Part shown: positions 1 to 64,000 of the stretch, piece after piece
How positions within the stretch are numbered: position 1 is the first letter of the stretch
Layout: every line of letters begins with the position of its first letter
From: a virus
IMG/VR virus record: IMGVR_UViG_3300021475_000001
Span: 1 to 64,000 of that record
DNA: 64,000 nucleotides
Direction: 5' to 3' (one strand)
Position numbers and translations under genes: made by a program
Notes under the pieces: generated by a model
What the model was told of the DNA's origin: nothing
What the model saw: the letters and a program-made list of their open reading frames with translations, nothing else
Database searches by the model: none

Positions 1-1
1 G

Positions 2-880
2 ACACTTGGGGATTTGATCAAGTCACTAAAGCTTGACCCCTCAATGACCAAGATGACGCCGGAAGTCCAGCAACAATTGGCGTCGGAACTCTACCGTCAG
101 CGTGGGTTCAACATGACGTGGGTCAATCCTGAAACCCGCGCAGGGAGAACACAAGCAGAATTTGAGCGGTTAAGACAAGCAGGCCAACTTTATAGTACCG
201 GTGGTGGTGCCTTACCCCCAGGTGACCAAACTCTGGTCAAGCAGTTACAGAGTGGCGTTCGAAACAAGCCGCTTGCCGAAGAATTGACCAAGCAACTGGC
301 TTACGCTGCAAAACAGGTTGGTGTGATCGCCGAGGTCGTTTCCGGCGGTCAGCCGGAAAGCGGCCCAAATCGTGTTGGCAGTCACCGTCACGATTTGGGT
401 CGTTCCGCCGATCTTAAACTACGTGACCCAAAGACTGGGCTTATACTGTCTATGAACAACCCGGAAGACCGGGCGCGTATGGAACAGTTTGTGCGCGAGT
501 CTGTCCATGCTGGTGCTACGGGTGTAGGTGCTGGTGTGGGTTATATGGGTCCGGAAACGATGCATATCGGTGGTGGTACTCCGGCTACTTGGGGAGGTGC
601 ATCGTGGATCAGGAGTGCTTGGGAGAAAGGTCGTGAGTTGGCGCGCACCGCCCCGATACGAGCGCAGCAAATGGAGGAAACAGTAAAGAAGGATAATCAG
701 ACTGGTCAGCGTGCGGCGGCTAACACTAATGAGAAACCACAACAGGTGGTTGATAACAGTGTCCATAATGTGAACATTCACGGTGTCACAAATCCGCATG
801 GTGTTCCGGCAGCATTGGAGCGGTTAGGTGACAGAAACACTGCCTACGGGCAGCGTAACGGAAGGACGATGGTCACATGA
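2..880 (+). CDS. Tail protein with M15-like peptidase domain (5' end outside window)
   Basis: The frame is open to the left edge, so the gene is cut by the window; the TTG at 14 is only the first possible start inside it. The middle of the protein has the pattern GSHRHDLGRSAD followed about 60 residues later by MHIGG, resembling the HxxGxxAD...H zinc site of M15-type D-Ala-D-Ala peptidases used by phages to cut peptidoglycan. The C-terminal tail (HNVNIHGVTNPHG) resembles the end of tape-measure or tail-lysozyme proteins. It overlaps the baseplate hub gene by ATGA. Inferred role: a virion-associated peptidoglycan hydrolase, possibly the C-terminal domain of the tape measure. Confidence 0.6.
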   Translation, partial: TLGDLIKSLKLDPSMTKMTPEVQQQLASELYRQRGFNMTWVNPETRAGRTQAEFERLRQAGQLYSTGGGALPPGDQTLVKQLQSGVRNKPLAEELTKQLAYAAKQVGVIAEVVSGGQPESGPNRVGSHRHDLGRSADLKLRDPKTGLILSMNNPEDRARMEQFVRESVHAGATGVGAGVGYMGPETMHIGGGTPATWGGASWIRSAWEKGRELARTAPIRAQQMEETVKKDNQTGQRAAANTNEKPQQVVDNSVHNVNIHGVTNPHGVPAALERLGDRNTAYGQRNGRTMVT

Positions 881-2364
881 GTGGCACAGATGGTAGCAAT
901 CTAGTCCCAGGTGGCGGAGCGGACCTTAGTAAGTTCAAGACACAAGGTACTGAACTGCAAACGTCTGATCAAGCCACAGCCAACAACTATGAGTATTTCC
1001 AGTCGAGTGACTTAAGCAAGCCATCAACTGAGAAGGAGAGTTGGCGTTCGCTGTCGGATAATATGGAGCCGTCACAAGGTTCCGGTTCTGGCCAAATTGA
1101 TCAAAAGTCACCAGACAAGAATGACGCACAGTGGCTGCGCGCGTTTAGTCTTATTGTATACTCACATAGTGTGACAAGTGGTGGGTCGGTTCCTATACCG
1201 CGACCGGCAAGCTTTGATCCAAACGCACCACCGCCAAAACCAAAATTTGGCAATGTGATTCCATTTCGTCGTACACCGCGTGGTGATCCGGTCGATCCAG
1301 TTACCGGAAACCCGATAACCCCTGATGATAGTGGCAATGCAGATTTTGGTGGCGGTAGCGATACACAGCAACCTGGTATCGACATCTCGAACCTGCGATG
1401 CAGTTTTAGTATTCAGAAGATTGTACTTAATACACCAAACATGCTTTACGCGCGTATCTACAATCTCGCCCCAGCAACACTGGCTAAAGTTATAGCGTTT
1501 ACCAGGGTGCAGGTTTACGCGGGTTACAAACATGCCAATTATGGGATGATCTTTGATGGTGAGGTGATACAGTACCGACGTGGTAAAGAGAACCCGGTGG
1601 ACACGTATCTGGAGATACATGCCGCTGATGGTGAGACAGCTTTAAACGGTACTGTGCAGTTTAAAACCTATCCGGCAGGAACAAAAGAACGACAGAAGCT
1701 GGACGATCTTAACGACAAGAAGAAGCAACTCGATCCGAGTTTTAAGGTTGAGCATATCGACGAGAATTTATACCAGGCTCAGTCACAACGTGATTCTGTT
1801 GTTGTGGGTCACTCACGTACTATTGAACGGCGAATTATGCTGGCTTCTGGGGCGCAGCATTTTCTAGATAACGGTAAATTTATTGCGATTACAAACGAAG
1901 GCTACCGCAAGACTGAAAAGGTGATTTTGTCACCGAGTACCGGATTGATTGGTTTGCCTGAAGTAACCCCGCAGGGTATTCAGGCGAAGTGTTTGTTGAA
2001 CCCGAAATTAATGCTGGGCGGTATTGTAAAGATTGACAGTAAACTCTTGTCCGCTGTGGCTTACACTCCTGGCAGTACATCAAAGGTCGATGCCAGCGGC
2101 AATGTTGTTGGCGGCGAGACTGGTGGTAAGGTATTTAATACTAACATGTGGCGACAGCAATTTGAGGCTGCGTATACGTCACCTATTGGTGAATATAAGA
2201 TACTTCTGATGACATACACGGGTGATACAAGAGGGAACCCTTGGTATTGTGATCTTATCTGTATTGCGATGGATAGTGACGGTAAGGCGATTCTTGGTAA
2301 TAACACATCCAATGCCTGGATGCGTGCATCACAACAAGCAAAAGAGGGTACTTTGGCAAAATAG
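877..2364 (+). CDS. Baseplate hub protein (gp27/Mu gp44-like)
   Basis: 495 aa. The first 170 residues are low-complexity, polar and proline-rich and contain DPVTGNPI. From about residue 170 a beta-rich region follows (SIQKIVLNTPNMLYARIYNL, then VYAGYKHANYGMIFDGEV), typical of phage hub proteins in which a barrel domain is described by phrases such as IFDGEV and a following LEIHAADGE. Its place, between a tail peptidase/tape-measure gene and the Dit-like and plug genes, is the normal hub position in simple contractile tails. The long disordered N-terminal region is unusual for the family. Assignment rests on pattern memory and gene order. Confidence 0.65.
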   Translation: MSGTDGSNLVPGGGADLSKFKTQGTELQTSDQATANNYEYFQSSDLSKPSTEKESWRSLSDNMEPSQGSGSGQIDQKSPDKNDAQWLRAFSLIVYSHSVTSGGSVPIPRPASFDPNAPPPKPKFGNVIPFRRTPRGDPVDPVTGNPITPDDSGNADFGGGSDTQQPGIDISNLRCSFSIQKIVLNTPNMLYARIYNLAPATLAKVIAFTRVQVYAGYKHANYGMIFDGEVIQYRRGKENPVDTYLEIHAADGETALNGTVQFKTYPAGTKERQKLDDLNDKKKQLDPSFKVEHIDENLYQAQSQRDSVVVGHSRTIERRIMLASGAQHFLDNGKFIAITNEGYRKTEKVILSPSTGLIGLPEVTPQGIQAKCLLNPKLMLGGIVKIDSKLLSAVAYTPGSTSKVDASGNVVGGETGGKVFNTNMWRQQFEAAYTSPIGEYKILLMTYTGDTRGNPWYCDLICIAMDSDGKAILGNNTSNAWMRASQQAKEGTLAK

Positions 2365-2377
2365 GAGGACTTGACTG

Positions 2378-3265
2378 GTGTCTGGTGGTGGCGGCGATTT
2401 TGGTGGCGGTGGTGACTTTGGCGGCAGCCCCGGAAGTGACTTTGGCGGCGGCGGTGATAATTTTGGCGGCGGTAGTGACACTCCCGGAAAAAGTAATGCG
2501 CAGCAGGGTACCAGTGCGCTTGAGTTTGGGAACTGGACCCCAGCATTCTTTATGCCCGCGCGTCGGTCAATTGGCGGTATTGTGGCACAAGTGACAATTG
2601 ACGAGCAGGCCAGTGATGACATTCAGATTACCGAGCATCCTGTTGAACAGGGAGCGCCGATAGCGGACCACGCATTTAAACGCCCATCGGTGGTGACTAT
2701 TCGCGCTGGTTGGACCCGACAATACGCTCGTGACCTAAGTGCAGAGAGTGGTGTTTATGGTTTGTTATTATCGTGGCAGGCTGCGTTGTTGCCGTTTGAT
2801 GTATCAACCGGCAAGCGTCACTACACCAATATGCTGATCGAACGGTTACAAGTTACCACTGATAATCACAGTGAGTTTGCGCTGATGGCGACGATCACCT
2901 GCCGTCAGGTGATCATTGTCAGTACCTCGACAACCACAGCAACGACATCATCGCCTAGTGACGGTTCTCAAGCGGACCCTTCTAAGACTGGAGGTGAGAA
3001 AAGTAGTGGTGATAAACCGGCGACACAAACTGGTACAGTATCACCTGATGCGGTTGATCCGGTGACCGGCAACCCACTCAATCCCTATACTGGACCACCA
3101 CTCGACCCAGTTACTGGTAATCCGATAACCAGTATTGATGGTCCAATGGACCCGGTTACCGGAAATCCGACTGCCAACGCTGTTAATACGAATATGGCAC
3201 AAAACGGTGCCGCGCCACCAAATAGTCCGCCGGTCGATCCAATCACATTTGAGAATCCGATCTGA
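2378..3265 (+). CDS. Dit-like baseplate/tail protein
   Basis: 295 aa from a GTG start with AGGAGG about 10 bases upstream. The N-terminus is a glycine/aspartate repeat region (GGGGDFGGGGDFGG type, about residues 3-35). The core (about 60-190) has ITEHPVEQGAPIADHA and TGKRHYTNMLIERL, hallmarks of the phage Dit-like N-terminal domain (family PF21821 as I remember it), which forms the ring joining tail tube to baseplate. The C-terminal 100 residues are Thr/Ser/Pro-rich with three DPVTGNP copies, a motif shared with the hub protein just upstream. The core assignment is good; the function of the tails is unknown. Confidence 0.7.
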   Translation: MSGGGGDFGGGGDFGGSPGSDFGGGGDNFGGGSDTPGKSNAQQGTSALEFGNWTPAFFMPARRSIGGIVAQVTIDEQASDDIQITEHPVEQGAPIADHAFKRPSVVTIRAGWTRQYARDLSAESGVYGLLLSWQAALLPFDVSTGKRHYTNMLIERLQVTTDNHSEFALMATITCRQVIIVSTSTTTATTSSPSDGSQADPSKTGGEKSSGDKPATQTGTVSPDAVDPVTGNPLNPYTGPPLDPVTGNPITSIDGPMDPVTGNPTANAVNTNMAQNGAAPPNSPPVDPITFENPI

Positions 3266-3594
3266 TGCCTACTATTTGGGAAATCCCTCTGTCACCACGC
3301 ACACAGAAGATGCGTGTCGATATTAGTGGTACTGTTTATACACTACACTTAAAATTTAACAGTGTCTGCAACACCTGGATTATGGATGTTAACGACAGCA
3401 ACGATTTTCCGGTATTGGAGGGTGTTCCGTTGGTCACTGGTAGTGACTTGTTTGGGCAATTTCGCTATCTGGGGATTGGCGGTGGGGTGCCAGTGATTGT
3501 GATGACTATCGGGCCGGGACGATCCCCCGATGAGATACCAAACTACGTGAACTTAGGTATTGATGGTCGTGTCTTCTTCAAGACATTGGTGTGA
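3265..3594 (+). CDS. Baseplate plug protein (Pam3 gp18-like)
   Basis: 109 aa, a single small domain. The order IWEIPLSP, a beta hairpin, W-x-MDV-x-D near residue 40, [18 protein letters not shown] near 55-75 and a short beta end matches the phage baseplate plug family (DUF6983, Pam3_gp18). That protein closes the tail channel under the hub in simple baseplates. The start overlaps the previous stop by one base (TGATG) and its stop overlaps the spike gene as GTGA, so the hub, Dit-like, plug and spike genes form one translationally coupled set. Confidence 0.75.
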
Positions 3595-6500
3595 CAATGG
3601 CTAGTGGCGGTACATTCGACCAGACTGAGCGGTTCTTCGATGCCGACGAATTATCGTACCAGCAACAGGGTGCGATGCGGGCAGATATGCATACTGCTTA
3701 CCCGGCTACGATTGACGAGCATCAGCCCAAAACTAATTCGGTGGCGGCGACACCCGCTGTCCAACTGAATGTGTTGGACCCGAAGTCCGGCAAAATGACG
3801 TGGACGACGATCCCGAGTGCCGGACACATGCCGCTGTTGATGCTTGGTGGTGGTGGAATGGCGATTACCATTCCGGTAGTTAAAGGTGATGAGGGACTGG
3901 TAATCTATTCGAGCCGCAATATTGATAACTGGTGGATGAAGGGTGGTCCGCAGCCGCAGTGGGACGCGCGGATGCACGATCTGAGTGATGGCTTTGTCAT
4001 TCCTGGCTTTCGGTCAACACCAAACATGCTGACAGATGTCAGTACCACAACCTGGCAGTTGCGCACAACTAAACCCGCTTCTCAAGGTGGTAGTCACCTC
4101 GAATTTAATCCTGCACATGGTCCCGCTGCACGGGCCGCTGGTCAACTACCGTCACTGACGATGACGATTGAGAGTGCGATCAGGATCAATTCGTTTGCTG
4201 GGAGTATTCTTCATGCAGCGGGTATACCGCTCCCCGATCCTTCTATAATCAATACCATTGGCAGTATCGTTCATGCTGCTGGTCACCTGCCAACAACACC
4301 CGCCGCCTTTGGGCAGATTATTCACACAGCACTGAATGATATCGCTCACTCAAGTCAACTCGGCAATATTTTGCATACAGCGGCAGCGACAATCGGACTT
4401 AAGGTAGGAAGCTCGACAGAAATCGCCAGTCGCGAGCCGTTTTTTCAGGCTGGTGTCTCGATCAATCTCAATTCACCCATCGTGCAGGTTTCAGCCGATT
4501 TAAAGGCTTATGGCAAAATCGACGCGAGTCTTGGTTTTTTTATCAACGGCGTACCAATTGGTGGCGGAGGTGGCGGAGGTGGCGGTGGCGGTAGTTCAAA
4601 TACTCCTGGTCCTGTGCCACCAACTACACCAGCAATTGGTGACTTTTGGTGGGACACGGTCGGGGGCCAACTCTATGTTTGGTACTCTGATCAGGATTCA
4701 TCACAGTGGGTTGCAGCGACCAACCAGACGGGTCCGATAGGACCAAAAGGCGATACCGGACCACCCAACGGCAATACGATCTGGAGTGGTACTGGAACAC
4801 CTGCGAATACCCTTGGGCAGAATGGTGACTTCTATATCAATACGACGACGCACGTCATCTACGGACCCAAGGCGGGTGGTGTATGGCCAAGTACCGGTAC
4901 TTCACTGATTGGTCCACCAGGGCCGCAGGGTATACAAGGTGCAACCGGACCCGCCGGACCCGCTTCGACAGTTCCAGGGCCAGCGGGACCAACTGGTCCT
5001 CCCGGTCCGCAAGGACCAGGTGGTTTTGAAGGTCCACCTGGTCCACAGGGACCGACTGGTGCTGCTAGTACAGTACCAGGACCACCTGGCGCGACAGGCG
5101 CGACTGGTGCAACAGGACCGATTGGACCCGCCTCGACAGTGCCGGGACCGCAGGGACCGCAGGGTGCAACTGGCGCGACCGGGCCGCAGGGACCGACCGG
5201 GACGACGGGCGCGGTTGGTCCGGGTGTTCCATCTGGTGGCACGTCTGGACAAGTTTTAGCAAAGATAGACGCCACCAATTACAACACGCAGTGGACGAAC
5301 CCGAGTGGTGGTGGGGCGAGTGTCACGATAAGTGATACTGCTCCCGCTTTGCCCGTAGTGGGGAATTTGTGGTGGAACTCCAGTCCTGGTGATGGACAAC
5401 TTTATATCTACTACACTGACCCAAATACCTCGCAGTGGGTCATCACCAATAATACCGGTGTAGGACCAATTGGGGCTACCGGACCAGCGGGTCCGACCGG
5501 ACCAGCCGGACCAGCCGGCAGCTATCAAGCTGGTTCAGGCATCGCCATCAACACCGGTACGACACCGCCGACGATCAGTACGGCGGTACCTTACCTTCCG
5601 CTGACGGCTGGCCCTACGGTTCCGCTTACCGGTAATCTGACGCTCTCCCCCGCTTCAGGCTATTCCGTACTGGCTCTGCGGACCACTGCGGGGAACCGTA
5701 ACGTGATTTACGGTTATATGGGGGCAAACGCCCGTTGGGAGATTGACTTAGGGACTGGGGGTACAGAAAGCGGTAGTAATGTTGCCAGCGATTTTGGCAT
5801 CGCTCGTTACAACGATGCGGGAACTTATATTGATTTCCCGCTGATGATCCAGCGTTCTTCAGGGGCGGTGACGGTTAGCGGTAACCTTTGGGCGAACGGA
5901 ACGACCTATATCGGCACCAGTGGATTGCTTTATTTCTACGACGCTCTCAGCGGCACGGTAGGAGTGAACGCTTCGACGGGGCTGCGGCTGAGCGGTACCG
6001 TCATCTATTTCGGCAACGCCACAGGTGGTCCTAACGGCGCGGGTGGCCCGATGGTCTACGCCGATGGCAACACGATGGTCTTCAAGCAGGGCACCCCCGG
6101 AACCAATGGCTACTGGTTTCAAAACTACGCCGGGGGAAATGTCGCGACGATAGCCAACAACGGCACCATCGCTTCAACATATGGTTATAACGCGCGATCC
6201 GGCACGCCCGGTCCCAACCAAGGAAACGTCTTTAATATCGATTGGAACGGCGGGGCACATCTGTGGATCGATAATGTCAACCAGGGCGTCATCTCAGTCA
6301 CCTGTGACTACCGGGTCAAGGATAACGTTGTTGAGCTTGCTTCGACCTGGGATGCGGTCAAAACGCTGCGACCCATTTCGTACACCATCAAGGGGCATGA
6401 GGATTTCCCTCATTATGAATCTGATCCCGCTGAGCGATGGGGGTTTCTTGCGCATGAGTTACAGGACTCGTTGCTGCCGACCGCCGCGACCGGGTACAAG

Positions 6501-6617
6501 GATGCGCCAAACCTCGTACAGTCACCCGATCTCTTGGCGTTGGTTGCATCGTTGACCCGCGCGCTGCAAGAGGCGATGGCACGGATCGAGGCGTTAGAGG
6601 CTCGCTATGCCGCTTGA
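3591..6617 (+). CDS. Central spike (Gp138_N) fused to collagen-like fibre with S74 chaperone domain
   Basis: 1008 aa from a GTG that overlaps the plug stop (GTGA); ATG 3597 is an alternative. Residues about 10-140 carry the Gp138 N-terminal spike domain ([17 protein letters not shown], then [13 protein letters not shown]). A poly-Gly tract lies near 323-336. Two GDFWWD/GNLWWN...SQWV modules and three collagen-like Gly-X-Y blocks (about 380-395, 440-544, 624-643) follow, then a fibre shaft and a C-terminal S74-type chaperone domain ending in LEARYAA. In the S74 site the usual Ser is Cys905, with Lys910 five residues later. Spikes of this family are usually a few hundred residues, so the fused fibre is unusual. 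Expected position: tip of the tail. Confidence 0.8.
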
Positions 6618-8940
6618 CTTTCCCAACAGCCCGACCCCCGGTCAAATCTTCACCAGTACCGGTGTTAGCTGGGTGTGGAACGGTACGACGTGGACGATGG
6701 GAAGCGGAGCCGGGTTCCTACCACTGACTGGCGGAACACTCTCGGGTCCGGGTAATTTGACAGTCAATGGGGCGATGGCGGTTAGCGGTGCCGGTATCAA
6801 ATACGGCGCGGCTGACACCTTCGCCTTTGTTTGGACCGGGTCGGTAACAAATCTTTGGGTCAACGGGACCAATACTGGCCCGCTTGCAGTTGGTAACTTC
6901 TTGCCGCTCTCGGGTGGCACTACCAGTGGCAACATAACAATTGCCCCCGCCAGCGGCTGGGCTGCGCTGGCTTTGAGCGCTTCCACAGGGAACCGCAACC
7001 AAGTCCTGGGATATATCGGCGGAAAAGCTCGTTGGGAAATCGACCTTGGGAATGCGGCTGCGGAAAGCACCGGAAACGCCGGGAGCGATTTCGGCATCGC
7101 GCGCTACAACGACGCGGGTGTCGGTATTGATTATCCACTGACGATTGTCCGTGCCACAGGCACGGTGACGGTCACCGGCCCGCTGACGCTGACTAGCGGT
7201 ACTAACACAACGATCAATTTCATCAACACGGTGCCGTCAAATACGGCAGGCGGTTTGTGGCGCGCCACCGTTGGGGCGGGTGGTAACTGGAACCTTCAAT
7301 CCAACACCGCAGTGGCGGGTGACTTTTCGACAAGCCAGCAGGCGGTCCAGACGACGCCCCTTGGCGCTGTGGCTATTGGCACTGCCGGGATGCCGTCAGA
7401 CGCGGTCGTAGGCACACTCATGTCGGCTTATCTAGTCACGTCAGGTGCCAGTGCGCTTTATAACAATGTCTACAATGCTACAGGTGGCGGTAAACTTTTG
7501 ACCAATGCCGCCGCGACCGCGTTCAATATGGGAAGCGGCGTGTTCTATTTTTACAACGCTCCCGCAGCGGCGGCGGGATCGGTCCCGGCGTGGAAGCAGC
7601 TAGCCTTTTTAGATGGAAATGGTAACTTAAGCACCACTGGCGCAATCGTATCAGGCAGCGGAGTCACGCTAGGCCAAGGCGGCGATCTTTTCTTAAGTCG
7701 TACTGACAATCCAGCAGGTTGGATCATCCGGCCAAATACCGCTGGATTGAAAAATCTCAACCTCGCGACGACAGGTGGCAATACTCTCGATACTGTCAGT
7801 ATAATTGCCGCTACAACGATTACCTCTGGTAACATCGTGATTCCCAATCAGACGTGGTTTCAGGGTAAGGATACCGCTGGTAATGGTGCAAACCTGCTAA
7901 CGATGTGGAGTGACAACAACTGTTATCTCTCCGAGGCAAGCCGTCCGTTGCACTGTCGCGGCTCGACCATTTCGATGGAAGGTGCAACCACTTTCAACAC
8001 AAGAGCCACTTTCAGTGACGGTTTCAATCTCTATGGAGGTACATTTTACAACGGTTACAGCAATGGCTGGCTCTATTTTAATGGCAGCCTTCGTGTTGTA
8101 AATTTTTATTCCGAAAACGATGTCAACTGTGCGGGTTCGCTCATCGTCAACGGGATGTATTGGCAGAACAATGGCGGGTGGATGTACTCCCCCAATGCGG
8201 TTCTATCCAACGGTGACGTTGCTGCGCAAGGCGTTCTCAGAGCCGGTGGTACGGGTGGTCCCTATTGGCAGAACAGCGGCGGTTGGATGTACACGCCGCA
8301 AAATCTTCTGACCGGCGGCGTCATCGCGGTTAGCGGTAATACCGGTGTCTTTTGGCAGTACAACAGTGGCTGTATGTACACGCCGAACAACCTCATTGTC
8401 GCTGGCGGTGTTGTCTATTACAGCAGTGATACTAGTTACTATATCCAGGCGTATGCCGGATATTTGTACACGCCAAAGGTTGTCCTAAATAACGGCATCC
8501 TTCCCAATTCAAACAACGCTGTAAGCGACGGCCTCACTGGCAATGCCTATGGTCAGGTGGCCGCGTACTGGTTCAACAACCCGTCATCGCGTGTCGAGAA
8601 GACCGATATCGCGACACTGCCGAATGGGGCGCTCGACAAGGTGATGGCACTCTCACCGCGCGTCTTTCACTGGAAAGAGGTGACTGACCCTGACGGCGTA
8701 CCTGTCTCCCCACAGGTTGTCCGCATTAGGGCCAAACTGCACAGCGGATTTGTTGCCGATGAGGTCGCCGCTACGCTGGGCGAAGATTTTGGCGGCTATG
8801 ACCGGGACGAAGAGGGTCGCGAGGGTATCTCTTACAACGAGCTAACCGCCGTGTTGTGGAAAGCCTGTCAGGAACTTTCTGCTAGTAACATGGCGCTGGC
8901 GGCGCGTGTTGAGGCACTAGAGGCTCGCTATGGCACTTAA
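6607..8940 (+). CDS. Tail fibre with S74 intramolecular chaperone domain
   Basis: 777 aa. It starts [19 protein letters not shown], a short module common at the start of phage fibre proteins, then long Gly/Thr/Asn-rich beta repeats. It ends in an S74 domain with Ser660...Lys665 (SSRVEK), the spacing expected of the self-cleaving Ser-Lys dyad, followed by SGFVADEVA and a coiled coil ending LEARYGT. The start lies inside the last codons of the spike-fibre gene. The segment [12 protein letters not shown] is shared with the upstream gene and the YWQN..GGWMY repeats with the downstream gene, so these fibres have exchanged or duplicated parts. Likely receptor binding. Confidence 0.85.
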
Positions 8941-10699
8941 CTTCCCAAACAGTCCGACCAACGGTCAGATGTTTAGTGACCCTACCGCAGGTGACACCTG
9001 GAAATGGGATGGCTCGAAGTGGGAAGCTTACTCCACTCCGGGTGCCTACACAGGACCGCCCGGTCCACAGGGTCCAGTGGGACCGCCCGGCCCACAGGGT
9101 CCACAAGGTGCGACCACCTACCAAGTCGGTCCCGGTCTTCGCATTGACACTACCACCACGCCGCAGACTATGGATGTTGTGACACCCTATCTGGCTTTAA
9201 CCGGCGGGCAGATGTCGGGGCAAATAAGCACACGTTCGTCAACGGGAGGAATTGCACAACCAAACCCAACAACGGGACTTATGGTCTACGGCGCGGGAGG
9301 CGCAGGTGATGCCGCATATATGGTGCTTCACCGACCCGGTTACTTTGCAGTGGCGTTTGGCCTCGATACCGACAACCAGCTTGCCTACGGTGGTTGGAGT
9401 CTAGGTTCCGGGCGACGTGTTCTTTGGGATACAAACAACTTTAACCCAGGCTCGTATCTACCACTCAGCGGCGGTTCCATATCTGGTGGCTTAACGACCA
9501 GTGGAGGTATTGTATCTAACGGCGGACAAATTGTTATCTATAACAGTAACACTGTTGGGTTCCACGTCCAGAATGCCAACGGTTCTTGGGTCAGAATGTA
9601 CGATGACGGTTCTCCTCACATTGAGGTTAGTGGTGGTACTCCGCTCTACATCAACTACAATACCGGCGCGCAGCTTTACACCGCCTCGATCAACTGCGCC
9701 GACTTCTTCTCGCGCGGTAACGTCAATACCAATGGAAATTACTGGTGCGGTGGCCAATACCTTTACTTGAGCGGTTCCGGCGGTGGCAATGTCAACGGCG
9801 CTGGTGGTCCGTTGATCTATGCTGACGGTAACTATTTTGTTCTCAAAATGGGGGGCAACAACTCCGGTTTTGCCTTCCGCCAGTACAACGCCACAACGCT
9901 TTTCACTATCGACGGCGGCGGGAACGCTGTCGCTCAAGGTTCTGTCCGTTCGGTCGGTGGCAACGCCATACTGCAATTTGATGATCGCACGGGCGGGTTC
10001 ACCTGGGGCTGGTACGGGTCCAGTAGCGCGGCGCGTCTCTGGTCGAGCGCTGATGGTGACCGGGTTACTATCGACCGGAGCGGCACTATTTATACTACCG
10101 GCGAAGTGCGCGGTGATCACAGTCTTGCTACAGTAGGCTATATCTGGATCAACGGTGTTCAGTGGTCGAACAATGGCGGGTGGATGTACACCCCCAACCC
10201 GCTTCTATCTAATAGTGACGTTGCCGCGCAAGGCGTTCTCAGAGCCGGTGGTACAGGCGGTCCCTATTGGCAGAGTCTGTCCGGTTATATGTATTGCAAC
10301 CACACTTTGCTGTGTGAGGGTATCCTTCCAAACAGCGACAATGCCGTGTCCTCCGGTCTTACCGGAAATGCTTGGGGACAATGTGCGGCTTACTGGTTTA
10401 ACAACCCTTCGTCACGTTCCGAAAAGGATGACATTGTACCTCTGTCATCTGGCGCGCTCGACCAAGTGTTAGCTTTGCGTCCAGTCACTTTTCTTTGGAA
10501 GCGTGGTGAGAACCGAAAACGACACAGCGGTTTTATCGCTGATGAGGTAGCCGCCGTCATGGGCGAGGATTTTGGCGGATACGAGAAAGACGAGAAGGGT
10601 CGCGAGGGAATTGCTTATCACGAACTAACCGCCGTGTTATGGAAGGCTTGCCAAGAAATGGCGGAACGCATAGCGAATCTGGAGGCACGTTTAGCATGA
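8930..10699 (+). CDS. Tail fibre with collagen block and S74 chaperone domain
   Basis: 589 aa. The same N-terminal module as the gene before (FPNSPTNGQMF..WKWDGSKW) is followed by a short collagen-like run ([18 protein letters not shown], about residues 43-60), beta-rich shaft, and a C-terminal S74 domain with Ser494...Lys499 (SSRSEK) and SGFIADEVA. The DNA from about 10172 to 10275 is very similar to 8168-8280 of the preceding fibre, showing recent duplication or recombination. The gene overlaps its neighbour by 11 bases upstream and the accessory gene by ATGA downstream. Likely a trimeric receptor-binding fibre. Confidence 0.85.
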   Translation: MALNFPNSPTNGQMFSDPTAGDTWKWDGSKWEAYSTPGAYTGPPGPQGPVGPPGPQGPQGATTYQVGPGLRIDTTTTPQTMDVVTPYLALTGGQMSGQISTRSSTGGIAQPNPTTGLMVYGAGGAGDAAYMVLHRPGYFAVAFGLDTDNQLAYGGWSLGSGRRVLWDTNNFNPGSYLPLSGGSISGGLTTSGGIVSNGGQIVIYNSNTVGFHVQNANGSWVRMYDDGSPHIEVSGGTPLYINYNTGAQLYTASINCADFFSRGNVNTNGNYWCGGQYLYLSGSGGGNVNGAGGPLIYADGNYFVLKMGGNNSGFAFRQYNATTLFTIDGGGNAVAQGSVRSVGGNAILQFDDRTGGFTWGWYGSSSAARLWSSADGDRVTIDRSGTIYTTGEVRGDHSLATVGYIWINGVQWSNNGGWMYTPNPLLSNSDVAAQGVLRAGGTGGPYWQSLSGYMYCNHTLLCEGILPNSDNAVSSGLTGNAWGQCAAYWFNNPSSRSEKDDIVPLSSGALDQVLALRPVTFLWKRGENRKRHSGFIADEVAAVMGEDFGGYEKDEKGREGIAYHELTAVLWKACQEMAERIANLEARLA

Positions 10700-11280
10700 C
10701 CGACTATACCGATGTCCCAGCCGTTACCACGCTGCATGGCGAAGCGGAGCGGACCCAACAAGCCCTCGACATGCTCGCCGCTGGCGGCACAATGTCGATG
10801 TTTATGATCGCGCCACCGGCACCCACTACTCCCGGAGCGCCGATCGCGATGATGGCGGTACAAATTCAAGTGACTGATCCAATTTCGCCGGAAATGATAA
10901 CCGCGCTCAACGATTGGCTGAACACTCGGATGACCAATATTGTCGCTGATCTTGCGACCTATGGTGTTGGTCCGCCGCCACCGCCGATCACCGATCCGCC
11001 GGTCAATACTGCGGCTCCGGTCGTGACTCAAGACGGTTCCAACCTGACAAGTACGACGGGTACCTGGGACAATGCGCCGTCTTCTTACAGCTACCAATGG
11101 GCTAGGGACGATGGGACGCTGATTGGTGGCAACTTTATGAATTACGCAATCATGTTGGCCGATGTTGGTACGACCGTCACCTGTACGGTAACCGCGACAA
11201 ACAATTTCGGATCGACCCAAGGCCCGCCTTCAAACGGCGTGGTCGTTACTACACCACCAGCAAGGAGTGTAAGACCATGA
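10696..11280 (+). CDS. Fibre-associated protein with Ig-like domain
   Basis: 194 aa from the ATG that overlaps the fibre stop (ATGA); a longer reading from 10639 would lie inside the fibre gene and is not favoured. The N-terminal 90 residues (VTTLHGEAERTQQALDML, then PISPEMITALNDWL) are helical and resemble the protein at 17642, which also follows an S74 fibre gene. After a PPPPP linker, residues about 105-190 form an Ig-like fold (YSYQWARDDGTLIGG, VGTTVTCTVTATNNFG), frequent on phage surfaces where it may bind carbohydrate. Function beyond this is unknown. Confidence 0.6.
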   Translation: MTDYTDVPAVTTLHGEAERTQQALDMLAAGGTMSMFMIAPPAPTTPGAPIAMMAVQIQVTDPISPEMITALNDWLNTRMTNIVADLATYGVGPPPPPITDPPVNTAAPVVTQDGSNLTSTTGTWDNAPSSYSYQWARDDGTLIGGNFMNYAIMLADVGTTVTCTVTATNNFGSTQGPPSNGVVVTTPPARSVRP

Positions 11281-11513
11281 ACGGACAGAATCAGACCCAG
11301 CAAGCAATTGATCCCACCACACGATTCGTAGTAACGTTGCAGGCACAGGAGTGGAACGCTGTTCTTGCTTGCATGGCAAAGGCCACTTATGAAATGGCTG
11401 CGCCACTTATTCAGGGGATCAGTCAGCAATTACACAACCAAGCCGGTGGCGACGCTACTACAAACGCCAACGGACTGGACACCGGGCAACCACTTTCTGT
11501 GCCACCGAACTAA
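11277..11513 (+). CDS. Small protein in the tail cluster, function unknown
   Basis: 78 aa, coupled to both neighbours (ATGA upstream, TAATG downstream). The first 60 residues are probably helical (FVVTLQAQEWNAVLACMAKA); the end is a polar Gly/Asn/Thr-rich tail. No recognised domain. The position between a fibre accessory protein and baseplate wedge genes suggests a structural or assembly role. Confidence 0.6.
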   Translation: MNGQNQTQQAIDPTTRFVVTLQAQEWNAVLACMAKATYEMAAPLIQGISQQLHNQAGGDATTNANGLDTGQPLSVPPN

Positions 11514-12007
11514 TGCGTTACCGTAAACTGGACGCCAACGGCGATATGCAATTTGGTCACGGGGTCGGCGACTTCTGGCATGACCAGCCAGAAGGCGTCG
11601 GCCAGTCGGTCCAGACGCGTTTGTTACTGTTCTCGGGAGAGTGGTTTCTTGATACGCGTGCGGGAACACCGTGGGGCGGCTTTCCGTTGAACGATCTGGT
11701 TGTTCAGCAAGGCCGTATCCTCGGTGTCCATACTCAGCTATCGCGTGATGCCGCAATTCGTGAACGTATTCTAACGACCAATGGGGTTACCGCGATTACG
11801 AGTTACTTTAGTACGGTTGATCCCAACACGCGGACGTATAGTGTGCAAGCGACGGTTGATACAATTTACGGGCGGGCGTTAACAGTGACAGTAGCGTCTC
11901 AGTCAAGTGGACAGGCAGCAGTACATGTTGCCGCTACCCCATCGAGTGCGCTGTCGCGTTCTGGTCCTCGACCGCCAATCTTGAGACGTTTACCGCAGAG
12001 GCGTTAA
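11513..12007 (+). CDS. Baseplate wedge protein, gp25/Mu gp46-like
   Basis: 164 aa. The pattern MRYRKLDANGDMQFG, then QSVQTRLLLFSGEWFLDT..GTPW and RDAAIRERILTTNGVTAI is typical of the small wedge protein that sits beside the J-like protein in contractile baseplates (gp25/lysozyme-like family of T4, gp46 of Mu). The C-terminal 30 residues are Ala/Ser/Pro-rich and basic and look disordered. It is immediately followed by the baseplate J gene, which is the usual order. Confidence 0.7.
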   Translation: MRYRKLDANGDMQFGHGVGDFWHDQPEGVGQSVQTRLLLFSGEWFLDTRAGTPWGGFPLNDLVVQQGRILGVHTQLSRDAAIRERILTTNGVTAITSYFSTVDPNTRTYSVQATVDTIYGRALTVTVASQSSGQAAVHVAATPSSALSRSGPRPPILRRLPQRR

Positions 12008-12010
12008 AAG

Positions 12011-13186
12011 ATGGCCTTTCCAATCACTACCATTGATGCAAATGGTGTCACTGTGCCGCTCTTTACGGACGTGTTAGCCTTTTTGCAGCAACAGTACCAA
12101 ACGATTTATGGTAGTGACATCAATCTTGATCCTGATACCCAGGACGGACAGTGGATTGGTGTCATCGCGGCGGTGATTAATGACAGTAATCAAACGGTCG
12201 CCGCAACATATCTATCGTATAGCCCGTCCTTTGCTATCGGTGCGGGATTGTCGAGTGTCGTCAAGATTAATGGTATCCGGCGGCAAATTCCCAGCTACAG
12301 TACTGTGCTCGTTCGCTGTGTCGGGGTTGCCGGAACCATAGTCGGTAACGGTTTTATTGGTGATAATTTAAACCTCGGCACTACGTGGCAGCTACCCGCT
12401 GGGTCTACTATTCCTCCGGAAGGTGACATAGTACTGACTGCTACCTGCACCGCTGCTGGTGCGGTTATTGCCAACACAGGTACGCTTACCAATATTTTAA
12501 CACCGGTTCCTGGCTGGCAAACTGTGAATAACGAGTCTCCTGCGGTTCCTGGTGCACCGATTGAAACCGATGCCCAGTTACGTCGTCGTCAGACTCAATC
12601 AGTTGCCAATCCGTCACAAAGTATTATTCTAGGTATTCAAGGTGGGATCGAGAATCTTCCCGGTGTGCAGCGGGTTTTTGTCTACGAGAACCCGACTGGC
12701 TCTCCTGATATCAATGGTCTTCCGGCGCATTCGATGGCGGCGGTGGTTGAAGGCGGTGACTCAACGGAGGTTGCTCAATCCATTGCCCTACGTAAGACAC
12801 CAGGATCGCCGACTTATGGCACAACCTCGATCATTGTCTATGATGCTCGTGGTATTCCGGCGCAGATCAACTTCTTTGAGTTGGTGTTAGTGCCGATAAC
12901 GGTTCACATCACATTGAAGGCACTAGCTGGCTATACTGGGGCTATAGGGCAAGAAATCACCAATCAGGTGGTCGCATTTTTAACGACTCTGCCGATTGGT
13001 TATGACAGTTACTATTCCAAGCTTACCGCTGCCTGTCAGGTACCAGAACCGGATGGACTGACTTATGACGTGACTTCCGTCTCACAAGCGCGCGGCGGTA
13101 ATACGCCAGCCGCTGGAGATGTCAATATCTCTTTTATCGAAGCAACAACGTGTGATGCCACGCTGATAACGATCACGGTGACTTAG
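12011..13186 (+). CDS. Baseplate J-like wedge protein (gp6/gp47-like)
   Basis: 391 aa, close to the usual length. The N-terminus (FPITTIDANGVTVPLFTDVL, then LDPDTQDGQWIGVIAAVI) and the middle part (ETDAQLRRRQTQSVANPS, GGIENLPGVQRVFVYEN) are clear signatures of the baseplate_J family. In T4 the equivalent, gp6, builds the ring that holds the wedges and drives sheath contraction. It lies between the gp25-like gene and the fibre/DUF2612 genes. Confidence 0.9.
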   Translation: MAFPITTIDANGVTVPLFTDVLAFLQQQYQTIYGSDINLDPDTQDGQWIGVIAAVINDSNQTVAATYLSYSPSFAIGAGLSSVVKINGIRRQIPSYSTVLVRCVGVAGTIVGNGFIGDNLNLGTTWQLPAGSTIPPEGDIVLTATCTAAGAVIANTGTLTNILTPVPGWQTVNNESPAVPGAPIETDAQLRRRQTQSVANPSQSIILGIQGGIENLPGVQRVFVYENPTGSPDINGLPAHSMAAVVEGGDSTEVAQSIALRKTPGSPTYGTTSIIVYDARGIPAQINFFELVLVPITVHITLKALAGYTGAIGQEITNQVVAFLTTLPIGYDSYYSKLTAACQVPEPDGLTYDVTSVSQARGGNTPAAGDVNISFIEATTCDATLITITVT

Positions 13187-13200
13187 GAAGGAGTTATGCA

Positions 13201-13860
13201 ATGTCTGGATTAACCACTTATACGTCGCAGGGTGTGCTTGGTCATATCACTGGTAAGACTGCGATTTTCGCGCTGCGAACGGCCTATGTGGCGTTGTTCT
13301 CAGCGGCTGGTGCAGATGACGGGACAGGATTTACTGAAATCGCTGGTGGTGCCTACGCGCGGGTACCGACAGCACCAGCGGATTGGTCTGCACCAAGTTC
13401 TGCGGCTCCAAGTGTCATCTCTAATGCCAACCCGATTATATTCCCAACTTCAACGGCAGCGTGGGGAAACGTCACCGCGTTTGGTGTCTATGATGCTGCG
13501 ACCGCCGGGAACCTCTTGGCTTGGGACTTTTTCGGGGCTTTTACCTGGCTTCCATGCTCGATCGTCGCCGCTTCTCCGGGTGTTTTTACTTCACCCCGGC
13601 ACGCTTTCCTGAATGGTGATACAGTGATGTACTCTACGGAGTACGGTGGTACGCCGCCGACATTCAGCCAAGGTAACCTTACCGGTCCTTTGATCGTGGC
13701 TAACTCGTTGACCGACACATTCACTGTCACTAATGGCGGTGTAGTCGTCAATACGGCGACGAGCGGTGACGGCAATGTCCGCAAGGTGGCCACTCAAGCG
13801 ATCATCTCCAATGTCCAGGCAACGTTCCCTGCTAACGCGTTGAATATCACTCTTGCGTAA
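13201..13860 (+). CDS. Phage fibre-type structural protein
   Basis: 219 aa, with AAGGAG seven to nine bases before the start. The N-terminal half (TAYVALFSAAGADDGTGFTEIAGGAYAR, here noted as YVALF and DDGTG...GGAYARV) and FPTSTAAWGNVTAFGVYDA match a common phage domain found in tail fibre and fibre-tip proteins. The second half (FLNGDTVMY...PPTFSQGNLTGPL, DTFTV) looks like a short beta domain that is repeated in similar proteins. It is probably a trimeric surface protein near the baseplate. No enzymatic motif is visible. Confidence 0.6.
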   Translation: MSGLTTYTSQGVLGHITGKTAIFALRTAYVALFSAAGADDGTGFTEIAGGAYARVPTAPADWSAPSSAAPSVISNANPIIFPTSTAAWGNVTAFGVYDAATAGNLLAWDFFGAFTWLPCSIVAASPGVFTSPRHAFLNGDTVMYSTEYGGTPPTFSQGNLTGPLIVANSLTDTFTVTNGGVVVNTATSGDGNVRKVATQAIISNVQATFPANALNITLA

Positions 13861-13868
13861 ATTGTGAC

Positions 13869-15494
13869 ATGTCGGACCAGGATGTCGTAGGTCTAGCGAC
13901 TGCCGTAAATCTCGCGGGTAGGATCACTGCGAGAGGTGGGACACGCTTGGCTATAGCTCATGCTGCCGTAATTCTCGCAGGTGGTATTAGCGCGAAGAGT
14001 ACGGCACGCATAGCTATACCACGTGTTTCCGCAATTCTCGCGGGTCGTATCACCGCAAAGAGTACGACGCAGATAGCGGTTGCTCTGGTTCCGCCGCATC
14101 CTCTGTCACTAGCAGGTACTGTTTCTGGTCGTGCCAGTGCGCGGGTGCAGATGTTGCCTTGGGTTCTCTCGGGCACCATATACGCACAGGGTACGATACG
14201 TGGGAGGACACCACCTTATCTCTCGGGTACTATTCACGCACAGGGTACGATACGCGGGACGTTTCCACCTTATCTCGTAGGTAGAATTACCGCTCGGGGT
14301 CAGATACGGGGCGCGACACCACCTTATCTCTCGGGTAGGATTACCGCACGGAGTACGGCGCTAACACAACAGGCGGTGTTTACCCACCCGTTGGTTTATG
14401 GTCGTATTACCGCGAGTAGCCGGGTCAATCTTAATCAATCGTTTTTTACGACCCGGCTTTATGGCACTGTCACCGCAGCCAGCCACGGTTCACTTGCTGC
14501 GAGACTCTTACCATTAGTGGGTAGTATTACCGCGCGCAGCCGCGCGCAATTATATCAACAGCCTAATTTTGCTCTCAATCTTTTTGGTAGTATTGCTGCC
14601 AGTAGCAGTGCGAATTTCGGAACTGGTCCTTATTATGTCACGTATCTGTCGGGCCGGACCAGTAGTAGAACGCACCTACAAGGTTTGGTGTATCCCCGGT
14701 ACCAGTTGATCGGTAGTAAAGTCTTCGCGGCGTCGTCACTCAGTTTGTTGATCGCTGAAGTCGCTGAACCGTTACCGCCTTATCCACCACCGTTTTTGAC
14801 GCACACAACGAGTGACTATTTAAATTACATCACTTCTGAACATAACCAGAAACCGAAGTATATGGCGAGTGTCGGATTCGCGATTGATCCGGAAGTCGAG
14901 ATACAACAACTTGCCGCGGGCATAGCTGGATTGTTTGATCTAGACTATTGTGTTGGTGAACAAGAGGATTTCACTGGGGAGTGGATTGGTAAGTCACGGT
15001 GGATTGAGATACCTAATGTATTTTTTACCTGGGATTCTCAAGGTCAGGGCTGGAACGAAGCGAACTGGAAAGGTCCTGGTGACTCTGAAGACATGTTGCA
15101 GCAACTTGACGATTATCACTATCGTTTGTTGTTGTATGGGACAGTGATTGCTAATCATTGGAACGGATCGATCCCAACAGCTTACGAGGCGTGGGATACT
15201 CTGTTTCGCTACGCTGGATTGAAAGTCATCATTCAGGACTACGGTAACATGACCATGCTTTATGGTATGTTATCGGATGGGAATTTAGACCTTGTGCTTA
15301 CGTCACTATTTCTCAGTGGGCAGATGGATTTGCGTCCCGAAGGTGTCGAGTTGATCGCTTATGCTTTGCAAGCGGAACCTGGCATACCGTTTTTTGCTTG
15401 GGATTCGCATAGTGATGCGGTACAGGGTTGGGATAGTGGTTCGTGGGGGATTATGGTTCCTCCCGGTTCAGCATTCCCGCCTCTGTTACCTTAA
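13869..15494 (+). CDS. DUF2612 baseplate wedge protein with 14-repeat N-terminal extension
   Basis: 541 aa. From about residue 316 to the end it matches DUF2612 (DYLNYITSEHNQKPKYMASV, then GEWIGKSR, FFTWDSQGQGW, LLLYGTVIANHWNGS), a phage family that occupies the gp7-like wedge place after baseplate J. The first about 310 residues are something else: about fourteen imperfect repeats of 18-24 residues with consensus L-x-G-x-I-T-A-[RKS]-S, rich in Ala, Thr, Arg and Ser. They look like rungs of a beta-solenoid. I do not know this extension from the family. Inferred: an extended wedge or side fibre attachment. Confidence 0.75.
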   Translation: MSDQDVVGLATAVNLAGRITARGGTRLAIAHAAVILAGGISAKSTARIAIPRVSAILAGRITAKSTTQIAVALVPPHPLSLAGTVSGRASARVQMLPWVLSGTIYAQGTIRGRTPPYLSGTIHAQGTIRGTFPPYLVGRITARGQIRGATPPYLSGRITARSTALTQQAVFTHPLVYGRITASSRVNLNQSFFTTRLYGTVTAASHGSLAARLLPLVGSITARSRAQLYQQPNFALNLFGSIAASSSANFGTGPYYVTYLSGRTSSRTHLQGLVYPRYQLIGSKVFAASSLSLLIAEVAEPLPPYPPPFLTHTTSDYLNYITSEHNQKPKYMASVGFAIDPEVEIQQLAAGIAGLFDLDYCVGEQEDFTGEWIGKSRWIEIPNVFFTWDSQGQGWNEANWKGPGDSEDMLQQLDDYHYRLLLYGTVIANHWNGSIPTAYEAWDTLFRYAGLKVIIQDYGNMTMLYGMLSDGNLDLVLTSLFLSGQMDLRPEGVELIAYALQAEPGIPFFAWDSHSDAVQGWDSGSWGIMVPPGSAFPPLLP

Positions 15495-15512
15495 CTCCTT
15501 TCGAGGGAAGGA

Positions 15513-17639
15513 TTGGGTATGAGTGACACTTCGGCAGCGCCGGTAAACGGCACAAATGGCGGCGTCGTTTTGCCGTTCGATTTTCCTACCACCTTCACGC
15601 CGGCTGGTACTGACTTCAAACCGGTGGCGCTTGGTGTGGGAGCTAATCTCGAACCGTTGCCGACCTACTTTACTGATCCACTGCTACAAACTGGTAATCT
15701 ACCTGGGGTCGCGATTAGCGCGTTTAATAACCGCGCGCTGCGTCAGGGTACATTTGTTGCCAGTAGTCTGTGTTTGTGGATTAGTGACCAAACCCAAGTG
15801 TACGTGCCAGACGATGGGAACCAGATTAATTGGATGGGGCTATATAATCAGGCATTGGCTGATTTTATCTTGAGTGTTTTACCACCTGGTCCAAATCTCG
15901 GGGCTTACCTGCCATTGGCGGGTGGCACTATGGTCGGTAACATCCAATTCCAGACTGGTGTCAGCACGATTCTCGCGAACAACACTTGGTATTTTGGAAG
16001 AGACACCGGAGGACAAGCGCGCGGACTGATCGTCAAGGGTAGTGACAATAACATCTACATCAACGACGGTTCTTCGACCTATGTGTTCTTCCACGGCTCT
16101 CCGTCTGTTGACAACGGCGTGTCATGGGGTGGTAAAGACACTAGCGGCACCGAGCACGCGATTATCGGCCTGCTGAGTGACAATAACACCCATATCGCGA
16201 ACACCGCAGGGCCTGGACATATCTATATGGATTGTTCTAGCGGCGGCTCGGTCTGGACGAATAGCAACATCGTCATTCCCAACAATAATTGGTACTACGC
16301 CAGGGACACGGGCGGGACACCCCGCAATATTATCGGCATCAATAACGGCAACTCGCTCTTGGTCGGTGCCGGCGCGACCGGCACGACCGATATTTATGGT
16401 CCCGGAAACATCTACCTGCACAATACGACTGTTGCTTACGGTCAGTTCAATGTGAACGGTTACCTCTACAGTCAGGGAGGTGCGCGGTGCTACATCCCTG
16501 GTGGCAATGATCCGTTACAGATTTATGCCGATAACGGTTACTATTCGCGGCTGCACTACGTAATCGGCGGTCTGCGTGACTGGAGTGAAGGTGCGCTCTC
16601 CAACGGCACTTGGGCACTAGCTGATGAGAGCGCGCACGCGCTCCGTTTGCAAGTCGATTTTAATGGCACGCTGATCTGCTTCAATTCCCTTCAAGTGAAT
16701 GGTGGGGCAACAGTCAATGGCACCGTGAGCCTCGGTGGGCTGACCATACTCGGGGCGGGACAAGTCAATGGCGGTTTGACGGTCTACAACGGTATCAACG
16801 TGGCTAGCGGAGGACTAGGTGTAGCTGCTAATGGACAAATCAACGGTGGGTTGACGGTCTACAATGGGCTTAATGTCGCTAGCGGCAACGGCAATATCGC
16901 AGGTTCGCTGGTTGCGGGCGGGAACATTACTTGTAACAATACACTCTTTGTCAGTAACCAAGCCCAGGTGTGGAACCACCTCTATGTCATGACTGGTGAT
17001 CTTCATGTGCAGAACGGCGGCGCTTATTTTGCTGGTACTATAACGACACCGGTTCTTAATGGAGGTCAAGGTAATAACAACATTGTTATTACCGGTGGTG
17101 CGGTTGTGTACCCCGCAGGTGGCCAGCAAGATGCCCTCTGGATTAACGGTAACATTCAGTTCAACGGCTGGGAATTTCAAGGACCACAAGGTGGGACTAA
17201 CTTTTATGGTGGCATGATCGTCCAGGCTATGTCTGGTCAACTTGATTCACTGTGGGCTTATGGCAATATTAGAATCTTTAACGGTCGTGGATACCAACCG
17301 GGAGGCGGGTTTTGGTTAGATTCGTCGGATGCGCGTCTCAAAAAGGATATTGAACCATACACTCAAGGACTTGATGCGATCTGTAAACTGCGCCCGGTTT
17401 CTTATTGTTACAACGGATTAGGCAAAACGAAGGATGACGGTGTGCGTTATCACGGATTGGTGGCGCAGGATGTGCTGAAAGTCATGCCAGAGATGGTCTT
17501 TGAGGAAGAAGTTAGGCTCGACTCAAAAGATGACGGAGGCACCCCGTTTTATATGATGAACGCAACTGCGTTGACATATGCCCTAATCAACGCTGTGCAG
17601 GAACTAGCCGCGCAACTCGACGCTTTGAAAAGGAAGTAA
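15513..17639 (+). CDS. Tail fibre with canonical S74 chaperone domain
   Basis: 708 aa. SD GGGAAGGA precedes the start. The N-terminal 140 residues (PFDFPTTFTPAG..., QVYVPDDGNQINWMG) may attach the fibre. The shaft is Gly/Asn-rich with repeated NGGLTVYNG(I/L)NVASG units near residues 418-455. The C-terminal S74 domain has the canonical site SDARLK (Ser605, Lys610), then LRPVSYCYNG and HGLVAQDVLKVMPE, and a coiled coil. Self-cleavage after trimer folding is known for this domain family. It shares little with the other three S74 fibres outside that domain. Confidence 0.85.
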   Translation: MGMSDTSAAPVNGTNGGVVLPFDFPTTFTPAGTDFKPVALGVGANLEPLPTYFTDPLLQTGNLPGVAISAFNNRALRQGTFVASSLCLWISDQTQVYVPDDGNQINWMGLYNQALADFILSVLPPGPNLGAYLPLAGGTMVGNIQFQTGVSTILANNTWYFGRDTGGQARGLIVKGSDNNIYINDGSSTYVFFHGSPSVDNGVSWGGKDTSGTEHAIIGLLSDNNTHIANTAGPGHIYMDCSSGGSVWTNSNIVIPNNNWYYARDTGGTPRNIIGINNGNSLLVGAGATGTTDIYGPGNIYLHNTTVAYGQFNVNGYLYSQGGARCYIPGGNDPLQIYADNGYYSRLHYVIGGLRDWSEGALSNGTWALADESAHALRLQVDFNGTLICFNSLQVNGGATVNGTVSLGGLTILGAGQVNGGLTVYNGINVASGGLGVAANGQINGGLTVYNGLNVASGNGNIAGSLVAGGNITCNNTLFVSNQAQVWNHLYVMTGDLHVQNGGAYFAGTITTPVLNGGQGNNNIVITGGAVVYPAGGQQDALWINGNIQFNGWEFQGPQGGTNFYGGMIVQAMSGQLDSLWAYGNIRIFNGRGYQPGGGFWLDSSDARLKKDIEPYTQGLDAICKLRPVSYCYNGLGKTKDDGVRYHGLVAQDVLKVMPEMVFEEEVRLDSKDDGGTPFYMMNATALTYALINAVQELAAQLDALKRK

Positions 17640-17641
17640 CC

Positions 17642-18016
17642 ATGCCAGCCATCAGTCAAATCCCGGACGCCAACACGCTGCACGCGCAGCTTGACGCGGT
17701 TAACGACGCCATAGCCTCGTTGGGGAGCGGAGCGACAGTCACTCACATGACTATTAGTTCACCACCGGTTGTTGACACGGAACCACCACCCGTGCCACCA
17801 GCAATGGGAGATACACCCCCGCCTCCTCCGGTATTTGTCCCGCCGACTACGATTGTCCTGGAACCACCGATCAGCGATCCCGAGACGATTGTGGTGTTGA
17901 CCCAGGCACTTCAGATGCGCGCCGACACTATCACCCAACAACTGGTCGCGCAGGGTTATACTGATGACGTACAACAGTCGAGGTCCAGCCGTAGCCGATC
18001 TGCCTTCCAATCCTGA
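17642..18016 (+). CDS. Small fibre-associated protein
   Basis: 124 aa. The N-terminal TLHAQLDAVNDAIASL and the later PISDPETIVVLTQAL...RADTITQQLVAQGY parallel the first 90 residues of the protein at 10696, which also follows an S74 fibre gene, so the two are probably paralogues. The centre is a proline-rich linker (about residues 45-75) and the C-terminus a short Ser/Arg tail. Possible role: fibre assembly factor or small fibre subunit. Function unknown. Confidence 0.6.
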   Translation: MPAISQIPDANTLHAQLDAVNDAIASLGSGATVTHMTISSPPVVDTEPPPVPPAMGDTPPPPPVFVPPTTIVLEPPISDPETIVVLTQALQMRADTITQQLVAQGYTDDVQQSRSSRSRSAFQS

Positions 18017-18031
18017 TCGCGAGGTTGAACC

Positions 18032-18976
18032 ATGGCCGATCCGCTTCCCGATCTTCCTGAGTTTTATCAGACTTACCGGTTGATTCAGGGGTCGCAGATT
18101 ACCAGTGTTAGTGTTGATCCGCCTTATGTCACGGTGACAATTGATAGTGGTACGGTACTAATCGATGTGACAGACGACTTCTTTGCCAGCGGAACACCAG
18201 CGGTTGGTGATTATTTGTGTTACTACCCGGACCCCAACGGCACTTACAACACCGTCACAAGGTTAGTGCCTATTTCGATTGGCTGGGAGCCACAGGATTC
18301 GTTTATACAGGCTTACACCGTCGTTGTTGCAGGACCACCGGGACCGCCGGGTCCACAAGGTGAAACTGGTCCCCCCGGTCCGCAGGGTGAACCCGGCCCG
18401 CAGGGTTCACAGGGTCCAATCGGCCCGCAGGGTGAACAAGGCCCGGTTGGTCCGATGGCAGTTAGTGTTGATACCGGTAATCTTGCCGAGTTGGGTAGTG
18501 ACGGCTTGATGCTGGTTCCTAACACTTCACGTCTTCTGGGTGATGTATCAGGTAGCGAAGCGAACCCTGGTGAGCTTGGCGAATATATGGTTGCCAGTAA
18601 TATGACCGGCATTAATCTCGTATCGATGGACGCGGATGGTGTGTGTTCTCTCTCCTTGCCGCCGGGTGATTGGGAAGTCTGGGGGGCGATCAACTTCCTG
18701 CCACCCGGCAATGTTAGTCCGAATATGATCGCTGCGAGTGTGAGTCTTTATCCCAGTGACTTACCCACGGATGACGATCTGATGACTGGTGTCGGTATCC
18801 TCAACATGCTGTGGACGACCGCACTCAGTTCGGGTCAGCGACAGATGTTGATGACTGGGCAGTGTCGCTCCAATTCTGCTGATCCAACGACGCTTTATCT
18901 TGTTGGGCAAACGTCTTTTAACGGCTCCGCGACCGTGCTCGCCACGGGTTATCTGTCAGCGCGCCGCGCGCGATGA
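18032..18976 (+). CDS. Collagen-like tail fibre with C-terminal head domain
   Basis: 314 aa. Residues 1-100 form a beta-rich N-terminal domain. About residues 103-143 are Gly-X-Y repeats ([18 protein letters not shown] and onward), a collagen-like triple helix that implies a trimer. The C-terminal 170 residues ([18 protein letters not shown]) look like the compact head domain of phage fibres. There is no S74 domain. It closes the fibre set before two small genes. Confidence 0.7.
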
Positions 18977-18989
18977 TTTGGAGTGAATA

Positions 18990-19286
18990 ATGACCAGAGA
19001 TGAGATACAGGCAGAATTGTTGGCGCTGTGGCACGCGGGGGATACCGAGGCACTAACCACTTTCCTGACTGATCAGGAGATGATGGATGCCAAGGGCATC
19101 ACTTCTACTGGGTCGGCTTTTCTGGCTTGGATGCAGGATCGCGTGGTGTCGGAAGATATTTATCGGTTTATTCAGGAAACCACTGACACCGTTCCTGTGA
19201 CTGACGCTGTTGCCGTGGCCGATACGCGGTATGGTGACACTACCACAACCCAACATGATGGAGGACTCAATGATTTACCAGCTTAA
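18990..19286 (+). CDS. Small protein of unknown function
   Basis: 98 aa, start preceded by GGAGTGAATA. The first 70 residues are predicted helical and acidic (RDEIQAELLALWHAGDTEAL); the tail is Thr/Asp-rich. It overlaps the next gene by 17 bases. No recognised domain; its position at the end of the late cluster suggests a virion or assembly role. Confidence 0.55.
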   Translation: MTRDEIQAELLALWHAGDTEALTTFLTDQEMMDAKGITSTGSAFLAWMQDRVVSEDIYRFIQETTDTVPVTDAVAVADTRYGDTTTTQHDGGLNDLPA

Positions 19287-19434
19287 CTTTTGCGATGCCA
19301 ACGGACAGGTTATCGGGCAGGCGACATTTAATGTGCCGTCCCCTGATGATTTTGTGGGGTGTTTGTTGCAGGCAATTCGCAGCGGCTGGGTCGAAGGTAC
19401 GGCATCACTGACGTTTACTGCTATCCCGGTTTAA
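19270..19434 (+). CDS. Small protein of unknown function, last gene of the late block
   Basis: 54 aa. The ATG at 19270 is chosen because GGAG lies six to seven bases upstream and because longer starts would overlap the previous gene by 76 bases. The sequence (YQLNFCDANGQVIGQATF, then FVGCLLQAIRSGWVEG) could be a small beta-alpha domain. The stop TAA shares three bases with the stop of the convergent minus-strand gene. Confidence 0.55.
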   Translation: MIYQLNFCDANGQVIGQATFNVPSPDDFVGCLLQAIRSGWVEGTASLTFTAIPV

Positions 19435-19868
19435 TGTAACACCCGAGACGAATCCAGGTGTACTTCGTGAAAATGGGGGGCGGTGAGTGTGCGGATCATG
19501 TGTTCGCAGATAATGGCGATGACGACAGAACTGTCAGTTAGTGATGATACCAGTGACGATTTACGCATCTTTTTATCCCAGAAACAGACGATACTCTCGG
19601 CATTACCTAGTGCAGCGACAGTGGGTTTTATGACATCGAGATACTTGTGACACATGTCATTAAATATGCCTTTGTGTTGGGGATCAAAGCAAGATGCCAT
19701 ACCACGTGACAGAACCTCAAAAGTGACTGATTCTTTTGTGGTGTTGGATATCATGGATATGTCGCTATTCACACTATGAATCAAGATAACGACTTCCATA
19801 GTGGGGTTATCGTCAGTTAACACCAGCAAATTATCGCAGAGGTGTTGACTTACTTCCACTAGATTCAT
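19431..19868 (-). CDS. Protein of unknown function
   Basis: 145 aa. The start at 19868 follows the previous stop TGA by two bases and is preceded by GAGGA. The N-terminal part (MNLVEVSQHLCDNLLVLTDD, TMEVVILIHSVNSD) and FEVLSRGMASCFD suggest an alpha/beta domain. It is probably the last gene of the minus-strand block; no terminator hairpin is visible between it and the convergent late genes. Confidence 0.6.
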   Translation of the reverse strand: MNLVEVSQHLCDNLLVLTDDNPTMEVVILIHSVNSDISMISNTTKESVTFEVLSRGMASCFDPQHKGIFNDMCHKYLDVIKPTVAALGNAESIVCFWDKKMRKSSLVSSLTDSSVVIAIICEHMIRTLTAPHFHEVHLDSSRVLH

Positions 19869-19870
19869 GG

Positions 19871-20446
19871 TCAAATCCTCGGTGCGGGTGACTTCCAGCC
19901 ACAACTTGATACCATACAATCACGTGACCCGTCGTTGTTCTGTCTGGTCATCCAAGGATGACGTGGACATTTGCGTATGGCATCCGGTGGGGGAGCGGCA
20001 GTCGCTGCTCTTTGTGCTGCGTCTGGCCTCCCCAAGTCTTCTGGTAGTTTATAGAGTACTTGTGGGTCAATTCCTGGCTTAAACTTTTCCAGTTCTTCTG
20101 GATTGAGAAATGGTAGGTCCCACCTACCAGTAAATGTGACAGATTTAGCGTCAATCGTCAAGAATGGTACTGGTTTTTCATTAGATTGAACAAACTCAAA
20201 CTTAAGTTCGTCTTTTGAGTTGGGGTGTTGCGCTGCCAGCTTCTGGTGACGCCAAGGAATTAGAAAGTTTCTGACAAAGGAGTCCATCGTTTCCGAGGAA
20301 ACATCATTCGAGTATATCACCAATCTGAACTTCTTGAAGGCTTCGACCGCCCAGTCAAAAAATCCCGCGACAATAAAACCTTCTTTTGCGTAGTTCTGTG
20401 CTACACATTCTTCAAAGGCAATTGCCAGAATTGGTTTGTCGTTCAT
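19871..20446 (-). CDS. Degenerate HAD-like protein with C-terminal zinc-binding motif
   Basis: 191 aa. The order ILAIAFEECVA, then FFDWAVEAFKKFRLVIYSND, and later PFLTIDAKSVTFTG resembles the small HAD-type proteins of phages. The catalytic Asp-x-Asp of active HAD enzymes is replaced by a motif without aspartates (AIAFEE), so catalysis is doubtful. The last 35 residues carry C-x2-H ... C-x4-C (KCPRHPW, DCMVSSCGW), a possible zinc site. Function unknown. Confidence 0.5.
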   Translation of the reverse strand: MNDKPILAIAFEECVAQNYAKEGFIVAGFFDWAVEAFKKFRLVIYSNDVSSETMDSFVRNFLIPWRHQKLAAQHPNSKDELKFEFVQSNEKPVPFLTIDAKSVTFTGRWDLPFLNPEELEKFKPGIDPQVLYKLPEDLGRPDAAQRAATAAPPPDAIRKCPRHPWMTRQNNDGSRDCMVSSCGWKSPAPRI

Positions 20447-20454
20447 GTTTTACC

Positions 20455-20712
20455 TCAGAGGAATTTCCAGTAAGTTCCCCAATAGTGGGTTACGATGTAG
20501 TATAGAATAAAGTTGATGACTCTGTACAACCCATAAGCTGCAAAAAGATAGAGTATCACTTGTACATACCAGGGAATGACCCAACGTTTTGGGGTCTTGT
20601 CATAATTTTCCAGTGATATTAATTGTGTTCTATTGGTGGCGAGCCTGACACCGACAGTTTGCTGCCGGTGTGTACGTGTCGGGCGATTTCTCGGGCTTCG
20701 CCAATGTGTCAT
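20455..20712 (-). CDS. Small membrane protein
   Basis: 85 aa with AGGGAAG upstream. A basic polar N-terminal half (Arg/Thr/Gln-rich) is followed by one hydrophobic segment at about residues 45-75 (WVIPWYVQVILYLFAAYGLY), probably one membrane helix. No recognised family. Inferred location: inner membrane, N-terminus in the cytoplasm by the positive-inside rule. Confidence 0.6.
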   Translation of the reverse strand: MTHWRSPRNRPTRTHRQQTVGVRLATNRTQLISLENYDKTPKRWVIPWYVQVILYLFAAYGLYRVINFILYYIVTHYWGTYWKFL

Positions 20713-20719
20713 CGCTTCC

Positions 20720-21034
20720 CTATGGGCGCGTAATCTCTCCGGTAATACGTTCGATATTAGTCAGCATATAGTCGAGTGACTCAAGCTGTTTGAGAAATCC
20801 GATCAGCGAATCATAATCGGCACAGGACACTTGTGTTGGTCGGCGCAGATTACCATTGGCGTCGTAAAGTGGTCGTGTCTTACCTAGATCGTTCTTGTGG
20901 GTTACTGTCATGCGAAAGTAGAATGGTTTATTTTCTGATGGTTGTGATGATGTGATTGTTTCTATGGTGCCTTCATTCATCCGTGCGAGTTGTCCACCAC
21001 TAAGACGAAATTCAAGCCCAACTGTATTAGACAT
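20720..21034 (-). CDS. Protein of unknown function
   Basis: 104 aa, strong SD AAGGAGATAAAAA before ATG. The sequence is soluble and mixed (GLEFRLSGGQLARMNEG, then YDSLIGFLKQLESLDYML). No recognised domain. It lies between small genes downstream of the SbcC gene. Confidence 0.6.
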   Translation of the reverse strand: MSNTVGLEFRLSGGQLARMNEGTIETITSSQPSENKPFYFRMTVTHKNDLGKTRPLYDANGNLRRPTQVSCADYDSLIGFLKQLESLDYMLTNIERITGEITRP

Positions 21035-21045
21035 TTTTTATCTCC

Positions 21046-21543
21046 TTATTTGTGCCACTTATTGCAGTGTTCTTGAAATTCATCCTTGTCTTTAAACGAG
21101 TGCATGACTAATGCATCACCTGATTCGCCAAATTGGGCGAGACGTGATGAAACTTGACCCACGGCTTTACCGTATTTTGCTACTTCAGCAAATGTGGATT
21201 CCCAGATTATTTTCCCATGTGGCAGTAGATAGTCTGCCCACTTTATTCTTATATCGTTGTCTATGGTATCGCCTACCACCTTATCAGTTTTATCTCTCTC
21301 TGCTTTGCTTTGTTTTGGTTTTTTAGGGATACAGCGAGTTATAATATTGTAGGCACAGTTAAATACGGCCTGTTTTATTAATAAGTCAGCATCTTCGTGG
21401 TTATTAAGTGCGTTCCAGTAAAGGTCTGCCCAATCTTCGTAATCAAGATCAGGATTTTTTCTTATAATATTTCTCATAATGGATAAAAGTCGGTCATGAT
21501 TACCACGCTTTGCAGCGGTAACGCCAAGGTCTAGTACCGTCAT
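21046..21543 (-). CDS. Protein of unknown function
   Basis: 165 aa, SD AGGAGCAAACT before ATG, coupled with the zinc-ribbon gene upstream by ATGA. Largely helical, with LLSIMRNIIRKNPDLDYEDW and a lysine-rich middle (IPKKPKQSKAERDK). No recognised domain. Confidence 0.6.
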   Translation of the reverse strand: MTVLDLGVTAAKRGNHDRLLSIMRNIIRKNPDLDYEDWADLYWNALNNHEDADLLIKQAVFNCAYNIITRCIPKKPKQSKAERDKTDKVVGDTIDNDIRIKWADYLLPHGKIIWESTFAEVAKYGKAVGQVSSRLAQFGESGDALVMHSFKDKDEFQEHCNKWHK

Positions 21544-21914
21544 AGTTTGCTCCTGAGATTAGGTGAGAGTTTGATCATGGTCCGCCATACTGACCACCTG
21601 TGGGCACAGTCTGTGATGCCTTCTGGTTTGTTGTTAGTTAAACTGGGAAATTTTTCACGTGCTATTCTGAAAACTCTATTCACTCGGTTATTTTTTACGA
21701 GCCAGTAGTCTGATTTTTTTTGCCACTCTTTTGGGGTATAATCACTCTTGTTTTTTCGTTGGTTTAACTGTCGTTCTTTTTTACACTTGTCACAGTATTT
21801 CCTTTTGTGGTTTGTCAATGCCACGCTATCGCAGTCTGCACAATATTTGGTGAACTGTACCAAATATAAACGTCTTAGACGCTCATCTTCTTCGGTGTAT
21901 ATTGCTCTACGCAT
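21540..21914 (-). CDS. Zinc-ribbon protein of unknown function
   Basis: 124 aa. The start at 21914 overlaps the end of the SbcC gene by eight bases; a longer start would run much further into it. Cys pairs YCADCD and YCDKCKK are spaced like a zinc ribbon (about residues 24-46) and are followed by a strongly basic stretch (KERQLNQRKNKS), suggesting nucleic acid binding. The rest is helical and basic. No family recognised. Confidence 0.55.
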   Translation of the reverse strand: MRRAIYTEEDERLRRLYLVQFTKYCADCDSVALTNHKRKYCDKCKKERQLNQRKNKSDYTPKEWQKKSDYWLVKNNRVNRVFRIAREKFPSLTNNKPEGITDCAHRWSVWRTMIKLSPNLRSKL

Positions 21915-23742
21915 CGATCCGTACACCAGTGTCGTCTTTAACCACAGTAACAATGCCGTCAAATGCGCCACGATCAAGTGATCGATGATCGATCAGATAG
22001 ATGCGTCGCTGTAGTTCGTGCGCGCGATCATGCAGAACTTCTAGTAGGCTGTCAATGCCTTCTTGTGACAAGAAAGTGGTGGGTTCATCAAGTATTTCGA
22101 AGTCTGGAGTAATACCGGCACGTGTCAGTAATACTTCCGATAGGCCGAATGTCACTGCCAGTTGCCAGCGTTGTGCTTCACCCCCTGAGTAATTTTCCCA
22201 AGGGATGGGGCTGTTCTGTCCTGGTGGAAAGAGAAAGATCGAAAAGGCGTGTGATACAGTACCCGACTTGGTTTCACGTTCGGTAGCAAACTGTATCTCC
22301 CAATTCTCTAAACCTAATGCAGTGGCGTTTCTATTGGTCGCCACTTCCAGTTCCAATAGTGTGGTGTCGATTTGCTCTAGACGTATGTCACGAAAGCCCT
22401 TCTGCCAGAACTTTAAAATTTCAATTTGCATGTTCAGTGCGGTTTCTTGTTCTAACAGTGAATCACGCTGCTCCTTCAGTTCCTGATACCGCACTTCCAG
22501 TTTGTCGAGCATGGCCGAGAACGGGTTGACCGTTGTCTCTACTCTTTTGACATCCTGCATGGTGCGGATAAAGAGACGTTCTTGTGAGAGAACTTGTTGT
22601 TGCAGTGTTTTGACATTACCAGTCAGTTCCAGAATGGTTTTGTTCTTTTCTTCCAACTGGGAAATCTCAGAAACTATCCCAACTGTTGATAATTCATGCT
22701 CCGCGATTTCCAATGTTATTTGTAAGATACGACTGCCGAGACGATTTATTTCGTGAGCCAGTTGACCTTTTCTGGTGTCTGCGTGTTCGTCACTGACGGA
22801 CTGGCCGCACTCTGGACAGACTTTGGCATCGGTATAGGAGGTGAATTGTCGCTTCAATCTGTCGTTGTCGAGCAGCACTTGTCGCTGTTCAGTCTTGAGT
22901 GAAACGACAGCATCGCGAGAGGTGCGCTCCCGTGCGCGTACAGCACGCAATTCGTCTTCTGACGTGTCCCTCTCGCTGATTTCGTTTAGACGCGTCTGCG
23001 CCTCTTGCAGCGTGTTTTTCAGCGTGTCGTGTTGTGCAGCTTCACGCTGTGCAATTGCTTTGACTTCAGCAAGCTGCGCTGCCTGTTGTCTGGCGAATTC
23101 TGCTTCCTTTTTGATGGCGGATTCGTGTTGATCACGTACCTCGTTCATTGATCCGGTGATACTGGTGTAGAGATTGGTCCACTTGTTTAGTTCCAGTTCC
23201 TTCTTGCGTAATTCTATACCAGCGTTGTCTGCCGCTCGCAATAAAACATCAAGATCAAGTGTTTCGGAAAACAATCGTGATTTTTCTTCTGGTCGCAAGT
23301 CCAGAAACATTTGTGAACGTTGACCCAGTAACAGCGTGCGGCGCAACGCCGAGTCTGACATGGGGATCAACTTGTCGATTTCGACTTGTTCGACCGTGCG
23401 ACCATTGATGGTCAACACTGACGGGCTGCGTCCGCGTTCGATGACGTATTCGTCACCATCAACTACCAGTGTTAGTTCACCAAGTACCGACGCCTTTTCT
23501 AGTGACCAGTTCTCGATGGAACTGCCAGGACGTTGTGACATAATGGTCTTGCCGGTCAACACCCAATAGGGTCCGTCAAGAAAGATCGTTGACTTGCCCG
23601 CCCCATTGGCACCAAGTTCTGGTTCCTTGAGGTTCTTACCCTGAATGAAATAGAAACCGGGTTGATTGTGAAACTGCCATGTCAATGTTCCGTGAATACC
23701 ACGAAAGTTGCGTAGTGACAGTTGTTTCAGACTAAGTGTCAT
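21907..23742 (-). CDS. SbcC/gp46-like recombination nuclease ATPase subunit
   Basis: 611 aa. The N-terminus has LKQLSLRNFRGI and Walker A GANGAGKST (about 44-52). A long coiled coil is interrupted by the zinc hook CPECGQ (about residue 312). The C-terminal lobe has the ABC signature YSGGEAQR and Walker B FEILDEPT. This is the Rad50/SbcC/T4 gp46 architecture, which with SbcD (gp47, encoded at 24236) forms the nuclease that resects DNA ends for recombination-dependent replication. It is somewhat shorter than bacterial SbcC, as is normal for phages. Confidence 0.93.
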   Translation of the reverse strand: MTLSLKQLSLRNFRGIHGTLTWQFHNQPGFYFIQGKNLKEPELGANGAGKSTIFLDGPYWVLTGKTIMSQRPGSSIENWSLEKASVLGELTLVVDGDEYVIERGRSPSVLTINGRTVEQVEIDKLIPMSDSALRRTLLLGQRSQMFLDLRPEEKSRLFSETLDLDVLLRAADNAGIELRKKELELNKWTNLYTSITGSMNEVRDQHESAIKKEAEFARQQAAQLAEVKAIAQREAAQHDTLKNTLQEAQTRLNEISERDTSEDELRAVRARERTSRDAVVSLKTEQRQVLLDNDRLKRQFTSYTDAKVCPECGQSVSDEHADTRKGQLAHEINRLGSRILQITLEIAEHELSTVGIVSEISQLEEKNKTILELTGNVKTLQQQVLSQERLFIRTMQDVKRVETTVNPFSAMLDKLEVRYQELKEQRDSLLEQETALNMQIEILKFWQKGFRDIRLEQIDTTLLELEVATNRNATALGLENWEIQFATERETKSGTVSHAFSIFLFPPGQNSPIPWENYSGGEAQRWQLAVTFGLSEVLLTRAGITPDFEILDEPTTFLSQEGIDSLLEVLHDRAHELQRRIYLIDHRSLDRGAFDGIVTVVKDDTGVRIDA

Positions 23743-23974
23743 TTGCCAGCTTCTTCTCCCATTCTTTTATTGCGGTCTGGACCGCGACATGCATAAAGTC
23801 CAACGGCTTAAGGTTCGCATTGTTGTGAGCGATAAACGCTGCGAGGCTAAGCAATGCAGCGATAAACTCGGGCAGTACTTCCTCAGGTGGATGTGTTGCC
23901 ATGTAGTCGCGCTGAACACTGAGCAGCCCCGCACCGATACGTGCTCGGAAGACAGCGCGGGTATCTTCATTCAT
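23732..23974 (-). CDS. Small protein of unknown function
   Basis: 80 aa, mostly helical (PEEVLPEFIAALLSLAAFIA). It overlaps the SbcC start by 11 bases and is coupled to the gene upstream by ATGA. It sits between the two subunits of the SbcCD nuclease. No recognised domain. Confidence 0.6.
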   Translation of the reverse strand: MNEDTRAVFRARIGAGLLSVQRDYMATHPPEEVLPEFIAALLSLAAFIAHNNANLKPLDFMHVAVQTAIKEWEKKLANDT

Positions 23975-24195
23975 CGATCTAATCCTCCACCTTGCTGAGA
24001 AACCGGGAATATTGTAATGTTTGAATGACGAAACAATGCAAGAGCCTCTTCCAAGTCAATCGGTCCAAGTCCAGTAGACCAATCTTTGCTACAGTTAACT
24101 TTAGGTTTGCCAATATTGAATGCCCGCCATTGATGAGATTCCCAACGTATTCCTATGTCTTCAAGAAACCATTTACCTATGTAACTCTCATTCAT
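23971..24195 (-). CDS. Small protein of unknown function
   Basis: 74 aa from ATG 24195, which has GAGAGAG 10-12 bases upstream; a TTG at 24228 is the alternative and has no SD. Aromatic-rich N-terminal half (ESYIGKWFLEDIGIRWESHQW). It lies between the SbcD and SbcC genes and is coupled to the next gene by ATGA. No domain recognised. Confidence 0.5.
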   Translation of the reverse strand: MNESYIGKWFLEDIGIRWESHQWRAFNIGKPKVNCSKDWSTGLGPIDLEEALALFRHSNITIFPVSQQGGGLDR

Positions 24196-24235
24196 TGACA
24201 GTATATCTCTCTCGATTGTCTGTCGCAATGTCCAA

Positions 24236-25219
24236 CTATCGAGTTGAGTTTAACAATTCCTGGCCGACAGTGATATAGTCTTCACCAACACTTTGTCGCA
24301 GCGCGTAGTCGCGCACCAGTTCATTGTTTGACAGATGAGTCGTGACACTTGCTTTATCTGGGGCGGTGTCACTTTGCAGTCTTAGTTCCGGACCAAACAA
24401 CTGCCAGCCTTCTGTTTCTGCCTGCTCTTTGATCGCGTCACGCCAGGACTTCCACTCTGGTAAATCAGCACGTCGCAGTTGCGCGATGATCTTTATCTGA
24501 TCACCTGGTTTGATCTTGATGCGATAGAGTTCATCTAGTGACTTGATTATCTGTGTGTGTTTAGCTGGTGACGGATAATGTAGATTGACTCTACTGCCAT
24601 CATCATTGATGAGCAAAATACGTGGTATGTAATCGTCACCAAAGTTTATGTGATAGGGTGCGCCAACGTATTCGATGGCACCGCCTGCTACTACCTGCCG
24701 TTTGTGTATGTCACCTGAGATGACAGTGGCACCAGCTTCCAGTACGATATTGGGATCGACACCAGTTAACTGAAAACCTGACTCTGACACTGCACCATCG
24801 AAAGTGACGTGGGCAAATACTGACTTGCCTTCGATAAGACCAACGTTGTCAATCCAATCAGTACCAGCCGGCATGAACACTCGTTGCCCAATTGTCAGGT
24901 CTAGTATCATTGGCATGAGTATAAATATGATGTTCTCGCTAAAGTGATTGAGAAAGCCAAAGAACGGACAATTTGGATCGATATAGTCATGGTTACCCTT
25001 GAGGATGTAGATTTTCTTGTACACTGTGGTCAGTGTCATAAATGCGTCGATTAAACGGTTGACCATACGTGCCGGATGATTGTTCTTGGCTTGTGTTAGA
25101 TCACCAAGAATGATCAGTTCATCAGCCTGTTGTTCCGCGAGCCAAGTCAGTAGGCCCCAACGTAACTCGTCGCGTGGGTTGTCGTTCCAGTGTGTGTCCG
25201 CTGTCAGAATTGCTGACAT
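24236..25219 (-). CDS. SbcD/gp47-like recombination nuclease, metallophosphoesterase subunit
   Basis: 327 aa. The phosphoesterase metal motifs appear in order: ADTHW (Asp8, His10), GDLTQ, GNHDY and GDIHKRQ, then a family-typical YVGAPYHINFGD. This is the Mre11/SbcD/T4 gp47 fold that cuts DNA together with the SbcC-like ATPase. The start is fixed because the first metal ligand is at residue 8. The 5' part overlaps the preceding nuclease gene by about 98 bases, a long overlap for this genome. Confidence 0.92.
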   Translation of the reverse strand: MSAILTADTHWNDNPRDELRWGLLTWLAEQQADELIILGDLTQAKNNHPARMVNRLIDAFMTLTTVYKKIYILKGNHDYIDPNCPFFGFLNHFSENIIFILMPMILDLTIGQRVFMPAGTDWIDNVGLIEGKSVFAHVTFDGAVSESGFQLTGVDPNIVLEAGATVISGDIHKRQVVAGGAIEYVGAPYHINFGDDYIPRILLINDDGSRVNLHYPSPAKHTQIIKSLDELYRIKIKPGDQIKIIAQLRRADLPEWKSWRDAIKEQAETEGWQLFGPELRLQSDTAPDKASVTTHLSNNELVRDYALRQSVGEDYITVGQELLNSTR

Positions 25220-25712
25220 TTATCACCTGTTCTAGAGAGTCAAAGAGTCTCAGTTCAGCCGGCCATTCGTGTAGTGTAATGACAGGTGGTAGTCTTGTTG
25301 GTGACCGTCCAGGCAAAGTTAGCATGATGATCGGACGATTATTCTGTTTGGCGATCATCAGTGGTAGTTTGCCGGTGGCACGGCAGTCATCTCGTAAACT
25401 CTTCCAGAACGTGTAAAGAAAACCAGATTCATTCAAGAAACCAGAAGCAAGTTGCAAATCTTTGTAGTGTTTTACTTCGATAGTGTAAGTGTTTATCAGC
25501 CAGAAACCAAGTTCACTGATACTGGAAATATCCCCAGACTGTGTTTGGTTTATGAACAGGTCTTTGTTGAATTGCAGTCTCGCGCGTCCGCCCGACATGG
25601 CAGAACGCCAGAAGCAATCTGTCCTTTTACCTTCAGAAACGAGTAGTGACAGTTTGCGACACACCTGGCGTTCAAAGGCGCTTCCTTTATTTTTTGAACC
25701 GGCGGAGTTCAT
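25122..25712 (-). CDS. PDDEXK-type nuclease (Holliday-junction-resolvase-like)
   Basis: 196 aa; the ATG at 25712 comes two bases after the RecA stop. GSAFERQVCRKLSLLVSEGK, then FWRSAMSGGRA, GDISS and IEVKHYKD form the E...GDI...ExK order of the PDDEXK nuclease fold, as seen in phage resolvase-like proteins. The C-terminal 35 residues (Thr/Arg-rich) overlap the SbcD gene in another frame. Placed between RecA and SbcD, it probably cuts recombination intermediates. The exact substrate is inferred. Confidence 0.65.
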   Translation of the reverse strand: MNSAGSKNKGSAFERQVCRKLSLLVSEGKRTDCFWRSAMSGGRARLQFNKDLFINQTQSGDISSISELGFWLINTYTIEVKHYKDLQLASGFLNESGFLYTFWKSLRDDCRATGKLPLMIAKQNNRPIIMLTLPGRSPTRLPPVITLHEWPAELRLFDSLEQVINVSNSDSGHTLERQPTRRVTLGPTDLARGTTG

Positions 25713-25714
25713 CC

Positions 25715-26719
25715 TTATACACGCTTTCTCTCCGGTGCGAAACGGTCTTCGACCTTCTGCCACACGTCAGCCGCTATGACACCAACTTCTTTCACCTTTT
25801 GCCAGTATTCTTCATCGGTCAAATTAGCCAAAAATTTGTCATAGTCATCACGTTTGAGTGATGTTACGGTATCCAGCATCTTTACTGACTCTAGCCAATC
25901 CAGACAAGAGGACATGTTATCGATACCAAAGCTAAAGCGAATATTGAAGTCACACTGACGTAAGGGAATGGCGATCTTGTTCTTTTCGCACTTGGCTCTG
26001 ATTTCGACACCGATAGGACGTTTTACACCACCACGAGTGATTTCTGTGGTGCCGGTCTTTGCCAACCAGATCACTTGTGACGCATAGAAATCTAGCGCGC
26101 GTCCACCAGAACGTGTCGAACGCTTGCCAAATGTGACACCAATATTGTCTCGTTCCTGTGATATGATCATCAGATGTGTTCGTGAGCGTTTAACATCGCG
26201 CACAAGCATACGTAATAACTTGCCCATGTCCTTGGCTTTACCAGTGCCATAGGAACCTTCACCAAACTTACGGTCTATTTCATCTGTACTGGTCAGAGCA
26301 TCAAGACTGTCAAGTATGTATAAACCTGGGTGTTTTTTGAGGGTCTTGATGTAGTCGTTCAAATCGTCATAAAAGTCTTCGACCGTGTTTAATTCTTCGT
26401 CACCAAAATCGATTTGTTCTACTGGCATCCCAATGGAAGCCGCAAAGGTCTGATCAAATGCCGCTTCTGACTCACGATAACGTGGAGTAGCCTCTGGGAA
26501 GGCTTTGACAAAACTGTTGGTCGCTTCAATGGCGAGTAGAGTTTTGCCGGTAGATTTGTCACCAACAATATTTGATATACGTGTCAGTGGCCAACCACCA
26601 CCAATCGCACTATCAAGCAGTGTTGATCCGGTACTGATAAATTTTAGTGGGGCGGGGGCTTCGTAGTAACGACCGCCATTTGTGACGGTCGTTTCTGCCT
26701 CGGACAATACGGCGCGCAT
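25715..26719 (-). CDS. RecA/UvsX-like recombinase
   Basis: 334 aa. Walker A GDKSTGKT (about residues 52-59), a Walker B strand LYILDSLDAL, the SQERDNIG region and SGGRALDFYASQVIWL match RecA-family strand-exchange proteins of large phages (UvsX type). ATP-dependent strand invasion by this protein would start recombination-dependent replication. It is encoded next to SSB, a UvsY-like mediator, a nuclease and SbcCD, a coherent recombination operon. The C-terminus is Lys/Arg-rich. Confidence 0.9.
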   Translation of the reverse strand: MRAVLSEAETTVTNGGRYYEAPAPLKFISTGSTLLDSAIGGGWPLTRISNIVGDKSTGKTLLAIEATNSFVKAFPEATPRYRESEAAFDQTFAASIGMPVEQIDFGDEELNTVEDFYDDLNDYIKTLKKHPGLYILDSLDALTSTDEIDRKFGEGSYGTGKAKDMGKLLRMLVRDVKRSRTHLMIISQERDNIGVTFGKRSTRSGGRALDFYASQVIWLAKTGTTEITRGGVKRPIGVEIRAKCEKNKIAIPLRQCDFNIRFSFGIDNMSSCLDWLESVKMLDTVTSLKRDDYDKFLANLTDEEYWQKVKEVGVIAADVWQKVEDRFAPERKRV

Positions 26720-26722
26720 TGG

Positions 26723-27748
26723 TTACTGCCCACGTTGTGCCAGTTTCGAGCGCAGACGATCCTTTACTTCATCGGGGGTAGCACTACCACTTTCTGGCTG
26801 TAGAGTTGCGCGTCGCCGCTCTGGTGCAGGTTCTGCCTCACGAGGAACCGGACGCTCTTCCAGAGGAGCGCGACGTGGCGGTGGTGGTATAACTTCTTGA
26901 TACGTGGGTGTTTTTGGTGTCGTATCAAATGGGGGGTCATCGTGACCATTGGCAGGACGTGCAGCTTCACGCATACGGTCTGGGGGTACACTGCGCTCTT
27001 CACGCAGACGTGTCGGTGGTGTTTCTTCAGTGGTGTCAGCTTTGCCGTAAAACACCAGTTTAATACGCTCGGCAGGAAAGAACTGTAACTGATCTGGGAT
27101 GGGATGATCCTCGATGTAGTTCAACCATTCTTCAAAGCGTTCTGGATCATCAGTGATTGGACTGGACTGACGCGCGACTTTAAAGCCGCGATAACGTGTC
27201 AACAGACCTTCACCTTCACGGGTGAATTCGATATCAAACCCGTCGATAGGATGTGCCACAGGCAAATAGATTTGCTGACGTTTTTCCAGACTTTGTGACA
27301 GTATCTCGGTATTCGAGCGGTTCGACATGCCCCACAACATTGGGCCGCTCTTCTCGTCACTACGATCAATTAGATAAACTAGAAGTGTTGGATTGGCGCG
27401 TAGCGCGTCCATTTCTTCTTGCTTGGCACGATTACGTGCCAGTTCCTGTCGTTCTTGACAGATCGGACAATTCTTTTCTTGTGAAGATTCATTTTCCATC
27501 AAACACAGATAGGACTGATTATCCACTCCGATATTGCGGTGAATCTTCACTTCTAGTGCGTAGTGACGCGCGTCCTCCCAAGTAGGCGGTAGTATGCGAA
27601 CAAAATTGTCACCAGCTTTTGGCTTGAAGAATTTTGGTCCTCCCTGTTTGATCAAGCCATCAAACATACCGCCACGGCGTTGTGACAGTGCTTGCGCTTC
27701 TTCATATGTAGGTGGTTTGTAGTCAAACGCGCGTCGAGTGCGATTCAT
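26723..27748 (-). CDS. gp32-like single-stranded DNA-binding protein
   Basis: 341 aa from ATG 27748, with AAGGA about ten bases upstream; a GTG at 27766 is possible. The N-terminal core has FKPKAGDNFVRILPP and a cysteine cluster (CLMENESS...CPICQE) like the zinc-containing OB-fold of T4 gp32-type SSBs. The last 110 residues are Pro/Arg/Glu-rich and disordered, longer and less purely acidic than the classical gp32 tail. Expected to coat single-stranded DNA and to contact the recombinase and polymerase. Confidence 0.8.
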   Translation of the reverse strand: MNRTRRAFDYKPPTYEEAQALSQRRGGMFDGLIKQGGPKFFKPKAGDNFVRILPPTWEDARHYALEVKIHRNIGVDNQSYLCLMENESSQEKNCPICQERQELARNRAKQEEMDALRANPTLLVYLIDRSDEKSGPMLWGMSNRSNTEILSQSLEKRQQIYLPVAHPIDGFDIEFTREGEGLLTRYRGFKVARQSSPITDDPERFEEWLNYIEDHPIPDQLQFFPAERIKLVFYGKADTTEETPPTRLREERSVPPDRMREAARPANGHDDPPFDTTPKTPTYQEVIPPPPRRAPLEERPVPREAEPAPERRRATLQPESGSATPDEVKDRLRSKLAQRGQ

Positions 27749-27899
27749 CTTGGGAGTTTCCTTCACGAAGAAGTTGTATCAGCCGCTTGGTGTCCTGATG
27801 TTTTCTCTGATGATAACCGGCACTAAATAACCAACCTGAGATATAAGAGACAATACCGGCTATGAGTAAAGCAACAACCAAGTGTAAGATATCAGTCAT
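27723..27899 (-). CDS. Small membrane protein
   Basis: 58 aa from ATG 27899, which overlaps the stop of the upstream UvsY-like gene. One hydrophobic segment near the N-terminus (ILHLVVALLIAGIVSYISGW) is followed by a basic, then acidic, soluble tail. Its end overlaps the SSB gene by 26 bases. Single-pass inner-membrane topology is inferred. No known family. Confidence 0.55.
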   Translation of the reverse strand: MTDILHLVVALLIAGIVSYISGWLFSAGYHQRKHQDTKRLIQLLREGNSQDESHSTRV

Positions 27900-28362
27900 T
27901 GCCAGTTGTACGAGTTCTGACACGATTCTCTGCCTCCTGACGTTCTGCGGCAGATAACGGTCGTTCCCCAAAATAGTTCAATTTATACAATTCTGCAAGC
28001 TCTCGTAGAGCATGTCCCTTTTGGGTAAACGAGTCACGAAGTGCAAGCCATCTATCTGCAAGTTGTTTTGCTTGTGTGTACAAGGCAAGATATTCGCGAC
28101 GAACATCATCGGCCTCTACCATTGCTTTTAACTGAGCTTCGGTTGGTTTATCTCTGGTTCCGTTGCGAAAGGACAAATACAGTTCAGCTTCGGTAGTGTC
28201 CAAATCGTTTTTAGCTTGATCACGAAGTGACACTGCCATTGCGTAACCGGTCGCTGCATGGTAGTACCAATTGGTCTGATTGATAAACTCGGTATCCAGT
28301 GAGTCCGGATCGATCTTTATCTTATCAGCCAGTTCGTTTAACGTCTCTTCAGACGCGTCCAT
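27892..28362 (-). CDS. UvsY-like recombination mediator
   Basis: 156 aa, almost all helix. The arrangement ADKIKIDPDSLDTEFINQ, then KNDLDTTEAELYLSFR, and a C-terminal ALRELAELYKLNYFG is like the phage recombination mediator family (UvsY) that loads the recombinase on SSB-coated DNA. The gene order UvsY-SSB-UvsX supports this. The sequence signal is weak, so the call leans on context. Confidence 0.6.
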   Translation of the reverse strand: MDASEETLNELADKIKIDPDSLDTEFINQTNWYYHAATGYAMAVSLRDQAKNDLDTTEAELYLSFRNGTRDKPTEAQLKAMVEADDVRREYLALYTQAKQLADRWLALRDSFTQKGHALRELAELYKLNYFGERPLSAAERQEAENRVRTRTTGND

Positions 28363-28382
28363 GCGATCACCTGCCTCTACCT

Positions 28383-28395
28383 CTATTATACGCGC
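28383..28395 (-). promoter_or_regulatory. Candidate promoter element GCGCGTATAATAG
   Basis: On the minus strand a perfect TATAAT lies about 22 bases before the UvsY-like gene start, inside GCGCGTATAATAG. No good -35 box is seen at 16-18 bases. The same core GCGYGTATARTAG recurs before the clamp gene and upstream of the DnaB-like gene. It could be a phage-specific promoter. Confidence 0.45.
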
Positions 28396-29327
28396 GTCGC
28401 AAACACGATCCTGGTGCAGGCGAGTACGATGGGTGAAATACCGTCTGAGTAATTTATTGGTTGTGAAAATTCGTCCAGTATTGGTAAATAGCTCCAGAGT
28501 GTGCTTTCATCCTTATTGTCGAGTATCACTTTGGTGACATAACTCAAAACTATCTTACGAATGCTTTCTGGGTTCTCGTTGCGAAGTTCGATGAGAATCG
28601 CTTGTATCACTGGCCATTTGGCACCATTGACCAAAGCACGTGCTAGTGCCACTGGTTGGTCGGCTTCATCGGGTATGTGTCCGAGTGACGCGTAGGCTTC
28701 TTCACGTGACGTGCAGTTGATGGTCTGTCCGAGATAAGCTAAGGCGCGACGTGGTGAACCCTGTGCTTCCTTTGTACACAGATCGATAATGCTGGGGTCT
28801 AACTCTCTGGATTCACAAGCAAGTACCCAATTAAGTAGCACGGTTAACTGACGAAGATTGAGAAGATGCAGGGTGTAGACTGAGCAACGGGTTTGTATCG
28901 TTTCTGGTACTCGGGTAATGTCAGTGGTGCAGAAGAACCAATACACTCCCGTTGGTGGCTCTTCCACCATCTTTAACAGTGACTGCCAAGCCTGTCGGGT
29001 AAGCGCGTGACACTCGTCCATGATGACTGATTTAATGTTACTGGCACCAAGTGGACGATAGATTAGCTGTTCAGTAATCCCCCGCATTTCGTCAATGCCA
29101 TTGTAAGTGGCGGCATCGATTTCGATTATATTGGCATCAGTTGTGCCAACTTCCTTAGCACCAAGTCGAGCAACAGTGGTCTTTCCTGTGCCACTTGGAC
29201 CCGTGAACAGAAAGGCATGACTGGAGTCTTCAGTCAGAACCTTGCACAGTGATCGTACCGTCTCTTCATTACCAATAACTTCATCCCACTTGACTGGCCG
29301 GTATTTGTTGATGAAGGGTTCAGTCAT
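28386..29327 (-). CDS. Clamp loader ATPase (RFC small subunit/gp44-like)
   Basis: 313 aa. ATG 29327 is chosen: GGGAAAG upstream, and the protein then begins TEPFINKYRPVKWDEVIGNE, the usual first residues of clamp-loader subunits. Walker A GPSGTGKTT (about 40-48), DECHAL Walker B, and QTRCSVY (arginine finger) are present. It opens the sliding clamp and places it on primed DNA. No separate gp62-like partner is evident nearby, so it may act as a homomer or with an unrecognised partner. Confidence 0.88.
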   Translation of the reverse strand: MTEPFINKYRPVKWDEVIGNEETVRSLCKVLTEDSSHAFLFTGPSGTGKTTVARLGAKEVGTTDANIIEIDAATYNGIDEMRGITEQLIYRPLGASNIKSVIMDECHALTRQAWQSLLKMVEEPPTGVYWFFCTTDITRVPETIQTRCSVYTLHLLNLRQLTVLLNWVLACESRELDPSIIDLCTKEAQGSPRRALAYLGQTINCTSREEAYASLGHIPDEADQPVALARALVNGAKWPVIQAILIELRNENPESIRKIVLSYVTKVILDNKDESTLWSYLPILDEFSQPINYSDGISPIVLACTRIVFATRV

Positions 29328-29405
29328 TAGTCTTTCCCGGTTTATGGTTCTCTCAATCAGGAATGGTTCACTGGCGGTATTTGGTACTCTCAACTCGTTT
29401 GGTTA

Positions 29406-31928
29406 TCATGTAAATTCTGCTGCTCTTGTTGGCCAACCTAATCTCTTGTCACTCGAAAAGGTTTCAATCTTTTCCATGTCGTACCAGTTTGGGCCGACTG
29501 ACAAATCGACTGTGAGTGGTACACAAATCCAGGGAAACTGTACGTTCAGCATCTCGTCTAGAATGGTGTCGATATGATCACACAGTTCATTTTCACTGGC
29601 GAACCAGAAGGTCAGATCGTCATGAATGTTCAGCTTAGGTTGTAGTTGTGGTATGTCTTTTTCTGACAGACGGTTCATCGCGTCCATGACGATATCCGCG
29701 GCTGAGCCTTGAATAGCGGAGTTGATGATCTGTCCTAAACCAAGTGGCGCTCGGCGGCGTCTGCCGTTCAGACACTCGGTGTAACCAAGGTCTTTAAACT
29801 GGTTGATCACGCGTTCGTGCCACTTCTTTACACCAGAGTACTCACGCCAGAACGCATCGTATTCAGGTGATAGTACCTCAGCGGGGATTTCCATATATCC
29901 TGCAACAGATTTCAGTACCGCAGTGAAGAAACAGGGAAACGTCCATTTGTTTTTGACACGATCACGAAACTTCTCCATGACCTTTTCGTCATCAAGATAT
30001 TCGCGTCCACCAATTGCTGAGGGATAGCGGTGTGCAATGCGTCTTGCCCAGTAACCGTGAACATCGAGTCCGTCCCAAGTCGCTTTAGAGTAGGCGGGGT
30101 CGCGTGAACTACAGCAAATTAACCGTGCTTCAATTTGACCATAATCAAGTGAAGCAAACAGTCCCTTACCTTTTGCGGCGATCTGACGGCGTAGTTCCTT
30201 GTCCTTGTCATCACGTTTTGGCCAATTTTGAAAGTCAGAGTTTAGCCTACCCGTGTCAGTGAAACAAGTTCCAAATGTTGGGTGGTACTTTTTGTCGGGG
30301 TAGGCGTTTTCTTCACGTAACCGTTCAACATAGGTAGACAACATCTTGGTGGCGTTACGCCATAATATTTGAAGCTGGCCAAACGGATGCTTTATTGTCT
30401 CTAATACTTTCTTGTCCGTAGAATTCACTTTGTGGCCTAGTATTTCCTTTAGAAAGAATAATACATCGGGTTCTGAGCCAAGATTAATATCGGCTCCCGT
30501 GCGCTTCTTGAACTCGTCTATTTCTGGTAAGGCAAAGATTTGTGACTCTATATACTGTATCTTTTCTTGGAGATTCGCACGTTGCCGATTCACTTCGTCA
30601 TAATCGACCGGCAGCCCTTCTAGTTGTGTCAGTACGCAGGTCGGGACTTGGCGCAATTTTTCTTCATAGACCGTACGTAGTCCCTGTTTCTCGATGAGTT
30701 CATCTTGTGCGGCAAAGGTGTAAAGATGATACTTGGCATCCATCGCATTATAGGGCAGCAACTTGGTAAGTGACTCACTCTTCATGTTGGTCTTGTTCAG
30801 TCCGGGGGTGAGCTTCTTGAGATTTAAACCAAAGTGTAGCTGTGTGAGAAATTCTAGTGACAGACAATCCTTGCGCTCGTCTAGCACGTAGGCTTGTGTC
30901 AATGAGTCTTCCCAGCCTGTGCGTAGTGTCTCACGACCAAAGAAATACGCACTCCACTCCATTTCGAAGTGTAGGGAGTGAACACATTTTTTGGTCTTTG
31001 ACAGAAGAAAGTGCTTCCAGCACTGATGCAAGATGTTGCGATCATTTTTTGACCAACCGGCGTGAGGATGATCTAGAGCAAAGGCTAGTGTTTCATCCCA
31101 GGTAGAGACAGCCACAGACAGGATCGCTGCATCCGCAGTGTAGGGGCGCAGTCCCTGTGTCTCGTAATCGACACCACAGTGACTCTCTTTGGCGGCACGA
31201 AGAAGAAAGTCTGTCACCTCTTTCAGATTGCTCTTGCCAGTGCCGGTGATGTAGTGATTGGTGCCTTCACGCGCAAAGGCTTCGGTGTGTATGTCTGGTA
31301 CAGGTAGTCCTTCTTTCACTTCCTGAAAAGCACGCTTCAGATCGATCTTGAATGCCAGTTCATAGTTGGATGGTCGCCCCTCGTTCTGACTTCTCAGGTG
31401 TAGCAGATAGGCTGGGTGGTGAAATGCATAAAACCAACAGCGATGCGAGCCGACTTGAATAGGGAAGCGTCTACCACGCCAGGCAAAGGTGTTGGAACGA
31501 TCAGCCCACGTTAATGACGCGCCACCCATACCAAATATGGCTTTTGGTTTGGTGACTTCGATATCATCGACCAGTCTAGGTCGGCAGCACTCGATTTCGA
31601 GTGATGTAGGATCACGATCATTCTCGGGGTGACAGTTTATGGTGTTGTTCCAACGAATATAATCAAGAAGTTCTTTGGGAATGTTCTCACGCAGTAACGC
31701 ACCGGGTGCCCCAATGAACTGTCTACCAAGTTCATCTTCCTGTTTACCAGGGGCTTCACCGAGAAAGTAAACAATGGGATTTCTTGCACCGGACCCGGGC
31801 ATCTTCGGACTCTTCAGATAGCGTTCCTCTCTGTCGAGAGTACACATCTGACAGCCTCTTTGGTGAAGTAATTCTGTCGGGGGTTTATTTCTGTCTAAAC
31901 GTTCGTTCGCCAGATTGAAAAACCCCAT
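29406..31928 (-). CDS. DNA polymerase, family A, with N-terminal UDG family 4 domain
   Basis: 840 aa. Residues about 20-200 are like family 4 uracil-DNA glycosylase: CQMCTLD, GEAPGKQEDELG, FIGAPGALL, NCHPENDRD and HHPAYLL, with cysteines that could hold an Fe-S cluster. Residues about 240-420 form a 3'-5' exonuclease (VDYETQGL, HSLHFEMEW, YNAMDAKYH). The polymerase domain has motif A LDYGQIEAR, motif B RDRVKNKWTFPCFF and motif C NIHDDL. A UDG-like N-terminus on a PolA polymerase is known from SPO1-type phages. It is the main replicase, encoded between clamp loader and clamp. Confidence 0.93.
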   Translation of the reverse strand: MGFFNLANERLDRNKPPTELLHQRGCQMCTLDREERYLKSPKMPGSGARNPIVYFLGEAPGKQEDELGRQFIGAPGALLRENIPKELLDYIRWNNTINCHPENDRDPTSLEIECCRPRLVDDIEVTKPKAIFGMGGASLTWADRSNTFAWRGRRFPIQVGSHRCWFYAFHHPAYLLHLRSQNEGRPSNYELAFKIDLKRAFQEVKEGLPVPDIHTEAFAREGTNHYITGTGKSNLKEVTDFLLRAAKESHCGVDYETQGLRPYTADAAILSVAVSTWDETLAFALDHPHAGWSKNDRNILHQCWKHFLLSKTKKCVHSLHFEMEWSAYFFGRETLRTGWEDSLTQAYVLDERKDCLSLEFLTQLHFGLNLKKLTPGLNKTNMKSESLTKLLPYNAMDAKYHLYTFAAQDELIEKQGLRTVYEEKLRQVPTCVLTQLEGLPVDYDEVNRQRANLQEKIQYIESQIFALPEIDEFKKRTGADINLGSEPDVLFFLKEILGHKVNSTDKKVLETIKHPFGQLQILWRNATKMLSTYVERLREENAYPDKKYHPTFGTCFTDTGRLNSDFQNWPKRDDKDKELRRQIAAKGKGLFASLDYGQIEARLICCSSRDPAYSKATWDGLDVHGYWARRIAHRYPSAIGGREYLDDEKVMEKFRDRVKNKWTFPCFFTAVLKSVAGYMEIPAEVLSPEYDAFWREYSGVKKWHERVINQFKDLGYTECLNGRRRRAPLGLGQIINSAIQGSAADIVMDAMNRLSEKDIPQLQPKLNIHDDLTFWFASENELCDHIDTILDEMLNVQFPWICVPLTVDLSVGPNWYDMEKIETFSSDKRLGWPTRAAEFT

Positions 31929-31939
31929 GATCTGGTTCC

Positions 31940-32176
31940 CTATTTTTGGTAAGGGTTGTGACGATTACTACCGGATTCGGAACATTCAAGATTAAACGGT
32001 TCATGAAAATGGATGTGAAAATGATCACAGTCACTATTGGGATAACCACATTCACATACTTTTAGATCACAAGTAAAATCAACTTTACTCTCACCAAGCA
32101 TGTCCTCGCGTGGGTCGGAGCGACCACAGTCAAGACACCATGCACCCGGCCAGCCTGACCAACGACACTCAGCCAT
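31940..32176 (-). CDS. Small cysteine-rich (zinc-binding) protein
   Basis: 78 aa. Cysteine pairs WCLDCG and VCECGYPNSDC with several histidines (DHFHIHFH) suggest one or two zinc sites. It lies between the sliding clamp and polymerase genes, so a replication-linked or regulatory role is possible. No family recognised. Confidence 0.55.
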   Translation of the reverse strand: MAECRWSGWPGAWCLDCGRSDPREDMLGESKVDFTCDLKVCECGYPNSDCDHFHIHFHEPFNLECSESGSNRHNPYQK

Positions 32177-32183
32177 CGTAACC

Positions 32184-33224
32184 TTAGCGTTGTGTGGCAG
32201 CGATCAAGTGAATAAATCCGGCTGGTCCTTTGAGACAGAGACTGCCTCTGTCGATACGAAGACTGGTTCTACCCGATAAAGCGCGATGAATAAGTTCGGG
32301 ATCAAAGAATTCGATTACGTTGGGGTGATTAAAGGTCATGGCTTCTTCAAAGTGAGTGGTGTTTTTAATGTTGGAAATAATGTACAAAATGTTGTTCTCA
32401 ACAGCAAATTCGGTGGCGTTATTTGGGATCAGCATAACACGATCCAATGCCCCGCTCAACACCTCTGGTACGGCAGTGTCGTTTTGGTGTTGTTGCTGGT
32501 ATGGTGACAGAGTGACAGAAAAGTCGGGCATCATGGGGCAGTCGATTAGATTGCCAATGATCATTACACCCTGATTGTTGACGGCGACGATGGCGTGTTG
32601 ATGCACAAACAGAGCGTCACGTCCACCTTCTGGCAGTATCTTTAAAACCTGTTCGATAAATCCAGTTGGAACAACGATGTGCTGTGTCAGAGTGTAGTTC
32701 TTTGGTAGTGTCACTCGCAGCCAGGAAAGTGAGTTGTCATCGGTCGCGTAGATGTCGAGATGGTCACCAACTGGTGCCAGAAACGCGCCCATGCGCGCCG
32801 GTGTTGCCGACTTCGGGTCAAGTGACACCAGAATATTTTTAAGACCAGTGATCAGAGCTTCATCCAGTTCGACACCTTCGCCATCGATCAAATCGACACT
32901 GGGTGTCAGTATCTGTTTCTGAGCTTCCAACATAGCAAAGGTGGCGTGTGAGTCACCAACCTTGATGATCAGTTCCTTACCTTTTGTGGTCAGTTCCGCA
33001 GTGTCACCTACCGTCTTTTCCAGCCATGCCTGTAGTGTCGCGGGAACACCACCTTTTATTTCAGAGTCAAAGGGATAGACAATTCCAAGACGACCATTAT
33101 AAGCCGAAATGAAATCACCGTCCAGCCAGAAATGCGATAGTTCCACTGCCCGATTGGTGGCAGTAGCTAGTGCTGGTTTACAGGTGTCCAATGCGGAGAG
33201 TAGAAGCGTGCGATTGATGTTCAT
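32184..33224 (-). CDS. Sliding clamp, DnaN-like
   Basis: 346 aa, close to the 360-390 aa of bacterial beta clamps. The first domain (INRTLLLSALDTCKPALATA, FWLDGDFISAYNGRLGIVYPF) and the third (HRALSGRTSLRIDRGSLCLK) follow the three-domain beta-clamp pattern; overall similarity is low. It lies directly upstream of the polymerase gene. A dimeric ring that tethers the polymerase is expected. The mRNA leader may be very short, because the nearest -10-like box ends six bases before the start. Confidence 0.75.
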   Translation of the reverse strand: MNINRTLLLSALDTCKPALATATNRAVELSHFWLDGDFISAYNGRLGIVYPFDSEIKGGVPATLQAWLEKTVGDTAELTTKGKELIIKVGDSHATFAMLEAQKQILTPSVDLIDGEGVELDEALITGLKNILVSLDPKSATPARMGAFLAPVGDHLDIYATDDNSLSWLRVTLPKNYTLTQHIVVPTGFIEQVLKILPEGGRDALFVHQHAIVAVNNQGVMIIGNLIDCPMMPDFSVTLSPYQQQHQNDTAVPEVLSGALDRVMLIPNNATEFAVENNILYIISNIKNTTHFEEAMTFNHPNVIEFFDPELIHRALSGRTSLRIDRGSLCLKGPAGFIHLIAATQR

Positions 33225-33229
33225 ACTTT

Positions 33230-33240
33230 ACTATACGCGC
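33230..33240 (-). promoter_or_regulatory. Candidate promoter element GCGCGTATAGT
   Basis: Minus-strand GCGCGTATAGTAAAG stands directly before the clamp start codon. It matches the element near 28390 and 55498. If it acts as a -10 box the transcript would be leaderless or nearly so, so a binding-site role is also possible. Confidence 0.35.
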
Positions 33241-33288
33241 GGGTGATTCTGGTGCGTTTACAGTGTAGTGAAGACAGTCTAGACACAA

Positions 33289-33317
33289 AGAGAGGGGGAA
33301 GATGCTTCCCCCTCTCT
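33289..33317 (-). terminator. Rho-independent terminator after the acidic-protein gene
   Basis: A perfect 13-bp stem (AGAGAGGGGGAAG and its complement) with a 3-base loop lies 22 bases after the stop of the gene at 33340-33978 on the minus strand. The following bases are T-rich only in part (CTTTGTGTC). Confidence 0.8.
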
Positions 33318-33339
33318 AGCAACGCTCAGAACGCGCGAG

Positions 33340-33978
33340 TTAAGACGCTGCGTGTTCCTTGATCAGTCGACTCGCTGTTGCGAATGCCTGTTGCGCGTAG
33401 CGCACCGCGGCAATGGAATATTCCTTGCCATACTTGGTCTGAAGCGTAGTCACCAAATCCATCGCCTTCATATCACCAGGATTGGCACTGACAACCAGTT
33501 CCTTCATGGTACGGGTCAGACAGTCATTCCCACTGGTACGACCGCGACCACGCACTTTCGGCTCTTCGGCATCATTCAGACTGGCACGTCCGCGACGCTT
33601 AGTTTCCTTTGTCTTCTTCTGGTCCAAACCGGGAAGAAGAGGAAGTGCCTTCTTGCGCTTTTTGGTGATGTTTGCCTTGTGAGTGATGGTGGCGTCATAC
33701 ACCCAATCCTGCACGTCCTTGTCCAAGGTTTCGTAACGATCATCAGTCCAGACTTCCATATTAGAAAAAGCCTGGATTACACGAACCTTGAATTCATCAA
33801 CGGACTCGTCTTCAGCGCGGATGGTGTCAAGTGCTTCACAAATATGTTCGTAGAGTGAAGACGCCTCTTGCTCATCAGCTTCAGTTTCGCCGTTCTCTTC
33901 CTCGGATTCTTGATCTTCTGGCTCTTGCACTGCGGGCTTCGGCTCGGGTGGAACAGTTGTTACATGCGGATCGGACAT
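33340..33978 (-). CDS. Acidic N-terminus/basic core protein, possible DNA-binding protein
   Basis: 212 aa. Residues 1-45 are strongly acidic (EPEDQESEEENGETEADEQE), the middle is basic (ITKKRKKALP, KRRGRAS, KVRGRGR), and the C-terminal 65 residues are helical (LTRTMKELVVSANPGDMKAM, YGKEYSIAAVRYAQQAF), perhaps a winged helix. It is a one-gene transcription unit: a good sigma70-like promoter at 34036-34064 upstream and a strong terminator downstream. Such isolation suggests high expression. Function unknown; a DNA-binding role is inferred. Confidence 0.65.
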   Translation of the reverse strand: MSDPHVTTVPPEPKPAVQEPEDQESEEENGETEADEQEASSLYEHICEALDTIRAEDESVDEFKVRVIQAFSNMEVWTDDRYETLDKDVQDWVYDATITHKANITKKRKKALPLLPGLDQKKTKETKRRGRASLNDAEEPKVRGRGRTSGNDCLTRTMKELVVSANPGDMKAMDLVTTLQTKYGKEYSIAAVRYAQQAFATASRLIKEHAAS

Positions 33979-34035
33979 AATTCTTCCTTTAAAGATTAAC
34001 CACGTGTCGCAGATTTGCGATCACGCTATTTTTGA

Positions 34036-34064
34036 AATATAGCCTAATTGACCATTACAATCAA
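34036..34064 (-). promoter_or_regulatory. Sigma70-like promoter TTGATT-17-TATATT
   Basis: On the minus strand TTGATT and TATATT are separated by exactly 17 bases, about 60 bases before the start at 33978. The -35 overlaps the stop codon of the sigma-like gene upstream. It would drive the single acidic/basic protein gene. Confidence 0.6.
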
Positions 34065-34636
34065 CCGGGAAACAGCAGTTTTTCGAGTTCATTTTCGAAA
34101 TCTCTATTTTCGGGCCAACCGGCAAGACGTTTCAAACGTTTAGCGGGTGTCTCACTGTCACTCAATGTCTCACGGAGCGGTAGGCGCATTTTGCGCAAGG
34201 TGTCAACTGATAGAAACAGTCGCAGAACGGCTTTGATCGGTTCCGGTAGTTCATTGAGTGTACAAGCAAACTCCTGTTCGGGCAGTTCGTATAAGGTATC
34301 GAGAATGTTATCAATCTCTTCGCCGGTTTTTACATCCTCCAGTTCCGCAATATATAATTCGTTGTTGTAATTGGTTTTTCGCTGCAAGCTTACGAGGTGA
34401 TTGGTGAAGGAAGTTTTCACCAATGCAGTAAAGTGTGGTGGGTCAATTTCGTATCCGTAGCGAGCGCGACATTTTAGGGCGATCATCAAACCATCTTGTA
34501 CCAAATCTTCAAAATCGTACCACTTATTGACACGGTATACGTAGCGTCTGGAGGTGTTGTATATCCACCCGATGACAGAATCGTTCAACTCTGGTACATT
34601 GATCTTCACCGACTTACTGCGTTGGGTCTGTGCCAT
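34061..34636 (-). CDS. Sigma-factor-like protein (possible gp55-like late sigma)
   Basis: 191 aa from ATG 34636 (AGGTG seven bases upstream); GTG 34642 is also possible. Residues about 30-90 resemble sigma70 region 2: DFEDLVQDGLMIALKCRARY followed by HFTALVKTSFTNHLVSLQRK. A later helical part (LNELPEPIKAVLRLF) could be a reduced region 4. T4-type phages encode a small late sigma (gp55) within their replication genes, which fits the setting here. The region 2 match is by eye and needs a profile search. Confidence 0.55.
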   Translation of the reverse strand: MAQTQRSKSVKINVPELNDSVIGWIYNTSRRYVYRVNKWYDFEDLVQDGLMIALKCRARYGYEIDPPHFTALVKTSFTNHLVSLQRKTNYNNELYIAELEDVKTGEEIDNILDTLYELPEQEFACTLNELPEPIKAVLRLFLSVDTLRKMRLPLRETLSDSETPAKRLKRLAGWPENRDFENELEKLLFPG

Positions 34637-34650
34637 AGTCACTCACCTAA

Positions 34651-34740
34651 TTACAAGCCGATCCCAAACATGTGCAGCAACACAATGAGCAGCCCCAAGG
34701 ACTGCCACCCAGCATGGAACCCCCGATGAAAATCACTCAT
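34651..34740 (-). CDS. Very small hydrophobic protein
   Basis: 29 aa, ATG to TAA, with GAGGTGA five bases before the start. After a polar start (MSDFHRGFHAGW) it is hydrophobic to the end (SLGLLIVLLHMFGIGL), as in small membrane proteins. It ends 14 bases before the sigma-like gene. Reality rests on SD, spacing and composition only. Confidence 0.45.
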   Translation of the reverse strand: MSDFHRGFHAGWQSLGLLIVLLHMFGIGL

Positions 34741-34775
34741 CAGTTTCACCTCATGTTGGCCGGATCAGATGCCCC

Positions 34776-34970
34776 CTACACTTCCAATGGATCATCACCA
34801 GATTTTCTGTAGGCTGACATAAAGGCACGATACTGTTCGGAATTTAAGTTGAAGTGTTGTGCGATGGTGTCTCTTATATTGTGTGGACTTTGTTCCAAGG
34901 TGTAGGCCAGTTGCCCCAGCATTTTTAACTGATCGCTGAGTGTCGCTTTTGGCTTAAGTTTATCCGGCAT
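34776..34970 (-). CDS. Small helical protein of unknown function
   Basis: 64 aa. Basic start (MPDKLKPKATLS) and two or three helices (QLKMLGQLAYTLEQ, RDTIAQHFNLNSEQYRAFM). It could be a small DNA-binding or regulatory protein. No family recognised. Confidence 0.55.
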   Translation of the reverse strand: MPDKLKPKATLSDQLKMLGQLAYTLEQSPHNIRDTIAQHFNLNSEQYRAFMSAYRKSGDDPLEV

Positions 34971-34985
34971 CGTTTCCCCCGTGAC

Positions 34986-35177
34986 TTAGTTATATCCAGC
35001 TAAGTGACCAATCCAGTACCAGATAGCTCCGAGAATGAGTGAACCTACGATGGCTGAGAAAAAACAGTTCAGATAAGTCCAAGCGGTGCGTGGTTTGGAT
35101 TGCCCCATGAACATAGCCGTGCCAAACACCAACCCGACAAAGATCATACTACCAATCATTTTACCAAGATCATCCAT
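34986..35177 (-). CDS. Small membrane protein with two predicted helices
   Basis: 63 aa from ATG 35177, chosen for GGTGA five bases upstream; an upstream ATG at 35228 has its SD too close. Hydrophobic segments lie at about residues 8-24 (IGSMIFVGLVFGTAMFM) and 37-57 (FSAIVGSLILGAIWYWIG). Two-pass membrane topology is inferred; function unknown. The 195 bases upstream of it hold no convincing gene. Confidence 0.5.
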   Translation of the reverse strand: MDDLGKMIGSMIFVGLVFGTAMFMGQSKPRTAWTYLNCFFSAIVGSLILGAIWYWIGHLAGYN

Positions 35178-35372
35178 TAAATTCACCGGAATAAAAGTGC
35201 TGGGGATTTTTATGGAAGACTTACGCATACCTCCCCAGCAGAGTACACTTCTAGGAGGGGGAAATAGTACCCCAACGGGCGCGACCACTAGCCCATGCCG
35301 ACGCTGCAAGTCTAGGTCCCCATTAGACGAGTCATCGACAACAGACCCATGATACTCGTCAGGTCAGAGAAA

Positions 35373-36404
35373 TCAACAACCAAATATTTGCGTAAATGAC
35401 GAAGTGTTCAGTTCTCCTGGGTCTTTTACAGTATCAGGAAGAACAAGTGTCTTAAATCCAAGTCCTTCAAGTGGTCCAATTAAGCCGTGAAAGTTGCATT
35501 CATAACGGATAGCAGCTTCAGCGTCAAGTAATATCAACTTGTTCTTGAATTGATTAAGCGATGTAAGTAAATCTAGTTGGATGTCCGAAATTGTACTGCC
35601 GTATACGCAGGTCGCGTAAATACCGTGAGGATTTCCAAGATAGTTTAATTTGAGTGAATCAAACGGGCCTTCATTGACCACCAGTGTCCCACCGTCTACT
35701 TGGCGCAACCAGTCATACCACAGCACAGTGTCCTTTAGTGACAGACGTGCTGGTAGTATTGGATTCTCAACGGAGAGAGAATTGTAGCGTAGTCGTGATT
35801 GACCAATGTGACGTCCGGTCCAGCTTACCAATTGGTGTTCCATGGTAATCAGAAAGATCAGACGATTGTCGTAAGCCCCGTCCAGAAAATTACTGACACA
35901 GTAGCGTAGATTGAAGTTCTTCACCAGATATGGAATATCGTCAAAGTCAAATCCTCGTTTCTCCAAATACGACACGAACATTCGACCCTTACCAATATTC
36001 TCGATAGGTCGAAATTCTTCTGGCACTCTAAGTGGGGGTCGCACTATTGGTTTGGATATAAGTGGTGGCGGCTGCCAAGGATATGGTTTGTGTTTAAGTA
36101 TTACAGTTAAATTACCAAGAACGTCATCTGGTATACTGTCACCACTTTTAACGATTGACTCGGCGTCGAGAAACGAGCAGCCGAGTAGTGCTTGTATTAG
36201 ACGATGTGGCGTTTTGCCTCTGTGTCCATCAGGCTGCTTCCAGCAATACCAACCACGATCAAGTAACGATATCGACATGTTATATCCGGAGTCTGCGTTC
36301 CCACAGAATGGACACTGACAGCCGATATCGTCACGTCCGACCTTACCCGTGGTGATATACGGAATGTTGTGTTGTGTCAGAAAGTTTGGCCAGTCAAAGG
36401 TCAC
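35373..36404 (-). CDS. DnaG-type DNA primase
   Basis: 343 aa. The N-terminal zinc-binding domain (CQCPFCGN near residue 30, WYCW near 52) is followed by a linker and a catalytic TOPRIM-like part with VVNEGPFDSLKL (the conserved Glu) and KLILLDAEA. Length and order match phage primases (T4 gp61 and DnaG-like). It would make RNA primers for lagging-strand synthesis together with the DnaB-like helicase encoded at 53.9 kb. Its 5' end overlaps the upstream gene by 11 bases. Confidence 0.85.
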   Translation of the reverse strand: MTFDWPNFLTQHNIPYITTGKVGRDDIGCQCPFCGNADSGYNMSISLLDRGWYCWKQPDGHRGKTPHRLIQALLGCSFLDAESIVKSGDSIPDDVLGNLTVILKHKPYPWQPPPLISKPIVRPPLRVPEEFRPIENIGKGRMFVSYLEKRGFDFDDIPYLVKNFNLRYCVSNFLDGAYDNRLIFLITMEHQLVSWTGRHIGQSRLRYNSLSVENPILPARLSLKDTVLWYDWLRQVDGGTLVVNEGPFDSLKLNYLGNPHGIYATCVYGSTISDIQLDLLTSLNQFKNKLILLDAEAAIRYECNFHGLIGPLEGLGFKTLVLPDTVKDPGELNTSSFTQIFGC

Positions 36405-36600
36405 TCACATCCCCCGACAAGTGTAACCACGCGTCCTCATCATTCACCAGTATCATACTGCCATCAAATTTGAGCTTTCTGTAGACTGACACACCGCACT
36501 CGGGGCAGTGAGTTGGTAATCTTGGATTCACCCAACACAACATCTGTCCGCAACACGGCATGTGTATCAGACGAAAGTGTACACGTTGTTTAGACTTCAT
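36394..36600 (-). CDS. Small zinc-ribbon protein
   Basis: 68 aa. PCCGQMLCW and HCPECG, about 17 residues apart, form a probable zinc ribbon. The N-terminus is basic (KSKQRVHFRLIH). It overlaps the primase start and is coupled to the gene upstream by ATGA. No family recognised. Confidence 0.55.
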   Translation of the reverse strand: MKSKQRVHFRLIHMPCCGQMLCWVNPRLPTHCPECGVSVYRKLKFDGSMILVNDEDAWLHLSGDVSDL

Positions 36601-36872
36601 GGTGCATTTTCGATTTCGATATCAATGCCACTAAGTGGACGATTTGGTTGACCATCGGGACGATAAGTCTGCATACGACTGACTGTCTGTCGCTGACGCA
36701 TGACATCAGCAATAGAGGGAAAACGTTTAGCCTTGGCTGGGTCATCGGTCGAAGTCAGTGCCAATGTACCAAAGGTGACGTGGGGGTTCCATTCAACCAC
36801 CCATCGTCCGTCATGTGGTGTAACTATACCACTTGAAGCACCAATGACCTTGACAATGACACTCATGTTCAT
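36597..36872 (-). CDS. Small DGxPNRPL-motif protein
   Basis: 91 aa. The C-terminal RPDGQPNRPLSGIDIEIE matches a motif at the end of the protein encoded at 50053-50343 (IDGSPNRPLTSWRVIVV). The middle (STDDPAKAKRFPSIADVMRQ) also parallels it (CDTPSEAKIFLDPTEAMTYY). Similar small proteins are common in phages and prophages. It is coupled by ATGA to both neighbours. Function unknown. Confidence 0.65.
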   Translation of the reverse strand: MNMSVIVKVIGASSGIVTPHDGRWVVEWNPHVTFGTLALTSTDDPAKAKRFPSIADVMRQRQTVSRMQTYRPDGQPNRPLSGIDIEIENAP

Positions 36873-37351
36873 ATTCTCCGTTGACGATGCCCTGGCTTCT
36901 TAGCATGGTCATTTTCAATGACATCTCGTTCCTGCATTCCGAAAGGCAGACGGTAAGTTGGGTCAGTAAAACACCACAAATGATATTTGTTGGAAGTGTC
37001 TACCAGACGTGACTCAGCCGGGTAAAGTTCGACTGCCTCACACTCTTCACCAACTAACTCATTCTTGATCCACTGAAAGTGACGCCAATCTCGGAATATT
37101 GGTTTGCCGTCACGTCGCCGAATGTTGAGTTGCACCATTGGCACGGGAGTGCCGTCTTTTGTCTTAATCTGACGTTTGGCGACCTGATAAAGATCGTTGA
37201 TGAAGTACTCCACGCCCCAAACTTCCTCTTCTAACTGACGTTTGGTGTCGTCGAAGTCAAGCTTTGTGTACTGCATCGCTTCGAGTACCGTCTCGCGAGT
37301 TAGTGTTTTCACCAGATTGGCTGGTATAAGTTTCTTCCACTTAGTGTTCAT
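36869..37351 (-). CDS. Phage protein, DUF7694-like
   Basis: 160 aa. VWGVEYFINDLYQVAKRQIK, then VQLNIRRRDGKPIFRDWRHF, QWIKNELVGEECEAVELYPA and KYHLWCF form a pattern I associate with a small conserved phage/prophage family (DUF7694). Function is unknown. It is coupled at both ends by ATGA to small genes. Confidence 0.6.
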   Translation of the reverse strand: MNTKWKKLIPANLVKTLTRETVLEAMQYTKLDFDDTKRQLEEEVWGVEYFINDLYQVAKRQIKTKDGTPVPMVQLNIRRRDGKPIFRDWRHFQWIKNELVGEECEAVELYPAESRLVDTSNKYHLWCFTDPTYRLPFGMQERDVIENDHAKKPGHRQRRI

Positions 37352-37554
37352 AGCTGTCTTTCTAGTTTTGGTTTGAAGTGAAGCACACCAGGTGCCATTA
37401 GTCCATTATTCCGACATACTGGACAAAATGCGCCATGCGGATACGGGTTATCTTCAGATGGTACTGGATGGTCAAACCAAGCGTAGCAGACGCCACACTT
37501 GGCTTCCCATAAGAATACCTCTTCTGAATGATCTTCTAGTTGGTTGTCATGCAT
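37348..37554 (-). CDS. Small zinc-ribbon protein
   Basis: 68 aa from ATG 37554, preceded by GGAGG; a longer frame to 37602 lacks a better start. Two Cys pairs (KCGVCYAW and FCPVCRN) about 29 residues apart form a likely zinc ribbon. Acidic N-terminal part. Function unknown. Confidence 0.6.
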   Translation of the reverse strand: MHDNQLEDHSEEVFLWEAKCGVCYAWFDHPVPSEDNPYPHGAFCPVCRNNGLMAPGVLHFKPKLERQL

Positions 37555-37555
37555 A

Positions 37556-37948
37556 CTACCTCCAAATTCCGGCAGCGGCTGCGTTACGTGGCTTGTAGCC
37601 AAGTTCCCAGTGCCAGTACTCTGGCGGACACAACCGCTTTAGTTGTTGCATAAAGCTCGGACCGTGAGGTTTGGAACGATCACGCGTACCAGCGTCATCA
37701 TCGGCAATGTGTGCCAATTCGTGCGCCAGATAGTACAGCGTGTAGCCGTCACCTTTGGGCCGATTTATCGCGTGAAATGGAATGGTGATCATCCGCTTCT
37801 TAAAGTACGCACGTCCACAACGCTGGTTCACTGCATAAACAGCGACGTTTCTCGGTACGTTTGTCACCAGCAGCGGCAGCATGGCATACATCTCGCGCAT
37901 TTGCTTGGTCATATGCCAATTGATGCGCGCGGGGCGACGTGTAGTCAC
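37556..37948 (-). CDS. SprT/WLM-like zinc metalloprotease
   Basis: 130 aa from a GTG that overlaps the upstream stop (GTGA). The sequence LYYLAHELAHIADDD contains the HExxH zinc motif and is followed by HGPSFMQQLKRLCP, where the third His would complete the site, as in SprT-like domains. Bacterial and phage relatives are thought to cut DNA-bound or other proteins; the substrate here is unknown. The basic N-terminus (MTTRRPARINW) fits a DNA-associated protein. Confidence 0.65.
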   Translation of the reverse strand: MTTRRPARINWHMTKQMREMYAMLPLLVTNVPRNVAVYAVNQRCGRAYFKKRMITIPFHAINRPKGDGYTLYYLAHELAHIADDDAGTRDRSKPHGPSFMQQLKRLCPPEYWHWELGYKPRNAAAAGIWR

Positions 37949-38154
37949 GTGCGTCCTCCCTCACGTAAGCATTGCTGACGCAAGCGGTCCACCTCGCTTT
38001 GGAGGTAGCACTTGCCAATGGTGTTGTAAGAACACTTACGCTCCGCTTCGTGATACATCTTGCAGGAATACGGCTCTTCCTTTTCCTGCATGGATGATAG
38101 CAGCAGTGACGCACCGATAAGCGGTGGAGCCAGTGAAATTAATGTCTTGATCAC
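37945..38154 (-). CDS. Small exported or membrane-anchored protein
   Basis: 69 aa. A short hydrophobic N-terminus (MIKTLISLAPPLIGASLLLS) resembles a signal anchor; the rest is polar with four cysteines (SCKMYHEAERKCSY, GKCYLQ, RQQCLRE). The cysteines could form disulfides if it is exported. Coupled by ATGA upstream and GTGA downstream. Function unknown. Confidence 0.5.
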   Translation of the reverse strand: MIKTLISLAPPLIGASLLLSSMQEKEEPYSCKMYHEAERKCSYNTIGKCYLQSEVDRLRQQCLREGGRT

Positions 38155-38402
38155 TGGACTTCCTCCGTCTTCTTACCCTGATTGCGCAGGATGCGCTCCA
38201 AGTCAGAGTGAACGGCAGCGGAGGCAGCAAGAACCATCTTGCTCGCTTTCTCGGCTTCCATCTTAGACACCTTCGATCCCGCGAGAAATGCCTTGATGGC
38301 AGCTACGCAGTCTTCCTGCATCGCCTGTTCGCGTTCTACCTGGGTGTCCAAACCGCGCGAGGTGTAAGATGCCTTACCTCTGGTGAGTGTGAGCTTTTTC
38401 AT
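38151..38402 (-). CDS. Small helical protein of unknown function
   Basis: 83 aa. Basic start (MKKLTLTRGKASYTSRG) followed by long helices (EREQAMQEDCVAAIKAFLAG, KASKMVLAASAAVHSDLERI). No recognised family. It lies in the group of small genes whose first member has its own promoter near 38.6 kb. Confidence 0.55.
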   Translation of the reverse strand: MKKLTLTRGKASYTSRGLDTQVEREQAMQEDCVAAIKAFLAGSKVSKMEAEKASKMVLAASAAVHSDLERILRNQGKKTEEVQ

Positions 38403-38408
38403 CGCGTG

Positions 38409-38579
38409 TTACTCCGCACTTGTGGTTTTCTTGCCGAGATACTCGGCGCGAATTCCATAACCATCTCTGTCGTAGAGATTGTTATAAGCTTTCACGGCAT
38501 CCTTGGCATTGCGCGCAAGACGATAGCCTTCGATAAAGCCCTTGCCAGTCTCGGGATTCCAAAACTTTACGCGATACAT
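38409..38579 (-). CDS. Small protein of unknown function, promoter-proximal
   Basis: 56 aa from ATG 38579, with AAGGAATATCCCG directly upstream. The sequence (YRVKFWNPETGKGFIEGYRL, then AKDAVKAYNNLYDRDG) may be a small alpha/beta domain. Its leader (GTTCGAAACGAAGGAATATC) is nearly identical to the leader of the gene at 39315-40046, and both have TGTCANTGAC-type promoters. Confidence 0.6.
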   Translation of the reverse strand: MYRVKFWNPETGKGFIEGYRLARNAKDAVKAYNNLYDRDGYGIRAEYLGKKTTSAE

Positions 38580-38607
38580 CGGGATATTCCTTCGTTTCGA
38601 ACATCTA

Positions 38608-38637
38608 TAATATGGGGTCATTGACAGCATATTTCAA
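38608..38637 (-). promoter_or_regulatory. Sigma70-like promoter with GGTCATTGACA element
   Basis: Minus strand: TTGAAA, then CATATTATAG at 17-19 bases. The plus-strand GGTCATTGACA (38616-38626) lies in the spacer next to the -10 box, as in the two promoters at 40.1 and 40.6 kb. It drives the small gene at 38579. Confidence 0.6.
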
Positions 38638-38673
38638 GGATTTTTCTGGTTTCCAGAATCTTTTATAGTTAAA

Positions 38674-39318
38674 CTAGAAACTCAGATTTCTGGTGGTGCG
38701 ACGGCACTTGTACTGCCCATTGGCATTGCCTCGGGCAGTGCAAGGTCGTAACTTTGCAGTGGGATTCTTAAATACGAGTCCTTCGATTGCCGTGTTGCCC
38801 GACATACCGTTGATTTCGTTGTACCAATCTTGGAAAAAACCATCGTGATTAGCAGCTAACCAAACACCGGGAAAAACGATAGTGTGCGTGTCCTCGTACA
38901 TGTTCAGTCCGCCAGCGCAGAGACGTGATAGACATTCGTAGCGATCAGCGTAAGTCTTGCCGATTAGGTACTCACCATCGTCAACCAGCAAATCGTGTAG
39001 ATAGATCGTGTCACGCACTCCAACACCTTTGGAATGCAACAACTCGCCGACAAACACGTACCAACCTTTTCCAGGCAGGTGTTGTTGAAACTCCTGCCAT
39101 CTATTGCCAGGTTGCCATTGCAACTCGTTATCGGGTCCGTGACGCCCCATCGCGAAACTTGGACCTTCGGTAATTGATGGCACATAGATCGTGCAACAAG
39201 TTCCGTTCATCTTTGCCTGAGCGACCCAACCTCGATCCTCGTAGAGTTTCAAGGTGTTGGGTGCCACGGCCGTTTCTGGCCGTGGCGGGTAGAGGTATTG
39301 GTAAGTTGGGTATTTCAT
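38674..39318 (-). CDS. DNA/RNA ligase-like nucleotidyltransferase
   Basis: 214 aa from ATG 39318 (ATGA overlap with the gene upstream). WVAQAKMNGTCCTIYV holds the KxNG/KxDG nucleotidylation motif (Lys as AMP acceptor); GELLHSKG, TIYLHDLLVDDGEYLIG, EGLVFKNP and the final KCRRTTRNLSF match further motifs of the covalent nucleotidyltransferase fold. It is only the catalytic domain, without an OB-fold, so it may be a small ligase, an RNA-end sealing enzyme or a non-ligase relative. The C-terminal KCRRTTRNLSF pattern is typical of phage ligase-like proteins. Confidence 0.65.
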   Translation of the reverse strand: MKYPTYQYLYPPRPETAVAPNTLKLYEDRGWVAQAKMNGTCCTIYVPSITEGPSFAMGRHGPDNELQWQPGNRWQEFQQHLPGKGWYVFVGELLHSKGVGVRDTIYLHDLLVDDGEYLIGKTYADRYECLSRLCAGGLNMYEDTHTIVFPGVWLAANHDGFFQDWYNEINGMSGNTAIEGLVFKNPTAKLRPCTARGNANGQYKCRRTTRNLSF

Positions 39319-40046
39319 GCCTTCAACGATGCCTTCAGCATCTTGCCAAGAGAAGCTTTCACATCCGGCAGCAACATGGGCTTGACGATATCCCAAGCTT
39401 TGGAAATATCGCTGAACACTGTGCCGAGTGTGACATTTGCGACGATGGGGAACACTTGTTCCGCTTCGTCAGCCTTCAACCGAAACACTGCATTGGTTGC
39501 GCCTTCAGACACCACAACTTTGGAAGTAGCAGCCTGGTGAATGATGAAATCCTCGGGAATGCCCTTGATGCCTGACAGTGCCTTGTCGATTTTCTTCAAC
39601 AATTCCTCGTCATTGGCATAGGCGGGATTGACTGCCAGCATCGCGGGATAACTGTCCAAAGTCTCGGCGAAACCTGGGACGCTGACAATGTTGTTGTCAT
39701 CGTCGCGCTCAACAGGCAGCACGGTTGCGAGAACTTCCAGTTCATCAGCCGACAGAGGGGAACGCTCGGAACGCTTGACGACAGTCGCGCGACCAGAGGC
39801 AAACGCGCCGTCTTCCACGTGCATTGTGTCGGGACGCGCGTGGCGCTCCAAACCCTTATCGATCAGACGCGTGGTTGCAAGCTCTTTCGCTTCTGCCTTG
39901 GTCAGATCAAGGAGTCCCTTGATCGCCTTGGCGCACGCGTCGAGTGCCGCGACCGCCTCCAAACCTGGGAGCGTTTCGGTGATCTTGGTCGGCTTACCCT
40001 TCGCGGGTGCGGCGACTGAGGCGATTTTTTTGGCATTTGCAAACAT
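39315..40046 (-). CDS. Protein of unknown function with strong promoter
   Basis: 243 aa. Ala/Lys-rich N-terminal 40 residues, then mostly helical (LDLTKAEAKELATTRLIDKG) with an acidic middle (VERDDDNNIVSVPGF). No recognised domain. SD GAGGAATATCC. It is transcribed from an almost ideal promoter (TTGACA-17-TATATA), so it is probably abundant and early. It is coupled to the ligase-like gene. Confidence 0.6.
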   Translation of the reverse strand: MFANAKKIASVAAPAKGKPTKITETLPGLEAVAALDACAKAIKGLLDLTKAEAKELATTRLIDKGLERHARPDTMHVEDGAFASGRATVVKRSERSPLSADELEVLATVLPVERDDDNNIVSVPGFAETLDSYPAMLAVNPAYANDEELLKKIDKALSGIKGIPEDFIIHQAATSKVVVSEGATNAVFRLKADEAEQVFPIVANVTLGTVFSDISKAWDIVKPMLLPDVKASLGKMLKASLKA

Positions 40047-40073
40047 CGGATATTCCTCGTTTCGAACATGCTA

Positions 40074-40102
40074 TATATAAGGTCACTGACAGCATTTGTC
40101 AA
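40074..40102 (-). promoter_or_regulatory. Strong sigma70-like promoter TTGACA-17-TATATA
   Basis: Minus strand, perfect -35, 17-base spacer and TATATA -10, 27 bases before the start at 40046. The spacer contains GGTCACTGACA (40081-40091), one mismatch from the palindrome TGTCANTGACA, touching the -10 box: a likely repressor site. Confidence 0.8.
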
Positions 40103-40123
40103 TGCCAAAATTGTGGAGGATAT

Positions 40124-40151
40124 GAAAAAGTGCGATTTCTCGCACTTTTTC
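40124..40151 (-). terminator. Terminator hairpin, probably bidirectional
   Basis: A perfect 12-bp stem (GAAAAAGTGCGA and complement) with a 4-base loop and a T5 run within the 3' arm follows the secreted-protein gene on the minus strand. It separates that gene from the next promoter. Confidence 0.75.
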
Positions 40152-40181
40152 CAGACCTGATTAATCAGCATTATCAAAGAG

Positions 40182-40535
40182 TTATTGCAGTTGGCTCCGG
40201 TCGTGTATAAGACCCTCTGTTTTCGCTCTGTCTAACACGTTTTCGCAGTATTGCCGCGTATCGAAGAAAAAGAGGCTTGTTGAATTGCCAGTGGTGTATG
40301 TCCCTGTTACCATGACTCCTTTTACTTCGCGGCTTTCCTCGGGAAAGGTCTTCACGTCAGGAGGTCCCCTAAATTCCTTAGAAGAACGCATGTACTGGAT
40401 CATCTGATCGGGACTAACCTCGGCGTGACTACAGGTCGCTTTGCTGGCATCGATGGACCACCATGTACGCGCTTCGGCAACACCGCTGCCAAGAACGGAC
40501 ATTGCCAATGCCCCAGCGACAAGGATCGTTTTCAT
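40182..40535 (-). CDS. Small secreted protein with Sec signal peptide
   Basis: 117 aa from ATG 40535 (AGAGGAAATTCAG upstream). The N-terminus MKTILVAGALAMSVLGSG with VAEA-R after it is a typical signal peptide, cleavage expected near residue 23. The mature part has two Cys (KATCSHAE, QYCENVL) that may pair in the periplasm. No family recognised. It has its own promoter and terminator, a single-gene unit. Likely role: host envelope or periplasm, inferred. Confidence 0.65.
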   Translation of the reverse strand: MKTILVAGALAMSVLGSGVAEARTWWSIDASKATCSHAEVSPDQMIQYMRSSKEFRGPPDVKTFPEESREVKGVMVTGTYTTGNSTSLFFFDTRQYCENVLDRAKTEGLIHDRSQLQ

Positions 40536-40583
40536 CTGAATTTCCTCTGTTAAAAAGTCCAGTGGAACCACCCACCTGCGCTA

Positions 40584-40612
40584 TATATAGGTCATTGACA
40601 GTCATTTGTCAA
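40584..40612 (-). promoter_or_regulatory. Strong sigma70-like promoter TTGACA-17-TATATA
   Basis: Same architecture as the promoter at 40074: perfect -35 and TATATA at 17 bases, with GGTCATTGACA (40590-40600) in the spacer next to the -10 box. It drives the secreted-protein gene. Confidence 0.8.
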
Positions 40613-40621
40613 CACCAGAAT

Positions 40622-40648
40622 AAAAAAATAGCGCGGAAAACCGCGCTA
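40622..40648 (-). terminator. Rho-independent terminator
   Basis: Minus strand: 8-bp stem TAGCGCGG/CCGCGCTA, 4-base loop, then a T7 run. It ends the zinc-ribbon gene that stops at 40660. Confidence 0.85.
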
Positions 40649-40659
40649 AGTCCGCAAAA

Positions 40660-40818
40660 TTAGTCAATGTTATCAGGTTCGTAGTCTGGCTCCCAGCACT
40701 CCGCCTCGCCACAATCTTCGTCTTCCCAGTGTCGAGATTTGCAGAGCGGACAGCGCACAAAGGCACGTTCGCGGTCGCGAGGATCGGTGGTCTTCCAATC
40801 GTCATAAGTTCGGAACAT
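40660..40818 (-). CDS. Small acidic zinc-ribbon protein
   Basis: 52 aa from ATG 40818 (AGGATATCAAC upstream). RCPLCKSRHW and DCGEAECW give a C-x2-C...C-x4-C zinc site; the C-terminus is very acidic. It sits between two terminators, downstream of the DUF6011 gene. Function unknown. Confidence 0.55.
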   Translation of the reverse strand: MFRTYDDWKTTDPRDRERAFVRCPLCKSRHWEDEDCGEAECWEPDYEPDNID

Positions 40819-40840
40819 GTTGATATCCTTAGAAAAAAGG

Positions 40841-40858
40841 GAGGGGCTTTCGCCCCTC
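40841..40858 (-). terminator. Rho-independent terminator with GAAA tetraloop
   Basis: Minus strand: 7-bp stem GAGGGGC/GCCCCTC, GAAA loop, then CCTTTTTTCT. It begins one base before the stop end of the DUF6011 gene at 40859. Confidence 0.8.
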
Positions 40859-41482
40859 TTAATCGTCGGTGATATCGCCCCAGGGAAGTCCAAAGTGCTT
40901 TGCGCAGATCGGACCGTAACCCACTGAAGTTGAACGATCATCCGTCAGAGGATGCGAACAGAAGCAGCAAACGCCAGTCATATGCCCATAATCGGCAGCG
41001 GCTTTCGCGGGATCGCTCGCCAGCGCGACCAACGCGCTTGCGACGGCGGTTTGCGTCTCGGGGGCAAACTTACGAGAAGCTTGGAATTCACCACTCTCGG
41101 TTACACGACCGTACCATGGACGCTGCCCAGTGCTGTCCTTCTCAGAACCACACACGTTGATCGAACCCGGCACTTTTGCCATCTTGCCGGCGATGTTCAG
41201 CCGAAGATCGGTGTTCTCGGCGCGAACCAAGATCGCCGGAAACTTCAGATGCTTTTTCGCGTGGTTCAACAATTCCACGATTGCAGAGACGTTGCCGACT
41301 TGCGTCGTGGGTGCGGGGGCGACGGTGCCATTGGCACGGTTCGCTAACTCGTTGACCCAGTACCACTGTTTCGGGGACAAGCCCTTCTTGCCGTGTTGGG
41401 AAATCAGCGAAGCTGCAAAACCCTGGTCCTTATCCTTAAGGAGAGGAAGCGCGTCTACCAGGATGTTGATATTCTCGGTCAT
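40859..41482 (-). CDS. DUF6011-like zinc protein
   Basis: 207 aa from ATG 41482. The last 45 residues, with CCFCSHPLTDDRSTSVGYGP and ICAKHFGLPWG, match the DUF6011-type zinc motif (C-x2-C...GYGPxC). The N-terminal 120 residues (LSPKQWYWVNELANRANG, INIAG-type beta) are found with it in phage proteins of unknown function. Promoter region upstream with TATATA and TGTCAGTGAGA. Role unknown, possibly nucleic acid binding. Confidence 0.6.
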   Translation of the reverse strand: MTENINILVDALPLLKDKDQGFAASLISQHGKKGLSPKQWYWVNELANRANGTVAPAPTTQVGNVSAIVELLNHAKKHLKFPAILVRAENTDLRLNIAGKMAKVPGSINVCGSEKDSTGQRPWYGRVTESGEFQASRKFAPETQTAVASALVALASDPAKAAADYGHMTGVCCFCSHPLTDDRSTSVGYGPICAKHFGLPWGDITDD

Positions 41483-41520
41483 AATCTCGTCTTTCGCGTG
41501 GGTTTTCCGTTTCAACACGA

Positions 41521-41549
41521 TATATATGGTGTCAGTGAGATGGAATGCC
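41521..41549 (-). promoter_or_regulatory. Candidate promoter with TGTCAGTGAGA element
   Basis: Minus-strand TATATA about 35 bases before the start at 41482, with TGTCAGTGAGA (41530-41540 on plus) in the spacer. The -35 at 17 bases (TTTCAG) is poor, so activity may need an activator or the -35 lies elsewhere. Confidence 0.45.
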
Positions 41550-41639
41550 AAGGCTGAAAATGGTGATTGTGCGAAAAACTTTTTTCCCCAAAATCTGAAA
41601 AAAATCCTTGCAAGTTTGTGGAAGCCGGATTATCTTACG

Positions 41640-41673
41640 TGTCGTTGACAGCGTATCATGCGTTGTTCGACAT
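41640..41673 (+). promoter_or_regulatory. Candidate promoter/operator TGTCGTTGACA
   Basis: Plus strand TTGACA (41645) lies within TGTCGTTGACA, one change from the recurrent palindrome; a weak -10 (CGACAT) stands 17 bases on. It precedes the first gene of the plus-strand island. Confidence 0.45.
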
Positions 41674-41690
41674 TTCTAGGAGAAAAGGAC

Positions 41691-42293
41691 GTGGAAAATC
41701 AAGAGGTTCAGATGAACGACATACAGCGTTCGATTTGCGAGAAGTTCAATCTCACGGTTCGCCAGAAGGGTGAAGAATTCACGGTCACTGATCGTGATCC
41801 GATCTTGGTCAAGCGTAAGGAGAAGCTGCCGCGTCACGTTGGCACCGATCTTAACGCGATGATCGCCAAAGCTCGCGCCGAGCAAGACGCGCGTAATGGG
41901 GTGGAGCCGGAGCCGCCGGTGGTTGATGTCGAGCCGGAGATTATCGAGGTTGTCGAGACTGCGCCGACTCCGACGCGTCGCGCCGCTCTCACTCCGGAGG
42001 AGATGACGGCGACCAGACAGACGTTGACAAACGTCATTCTGGACAACACCGGAATGAAGGTGCGCAAGCCTAAGATCGTGAAAGAGCGCAAGCATCGCGA
42101 CAATCGGCTGGCACGCGCGTTTCGCGCGATTATCGAGAACCCCGATAAAACTGTTGCACAACAGGCGGTTATCGCGGACGTGACCGAGGCGATGTTGGGG
42201 TATTATGAAATCCAGCTTCGTAGCGTTTATAAGATCATCTGCGAGAAGCACGGTGATGACGTGATCCCGCCGCTTCCGGCGCTGAACAAGTAA
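41691..42293 (+). CDS. Protein of unknown function, possible HTH at C-terminus
   Basis: 200 aa from GTG 41691, with AGGAGAAAAGGAC just upstream; ATG 41712 with AGAGG is an alternative. The N-terminal part includes LPRHVGTDLNAMIAKARAEQ, the middle is Pro/Glu-rich, and the C-terminus (RLARAFRAIIENPDKTVAQQ, then AVIADVTEAMLGYYEIQLRS) is basic and helical. First gene of the plus-strand island. The C-terminal part could bind DNA; unproven. Confidence 0.55.
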   Translation: MENQEVQMNDIQRSICEKFNLTVRQKGEEFTVTDRDPILVKRKEKLPRHVGTDLNAMIAKARAEQDARNGVEPEPPVVDVEPEIIEVVETAPTPTRRAALTPEEMTATRQTLTNVILDNTGMKVRKPKIVKERKHRDNRLARAFRAIIENPDKTVAQQAVIADVTEAMLGYYEIQLRSVYKIICEKHGDDVIPPLPALNK

Positions 42294-42313
42294 TAATAAC
42301 AATCACTTAGCGA

Positions 42314-42349
42314 GCGTCTCCAGTTAACTCTGGAGGCGCTTATTTTTTG
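42314..42349 (+). terminator. Rho-independent terminator
   Basis: 10-bp stem GCGTCTCCAG/CTGGAGGCGC (one G-T pair), 6-base loop, followed by TTATTTTTTG. It ends the first gene of the plus-strand island. Confidence 0.9.
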
Positions 42350-42371
42350 TGGAAATTCCAAAACTTTTCCC

Positions 42372-42400
42372 TTGTCATTGACAGCATGAAGGCTTATATA
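42372..42400 (+). promoter_or_regulatory. Sigma70-like promoter TTGTCA-17-TATATA with perfect palindrome
   Basis: TTGTCA and TATATA are 17 bases apart; the perfect palindrome TGTCATTGACA (42373-42383) overlaps the -35 box. It drives the gene at 42429. Confidence 0.8.
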
Positions 42401-42428
42401 TGGTGCGTTGAAACGGAGGGTTACCACG

Positions 42429-42617
42429 ATGTTTGATTTTCCAGAAGATGTTGCGCGCATCGCGCGCGTGTTGAACATCACCGAGGAAGAGGCCGAAAAG
42501 TTCTGGTCTGATTACTCGGACTCGATGTTTGCTGGTTGGCTGTGTTTGCCGCATGAAGGTGCGGAAGGCGACGCTACCATACTGAAGATATTCCGGAGTA
42601 ACGCAGCTAAGACGTAG
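42429..42617 (+). CDS. Small acidic protein of unknown function
   Basis: 62 aa from ATG 42429 with GGAGGG ten bases upstream. Helical and acidic (PEDVARIARVLNITEEEAEK). Translated together with the secreted-protein gene 12 bases downstream. No family recognised. Confidence 0.6.
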   Translation: MFDFPEDVARIARVLNITEEEAEKFWSDYSDSMFAGWLCLPHEGAEGDATILKIFRSNAAKT

Positions 42618-42628
42618 GAGATAGGAAA

Positions 42629-42934
42629 ATGCTTAAGCTTATAACGATTGCTAGTGTCGCCATGCTGATCGCGACGCCTGCACTAGCCACAGACTGCCGG
42701 AATGCCAAGCCGGGAACTTGGTGTACCAGAGGAACAAACGACGCCCCGTTGACTGTCCGGCCGGTACAATCGACCATTTTCGTACCTCGACACCAGCCGC
42801 AATGTCACGAAGTAAATATAACCAACGATCTTATGGAACAGTGCCTGCAAAGCGGTACTGGCGGCAGCGGTTCCATGCCAACCATTCTCGATTGCCAAGT
42901 CTGGCCACCAGTTTTTGTCGAACGGTGCGACTAA
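42629..42934 (+). CDS. Small secreted cysteine-rich protein
   Basis: 101 aa, SD GGAGATAGG. The N-terminus (MLKLITIASVAMLIATPALA) is a clear Sec signal peptide, cleavage expected after ALA at residue 20. The mature protein has six cysteines (DCRNAK, WCTRG, QCHEV, QCLQS, DCQVW, ERCD), an even number consistent with disulfides in the periplasm. No family recognised. It shares the regulated promoter at 42372. Envelope-directed role inferred. Confidence 0.65.
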   Translation: MLKLITIASVAMLIATPALATDCRNAKPGTWCTRGTNDAPLTVRPVQSTIFVPRHQPQCHEVNITNDLMEQCLQSGTGGSGSMPTILDCQVWPPVFVERCD

Positions 42935-42964
42935 TTCCAAATGTGGCGCAAACAAAAAAACTTG

Positions 42965-42993
42965 TTGACACCCATCGTGGGAGCGCCTACATT
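42965..42993 (+). promoter_or_regulatory. Sigma70-like promoter TTGACA-17-TACATT
   Basis: Perfect -35 and a good -10 at 17 bases, about 47 bases before the DUF932 gene. TGTCATTGAGA (42999-43009), one mismatch from the palindrome, lies over the expected transcription start. Confidence 0.75.
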
Positions 42994-43039
42994 CACAGTG
43001 TCATTGAGATGACGTTTTGGAACGAGGAGTTAAAAAGCA

Positions 43040-44032
43040 ATGTCACACGAAGTGGAAACGATGGCCTGGAATGCCGAGAAGCCTTGGCATGGTCTGGGTT
43101 TTGAAGTGTCAGACGATCTGACGGCTGACGAAATGCTGGTTGCTGCCGGTCTTGACTGGACTGTCAGTAAGCGTCCGGTGTACTTCCCCAAGAAGAACAC
43201 CGAGCAAGTCGAGCTTAAGCTTATCCCCAACAAGTTCGCGCTAACGCGCGACAGTGACGAGTCGATGCTCGATATCGTTGGTGATAACTACAAGCCGGTC
43301 CAGAATCAGGACGCGTTCACTTTCTTCAAGCGTTTTGTGGACGCTGGCGGCATGAAGATGGAAACCGCCGGTTCTCTCCGTGGGGGTCAGTTCGTTTGGG
43401 GTCTCGCAAAAATTCAGGAGTCGTTCTTTGTTGGCAACAACGAAGAGGACGAAATCAGGGGGTATCTGTTGCTGACGCAACCGCATCGCTTTGGTTTTTC
43501 CATGGTTGCCGCACTGACGCCTGTTCGCGTTGTGTGCATGAACACGATGCGCATGGCGTTGGGTGAAAGTCTCAAGGGCAAGAGCAACGCGGGCGTGTTT
43601 CGTATGCCGCACTCGCGCGCCTTTGATGACGAGGTGAAGTTAGCCGCTGAACAGGCACTCGGTCTTGCCAAGGTTGGCATGCAGCAGTTGCAGGAAGCTG
43701 CCGACGTGCTGTCGAATACCCGGATCAATCAAGACGAGTTGATCACCTACTTTCACAATGTCGCCAACACCGACATTGAAGAGGGTCAGGACGATCCGGA
43801 GAAGTTCACGCGTACCATCAAGACGCTGTTGGAAGCGATTGATATGGCACCGGGTCAGAACCTCAAGACGGCAGAAGGCACTGTGTGGGGCGCGTACAAT
43901 GCAGTGACTTACGTTGCCGATCACATTCTTGGACGTGACGAGAACCGTCTGGCGAATACCTGGCTCGGTTCCGGGGCAACGCTCAAGCGTCGCGCACTTG
44001 ACCTGGCGATGGACTTTGCCAACGCAGCGTAA
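43040..44032 (+). CDS. DUF932 (phage/plasmid-like TIGR03299) protein
   Basis: 330 aa, near the family length. The beginning (SHEVETMAWNAEKPWHGLGF), SKRPVYF, DNYKPVQNQDAFTFF, the GGQFVWGLAKI strand and RVVCMNTMRMAL are typical of the DUF932 phage/plasmid-like family. These proteins are often highly expressed in plasmids and phages, but their biochemical role is not established as far as I know. SD GAGGAG. It is a monocistronic unit between a strong promoter and a strong terminator. Confidence 0.85.
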   Translation: MSHEVETMAWNAEKPWHGLGFEVSDDLTADEMLVAAGLDWTVSKRPVYFPKKNTEQVELKLIPNKFALTRDSDESMLDIVGDNYKPVQNQDAFTFFKRFVDAGGMKMETAGSLRGGQFVWGLAKIQESFFVGNNEEDEIRGYLLLTQPHRFGFSMVAALTPVRVVCMNTMRMALGESLKGKSNAGVFRMPHSRAFDDEVKLAAEQALGLAKVGMQQLQEAADVLSNTRINQDELITYFHNVANTDIEEGQDDPEKFTRTIKTLLEAIDMAPGQNLKTAEGTVWGAYNAVTYVADHILGRDENRLANTWLGSGATLKRRALDLAMDFANAA

Positions 44033-44049
44033 AACCTGTATACTCTCAA

Positions 44050-44084
44050 AGAGAGGTGGGGGCAACCTCGCCTCTCTTTTTTTT
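44050..44084 (+). terminator. Rho-independent terminator with GCAA tetraloop
   Basis: A 12-bp stem starting AGAGAGG (two G-T pairs), GCAA tetraloop, then a T8 run. It ends the DUF932 gene. Confidence 0.92.
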
Positions 44085-44097
44085 GGAGAACTTAGTG

Positions 44098-45075
44098 ATG
44101 ACTGATGATTACGATGAACCAGAAGACAGTTGGGAAGGTGATCCCAAGGACGTGTGGGTAGAGTTTTTGGAACCTGTCAAGCGCATGTCGCGTGATATGA
44201 AACTTGCGGCAGCGACACTTGGTGATAGGGAAGCACGGCATCTGGTAGACTCTTACTACATCATGCAGGAAGATCGCAAGCGTGCCGCTGGGCAGCAACG
44301 CGCACTCACCAGTTCGGGTGAACCTCACTCGGTGATAAACTGGATTTACAACCAGTCAAGCACGTTGGAAAATCAGATCAAGTCGGCACTGGACGTGTAC
44401 TCCGAAAGTCACGTTATGGGTAGCTGGATGCGACAAATAACCGGCATTGGTCCCGTTCTTAGCGCCGGACTTCTCGCGCATATCTATATGGGTGAGTGGT
44501 GCAGTGTCTGTCATGCGCACGATGCTGAGAAGTGTGTGAAGTTGCAGGAGAAGGACAAAAACAAAACCATCGAAAAGCATGATTTTATCCCAGAGTATTC
44601 TTGTCCGACAGTTGGTCACATTTGGTCATTTGCTGGGTGGGCTTCTGACGGTCAAAAGGCGTGGGAGAAGGGTGAGAAACGACCTTTCAATGCCAAGTTC
44701 AGGGTGCTGTGTTGGAAAGCTGGTCAATCGTTTCTCAAACTCAGCAACAATCCAAAGTGCTTTTACGGTGTTGAATATCGCAAGCGCAAAGAGTACGAGA
44801 TTGCGCGTAACGAACGTGGGGACTTAGCAGCGCAAGCTGCTCTTGGTGCTGCACGTGTTGACAAGTACACCGATGCGTACAAGTACTACATTCAAGGCAA
44901 GTTGCCTCCTGCCCATATCGACGCGCGTGCAAGACGCTGGGCTGTGAAGCTGTTTCTGGCACACTTGCATGGTGAATGGTACGAGCGTAACACCGGTAAA
45001 CCTGCACCTGCTCCATATCCAATCTCGCACTTAGGACACGTGCATGTCATTCCGTCACCAGTGAAGAAGGGTTGA
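44098..45075 (+). CDS. Protein with IS110-transposase-like C-terminal (HhH) domain
   Basis: 325 aa from ATG 44098 (GGAGAAC upstream). Residues about 115-135 (MRQITGIGPVLSAGLLAHI) form a helix-hairpin-helix like that of the IS110/IS116/IS902 transposase C-terminal domain; the later HIWSFAGWASDG and NAKFRVLCWKAGQSFLKL continue that resemblance. Between them lies a Cys/His insert (CSVCHAHDAEKC) that may bind zinc. The N-terminal DEDD nuclease domain of IS110 transposases is not seen, and no inverted repeats flank the gene, so it is not an active element. Probably a DNA-binding phage protein. Confidence 0.55.
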   Translation: MTDDYDEPEDSWEGDPKDVWVEFLEPVKRMSRDMKLAAATLGDREARHLVDSYYIMQEDRKRAAGQQRALTSSGEPHSVINWIYNQSSTLENQIKSALDVYSESHVMGSWMRQITGIGPVLSAGLLAHIYMGEWCSVCHAHDAEKCVKLQEKDKNKTIEKHDFIPEYSCPTVGHIWSFAGWASDGQKAWEKGEKRPFNAKFRVLCWKAGQSFLKLSNNPKCFYGVEYRKRKEYEIARNERGDLAAQAALGAARVDKYTDAYKYYIQGKLPPAHIDARARRWAVKLFLAHLHGEWYERNTGKPAPAPYPISHLGHVHVIPSPVKKG

Positions 45076-45078
45076 TTG

Positions 45079-45171
45079 ATGGGTGGCCTATACTTTGTAT
45101 TCGGAATGATGGTTGGAGGTGGCGGCATATATTTGCTGCTTCACCATTTGCAGCTAATCGTTCCCTTCTAA
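45079..45171 (+). CDS. Very small membrane protein
   Basis: 30 aa, start three bases after the stop of the HhH gene, with AAGGG about 7 bases upstream. Nearly all residues are hydrophobic or Gly (GLYFVFGMMVGGGGIYLLL), as in a single membrane helix with a Gly-rich kink. Small size leaves some doubt. Confidence 0.45.
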   Translation: MGGLYFVFGMMVGGGGIYLLLHHLQLIVPF

Positions 45172-45283
45172 GAATAATCACCAGAGTTGAGAGGACCAAA
45201 CAGAGCGAATGAGTCATCTTGCGAGAGAGTGCCAAAAGGAAAGAACGAGTCAAGTTCCAACGAGAGTACCAGGAAGTGAGAAC

Positions 45284-45315
45284 GTGAAAGCCCCCTAACG
45301 GGGGCTTTCACTTTT
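45284..45315 (+). terminator. Rho-independent terminator
   Basis: A perfect 12-bp stem GTGAAAGCCCCC/GGGGGCTTTCAC with TAAC loop, then TTTTG. It closes the unit of the HhH protein gene. Confidence 0.9.
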
Positions 45316-45334
45316 GTGTTACCTCGATAGAGAC

Positions 45335-45363
45335 TTGACTGTGTGAGTCACTCATGTGACACT
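45335..45363 (+). promoter_or_regulatory. Weak candidate promoter
   Basis: TTGACT and a poor -10 (GACACT) 17 bases on, about 30 bases before the gene at 45394. GTGAGTCAC and GTGACACTCAC nearby recall the recurrent GTCA/TGAC element. Confidence 0.35.
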
Positions 45364-45393
45364 CACCTACACAGTGACTAGAGAGAGGTTGTC

Positions 45394-45609
45394 ATGATTG
45401 CTGCATTCTCTGAGCCAGCCAGAATGGACCCCAATTGCGAGCTACGTATTGGTATCGCGTCGTGGGACGACGGCACTGGTACCGAAAAGTCAGCCAAGTA
45501 CACTTGGTTCGATAAGAATGGTAAAGCCTGTCGCGGCGGTGAACTTCCAATCGCTGCACTACCGCAGATGTTAGAGTTCGCCATCCGCACCGGCTATCTG
45601 ATTTTGTGA
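45394..45609 (+). CDS. Small protein of unknown function
   Basis: 71 aa, SD GAGAGG before the start. Mixed sequence (LRIGIASWDDGTGTEKSAKY, then FDKNGKACRGGELPI) that may be a small beta domain. It lies alone between a terminator and the convergent tRNA-His gene. Confidence 0.55.
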   Translation: MIAAFSEPARMDPNCELRIGIASWDDGTGTEKSAKYTWFDKNGKACRGGELPIAALPQMLEFAIRTGYLIL

Positions 45610-45611
45610 GA

Positions 45612-45688
45612 TGGGGTGATCGGAGGGAATCGAACCCTCGAATAACCGGATCACAACCGGTCGCGTTTACCACTTCGCCACGATCACC
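45612..45688 (-). tRNA. tRNA-His (anticodon GTG)
   Basis: Minus strand. A complete cloverleaf: acceptor GTGATCG/CGATCAC, anticodon stem ACCGG/CCGGT with loop TTGTGAT (anticodon GTG), T arm GAGGG-TTCGATT-CCCTC, discriminator C73 and an encoded CCA. The extra G at -1 opposite C73, the identity feature of tRNA-His, is encoded. It is the only tRNA seen in the window and probably supplements the host pool during infection. Confidence 0.95.
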
Positions 45689-45696
45689 AAAGTCTC

Positions 45697-47289
45697 CTAG
45701 TCAGCCGCTTCCAAATCTAGAAGCAGTTGACTAGGGTCTTTCGCCAGTGACTGAAAAATATCGCGACCTTCACGGTGAAAGTCGAGTATCTTTGGATCAA
45801 CCGTCTTACGCATCATCAGATCAAACAGAAATACCGGCCAGCGTTGTCCCTGGCGTGACAGACGCCGCTCGCACTGTTCACGGTCAATTACACTGACGGG
45901 TGACTCATAAAAGAACCCGTAGTTAGCGGCTTGTAGATTGAGTCCGTAACCACCTTTTCTCCAACCGACGACTAAGTGACGAAACGATGGGTTGTTGTTG
46001 AACTTGTTTTTGATGCTATCCCAATCTTTGGTGCCGCCGTGTAGCCAACCGTATTGGATTTTCGCTTTGGTCAGTGCGTTGCAAATTTGTTGACCAGACC
46101 AAGTAAATTCATGAAAAATTACGCACTTACGATTATCTGGTAGATCAGACAGCAAATCCATCAGCAAGTCGAGTTTGGGGTTTTGATCAAACTCAATGAT
46201 AGAGCGTTCACTGTCGTTGTCTTCATCGATCAGTCCCACAAAGCCGGATGAAATCTGTCGCATACGAATAAACGAATTGGCGATCACACGATGGTTCTTT
46301 TTGGCGCGAATGATTTCATCGATGCACTGCTGATAGTATGTTACGGTATTACCAGGCATCGAACAGTATTTTGGTATACGTGTCAGTTCTGGTAGGTCCA
46401 TCACCTCGTCTACATCGTAGTAGATCGAACGATGACCGAGAAACTTCTGGAACTCCGGTTCACGTTTCTTATCAAAGGTGTATTCCATTCCACCAAAATA
46501 GCCACGCTTCGCCTTGAAGAACACTTCACGAAACAGCCCGAGTGTGTTACCAAAACTTTCACCATGGTCGACCAGATTAAACTGCGGCCAAACCGGCATT
46601 GGGTCGCGACCAAACAAGCGTCCTGCTAGTGCAAAGCGTATTGGTGCCTTTGTCGATGCAGTACGTGACACTTTGTAGAACAACTTACCAATGGCTTTGG
46701 TGCTTTCGTCCCAGACGAAGGCGTCAAACTTGCTTGACAGATAGTCGATACGCTCGCGCTCGGGTTCAAAGTGTGTGACTGGTTTCTTTTCACCAGTTGG
46801 TGTCAGCTTCTCGCGTGTCACCTTGCTACTGGACATAGTGGCGAAGCCTGTGTGTGTCGCAATCGCCAGTCCGGTGTCAAGTTTATCCAGTAAATACCAC
46901 TTTTCACGATTGGAACCAAGAAGCAGCTTATAGGGTATATCGATCTGCCACTTGATGATTTCATCTTCCCAACCACCCACCACTTCATCGGTGTTGGCGA
47001 GAATGATACCGCACTTCATCTTGTTGGCTTTGATGTACCAACGGAGAAGCTCAAGTGTCAGTCGGGTCTTACCGACACCCATACTGAGATGAAAAACAAA
47101 CTGTCCATAAGCTACACCGAGAATAAAGCACACCTTCTGTGCCGTGTTCAGCGTGTACACATTGGGATGCACTGACGGACGTATCTCCGACAGCATTTCA
47201 TCCAGTTCCTGTTCAGACAGACTTTTCATCCAGACAAAATTCTCGGCCGGTCTGGCCAAGTATTGGCTTACTGCGCTTCGAGAAATCAT
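45697..47289 (-). CDS. SNF2-type DNA helicase/translocase
   Basis: 530 aa. An SF2 core: Walker A-like MGVGKTRLTLELLRW (about residue 70), WDEST in place of DEAH (Walker B), then the C-terminal lobe with VIFHEFTWSGQQICNAL, WRKGGYGLNLQAAN and ERRLSRQGQ (arginine finger). This pattern matches SNF2-like phage helicases, which remodel forks or recombination intermediates (compare UvsW in role). The start ATG overlaps the upstream stop (TAATG). Confidence 0.85.
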   Translation of the reverse strand: MISRSAVSQYLARPAENFVWMKSLSEQELDEMLSEIRPSVHPNVYTLNTAQKVCFILGVAYGQFVFHLSMGVGKTRLTLELLRWYIKANKMKCGIILANTDEVVGGWEDEIIKWQIDIPYKLLLGSNREKWYLLDKLDTGLAIATHTGFATMSSSKVTREKLTPTGEKKPVTHFEPERERIDYLSSKFDAFVWDESTKAIGKLFYKVSRTASTKAPIRFALAGRLFGRDPMPVWPQFNLVDHGESFGNTLGLFREVFFKAKRGYFGGMEYTFDKKREPEFQKFLGHRSIYYDVDEVMDLPELTRIPKYCSMPGNTVTYYQQCIDEIIRAKKNHRVIANSFIRMRQISSGFVGLIDEDNDSERSIIEFDQNPKLDLLMDLLSDLPDNRKCVIFHEFTWSGQQICNALTKAKIQYGWLHGGTKDWDSIKNKFNNNPSFRHLVVGWRKGGYGLNLQAANYGFFYESPVSVIDREQCERRLSRQGQRWPVFLFDLMMRKTVDPKILDFHREGRDIFQSLAKDPSQLLLDLEAAD

Positions 47290-47522
47290 TATTGTCTCTT
47301 GAGACGGAAGTCAGCCCACGCATACAGTGTAGTTTGTAGGGCTTCATTACCTGTTGGATTGATAAGCGCCATTTCCTGATCGAGGATGCCGCGCTGTCTT
47401 AGTATTTTCGCGAGTTTATTCCCGGCAGCGGCTGGGGCATTTGTTTGATACCGACGACCATTAATGACTGTCCAGGCGTGCCAACTTCTGTCAGGTAAGC
47501 TACGCAAGTGTATCTCAATCAT
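47289..47522 (-). CDS. Small protein of unknown function
   Basis: 77 aa, SD AAGGTGA. The N-terminal beta part (MIEIHLRSLPDRSWHAWTVI) and a helical C-terminus. Coupled to the SNF2-like helicase gene and perhaps a partner of it. No family recognised. Confidence 0.55.
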   Translation of the reverse strand: MIEIHLRSLPDRSWHAWTVINGRRYQTNAPAAAGNKLAKILRQRGILDQEMALINPTGNEALQTTLYAWADFRLKRQ

Positions 47523-47545
47523 TTAGTCACCTTATACCAAAAAGG

Positions 47546-47569
47546 TGGGGAGGACCGAAGCCCTCCCCA
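47546..47569 (-). terminator. Rho-independent terminator after the PEP-CTERM genes
   Basis: Minus strand: 8-bp stem TGGGGAGG/CCTCCCCA, 8-base loop, then CCTTTTTGG. It follows the stop of the second PEP-CTERM gene by about 18 bases and separates that unit from the helicase genes. Confidence 0.75.
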
Positions 47570-47587
47570 GTTTAAGTGATAGAAAGG

Positions 47588-48367
47588 TTAGCTACGCTGA
47601 CAACGGCGTATCAACCCTAGCCCCAACAAGGCTGTACCCAGCAAGGCAAGACTCGCCGGCTCCGGAACCGGAGGAGGCGGAGGAGGCGGAGGTGGTGGCG
47701 GTGAAGGACCGCATGACCCGCCCGGAGGACAATCTACGAACCCCGTGTTTGTCCATGAGGTGTCGAAGATTGTCACCTGGTTGTTCCCGACGTTTTGGGC
47801 GAACGGGAAGACGATATCACCGTTGGCGAACAGACCGGTGAAGTTGATCTCATCCTTGCCTTGGAAGGCGTGGTTGGCCGTGAATGAGTACACGGACAAC
47901 GACGCTGGCGTGGACAGACCGTCAGCGGTGTACGCGGCGTTGATGTTAGTTTCGTTGAGTGAGTTGTCACATGCAACGCAACCGACGTAGGTGTAAAGGT
48001 CGGAAGCGGAGCCTGTCGGAAACGGGGTGCCTGAGAACAACCCGTTTGCGGTGACAGTCACTGATGTTGCCGGTTGGCTATCAAACAGATAAGAAGCACT
48101 GCTGATAGTCGGAACGGGGGCTCCTACCGGGGTAGCAATGTAGACGGTCAGAGGCGTGTTGATATTCTGTCCGCCTACGTCCTGAATGCTGAACGATTTG
48201 TTGTTGTTCAGCAGTACTGGGTCCGATCCTGTGGCTCCTGTAGCCGTTACGTGAAAGGACGTGGGATCGATATAATCGATCCCATTGATGATGACATCAG
48301 CGTTGGCGATACCTGGGGCCATAAGCCCCAGGATCGCAACGCCAGCCAGAAGGGCTGACTTATGCAT
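47588..48367 (-). CDS. Secreted PEP-CTERM protein (second of pair)
   Basis: 259 aa. Signal peptide at 1-23 (MHKSALLAGVAILGLMAPGI, then ANA). The mature part is Thr/Ser/Asn/Gly-rich beta with YVGCVACDN. Before the tail stands a long proline run ([12 protein letters not shown]), then VPEPASLALLGTALLGLGLI and RRCQRS: the classical PEP-CTERM signal of Pro-Glu-Pro, membrane helix and arginine end. In bacteria an exosortase recognises this tail. Its start overlaps the stop of the first pair member by eight bases, so the two are made together. Presence in a phage is very unusual. Confidence 0.88.
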   Translation of the reverse strand: MHKSALLAGVAILGLMAPGIANADVIINGIDYIDPTSFHVTATGATGSDPVLLNNNKSFSIQDVGGQNINTPLTVYIATPVGAPVPTISSASYLFDSQPATSVTVTANGLFSGTPFPTGSASDLYTYVGCVACDNSLNETNINAAYTADGLSTPASLSVYSFTANHAFQGKDEINFTGLFANGDIVFPFAQNVGNNQVTIFDTSWTNTGFVDCPPGGSCGPSPPPPPPPPPPPVPEPASLALLGTALLGLGLIRRCQRS

Positions 48368-49043
48368 TCGCCATCCCTCCCTTCACGCCATTGCGGCGGC
48401 GACGCAACCAGCCGAAGCCAACTAGCGCCGTACCCAAAAGACCAAGGGTTCCAGGTTCTGGCACTTGTGCCTGAATAACCTCGGTAAGGTCTGCACCGCC
48501 CGCTCCGGTAGCGTGGACGATGTAACGCTCCGTCAACGAGTACGGCCCAGCCCCGGTAGCTACAGTGGTAGTGAGGCTTTGGGTCTGGTTGCTCGCCGTA
48601 AAGGTGGCGTCTTCAAGTATTGAACCGAGTGGGACACCCGGCGGTACGCCATCGTTAGACTGGAGCGATGTGGTCAGTTCCACGCTGGTTATACTACCAG
48701 TTAAGAGGTTGGTAGTTAGCGAGGAAATAAACGGGATAGAGCCGAGAGGTGATGTTAGCCCCGTTTCCGTGACCCACAGCGTAAAGGTTCCCGCACCCGT
48801 AGTGTTAAACGTGATGGTGTTGCTAAACAACGTCCCGCTGGGTGCAGGCGGCGTACCAGCAGCCGTACCTTGTGCCGACCAATTACCGACCGTAGTCGGG
48901 CCGAAATTGACCGGGCTGGTACCCGTGTTAGTTACCGTCGCGGTACCGTCCGTGCCGGTAATCGTGATAGGGTTAGCATTGGCCGCAGGTGACACCCCCA
49001 GGAGAAGGGCACCTACTGCCGCAGTGGTTAACAAGGTCTTCAT
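48360..49043 (-). CDS. Secreted PEP-CTERM protein (first of pair)
   Basis: 227 aa. Signal peptide at about 1-23 (MKTLLTTAAVGALLLGVSPA, then ANA). The mature domain is a Thr/Ser/Gly-rich beta sandwich-like sequence without cysteines. The C-terminus has VPEPGTLGLLGTALVGFGWL followed by RRRRNG, a textbook PEP-CTERM tail. SD AAGGGAAA; the SD lies in a small hairpin (TTCCC-ATAA-GGGAA) just before the start, which could moderate translation. No enzymatic motif. The host exosortase would process it; location would be outer surface or periplasm. Confidence 0.88.
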   Translation of the reverse strand: MKTLLTTAAVGALLLGVSPAANANPITITGTDGTATVTNTGTSPVNFGPTTVGNWSAQGTAAGTPPAPSGTLFSNTITFNTTGAGTFTLWVTETGLTSPLGSIPFISSLTTNLLTGSITSVELTTSLQSNDGVPPGVPLGSILEDATFTASNQTQSLTTTVATGAGPYSLTERYIVHATGAGGADLTEVIQAQVPEPGTLGLLGTALVGFGWLRRRRNGVKGGMANA

Positions 49044-49136
49044 AGCTAAGTTTTCCCTTATGGGAATTAAGGTGCATTCTGTTAGTGGCTACGGTGATCC
49101 TGGATTTCTTGTTGTCTTTCGAGCCTGTTATTGTTG

Positions 49137-49147
49137 GGCAAATTGCC
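49137..49147. promoter_or_regulatory. Palindrome GGCAAATTGCC upstream of the PEP-CTERM pair
   Basis: A perfect 11-base palindrome (arms GGCAA and TTGCC, centre A) about 95 bases before the first PEP-CTERM start, in a 115-base gap. No convincing -35/-10 pair was found there. A regulator site is possible. Confidence 0.3.
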
Positions 49148-49158
49148 AAATGAAATTT

Positions 49159-49452
49159 TTAGTCGCGAAGTCTCGGGTCGATATTGACCTTGGTGTCGGG
49201 ACCAATAAGTTCCTGCACTTCATGTGTCATGGCTTGTTCGGTCGCACCGGAGAAGATGAATATCTCTATGCCTGGTATATCTCTGACAGCATCGTGAATG
49301 GCGATGGGATGTCCCTTCTTCAGTTCTTCGAGGTTTTTGTGTGTCAATCCCAGAATTAGAAGTGACACTTCCTTACCATTACGGACGCCTTTTGCTTGCA
49401 TTCTCAACATGTTACAATACTGCTCTGCGTCTATAACCTGCGGGTACTTCAT
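49159..49452 (-). CDS. Protein of unknown function
   Basis: 97 aa. Alternating hydrophobic strands and helices (EVSLLILGLTHKNLEELKKG, GIEIFIFSGATEQAM) suggest a small alpha/beta fold. The start overlaps the methyltransferase gene by 41 bases. No family recognised. Confidence 0.55.
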   Translation of the reverse strand: MKYPQVIDAEQYCNMLRMQAKGVRNGKEVSLLILGLTHKNLEELKKGHPIAIHDAVRDIPGIEIFIFSGATEQAMTHEVQELIGPDTKVNIDPRLRD

Positions 49453-50056
49453 AGTCTTCTGGTCGTTCTAGTGTAGACCGACACGGTGGTATCCAAACTG
49501 GGGGCTTTGGTGCAATCGACTTCATCCAAACAAGCCATGAATAACTGGTTGCAGTGGTGTTATCGGCTGCTACTCGTCCCTTGTTTATTGGTACACGTTC
49601 GGAAAAGAATGCCAGAATTGATGGGGGTCTTTCTCGGAAAATCCTGTTGTAGCGACCGACACTCTCAACGAACACTGTACGTGAGAATATAGATACACCC
49701 ACTGACGCTATTGTCAAGCTCTTGTTTAAGAACTCTTCAGCGCGCTTAAATGGTGGGTTAGTGATAATCCAATCGTATTGTCCAGGCTTGTAATCGTAGG
49801 TGAGAAAGTCGCGTGTCTCGTTGTGACCAAAATCCAGTGCATCATAAGCGTCTACTTCACCAAAGTACTCACGCAGAGTGCGTGACATATACCCAGCACC
49901 ACAGCCGGGTTCAAGACAGGTGTTCTTCTGCCAATGGTCACCAATCACGTGTTCGATCAGCGCACGTGTGGCCCAGGGTGGTGTCGGGAAGTCATCAAAG
50001 CTGTCGGCAGGTTCGGTCCTCTGCGCCATCACGGCGTGACTGGTATTCTGCATCAT
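49412..50056 (-). CDS. DNA methyltransferase (probable N6-adenine type)
   Basis: 214 aa; ATGATG start, with AAGGGACA upstream. DDFPTPPWATRALIEHVI, LEPGCGAGYMSRTL (SAM motif I) and DWIITNPPFKRAEEF (catalytic NPPF motif) identify a class I SAM-dependent methyltransferase of the NPPF type that methylates adenine. The C-terminal part (GRVAADNTTATSYSWLVW) is typical of phage forms. It has no restriction partner nearby, so its likely role is protection of phage DNA or regulation. Confidence 0.8.
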   Translation of the reverse strand: MMQNTSHAVMAQRTEPADSFDDFPTPPWATRALIEHVIGDHWQKNTCLEPGCGAGYMSRTLREYFGEVDAYDALDFGHNETRDFLTYDYKPGQYDWIITNPPFKRAEEFLNKSLTIASVGVSIFSRTVFVESVGRYNRIFRERPPSILAFFSERVPINKGRVAADNTTATSYSWLVWMKSIAPKPPVWIPPCRSTLERPEDYEVPAGYRRRAVL

Positions 50057-50343
50057 TGTCCCTTGGTGTCGAATGGAACGACGATAACACGCCAGCTAGT
50101 CAATGGACGATTTGGTGAACCATCAATCAGTATAGGATAATTTGGACTAATCATACGGTAGTAAGTCATGGCTTCAGTTGGATCAAGAAATATCTTGGCT
50201 TCTGAGGGGGTGTCACAAACCGTTAGTGTGAAGTTTAGTTCGTGGTCAATGTGCGGATCATACATCTGGATGTACATGCCGGACAGACCCTCGAAATACT
50301 GCCCGTCCTTGCGCTCAAGTATCTGCAAGACGCATGTGTTCAT
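50053..50343 (-). CDS. Small DGxPNRPL-motif protein
   Basis: 96 aa. GMYIQMYDPHID, CDTPSEAKIFLDPTEAMTYY and IDGSPNRPLTSWRVIVV match a small conserved phage family; a paralogue is encoded at 36597-36872. It is coupled by ATGA to the methyltransferase gene. Function unknown. Confidence 0.65.
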   Translation of the reverse strand: MNTCVLQILERKDGQYFEGLSGMYIQMYDPHIDHELNFTLTVCDTPSEAKIFLDPTEAMTYYRMISPNYPILIDGSPNRPLTSWRVIVVPFDTKGQ

Positions 50344-50393
50344 CAGGATCGATCCTAGAGCGCAGGGAGCGTCACCTGTGCGTCTGTTTCACG

Positions 50394-52127
50394 TCACTCG
50401 CAGTTGCGTCTGCCTGAGAGAGGATCGATGTCACAGGCGTCTCCCTCGACAAAGATCACAGGCGTGTCTTCAGCGTCACTCAGCAGTGAACCGCGTTTGC
50501 CAGCGATATTGTAAGTGGCACAACCTTTACCACCATTCTGCCAGACTGTCTGATAGATGCCTTTAAAGGCGGCCCACGGCATTTTGCGCCCATCCATGTT
50601 CACGGTTTTGGAGGCAGCCGAGTCAAGATGCTTTTGCGCAGCCAGCAATACCTTCACATGTTCCGCTGCGGTGACATCCGCTGCCAGCTTGCCTTTGACA
50701 TCGAGAAACTTGATACCGTAGTCTTCCAACACCTCGATTACCGCACCAGTGGGGGTGTTTATCGGGCGTTCCTGACGATAGGCGAACACGGGTTCGATTG
50801 AAGATGACACATTGTCGGCGCAGAGTGAAATTGTACCAGTAGGTGCAATAGAAGTGAGGTGCGAGTTACGAATACCATATTTCTTGATTTCGTAGCGCAC
50901 TTCCTCTGACAGGGTTTTGACATATTCACCAGCCAAGTAACGCTCGGCATCAAACAGAGGAAACGAACCTTTCTCTTGTGCCAACGCTGATGAAGCGAGA
51001 TAGGCTGTGTCGTTGATGATTTCCAGAACCCTTTCTTCGAACTCACAGAAATCGTCACTACCATATGGTAAGCCCAGTGCTTCACCGGTATTAGCCAGAC
51101 CAGTGATACCAAGTCCCATACGACGCTTGGTGATAGCTTCGGCGCGTTGTTCCGCCAATGGATAGCGCGACTTATCGATGACATTATCCATGGCACGAAC
51201 TACCGGCCAGACATCTGACTTTAGATGATCAAAGTCAAACGAATAGGGATTTTGACCAATACGTACCGGCTGCCGTGATAGATATTTCACCAGATTGAAT
51301 GAACCTAAAAGACAAGCACCAAACGGTGGTAGTGGTTGTTCACTGCAAGGATTGGTACTGGCGATGGTTTCACAGTAGTACAAATTGTTCATGCGATTTA
51401 TGGTGTCGATAAACACCACACCAGGTTCGGCCCAATCCCAGGTCGAACGCATCAGATTTTCCCATAGTTCGGCGGCGTCAACATAGCGATAATTCTTGCC
51501 GCCCCAGCGTAGTGCAAATTCACTACCAGTTTCTACGGCTTCCATAAACTCGTCAGTCACTGCCACACTGATATTGAAACCTATGAGTTTGTCACGGTTG
51601 TTTTTAGCGTGAATGAACTCTTCAATGTCTGGGTGATCAATACGGAGTATCCCCATCTGAGCACCGCGTCGATGTCCACTACTAGCAGTGGCCAAGCAGA
51701 CCGCGTCGTATATATGCATAAACGAGACTGGGCCGGATGATTGGGATTGCAGTTTAGCAACCAATTCTCCACGGGGGCGGAGAGACGAAAAGTCATAGCC
51801 AATACCACCTCCCATGCGCATCGTTGCGGCAGCTTCGTGCGCGCGATGCATAATCGAGCCTGGACCTTCCACATAAGAGTCAGCAATGGTGCCACTGACA
51901 AAGCAGTTGTGACTCGTCACGTGCTTGGACGATCCCACTGCCGATTGTATGCGACCGCCGCCGAGAAAACGTTGATCGATGATCACTTCACGAAACTGGT
52001 GATAGTGATTGTCCGAGTCCTTTAGACCAAACGCCACTCGGTTCATCGACTCTCGAAAGTCTTCACCAGGTGAACGATACTTCATCCCGTGCAACCTATC
52101 AGCCGGTTCAGTCTGTGGTCCCATCAT
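50394..52127 (-). CDS. nrdJ: Class II (B12-dependent) ribonucleotide reductase
   Basis: 577 aa. The catalytic barrel is clear: SHNCFVSG with the first active-site Cys, ASSGHRRGAQMGILRIDHPD, TNPCSEQPLPPFGACLLGSF with the NxCxE radical-site motif, and SIAPTGTISL. The C-terminal CDIDPLSGRRNC may be the reducing Cys tail. No small subunit (NrdB) gene is near and the sequence is of the adenosylcobalamin-dependent type, so the phage relies on host cobalamin. It converts ribonucleotides to deoxyribonucleotides for replication. No N-terminal ATP cone is seen. Confidence 0.88.
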   Translation of the reverse strand: MMGPQTEPADRLHGMKYRSPGEDFRESMNRVAFGLKDSDNHYHQFREVIIDQRFLGGGRIQSAVGSSKHVTSHNCFVSGTIADSYVEGPGSIMHRAHEAAATMRMGGGIGYDFSSLRPRGELVAKLQSQSSGPVSFMHIYDAVCLATASSGHRRGAQMGILRIDHPDIEEFIHAKNNRDKLIGFNISVAVTDEFMEAVETGSEFALRWGGKNYRYVDAAELWENLMRSTWDWAEPGVVFIDTINRMNNLYYCETIASTNPCSEQPLPPFGACLLGSFNLVKYLSRQPVRIGQNPYSFDFDHLKSDVWPVVRAMDNVIDKSRYPLAEQRAEAITKRRMGLGITGLANTGEALGLPYGSDDFCEFEERVLEIINDTAYLASSALAQEKGSFPLFDAERYLAGEYVKTLSEEVRYEIKKYGIRNSHLTSIAPTGTISLCADNVSSSIEPVFAYRQERPINTPTGAVIEVLEDYGIKFLDVKGKLAADVTAAEHVKVLLAAQKHLDSAASKTVNMDGRKMPWAAFKGIYQTVWQNGGKGCATYNIAGKRGSLLSDAEDTPVIFVEGDACDIDPLSGRRNCE

Positions 52128-52483
52128 TCAACCCCTTTAGGTGTGTAAGCTGGTCCTTCACCCGCTTCATGGAGTTTACCAAATATATCCTCAACAAGCA
52201 TTGGGCAGTGTTTTTCTGCCCACTTTATTGCTTCTTCTTTAGTCAATGGGGTTACTCTGTAACCCTCTTCTGGTTGTGTATCATCATAGGAATAGCTAAA
52301 GTAATGACCCCAAACATTCTGCAATAATCCTACTTCATATTGAAATCCACAATATTCAGTACCGTCATCCTCGTCACTATCATAACGATACAGAACACTC
52401 GCCGTTTCGGTATCATAGGCCAGACCGTTAATAACCCGCCTGATTTTGGGTAATTCTCGTATCTTTGGTTTAATATTGATCAT
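52124..52483 (-). CDS. Protein of unknown function
   Basis: 119 aa. The N-terminus (RRVINGLAYDTETASVLYRY) and VTPLTKEEAIKWAEKH resemble a small protein family of plasmids and phages with a VINGxxYDTETA start. Acidic overall. Coupled to the RNR gene by ATGA. Function unknown. Confidence 0.55.
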   Translation of the reverse strand: MINIKPKIRELPKIRRVINGLAYDTETASVLYRYDSDEDDGTEYCGFQYEVGLLQNVWGHYFSYSYDDTQPEEGYRVTPLTKEEAIKWAEKHCPMLVEDIFGKLHEAGEGPAYTPKGVE

Positions 52484-52492
52484 GGCATTGCC

Positions 52493-52897
52493 TCAGTGCA
52501 GCAGTGTCACATGTGCGGCTTTCCGGTACTCTTCGATATTGGGGTCGTAGTGAGGCCAAGCCAGTTTGATGGCTCGGGCCAGTTCCAGTTCACTTACCGG
52601 AATGTGTTTGACGTGAAATTCACGCAATAGGTTCAGCAACTTAAGACGAATTTCATGATTGTCCAGATCGGCGCGGAACCAAGCGATGAATTGACTTCTT
52701 GGTAAGATGAGTGGTACTAAAGCTGGAAACTCGTAGCCGTAGTCCAACTTGAATTTGGCACGAAAGTCTTCAATAAAAGACTGAATGGTAATTACCATAT
52801 CGCCACTGAGAGGTTCACCAATAAAGCGTTGCATGTGACGCATCAGGAGCGCGAAGGTCTGTTGGACGCGTGGGTCTTCGAATGCAAGTTCAGACAT
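52493..52897 (-). CDS. Protein of unknown function
   Basis: 134 aa, mostly helical (QTFALLMRHMQRFIG, EIRLKLLNLLREFHVKHI). It overlaps the SLOG gene upstream by eight bases. No family recognised. Confidence 0.55.
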   Translation of the reverse strand: MSELAFEDPRVQQTFALLMRHMQRFIGEPLSGDMVITIQSFIEDFRAKFKLDYGYEFPALVPLILPRSQFIAWFRADLDNHEIRLKLLNLLREFHVKHIPVSELELARAIKLAWPHYDPNIEEYRKAAHVTLLH

Positions 52898-53255
52898 CTT
52901 TGATTTCCATCACTTCGACACCGGCTGCATCAGCTTGTCGCATCATGTCGTCAGTGCCTGCATGTCCTGGGAAGGCAATGACTAAATCGGGATCGTAATC
53001 AGACAACATACGTCGGTTGCGAATAGGTCCAGCGGCTTTACCGTGTCTGTCCCACTCCGCTGGTACAGGTACTACCGTAATACCCCGTAGCAATGCCCAG
53101 TTGTGTGCGAGACGATCAGCACCCGGTGCGTCACCGTGTATCACTGTGTCAAAGGGACCGTGTTCGATCTGTAGTTCATCCAGCTTCCTAAACAGAAACT
53201 GTTGTTTATTGTAGTCACGGCCTCCACAGATGATGACTCGAAGTCCCTTTCTCAT
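52890..53255 (-). CDS. YspA-type SLOG domain protein (DUF2493)
   Basis: 121 aa. RVIICGGRDYNKQQFLFRKL, VIHGDAPGADRLAHNWAL, then PVPAEWDRHGKAAGPIRNRR and IAFPGHAGTDDMM are characteristic of the DUF2493/YspA SLOG family, a Rossmann-like fold that binds nucleotides or nucleotide-derived ligands. SLOG domains occur in nucleotide salvage and in signal-sensing defence systems. The position beside RNR makes a nucleotide-related role plausible. Ligand unknown. Confidence 0.78.
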   Translation of the reverse strand: MRKGLRVIICGGRDYNKQQFLFRKLDELQIEHGPFDTVIHGDAPGADRLAHNWALLRGITVVPVPAEWDRHGKAAGPIRNRRMLSDYDPDLVIAFPGHAGTDDMMRQADAAGVEVMEIKDV

Positions 53256-53500
53256 TCAGGAAATTCCATGTCTAGTTCCACAGCCATAACTGCAATTATA
53301 CTTTGTAACGTTTGCTTGTCTCTGGCCCAGAAGGTGACGGCGCTACGGTCATCATCTTCCGGTGTCGAGTGTTCAAGTATCTCTTTTGGTGACTTTAGCC
53401 AGACACGCAGACCATAAAATGTCTCGTTGCCGTTGACGTTATCCTTCTGAATCAGTTCGATGCCTTCACCCATTTCCTCTTCATAGATGTGAATCCGCAT
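53252..53500 (-). CDS. Small protein of unknown function
   Basis: 82 aa, acidic, beta N-terminus (MRIHIYEEEMGEGIELIQKD) and helical C-terminus. Coupled by ATGA to the SLOG gene downstream. No family recognised. Confidence 0.55.
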   Translation of the reverse strand: MRIHIYEEEMGEGIELIQKDNVNGNETFYGLRVWLKSPKEILEHSTPEDDDRSAVTFWARDKQTLQSIIAVMAVELDMEFPE

Positions 53501-53501
53501 C

Positions 53502-53741
53502 TCATTCCTCCCAAAGAGTAATACGTTTCTGAAGTATGTCTAAATAGACTTTCATGATAGTGACTTGTGATGCCAATAAAGCGTATTCGTCATGACTCAA
53601 CTTATAGGCTTTTCCACTAGAGAAGAAGTCGATCAGTCTTTTTAATCGATCCTCTAATTGTGCCCGTTCCGCAAGAACACGTGATTGCCATTCTTCCATC
53701 GTTGTGTTCTCCATTACTGTGATGTGCCATTTGCCTATCAT
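53502..53741 (-). CDS. Small helical protein (crAss001_48-like)
   Basis: 79 aa. EEWQSRVLAERAQLEDRLKR, then LSHDEYALLASQVTIMKVYL and a final Arg-Ile pattern resemble the small phage family named after crAss001 gp48. The ATG overlaps the stop of the small gene upstream (ATGA), which supports this start rather than the ATG at 53714. Function unknown. Confidence 0.55.
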   Translation of the reverse strand: MIGKWHITVMENTTMEEWQSRVLAERAQLEDRLKRLIDFFSSGKAYKLSHDEYALLASQVTIMKVYLDILQKRITLWEE

Positions 53742-53899
53742 TTGACGTTCTCGTACCCCCTTAGAACCAGTTCAGCACAGTATTTACGTTCGCTCTTTTC
53801 AAATTCTGCTATGGCTTTATTCAAATTCTCTATTTGTTTTCGGAAATACCTTACAGTATCTATAAGATATTCATCTGATTTTCCAGTAAAATCTTCCAT
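53738..53899 (-). CDS. Small coiled-coil protein
   Basis: 53 aa. ATG overlaps the last base of the DnaB-like gene (TGATG) and its stop overlaps the next start (ATGA), so it is coupled at both ends. Helical, charged (RYFRKQIENLNKAIAEFEKS). It fills what would otherwise be a 157-base gap in a tightly packed operon. Function unknown. Confidence 0.6.
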   Translation of the reverse strand: MEDFTGKSDEYLIDTVRYFRKQIENLNKAIAEFEKSERKYCAELVLRGYENVK

Positions 53900-55392
53900 C
53901 AGTCAGCCGCCACTTTGGATTGATTGTCATCGACCAGTTTGTGGTAGTCTTTACTCTTACCCATTCGCACCGAGTCAATACAGAACTGAGCAGATGCGTA
54001 ATTCTGGGATATTACCACCGAGAACCATTGGCGCTCGTTACGCGCCTTACCCACAAACAGACGAGCAATGTTTAGTTCATGCTCTGCCTTGGTCTGGGAG
54101 TAAAACAGTGCATAGTCACAGGTGGCGATCTTGCTTATATCTTCTGCGGTGTGTTCCGTGTCAACTTGCTTGGCGTTCTCACCGGCTCGATTGGTTTGTG
54201 ACGCTATCACCATAGCTAAACTTCGTTTCTTAGCTAAACCACGCAACTTGATAATCAGTCGCGAGATGGCGTGACGCGGGTCATGTCGGTCATCGTATGA
54301 CATTAGGTCAGGGTAGTCTAATAGAATAATGCGTGGGATAAAGCGATGAACAATTTCCAATTGGTCAAGAAAGGCTTCCAGCTTGTCATAGGTCAGATCA
54401 CCTGACGGAAACTCTTTGATCCACAAGCGCGACAGACGCCGCTCGGTGTAGCGTCCTTCGAACTTGTCAATTTCACGGTATAGAAAGTTCTTTACACGTT
54501 GATTGGCACTGTCGTAACTCTCACTGTCATTTGGTGCCATACTCTGTGCTGGGTTCTTTCGCCGCACAAAACCAAGCACACGCCCCATGTTGTCACGATC
54601 AAATTCGGTAATGTCATCATTAGTGGCACGTTTGGCCAAATTGAAGTTGGTCTGCATGTAACGTTGCGCAGTGGCGTCTTCACTATTCTCTAGTGTAATA
54701 TGCAAAGCAGTCCAACCGGGTGTATTCATGGCAATTTTACCCACGTGGTGCATCCACATTGATTTTCCGCGACCACGTGGTGCCATAAAGAGAAATAGTT
54801 CACCAATGCCTGGATTGATCCCTTCCTTATCCAGTTCCGGTATCTGCAAGGACAGACGCATCACCGAGGGGTCTTTATCCAGAAAGGCTAAAGAACGTGC
54901 GGTATCGGCAAGATTAAAACCAAGTTCGTTCTGATCGGCGTGAAAATTACTGACACGTGATAGTATTGCTTCGCATTTATCGTAGTCTTCGGGACTTTGA
55001 CTTTGACTTAAGATAGTACCAGCTTCGAAGATCGCACGTTTCAAGTTCTGCCGCCGCGCAAATTCAAATAATCGACTGCGGATATACTCGGTGTTTAATG
55101 TATTGGAGATGGACAACATGCCGCGCAAAATGCGCGTGTACAGTGTGTGTTGCTTGTGATTGGTGTCAGATAACACATAGTCGAAGTGGTCATCGACATG
55201 TGTGCCTTCGGGAGCCTTGTTGTAACGCTGCCAGTATTCGATACAGCGAGCGGTTATGTCACGATACGGGTCTTCGAACCAATCCAGTGACACTAAAGTT
55301 GACAGTAAACGGGTGTTGTCATCTGTGACATACACCAGTGCCGTGACGATGGACTCTTGTAAAGAGGTGGCAAGAGTCCCGTCGTCAGCCAT
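53899..55392 (-). CDS. DnaB-like replicative helicase
   Basis: 497 aa. An N-terminal helical part, then a RecA-type ATPase domain: Walker A APRGRGKSMWMHH (about residue 212), ALHITLENSEDATAQRY, Walker B IPRIILLDYPDLMSYDD and VIASQTNRAGEN. This order matches phage DnaB/gp41-type hexameric helicases. It would unwind the fork and work with the DnaG-like primase. The length is near the usual 450-500 aa. Confidence 0.85.
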   Translation of the reverse strand: MADDGTLATSLQESIVTALVYVTDDNTRLLSTLVSLDWFEDPYRDITARCIEYWQRYNKAPEGTHVDDHFDYVLSDTNHKQHTLYTRILRGMLSISNTLNTEYIRSRLFEFARRQNLKRAIFEAGTILSQSQSPEDYDKCEAILSRVSNFHADQNELGFNLADTARSLAFLDKDPSVMRLSLQIPELDKEGINPGIGELFLFMAPRGRGKSMWMHHVGKIAMNTPGWTALHITLENSEDATAQRYMQTNFNLAKRATNDDITEFDRDNMGRVLGFVRRKNPAQSMAPNDSESYDSANQRVKNFLYREIDKFEGRYTERRLSRLWIKEFPSGDLTYDKLEAFLDQLEIVHRFIPRIILLDYPDLMSYDDRHDPRHAISRLIIKLRGLAKKRSLAMVIASQTNRAGENAKQVDTEHTAEDISKIATCDYALFYSQTKAEHELNIARLFVGKARNERQWFSVVISQNYASAQFCIDSVRMGKSKDYHKLVDDNQSKVAAD

Positions 55393-55442
55393 AGTGGCTC
55401 CTGCCGATTAAAGATCACGGGAATAAAGAACTTGGACTAGTG

Positions 55443-55471
55443 ATAGTCTAGTGAAGCAGTGTCGCTGTCAA
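55443..55471 (-). promoter_or_regulatory. Candidate promoter upstream of the DnaB-like gene
   Basis: Minus strand TTGACA with TAGACT or GACTAT 15-17 bases on, about 50 bases before the helicase start. The -10 is weak. The 133-base gap also holds the GCGTATAGTAG element. Confidence 0.45.
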
Positions 55472-55494
55472 TGTGCGATTGACCCTCTATTTCT

Positions 55495-55506
55495 ACTATA
55501 CGCAGC
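55495..55506 (-). promoter_or_regulatory. Candidate element CTGCGTATAGT
   Basis: Minus-strand CTGCGTATAGTAG resembles the GCGCGTATARTAG element at 28383 and 33230. It lies about 100 bases before the DnaB-like gene, just after the stop of the gene at 55526. Confidence 0.35.
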
Positions 55507-55525
55507 GTAATTTACCAGTGTTGCT

Positions 55526-56560
55526 TTATCGGTGAAAAAGCCGGCTAATAACGTTTCTAGCTGACTTTACCGGTGAACCCCATCGTTGTCTTACTTCACC
55601 GGGTGTTTTCATCTTCGGCGCGTTTTGTCCGATTAACTTAACGATTTCACCATGTAGTGGTTCTAACCTATTGTTTATCGACAAGAGAAAGATTGCTAAC
55701 GCGCCAAAACCATACGCCTCACCTAATACTTCGGTCCAATACTTACGACGGTGTGCGGTAAAAGCGTGTTCTACCCATCTCTTTGCGCGTATATTAAAAA
55801 CAGTCGTATCTATAAATAAAGCACCGTTACTCAACCGGCGATATTTGAGTGACACTAACTCACTGTCTCTAAACATGGTCATATTTCTAAATTCATCCAT
55901 TATGCCTGCTTCTAGCGCACGGTGTAGTGATCTCCGCAATTTTGGGTCTGATTGAAACGTCGGTAAACGTTCATTCAATGCATTAAAAAATAGCTTTCGT
56001 AATTCGGACAAAGAGGTAAACCCTTTATCTGCCAAATTCACAACAGGAGGAGGTTGCGGCGACGATTTTATTGGTATCGTTTCTGGTATCGGTTCTGGTT
56101 CGGGTATCGGTTCTGGTTTAAGTGTAAACGTCACTGGTTCCAATGTCATTGGCCGTGACATGGTGTAAGTGACGCTAAACACCGATGTGATTTGCTCGGT
56201 TTCACACGCTAGACAGACGGTGTGTCGCGCAGTACTCCACGTACTGCGGATCACCGGACCCCCACAATCAGGGCAAGACTTCCCATTGATATAAGCCAAC
56301 CGGATACTATCGTTCCAATCTAGTCTATGTCTGGTGTGAGATTTACGTTCTATACCAATACGTGACAGATCGTAGCGAAAGTAGCGCCACCTCGCTTCAC
56401 TTCCAGATGGGATCGGTTTACCCTTATTACGTGGTTGGGCGAGATACCACCTAGTTGCTTTGTGAAGCGGAATATCCTCTTCAATCTCTTCAAACAGAAC
56501 ACCTACCGTAAACCAGTCACGGCTACGCAGCTTCTGGTAGACAAGTGTTTGCCAACTCAA
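55526..56560 (-). CDS. Large protein of unknown function with zinc ribbon
   Basis: 344 aa. Residues about 1-90 are basic and helical (WQTLVYQKLRSRDWFTVGVL, possible winged helix). A zinc ribbon follows (SCPDCGGPV, VCLACE). A proline-glutamate linker (PEPIPEPEPIPETIPI) leads to a helical C-terminal domain (LRRSLHRALEAGIMDEF, YGFGALAIFLLSINNRLEPL). Coupled to the ParB-like gene upstream by ATGA and placed directly upstream of the DnaB-like helicase. It could be an initiator or helicase-loading factor, but this is only context. Confidence 0.6.
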   Translation of the reverse strand: MSWQTLVYQKLRSRDWFTVGVLFEEIEEDIPLHKATRWYLAQPRNKGKPIPSGSEARWRYFRYDLSRIGIERKSHTRHRLDWNDSIRLAYINGKSCPDCGGPVIRSTWSTARHTVCLACETEQITSVFSVTYTMSRPMTLEPVTFTLKPEPIPEPEPIPETIPIKSSPQPPPVVNLADKGFTSLSELRKLFFNALNERLPTFQSDPKLRRSLHRALEAGIMDEFRNMTMFRDSELVSLKYRRLSNGALFIDTTVFNIRAKRWVEHAFTAHRRKYWTEVLGEAYGFGALAIFLLSINNRLEPLHGEIVKLIGQNAPKMKTPGEVRQRWGSPVKSARNVISRLFHR

Positions 56561-57564
56561 TGAACCAGCCTCGGCTGTTCGGGTGTTGCACTATTGATGC
56601 GATTGATACGTTCTACTTCGGCACGAAGCGACTTGGTTTTCTCCGACAGTTCTTCCAGTAGCACCAAGAACATGTCGAGACGCGGTAGCGCCGCCAGATG
56701 AAGATGATCCATACCTTCGTCAATCAGGTTCACCACATTCTTTACATAGCCCCGCAATCGTACTGCCTTTGTTGGCTGTGCCCGTCCGTGCTTGGCTTGT
56801 TGCTTCATCCGTGAGTCGGTCGTGGCCTGAACGTAATCATCAATAACGTGAATTGACGATGCTTCGTCACGGGTCTTTTTGATGTCACGTGCCAGTTGTT
56901 CAATTTCTTGGTTGGTGGAACCGTAGTTTAGTGCGGTCTTTATCGCCTTCTCGTAGACCACCTCCGAATGGACACCAGCTAAAGCAACCAGAGCCTTGCG
57001 ACCGATTTTGTGACGGTTGCTGTCGTAACCGTACTTACGCGCGCGCCGGATCGCTTGCTCTTCGGTCCAGAAACTACTCAGGGCTGCGAGCTTGACATTC
57101 CAGCCACGGGCTAACTCAGCCAACGGCTTTTTGTAGCGGATGTGCATCTCACAAATCTGGGTTAAGGTGTCACGGTGTGAAGGGGCGGTACCTTCAATGG
57201 TGTTCGCCATTCGACACAAGGTTTCGCGTCGGTAGTTGTCTGCTTCAGTGACCACGTAGGCGTCAAAGACCTTTTTATTGGCCGTGTTTGCTGCCTCAAT
57301 CCGGTGACAGCCAGTGGCAATCTCGTATTTGAATGGCCTCTTTTCCGCAGGGTCGATTGTCAGTAAGATGATGGCGGGGAATTCAATCCCATCTTCCATC
57401 TTTATCGCGTAGTCGAGATATTTTTCATCGTTGAGTTTCTGTTCCAGCCGTGACGGGTTCTCCATCGATGCCTTAAGATCGATGTCCTTAATTTGAATGA
57501 CCTTGACGTAGGTGTACTTCCAACCACCTCTCGTCAGAAAGGCTTCAGTCTTCGGGTCTAACAT
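56557..57564 (-). CDS. ParB/Srx-domain protein
   Basis: 335 aa, SD GGAGGAAA. The N-terminal domain (EFPAIILLTIDP, YEIATGCHRIEAANTANKKV) has the GxHRxxA motif of the ParB N-terminal (CTP-binding) fold. A middle helical region (LTQICEMHIRYKKPLAELARG) could contain an HTH. The C-terminal 60 residues form a coiled coil (LLEELSEKTKSLRAEVERIN). No ParA is encoded nearby. In phages such proteins may act in segregation, transcription or DNA modification rather than partition. Confidence 0.75.
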   Translation of the reverse strand: MLDPKTEAFLTRGGWKYTYVKVIQIKDIDLKASMENPSRLEQKLNDEKYLDYAIKMEDGIEFPAIILLTIDPAEKRPFKYEIATGCHRIEAANTANKKVFDAYVVTEADNYRRETLCRMANTIEGTAPSHRDTLTQICEMHIRYKKPLAELARGWNVKLAALSSFWTEEQAIRRARKYGYDSNRHKIGRKALVALAGVHSEVVYEKAIKTALNYGSTNQEIEQLARDIKKTRDEASSIHVIDDYVQATTDSRMKQQAKHGRAQPTKAVRLRGYVKNVVNLIDEGMDHLHLAALPRLDMFLVLLEELSEKTKSLRAEVERINRINSATPEQPRLVH

Positions 57565-57748
57565 GAGTTTCCTCCACTAGTGAACAGTATTTGTCCAGCA
57601 ATTCAATCAGACACTCGGCGCAGTACTTGCGATTGACGTTGTTTACCCGCATTAGAAGACCAGATTCTTGTGGTCCATGTCTATTACAACAGTAAGAGCC
57701 GGAAGTGCTTGGCTTAGACTCCCACATGCCAAAATCAAATTCGGTCAT
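57545..57748 (-). CDS. Small cysteine-containing protein
   Basis: 67 aa. SYCCNRHGPQESG and YCAECLIELLDKYC give Cys/His pairs of a possible zinc site. The end overlaps the ParB-like gene by 20 bases. Coupled to the gene upstream by ATGA. Function unknown. Confidence 0.5.
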   Translation of the reverse strand: MTEFDFGMWESKPSTSGSYCCNRHGPQESGLLMRVNNVNRKYCAECLIELLDKYCSLVEETHVRPED

Positions 57749-57909
57749 TTACATCTCCGTAAAGCGCGGGCGATCTTCTTCGCGTGTCGCTTGTCCAGAC
57801 AGAGTGCCTGAACCTTACCCCGTCGAGATATCACTTGCCACGTCTTTTGCATCCCGTTGGTTGGTTCGTAAACAGAACGTGGAAGGAAGACTTTAAAAAC
57901 GGCTTTCAT
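57745..57909 (-). CDS. Small basic protein
   Basis: 54 aa from ATG 57909, which overlaps the stop of the ART-like gene (ATGA). Strongly basic (QVISRRGKVQALCLDKRHAK, then KIARALRRCK), suggesting nucleic acid binding. No family recognised. Confidence 0.55.
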   Translation of the reverse strand: MKAVFKVFLPRSVYEPTNGMQKTWQVISRRGKVQALCLDKRHAKKIARALRRCK

Positions 57910-58586
57910 CGTATCACTTCCAATTCCCACTGTTCGATCACTGGTAGTAGCGCCGCCCAAGGATTGGCTCGGCGCTTGGCTTCAATCTCTTCCCTGGTGT
58001 CAAATTCACCAGCAAACAATTTGCGGGTCAGTTCACGATACTGGTTGCCCATAATCTCCTGATTCATTATACAGATTGTGGGGTCCCAGATAAGTGACAA
58101 CAGAGCGTTTAACTTATGGGGCCAGTGTACGACACGGGTGATTGCCGAAACCGGAATGACACCACGATGCGAACAGGTACCAAGATACCGTAGTGAAGCT
58201 TCCCACCAAGTGATTAGATCCTTCTGGATTGTTCCAGGGATATAATTGTAGCTGAACTGTTTCTTCCGATAGTGAAGAGTGCGTTGCTTCATGTTACCAT
58301 CTATACCGTCACTGCCTCTGTTAGCCTGTTCCAGAAAGTCTTCATCGGGAAACAGGTTGTCATCGTCTAGCAGGTCGGTGTCAACTTCGATTACAGCGCA
58401 GCGTGCGTCTCCCTGCACAGCATTGAACGCAAAGTAGGGTGCGTAGCTGTCGGTCAGATAGACGCATTTGGGGTTGCTGTTAACTGTGTGCTTCCAGTTA
58501 TTTGTGCCCTTTGCACCGCGTGGCTTTATGCCATTTGTGAGTATGTCACTCAGAAATGCGCCACTGGTGCCGTGATAGAGTTTCAT
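57906..58586 (-). CDS. ADP-ribosyltransferase-like protein
   Basis: 226 aa. The N-terminus MKLYHGTSGAFLSDILTNGI has the LYHGT...GI pattern of ADP-ribosyltransferase/RNA 2'-phosphotransferase-like folds (His of the NAD site), followed by CVYLTDSYAPYFAFNA (Tyr/Ser strand) and CAVIEVDTDLLDDDNLFPDE (acidic end). These are the three landmarks of the fold. T4 uses ADP-ribosyltransferases to modify host RNA polymerase and other proteins; a similar role is conceivable. Start overlaps the upstream stop (TAATG). Confidence 0.5.
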   Translation of the reverse strand: MKLYHGTSGAFLSDILTNGIKPRGAKGTNNWKHTVNSNPKCVYLTDSYAPYFAFNAVQGDARCAVIEVDTDLLDDDNLFPDEDFLEQANRGSDGIDGNMKQRTLHYRKKQFSYNYIPGTIQKDLITWWEASLRYLGTCSHRGVIPVSAITRVVHWPHKLNALLSLIWDPTICIMNQEIMGNQYRELTRKLFAGEFDTREEIEAKRRANPWAALLPVIEQWELEVIR

Positions 58587-58807
58587 TACTTCTCAAACCC
58601 GTAACCATTGAGGTGAGATATGGCATTATCCAGGTAAAATTCGACACCTTCTGCACTTGCACCGACGAGGTGATCAAGCAACCGACGCATGTCACGCATG
58701 TCAGACCACTCCCGTTGTTCGCTTGGGAGTTGGTTAATGGCAACGATGGCGTAGGCAAGAGCCTTTCGCATAATGACGCTATCGCGTCCGGTAATGTTGT
58801 TAGTCAT
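58586..58807 (-). CDS. Small protein of unknown function
   Basis: 73 aa from ATG 58807, overlapping the upstream stop (TAATG). Helical (RKALAYAIVAINQLPSEQRE, RDMRRLLDHLVGASAEGVEF). No family recognised. Confidence 0.55.
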   Translation of the reverse strand: MTNNITGRDSVIMRKALAYAIVAINQLPSEQREWSDMRDMRRLLDHLVGASAEGVEFYLDNAISHLNGYGFEK

Positions 58808-58995
58808 TATACTATTCCCTTCTCTAAATCGATCTTGCGCCATTCGTCGCGCACTACCGGATGAAATACCGAAAAGTTCTCCGGTACTTCTGGTGTCCAG
58901 TTGTCACGTGCGTGCTGTCTAAACTGCGCTTCTTCTGTGGTTGTCAGTTTGCGAAACAGTCTATCGGGCATAGCGCCTTCATACTTGTTGGTCAT
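58807..58995 (-). CDS. Small protein of unknown function
   Basis: 62 aa; SD AGGAGAAGT ends close before the ATG. Basic and acidic residues mixed (RLFRKLTTTEEAQFRQHARD). The start overlaps the upstream gene by 17 bases. No family recognised. Confidence 0.55.
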   Translation of the reverse strand: MTNKYEGAMPDRLFRKLTTTEEAQFRQHARDNWTPEVPENFSVFHPVVRDEWRKIDLEKGIV

Positions 58996-59233
58996 CTAAC
59001 TTCTCCTTGATCGGTTTTGCGTGGCGAATTAATCTTTTAATAACACCCTTGGCTTGCTTTTCGGCTCGATAGTCACTGGGTGACGCACTACAGATCATAC
59101 TAAATGGATGATCTTGATGTCTGAACTTGCAGCGCATGTGCGTACCACCTGTGACACTAAAGGCGATGTGGGTCGCCCCTATCGAATCCAAATATCGTCT
59201 AAGCCGTCGATGAAAGTCTTTCTCAACTCGCAT
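58979..59233 (-). CDS. Small basic protein, weakly HicA-like
   Basis: 84 aa. GGTHMRCKFRHQDHPFSMIC followed by SPSDYRAEKQAKGVIKRLIR vaguely recalls the double-stranded-RNA-binding HicA fold with its GxHH-type motif, but no antitoxin-like partner is seen. Strongly basic at both ends. An upstream TTGACA is present near 59290. Treat as unknown. Confidence 0.5.
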   Translation of the reverse strand: MRVEKDFHRRLRRYLDSIGATHIAFSVTGGTHMRCKFRHQDHPFSMICSASPSDYRAEKQAKGVIKRLIRHAKPIKEKLDDQQV

Positions 59234-59294
59234 CTGGACTACTCCAACCTTGGAGTACCCAGACTATCATAAATGACTGATAGTGTCAATAGCC

Positions 59295-59768
59295 TTATGC
59301 GTGGCGTCTAACCAGAAAATGCATTGTGCCTGATTCCAAGTAACTTGGAAATGCATTGTCGAGTGCTTCTGGAATTCTTGCGACGTATAACAACATACTG
59401 TGAAGTCCAACTTCACTAAATTTGGTGATGTAGTCTGCGAGTGCGCGCGCAGCAATGACACCAAGCGAGCGTTGCTCGGTAAGTGTCATATTGGGAATGG
59501 CATCGGACAGAAGCTCGCGCACGCGGTCAGCTTGTGTCTCATAGTCGGCAAACGACTTGTTGTTTCTGATACGGAAGTTTGGGGGAATCATGTGACCCAT
59601 GCCGCGCTCGCGCAGTACGGTTAGAATTCCATCCAGTAGCCAATCAGCGTTTGTGGTACTGTTGTTGGAACCAATGAAAAACAACAGACGACGGCGTAGG
59701 TCCGTCATCTGTTGCTTTGTCATCGATGGTATCTTGGCAACGATACCGTCGAATTCGGATTGGTTCAT
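59295..59768 (-). CDS. Protein of unknown function
   Basis: 157 aa, mostly helical (MTKQQMTDLRRRLLFFIGSN, LTEQRSLGVIAARALADYIT). It starts directly after the stop of the gene upstream (TAAATG). No family recognised. Confidence 0.55.
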   Translation of the reverse strand: MNQSEFDGIVAKIPSMTKQQMTDLRRRLLFFIGSNNSTTNADWLLDGILTVLRERGMGHMIPPNFRIRNNKSFADYETQADRVRELLSDAIPNMTLTEQRSLGVIAARALADYITKFSEVGLHSMLLYVARIPEALDNAFPSYLESGTMHFLVRRHA

Positions 59769-60470
59769 TTAGAATGGTGGTGGAGGACCGTTGTTTGCGG
59801 CAGCTTGTGCATACGGGTGCGTCTTGTGGTAGTAATACGCTTTTAGGAGCACCAACATGAACTTTGCTTGCTGTTCGGATAGATCGCTGATTTTGCCAAA
59901 GTCACTTCGATGGGAGAGAACCCAGTCCTTGGCTTTCCACTGATCCGCCTGCATGTGTATGTTGTTGGGGCGACGGTCGATGTAGTCCCAATCGGACTCG
60001 TATATCTCCATGATATAAGGTCCGTGAGGACAGATATCTGCCTCTATCGATTGATAGATTTCCCAGGTAAGTGACGCTGGCGGTGGGGGTGGTGGAGGTG
60101 AGAACGGGTTTGGTTCCGTTTCGTAAAATTCTGCTTCTGACTCAAACCCATTGGGATTGTACTTCTGATACTCCACTTCCAGACGGTTCAGAACTTCTAG
60201 CGCGATATGACCAAGTGTCTCACGATATTTCTGAAGGCGATTTTGCAGTTCCAGATGACAACGATACACTTCCTGCATCGTGTTCGACTTATCGAGGGTG
60301 GCTGTCAGTTGTGAGTTGGTGTAGGCTTCCAATCCAGTGTTGTTCTTCGTGGTACGGCTGGTCATTGGCTTAGTCCTTTCGGCTTTGGCTTCGGAGGCTT
60401 TAGTAGATTGGACAAACCCGGCTTGGCGTAGTCTTTCCTTTATTTGGTCAATTTGGCTGGTTGGCTTCAT
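59769..60470 (-). CDS. Protein of unknown function
   Basis: 233 aa. Lys/Thr-rich N-terminal 50 residues, a coiled coil (NTMQEVYRCHLELQNRLQKY), a poly-proline linker (PFSPPPPPPP, about residue 125-135), and a C-terminal domain with DLSEQQAKFMLVLLKAYYYH. The last part resembles small domains seen in phage and plasmid proteins of unknown role. A perfect 21-base palindrome lies just upstream of its start. Confidence 0.55.
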   Translation of the reverse strand: MKPTSQIDQIKERLRQAGFVQSTKASEAKAERTKPMTSRTTKNNTGLEAYTNSQLTATLDKSNTMQEVYRCHLELQNRLQKYRETLGHIALEVLNRLEVEYQKYNPNGFESEAEFYETEPNPFSPPPPPPPASLTWEIYQSIEADICPHGPYIMEIYESDWDYIDRRPNNIHMQADQWKAKDWVLSHRSDFGKISDLSEQQAKFMLVLLKAYYYHKTHPYAQAAANNGPPPPF

Positions 60471-60485
60471 CGGCTTTACTCACAG

Positions 60486-60506
60486 TTGTCAGTGAGTCAC
60501 TGACAA
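60486..60506. promoter_or_regulatory. Perfect 21-base palindrome with double TGTCA/TGACA arms
   Basis: Arms TTGTCAGTGA and TCACTGACAA around a central G. It stands between the divergent genes 59769-60470 (-) and 60626-60961 (+) and contains the half-sites of the recurrent TGTCANTGACA element. Probable operator for one or both directions. Confidence 0.6.
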
Positions 60507-60525
60507 TCGCGCGCTTGACTTTGAC

Positions 60526-60556
60526 TTGTCAATAGGTCTGAAAGACGGGGTATAAT
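60526..60556 (+). promoter_or_regulatory. Sigma70-like promoter, TTGTCA-19-TATAAT
   Basis: A perfect -10 TATAAT with TTGTCA 19 bases upstream, 70 bases before the gene at 60626. The spacer is longer than optimal. A perfect TGTCATTGACA follows at 60559. Confidence 0.65.
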
Positions 60557-60557
60557 A

Positions 60558-60570
60558 ATGTCATTGACAT
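60558..60570. promoter_or_regulatory. Operator-like palindrome ATGTCATTGACAT
   Basis: Perfect 13-base palindrome directly downstream of the TATAAT box, over the expected transcription start. Same core as the sites at 42373, 63875 and 63932. Confidence 0.6.
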
Positions 60571-60625
60571 GATTATATCAGCGAGATATGATGCGTTTCT
60601 TGAACCTCTTATAACGGATTAAAAA

Positions 60626-60961
60626 ATGACTGATGATCTTAACCAAGTTGACATTTTGCATATTGCCGTCAAAAAACATATGCAGGATCGTTGGAGGATT
60701 CTTCTCCAAACAATCTCTTCCAGTGACGAAGAATTTGGTAAATATTTTAAAGTGCCAATTGAAGCCATTGTAGCGCAACTGTTCGGTTTTACACTTGATA
60801 TACTGAAATTACCACGTGCCAATGCCCATCGTTATATCGATTTCATAAAGAACATGCAGGAAGACAATTTTATGACCAAAGACGCGGATGAATTTCGAGC
60901 GATGATCATAAAATTAGTTGGTGAAGAACACGCCAAGGTGAAAGAGCCATATAATAGTTAA
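60626..60961 (+). CDS. Protein of unknown function, single plus-strand gene
   Basis: 111 aa. Helical (ILHIAVKKHMQDRWRILLQT, FGFTLDILKLPRANAHRYID). It is the only plus-strand gene between 45.6 and 63.8 kb and has its own regulated promoter; the SD is weak (AACGGATTAAAAA). The stop shares bases with the convergent gene downstream. Isolation and regulation suggest a control protein, but no HTH is evident. Confidence 0.6.
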   Translation: MTDDLNQVDILHIAVKKHMQDRWRILLQTISSSDEEFGKYFKVPIEAIVAQLFGFTLDILKLPRANAHRYIDFIKNMQEDNFMTKDADEFRAMIIKLVGEEHAKVKEPYNS

Positions 60962-61542
60962 CTGGCTCTAACCCTAGGTTCATCATCGTCGTCATTTTGT
61001 GGTACTGGCACTAACGCAAATCCATCGGCTAATGGTTGTATACTGACAATCGGCATGGTGACAATATGCGGTTGTGACTCATAAGGCGGTCTAGGCAGGG
61101 GTAACGTGTCATCCTGCCACCATTGTTTTAACAGTGTGTAATATCCATCGGGACCATACCAAGTGTCGGTCGCTACGGTAGTTTTAGCGACCGGCACGGT
61201 ATTAGTGTTGATAGCAAAGCCTGGCGGTTCATCCAACGGGCAATAAGGCGGCAGATAAGTCAGTGGTTCAGTGTTATCTGGTAGTAGTGCGCGTCTGTAA
61301 GCGATGATCAGCTCAAGCTGGACATGACTTAACACTAGCGCATTTGCTGCGCGTCGATTGTCGATAAAGCGATTGATGATATCGCAGATCACCTCGCGAT
61401 CCCATGTTTCTAGATCAGTAAATGTTGCCGCAAATATTAACTCATTTTTGGCATGATCCAATGCTTCTTCAATTTTCCTTTTTAGAAGAGAAAAAGTTTT
61501 ATCAATGTGTTTTCTTGTGTCCTGTCGCGTGCTATGTGACAC
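60958..61542 (-). CDS. Protein of unknown function
   Basis: 194 aa. N-terminal half helical (FSLLKRKIEEALDHAKNELI, RAANALVLSHVQLELII), C-terminal half Pro-rich with an acidic end (VPQNDDDDEPRV). It ends convergently on the gene at 60626, the stops overlapping in TTAA. No family recognised. Confidence 0.55.
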   Translation of the reverse strand: MSHSTRQDTRKHIDKTFSLLKRKIEEALDHAKNELIFAATFTDLETWDREVICDIINRFIDNRRAANALVLSHVQLELIIAYRRALLPDNTEPLTYLPPYCPLDEPPGFAINTNTVPVAKTTVATDTWYGPDGYYTLLKQWWQDDTLPLPRPPYESQPHIVTMPIVSIQPLADGFALVPVPQNDDDDEPRVRAS

Positions 61543-61577
61543 GCTGTTGATCCCTTTTCCGAGGGTTGATGAAGAAA

Positions 61578-61610
61578 TCGCCCCTGACCGCTGATCCCGG
61601 TCAGGGGCGA
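61578..61610 (-). terminator. Rho-independent terminator after the ParB-like operon
   Basis: A perfect 12-bp stem TCGCCCCTGACC/GGTCAGGGGCGA with a 9-base loop, followed on the minus strand by TTTCTTC. It ends the two-gene unit 63770-61631. Confidence 0.8.
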
Positions 61611-61630
61611 AGTTTTGTGTGTGTTACGTG

Positions 61631-62209
61631 TTATTCAGCCGCATCATCGATGGCGTCTGGCAACAGGGCACGTGGACGTGGACCCTGTTTGTCATCAATC
61701 TTTTTCATCACTGCCAGACCAACAGGCTTGGAGATGGCATTTTGCTCGATTGCCAGTTCCGCCTTACGCATGACATTTTTTAGTGTTGATGCTGCCCGCT
61801 CCCCAATCGATTGGAGATAAACCGGAAGAAACAGGTCGTGATCATCGTTCTTGATTACGCGCAGTCCCGCTGTTTTGTGATACGCGCGTGGGATAGAACA
61901 GGAAACCTCTTCCTCGGTTGGCAGTTCATCGCGTCCGCGCTGACCAGTATCATAATACGTTGCTGTCACTGGCAGTGACACGATGTTGTAGTTAGCCTGT
62001 AAGGCTTCACGGATTTTGTTACACCGCGAATAAACCCCTTGATACACTTCGCGACCCAGTTCGTCCGTAGGGAGCCATGGATCGATAGTGGGTAGTGGGC
62101 GGTTTAGTGCAGAGTGAGCAATTTCGACCAGTGTCGGATCACGATTGCCTTGTTCGATGAGACGGTAAGCCCCGCTCACCAATAAGCGCCCGTAACTGTC
62201 AAGTAACAT
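61631..62209 (-). CDS. Protein of unknown function, downstream of ParB-like gene
   Basis: 192 aa, SD GGAAAG near the start. Helical N-terminus (LLVSGAYRLIEQGNRDPTLV) and an acidic Lys/Asp-rich C-terminus. It is in the same transcription unit as the large ParB-like protein and may work with it. No family recognised. Confidence 0.55.
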   Translation of the reverse strand: MLLDSYGRLLVSGAYRLIEQGNRDPTLVEIAHSALNRPLPTIDPWLPTDELGREVYQGVYSRCNKIREALQANYNIVSLPVTATYYDTGQRGRDELPTEEEVSCSIPRAYHKTAGLRVIKNDDHDLFLPVYLQSIGERAASTLKNVMRKAELAIEQNAISKPVGLAVMKKIDDKQGPRPRALLPDAIDDAAE

Positions 62210-62231
62210 AGACTTTCCTTTCCCTGGTTAT

Positions 62232-63770
62232 TCACGCGTCCACGTGAATGTCGTTGCCATTTTCGATTGCCGGTTGGTCAATCGTTGTCGGCTCAGTAAA
62301 ACCGTCGAGAATGCGGAGTGCGCGACGAAGATTTGCTTTAGCCACCTGGTGATTGACACTCATAACGAGTTCAATACCAGACGGACGCTCACGGCTTAGT
62401 GTCTGTAGTTTGTCCGCTGTGACTTGTGCAGCGGAGGCAAACCGCGCGATATCGCGTTCGGCACGATGCCAACGACTTGACCAGTTCTCGCGTTCCAGTT
62501 CTTCAGCAATACGGCGTCTTTCGGCCTCGTCGGCGATATGTGACAACATACGTGGTCCAGCTACCATCTCACGTAATGTGTCAGTAATCCAGTCGGACGT
62601 AAGCTCGCGCTGTTTCTTGCCGCCGACTATCGTCTGATCTTTAAAGCGTTGGACAATGGCACGGGCAATACCGGCTTGTGCAGTAACCGGCAGTACTGCT
62701 TTAATCGCGTTGCTGGTCACCAACTCACGAAACGTTTCGAGATGTGAGGGTACGATAAAAACCCGACCACATCCGGTCATGTCAAAAGCCGGTGGCTTTT
62801 CCTTTTCCCGTGCTACTACACGTTCCTTACGTTCCGCAGCGTTGGTCTGATTAGCTTCGACTTTTGGTTTTGCCGCGCGAGCGACTTCCGCCGCACGTTT
62901 GGTAGTCTCCGCTGCAACACGTCGTTGTTCAGCTTGGTGTGCAGCTTCCTGGCGTCTTGTCTCAGCTTCCTCGGCATGCAGACGTGCCGAGGCTTCACGT
63001 GCGGCAGCTTCACGGCGTTGTTTCTCTTCTTGTGCAGCCTGTTTGGCACGTTTGGCAGCTTTAACTTCTTCACGGTGACGTTGAGCTTCCACCGCGCGTT
63101 TTTGTGCCTGTTCTTCAGCGGCGATACGGTGTTCTTCTGCTTCCTTGGCAGCAGCCTCGGCAGCGGCAATACGCTTAAGCTCAACTTCCTGTTCAGCTTC
63201 GTATCGTGCGATTTCCTCGCGTTCGATACGGTCATAGTCACCACTACTCTTTAGATGGGCGATCTGCGCACGAACAACGTGTTCACCGATTCCGCGCACA
63301 TCGTGGAGTTTTTCATAGATGGTTTTTGTACCGATACCGTCCCGACGTTGACCCCCGAGATTCGCACGCGCGATTTCGCGTGTGCGAAGTTCTTCACGCA
63401 AGCAACGTCGTAACGCGGCAGCAACGGAACCGGCGGTTGATAGTGAAGTTGCGCCACGCTGGGTGGCGTTTTCTACTGCATAGGCGTGAATCACTTGGTC
63501 ATCATCAAAGTCACCGACAAACAAGTCAGCTTCAGTGATGCCGTGTTGAAGCGCCCCCTGACGGCGATGTTCACCCGCAACCATTTGATACTTCGGTAGC
63601 TTGGAACCAGAACGCCAATCGGGGTTGAGGCGAACGATGCATCCACCCCAGAACTTGTGTGACTTAATGGATTTCACCAACTCCGCGACATTGTTCTCGT
63701 CAATCGGATCGACAGCAAAGTCACGGTAAGGATTTCTGGCTAGATTAGCCTCGTCTATTTTAATCAGCAT
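62232..63770 (-). CDS. ParB-like protein with long coiled coil
   Basis: 512 aa. Residues 1-120 form a ParB N-terminal domain (LARNPYRDFAVDPIDENNVA, YQMVAGEHRRQGALQHGI with the GEHRxxA motif). Residues about 180-330 are an uninterrupted Ala/Glu/Arg/Lys helix of the TolA/KfrA kind, predicted as a coiled coil. The C-terminal 170 residues are a separate helical domain (VFIVPSHLETFRELVTSNAI). This is longer than typical ParB (about 300 aa). First gene of a unit with promoter at 63835 and terminator at 61578. Role: DNA organisation or regulation, inferred. Confidence 0.75.
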   Translation of the reverse strand: MLIKIDEANLARNPYRDFAVDPIDENNVAELVKSIKSHKFWGGCIVRLNPDWRSGSKLPKYQMVAGEHRRQGALQHGITEADLFVGDFDDDQVIHAYAVENATQRGATSLSTAGSVAAALRRCLREELRTREIARANLGGQRRDGIGTKTIYEKLHDVRGIGEHVVRAQIAHLKSSGDYDRIEREEIARYEAEQEVELKRIAAAEAAAKEAEEHRIAAEEQAQKRAVEAQRHREEVKAAKRAKQAAQEEKQRREAAAREASARLHAEEAETRRQEAAHQAEQRRVAAETTKRAAEVARAAKPKVEANQTNAAERKERVVAREKEKPPAFDMTGCGRVFIVPSHLETFRELVTSNAIKAVLPVTAQAGIARAIVQRFKDQTIVGGKKQRELTSDWITDTLREMVAGPRMLSHIADEAERRRIAEELERENWSSRWHRAERDIARFASAAQVTADKLQTLSRERPSGIELVMSVNHQVAKANLRRALRILDGFTEPTTIDQPAIENGNDIHVDA

Positions 63771-63801
63771 CTGTCATCAAGACCTCTTAAGAGAGGGGCC
63801 G

Positions 63802-63819
63802 CCTCCCCCCGAGGGGAGG
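63802..63819 (-). other. Leader hairpin of the ParB-like transcript
   Basis: A 7-bp G/C stem (CCTCCCC/GGGGAGG) with a 4-base loop lies between the promoter at 63835 and the start codon at 63770. It has no T run, so it is more likely a stability or translation element than a terminator. Confidence 0.45.
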
Positions 63820-63834
63820 GCACCCGACTGTTGT

Positions 63835-63862
63835 GTCATAGCAGAGAAAAAGATGCTGTCAA
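63835..63862 (-). promoter_or_regulatory. Sigma70-like promoter TTGACA-16-TATGAC
   Basis: Minus strand, perfect -35 and a fair -10, about 65 bases before the ParB-like start. A TGTCAGTGACA site lies 13 bases upstream of the -35. Confidence 0.65.
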
Positions 63863-63874
63863 CAGCTAAGTCGA

Positions 63875-63885
63875 TGTCAGTGACA
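63875..63885. promoter_or_regulatory. Operator-like palindrome TGTCAGTGACA
   Basis: Perfect 11-base palindrome in the divergent promoter region. Same core as 63932, 60559 and 42373. Confidence 0.6.
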
Positions 63886-63899
63886 TTCCAAATTTTTCA

Positions 63900-63912
63900 G
63901 AGTGTGACACTC
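63900..63912. promoter_or_regulatory. Palindrome GAGTGTGACACTC
   Basis: A perfect 13-base palindrome between the two TGTCAGTGACA sites of the divergent region. It shares GTGACA with them but is a different sequence. Confidence 0.4.
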
Positions 63913-63931
63913 AATCATAATACCAAATAGC

Positions 63932-63942
63932 TGTCAGTGACA
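63932..63942. promoter_or_regulatory. Operator-like palindrome TGTCAGTGACA
   Basis: Perfect 11-base palindrome ten bases upstream of the -35 box of the plus-strand promoter at 63952. Confidence 0.6.
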
Positions 63943-63951
63943 TTTGGAACC

Positions 63952-63980
63952 TTGACTGCCTGGCTGGGCTGTGCTATGAT
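63952..63980 (+). promoter_or_regulatory. Sigma70-like promoter TTGACT-17-TATGAT
   Basis: Near-consensus boxes with the ideal 17-base spacer, pointing out of the window to the right, so a plus-strand gene should begin just beyond 64000. Confidence 0.75.
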
Positions 63981-64000
63981 TATCATAGCAAGATCAACTA

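Follow-up and report, generated by a model that had tools for sequence, protein, structure and literature searches.

A central phage tail spike continued into a collagen-like fibre, with a predicted S74-type chaperone carrying Cys at the nucleophile position

The window, a stretch of 64,000 nucleotides from the start of the 111,039-base IMG/VR record IMGVR_UViG_3300021475_000001, encodes baseplate proteins in the order hub, Dit, plug and then spike (Table 1). The spike gene is one uninterrupted frame of 1008 amino acids on the forward strand, with a GTG start at 3591 and its stop at 6617, and it overlaps the upstream plug gene (3265–3594) and the next fibre gene (from 6607) by a few bases each. 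Its product comprises a Gp138-type spike domain, collagen-like blocks, a fibre and a C-terminal S74 chaperone domain, in this order. A sequence-only reading of the window had proposed this continuation of a spike into a collagen-like fibre with an S74 chaperone, and the single frame, the PF18352 match, the G-X-Y runs and the PF13884 match all agree with it; the G-X-Y runs likewise bear out its count of three collagen-like blocks. Elsewhere the record encodes a tail sheath (phrog_205, E 2e-114), and the tail is therefore considered contractile. Together with this sheath, the hub, Dit-like and plug genes preceding the fusion gene identify its product as the spike at the centre of a contractile tail; adjacency to hub and plug genes in such a tail is a feature of Gp138-type spikes.

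Table 1. Features of the spike–fibre gene and its neighbours (window coordinates)
Feature	Positions	Strand	Evidence
Baseplate hub	877..2364	+	E217 gp41 hub PF22759 E 3e-12; phrog_196
Dit-like baseplate protein	2378..3265	+	PF21821 E 1.5e-29
Baseplate plug	3265..3594	+	Pam3 gp18 family PF22479 E 7e-18
Spike–fibre fusion gene, 1008 aa	3591..6617	+	Single open frame; same architecture in L091, L092, L094, L095, L096
Gp138-type spike N-terminal domain, aa 38–139	3702..4007	+	PF18352 E 9e-21; relatives' profile matches phi92 gp138 3pqi E 1e-14
Insertion of ~110 aa in spike stem, aa ~188–300, probably helical	4152..4490	+	Alignment; low-confidence model with helices
Tip replacement GFFINGVPI + poly-Gly, aa 315–335	4533..4595	+	Alignments: HxH tip here in short relatives; no HxH in protein
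Collagen-like block 1, aa 381–392	4731..4766	+	G-X-Y run
Collagen-like block 2, aa 441–545, interrupted	4911..5225	+	G-X-Y runs
Collagen-like block 3, aa 625–645	5463..5525	+	G-X-Y run
Fibre body, aa 646–904, last residue Thr904	5526..6302	+	Matches tail-fibre PHROGs; similar segments in other fibres
S74-type intramolecular chaperone with C-terminal helix	6303..6614	+	PF13884 28.3 bits; Foldseek to MYRF ICA 7dc3 E 2e-4
Cys905 codon TGT, replacing S74 Ser; predicted cut between 904 and 905	6303..6305	+	Cleavage inferred from homology
Lys910, +5 dyad partner	6318..6320	+	Lys at +5 in 152/152 domains
Second fibre, S74 with Ser660	6607..8940	+	PF13884 E 3e-6
Third fibre, S74 with Ser494	8930..10699	+	PF13884 E 6e-11
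Fourth fibre, S74 with Ser605	15513..17639	+	PF13884 E 5e-14

Several further observations concern the surrounding genes. In the two adjacent fibres at 6607–10699 some stretches are near-identical, among them [18 protein letters not shown], pointing to a fibre-gene duplication or to recombination between these genes. A DUF2612 baseplate protein (13869–15494) carries long N-terminal degenerate repeats, such as LSGxITARSTA, ahead of its known domain. The end of the record falls within a tape-measure frame (L263, 15030–17039) and the first position of the window lies shortly ahead of the hub gene, which is consistent with a circular genome cut at this point.

The N-terminal part of the fusion protein matches PF18352 with 74 bits against a cut-off of 26 in the Pfam scan; we take this family to be the Gp138 N-terminal domain (Gp138_N), as the title of PDB entry 3pqi ('gene product 138') indicates. 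A profile built from its spike relatives matches the solved spikes 3pqi (phi92 gp138), 7yfz and 8eon, with Pam3 gp20 and E217 gp43 among the matches. The structure model of the spike part, built from IMG/VR rows only, reached a low-confidence mean pLDDT of 56 and was left out of the fold search. The stem insertion is common to three clade members (the window, L004 and L091), and in another relative (L095, 5992–9264) a stretch of the stem matches DUF3383 (E 3e-12), which is odd within a spike. For the collagen-like part, the Pfam Collagen family (PF01391) scored 25.7 bits, slightly below its cut-off of 27.2, which is passed by the relatives L091, L092 and L094–L096.

In contractile phages, the apex of the spike is regarded as a metal-stabilised membrane drill. 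In the spikes of P2, phi92 and the R2 pyocin, iron is bound by HxH pairs (PMC6116203), such a pair likely binds iron in the Milano spike too (PMC10811340), and needle rigidity is thought to depend on this metal (PMC11821841). Short relatives of the window spike have compact ends with motifs such as HTHGGVQPGGGNTGxPN, and 74 of the 79 complete ones contain HxH, whereas the pair is found at the tip position in none of the nine long spikes, window included (Fisher p 2e-7 on the raw table, uncorrected for shared ancestry). The sole HxH among these nine lies inside the S74 domain of L094, and the 1008 residues of the window protein contain none. Alignments place FFxNGxPI(G)n of the long clade where the HxH tip of the short spikes stands, and the former tip position is aligned to [13 protein letters not shown]. 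As judged from its sequence, the fusion protein is thus classed as a tip-less homologue of the Gp138 N-terminal domain and not as a canonical piercing spike, and the tip replacement is read as the conversion of a needle into the root of a fibre.

Eight further IMG/VR contigs (L004, L091, L092 and L094–L098) share this spike base and likewise extend it far; they were recovered by a profile search of IMG/VR and the initial single-sequence search. Their spike frames span 452–1622 amino acids with collagen-like repeats, and the junction motif FFxNGxPI is common to the window and all eight. Gp138_N, Collagen and S74 occur together by Pfam in five (L091, L092, L094, L095, L096); in L004 and L097 little follows the collagen-like region before the stop, and the C-terminal domain of L098 is a different one that has no S74 motif. 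Given these differing ends, the C-terminal part of the long spikes is modular. Among 17 spikes of isolated phages or from other public phage records, the annotated genes encode 214–286 amino acids; the spike frame of Phage WC36-2, which is unannotated, measures 314 amino acids between stops and has an equally short tail. Two of the public-phage spikes (L087, 3965–4720; L088, 3923–4675) are annotated as translation initiation factor IF-2, likely in error. Matches of the C-terminus to Xanthomonas phages were set aside, since there they belong to a separate baseplate or fibre protein and hence not to a fusion. A tree of 91 spike domains unites the window, the eight long-tailed contigs and L093 in one starred set of ten, and constraining the nine long-tailed rows as one clade was not rejected (p-AU 0.78); the spike and S74 trees were built on 120–155 columns. 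L093 (929–1678), a close short relative, retains an HVH tip but runs on into an end resembling a coiled coil, and is a possible intermediate between needle and fibre. As far as the sequences indicate, the spike–fibre fusion is a clade trait which recurs in other environmental phages. No relevant description of a central fibre fused to a spike was found in the open-access literature searched.

At the C-terminus, the S74 domain was missed by the full-length Pfam scan but recovered when the last 155 amino acids were scanned alone (PF13884, 28.3 bits against a cut-off of 22). For this member the match is weak, and all 46 aligned members, the window included, match this profile. The domain model (pLDDT 82) shows a fold with a C-terminal helix, and Foldseek aligned it to the MYRF ICA domain (7dc3, E 2e-4) and more weakly to endoNF 3gw6 and to 3gud (prob 0.97 for the latter). 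Cys905 (TGT) is the only cysteine of the fusion protein and occupies position 0, where S74 domains have the catalytic Ser, while Lys is present at +5 (Lys910). The sequence-only reading had named this exchange and the Ser kept in the other three fibres of this phage, and both were confirmed (S660, S494, S605). Judged by profile and predicted fold, the domain is a homologue of the S74 chaperone domain and by definition not a serine peptidase.

A survey of this site covered the relatives found by similarity to the window domain, as distinct from the whole S74 family. Across all loci, 152 distinct domains carry Ser (134) or Cys (18) and nothing else, and Lys at +5 is invariant (152 of 152). The 18 Cys forms all fall within one 62-row clade (SH-aLRT 98%), where parsimony counts at least seven Ser/Cys changes and the starred branches alone force two. 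Because the first locus set had been seeded in part by a Cys-containing pattern, a second search from a site-free alignment and a DNA pattern control were added; the latter, anchored on the downstream motif DYRIKKDV, returned 40 Ser (TCN), 6 Cys (TGY) and 0 Ala (GCN) codons. The nine S74 domains of isolated phages all have Ser (Cys 0/9). The earlier reading had called for a comparison of relatives and had weighed its case against families in which Cys is common and its cleavage already described: within this subfamily Cys proved fairly common (18 of 62 tree rows), but no description of cleavage by a Cys-form S74 domain was found in the open-access literature searched. The nearest S74 relatives of the window domain are L005 and L006 (both Cys; L006 is a fragment) and L007 (Ser), and no spike domain was found in the proteins carrying them. 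The C-terminal module was therefore probably exchanged, and the Cys chaperone probably derives from a subfamily of ordinary tail fibres.

After trimer formation in endoNF, T5 pb1 and MYRF, the bond preceding the Ser is cut by this residue together with Lys at +5 (PMC4690869, PMC8326128, PMC3828593), and in MYRF the cleavage is abolished by S587A or K592A (PMC8326128). The residue preceding the predicted cut of the window protein is Thr904, and Thr is also found there in endoNF and T5 (PMC4690869, PMC3828593). The Arg on which endoNF and T5 rely at −14 is missing from both the window domain and its Ser relative L007; the MYRF stalk has no equivalent either, and MYRF does without it. The sequence-only reading had left two outcomes side by side, cleavage with Cys or a chaperone that stays attached. 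Since no residue other than Ser or Cys occurs at the site and Lys is always kept, the balance leans to the former: Cys905 does not resemble a dead site, and cleavage after Thr904 by Cys905 and Lys910 is probable.

In the other outcome, Cys905 would have switched the autoprotease off, and the retained chaperone would permanently cap the trimer at the fibre tip or act there as a receptor-binding head. In its favour, serine enzymes are often weakened by a change from Ser to Cys. T5 pb1 with the S1264A exchange folds into a trimer without being cut, and the structure of this form has been solved (PMC4690869). However, a dispensable cleavage predicts Ala, Gly or Thr at the nucleophile position together with drift of the Lys, neither of which occurs in the 152 domains, and Ala was likewise missing from the DNA-pattern matches against 40 Ser. 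The repeated switching between Ser and Cys suggests instead that the two are interchangeable, and loss of activity is accordingly regarded as unlikely, though the most serious of the alternatives.

Far less probable is a role of Cys905 mainly in disulfide crosslinking of the trimer, for which the disulfide-tied tail proteins of phage Milano offer a precedent (PMC10811340): each chain has a single Cys, placed exactly at the nucleophile position with Lys always at +5, and three equivalent sites related by a three-fold axis cannot all be paired with one another. The chance that the fusion itself is an artefact, either an assembly chimera or a lost stop or frameshift joining a short spike to a separate fibre gene, appears slighter still. 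The record is metagenomic and a run of seven T lies near the junction, but the same in-frame junction motif and the same order of Gp138, collagen and S74 recur in five other contigs, whose fibre ends differ, and the gene borders overlap on both sides of the fusion gene. A frameshift is unlikely in particular because the relatives carry FFxNGxPI in frame.

The explanation favored here, to which a probability of roughly 0.7 is assigned, is that a needle became a central fibre and that its trimerising chaperone probably uses a Cys/Lys dyad to cut between Thr904 and Cys905. In the contractile tail, the central spike would thereby have exchanged its piercing apex for a long trimeric fibre. Its sequence shows an N-terminal OB/stem region of Gp138 type, lacks the HxH tip, and continues with a Gly linker, collagen-like blocks, the fibre and an S74-type chaperone. 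Three chains would trimerise, with the S74 domain driving the folding of the fibre, after which Cys905, paired with Lys910, would attack the bond following Thr904 and release the chaperone, as in endoNF, T5 pb1 and MYRF. The mature spike would then reach out of the baseplate as a central, putative receptor-binding or anchoring fibre. More tentatively, and with the odds somewhat against it, an uncultivated contractile clade may have given up the metal-tipped needle for a collagen-like receptor-binding central fibre, and part of the S74 family may be a true Cys/Lys self-cleaving chaperone acting via a thioester, as inteins do.

If the needle has indeed been given up for a fibre, this clade must breach the envelope in another way. 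A contractile lineage in which a long fibre stands instead of the HxH motif permits a direct test of the need for the apex in entry. Furthermore, the alternation of Ser and Cys points to tolerance of a natural thiol nucleophile by the S74 autoprotease, which also occurs in the human myelin factor MYRF; this makes S74 chemistry testable by acyl shift and thioester trapping.

Compared with known systems, the window protein resembles the Gp138-type spikes phi92 gp138, Pam3 gp20 and E217 gp43 (PF18352) in its N-terminal OB/stem domain and its place in the baseplate gene order, but lacks the HxH tip and continues into a long fibre where these spikes end. With the S74/ICA domains of endoNF, T5 pb1 and MYRF (PF13884) it shares the C-terminal position, the predicted fold and the residues Asp+1, Arg+3 and Lys+5, and with endoNF and T5 also the Thr before the predicted cut, whereas its nucleophile position is Cys and theirs is Ser. 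Like ordinary collagen-containing phage tail fibres, it has collagen-like blocks followed by a long fibre; here, however, the fibre is borne by the central spike instead of being encoded by a separate fibre gene.
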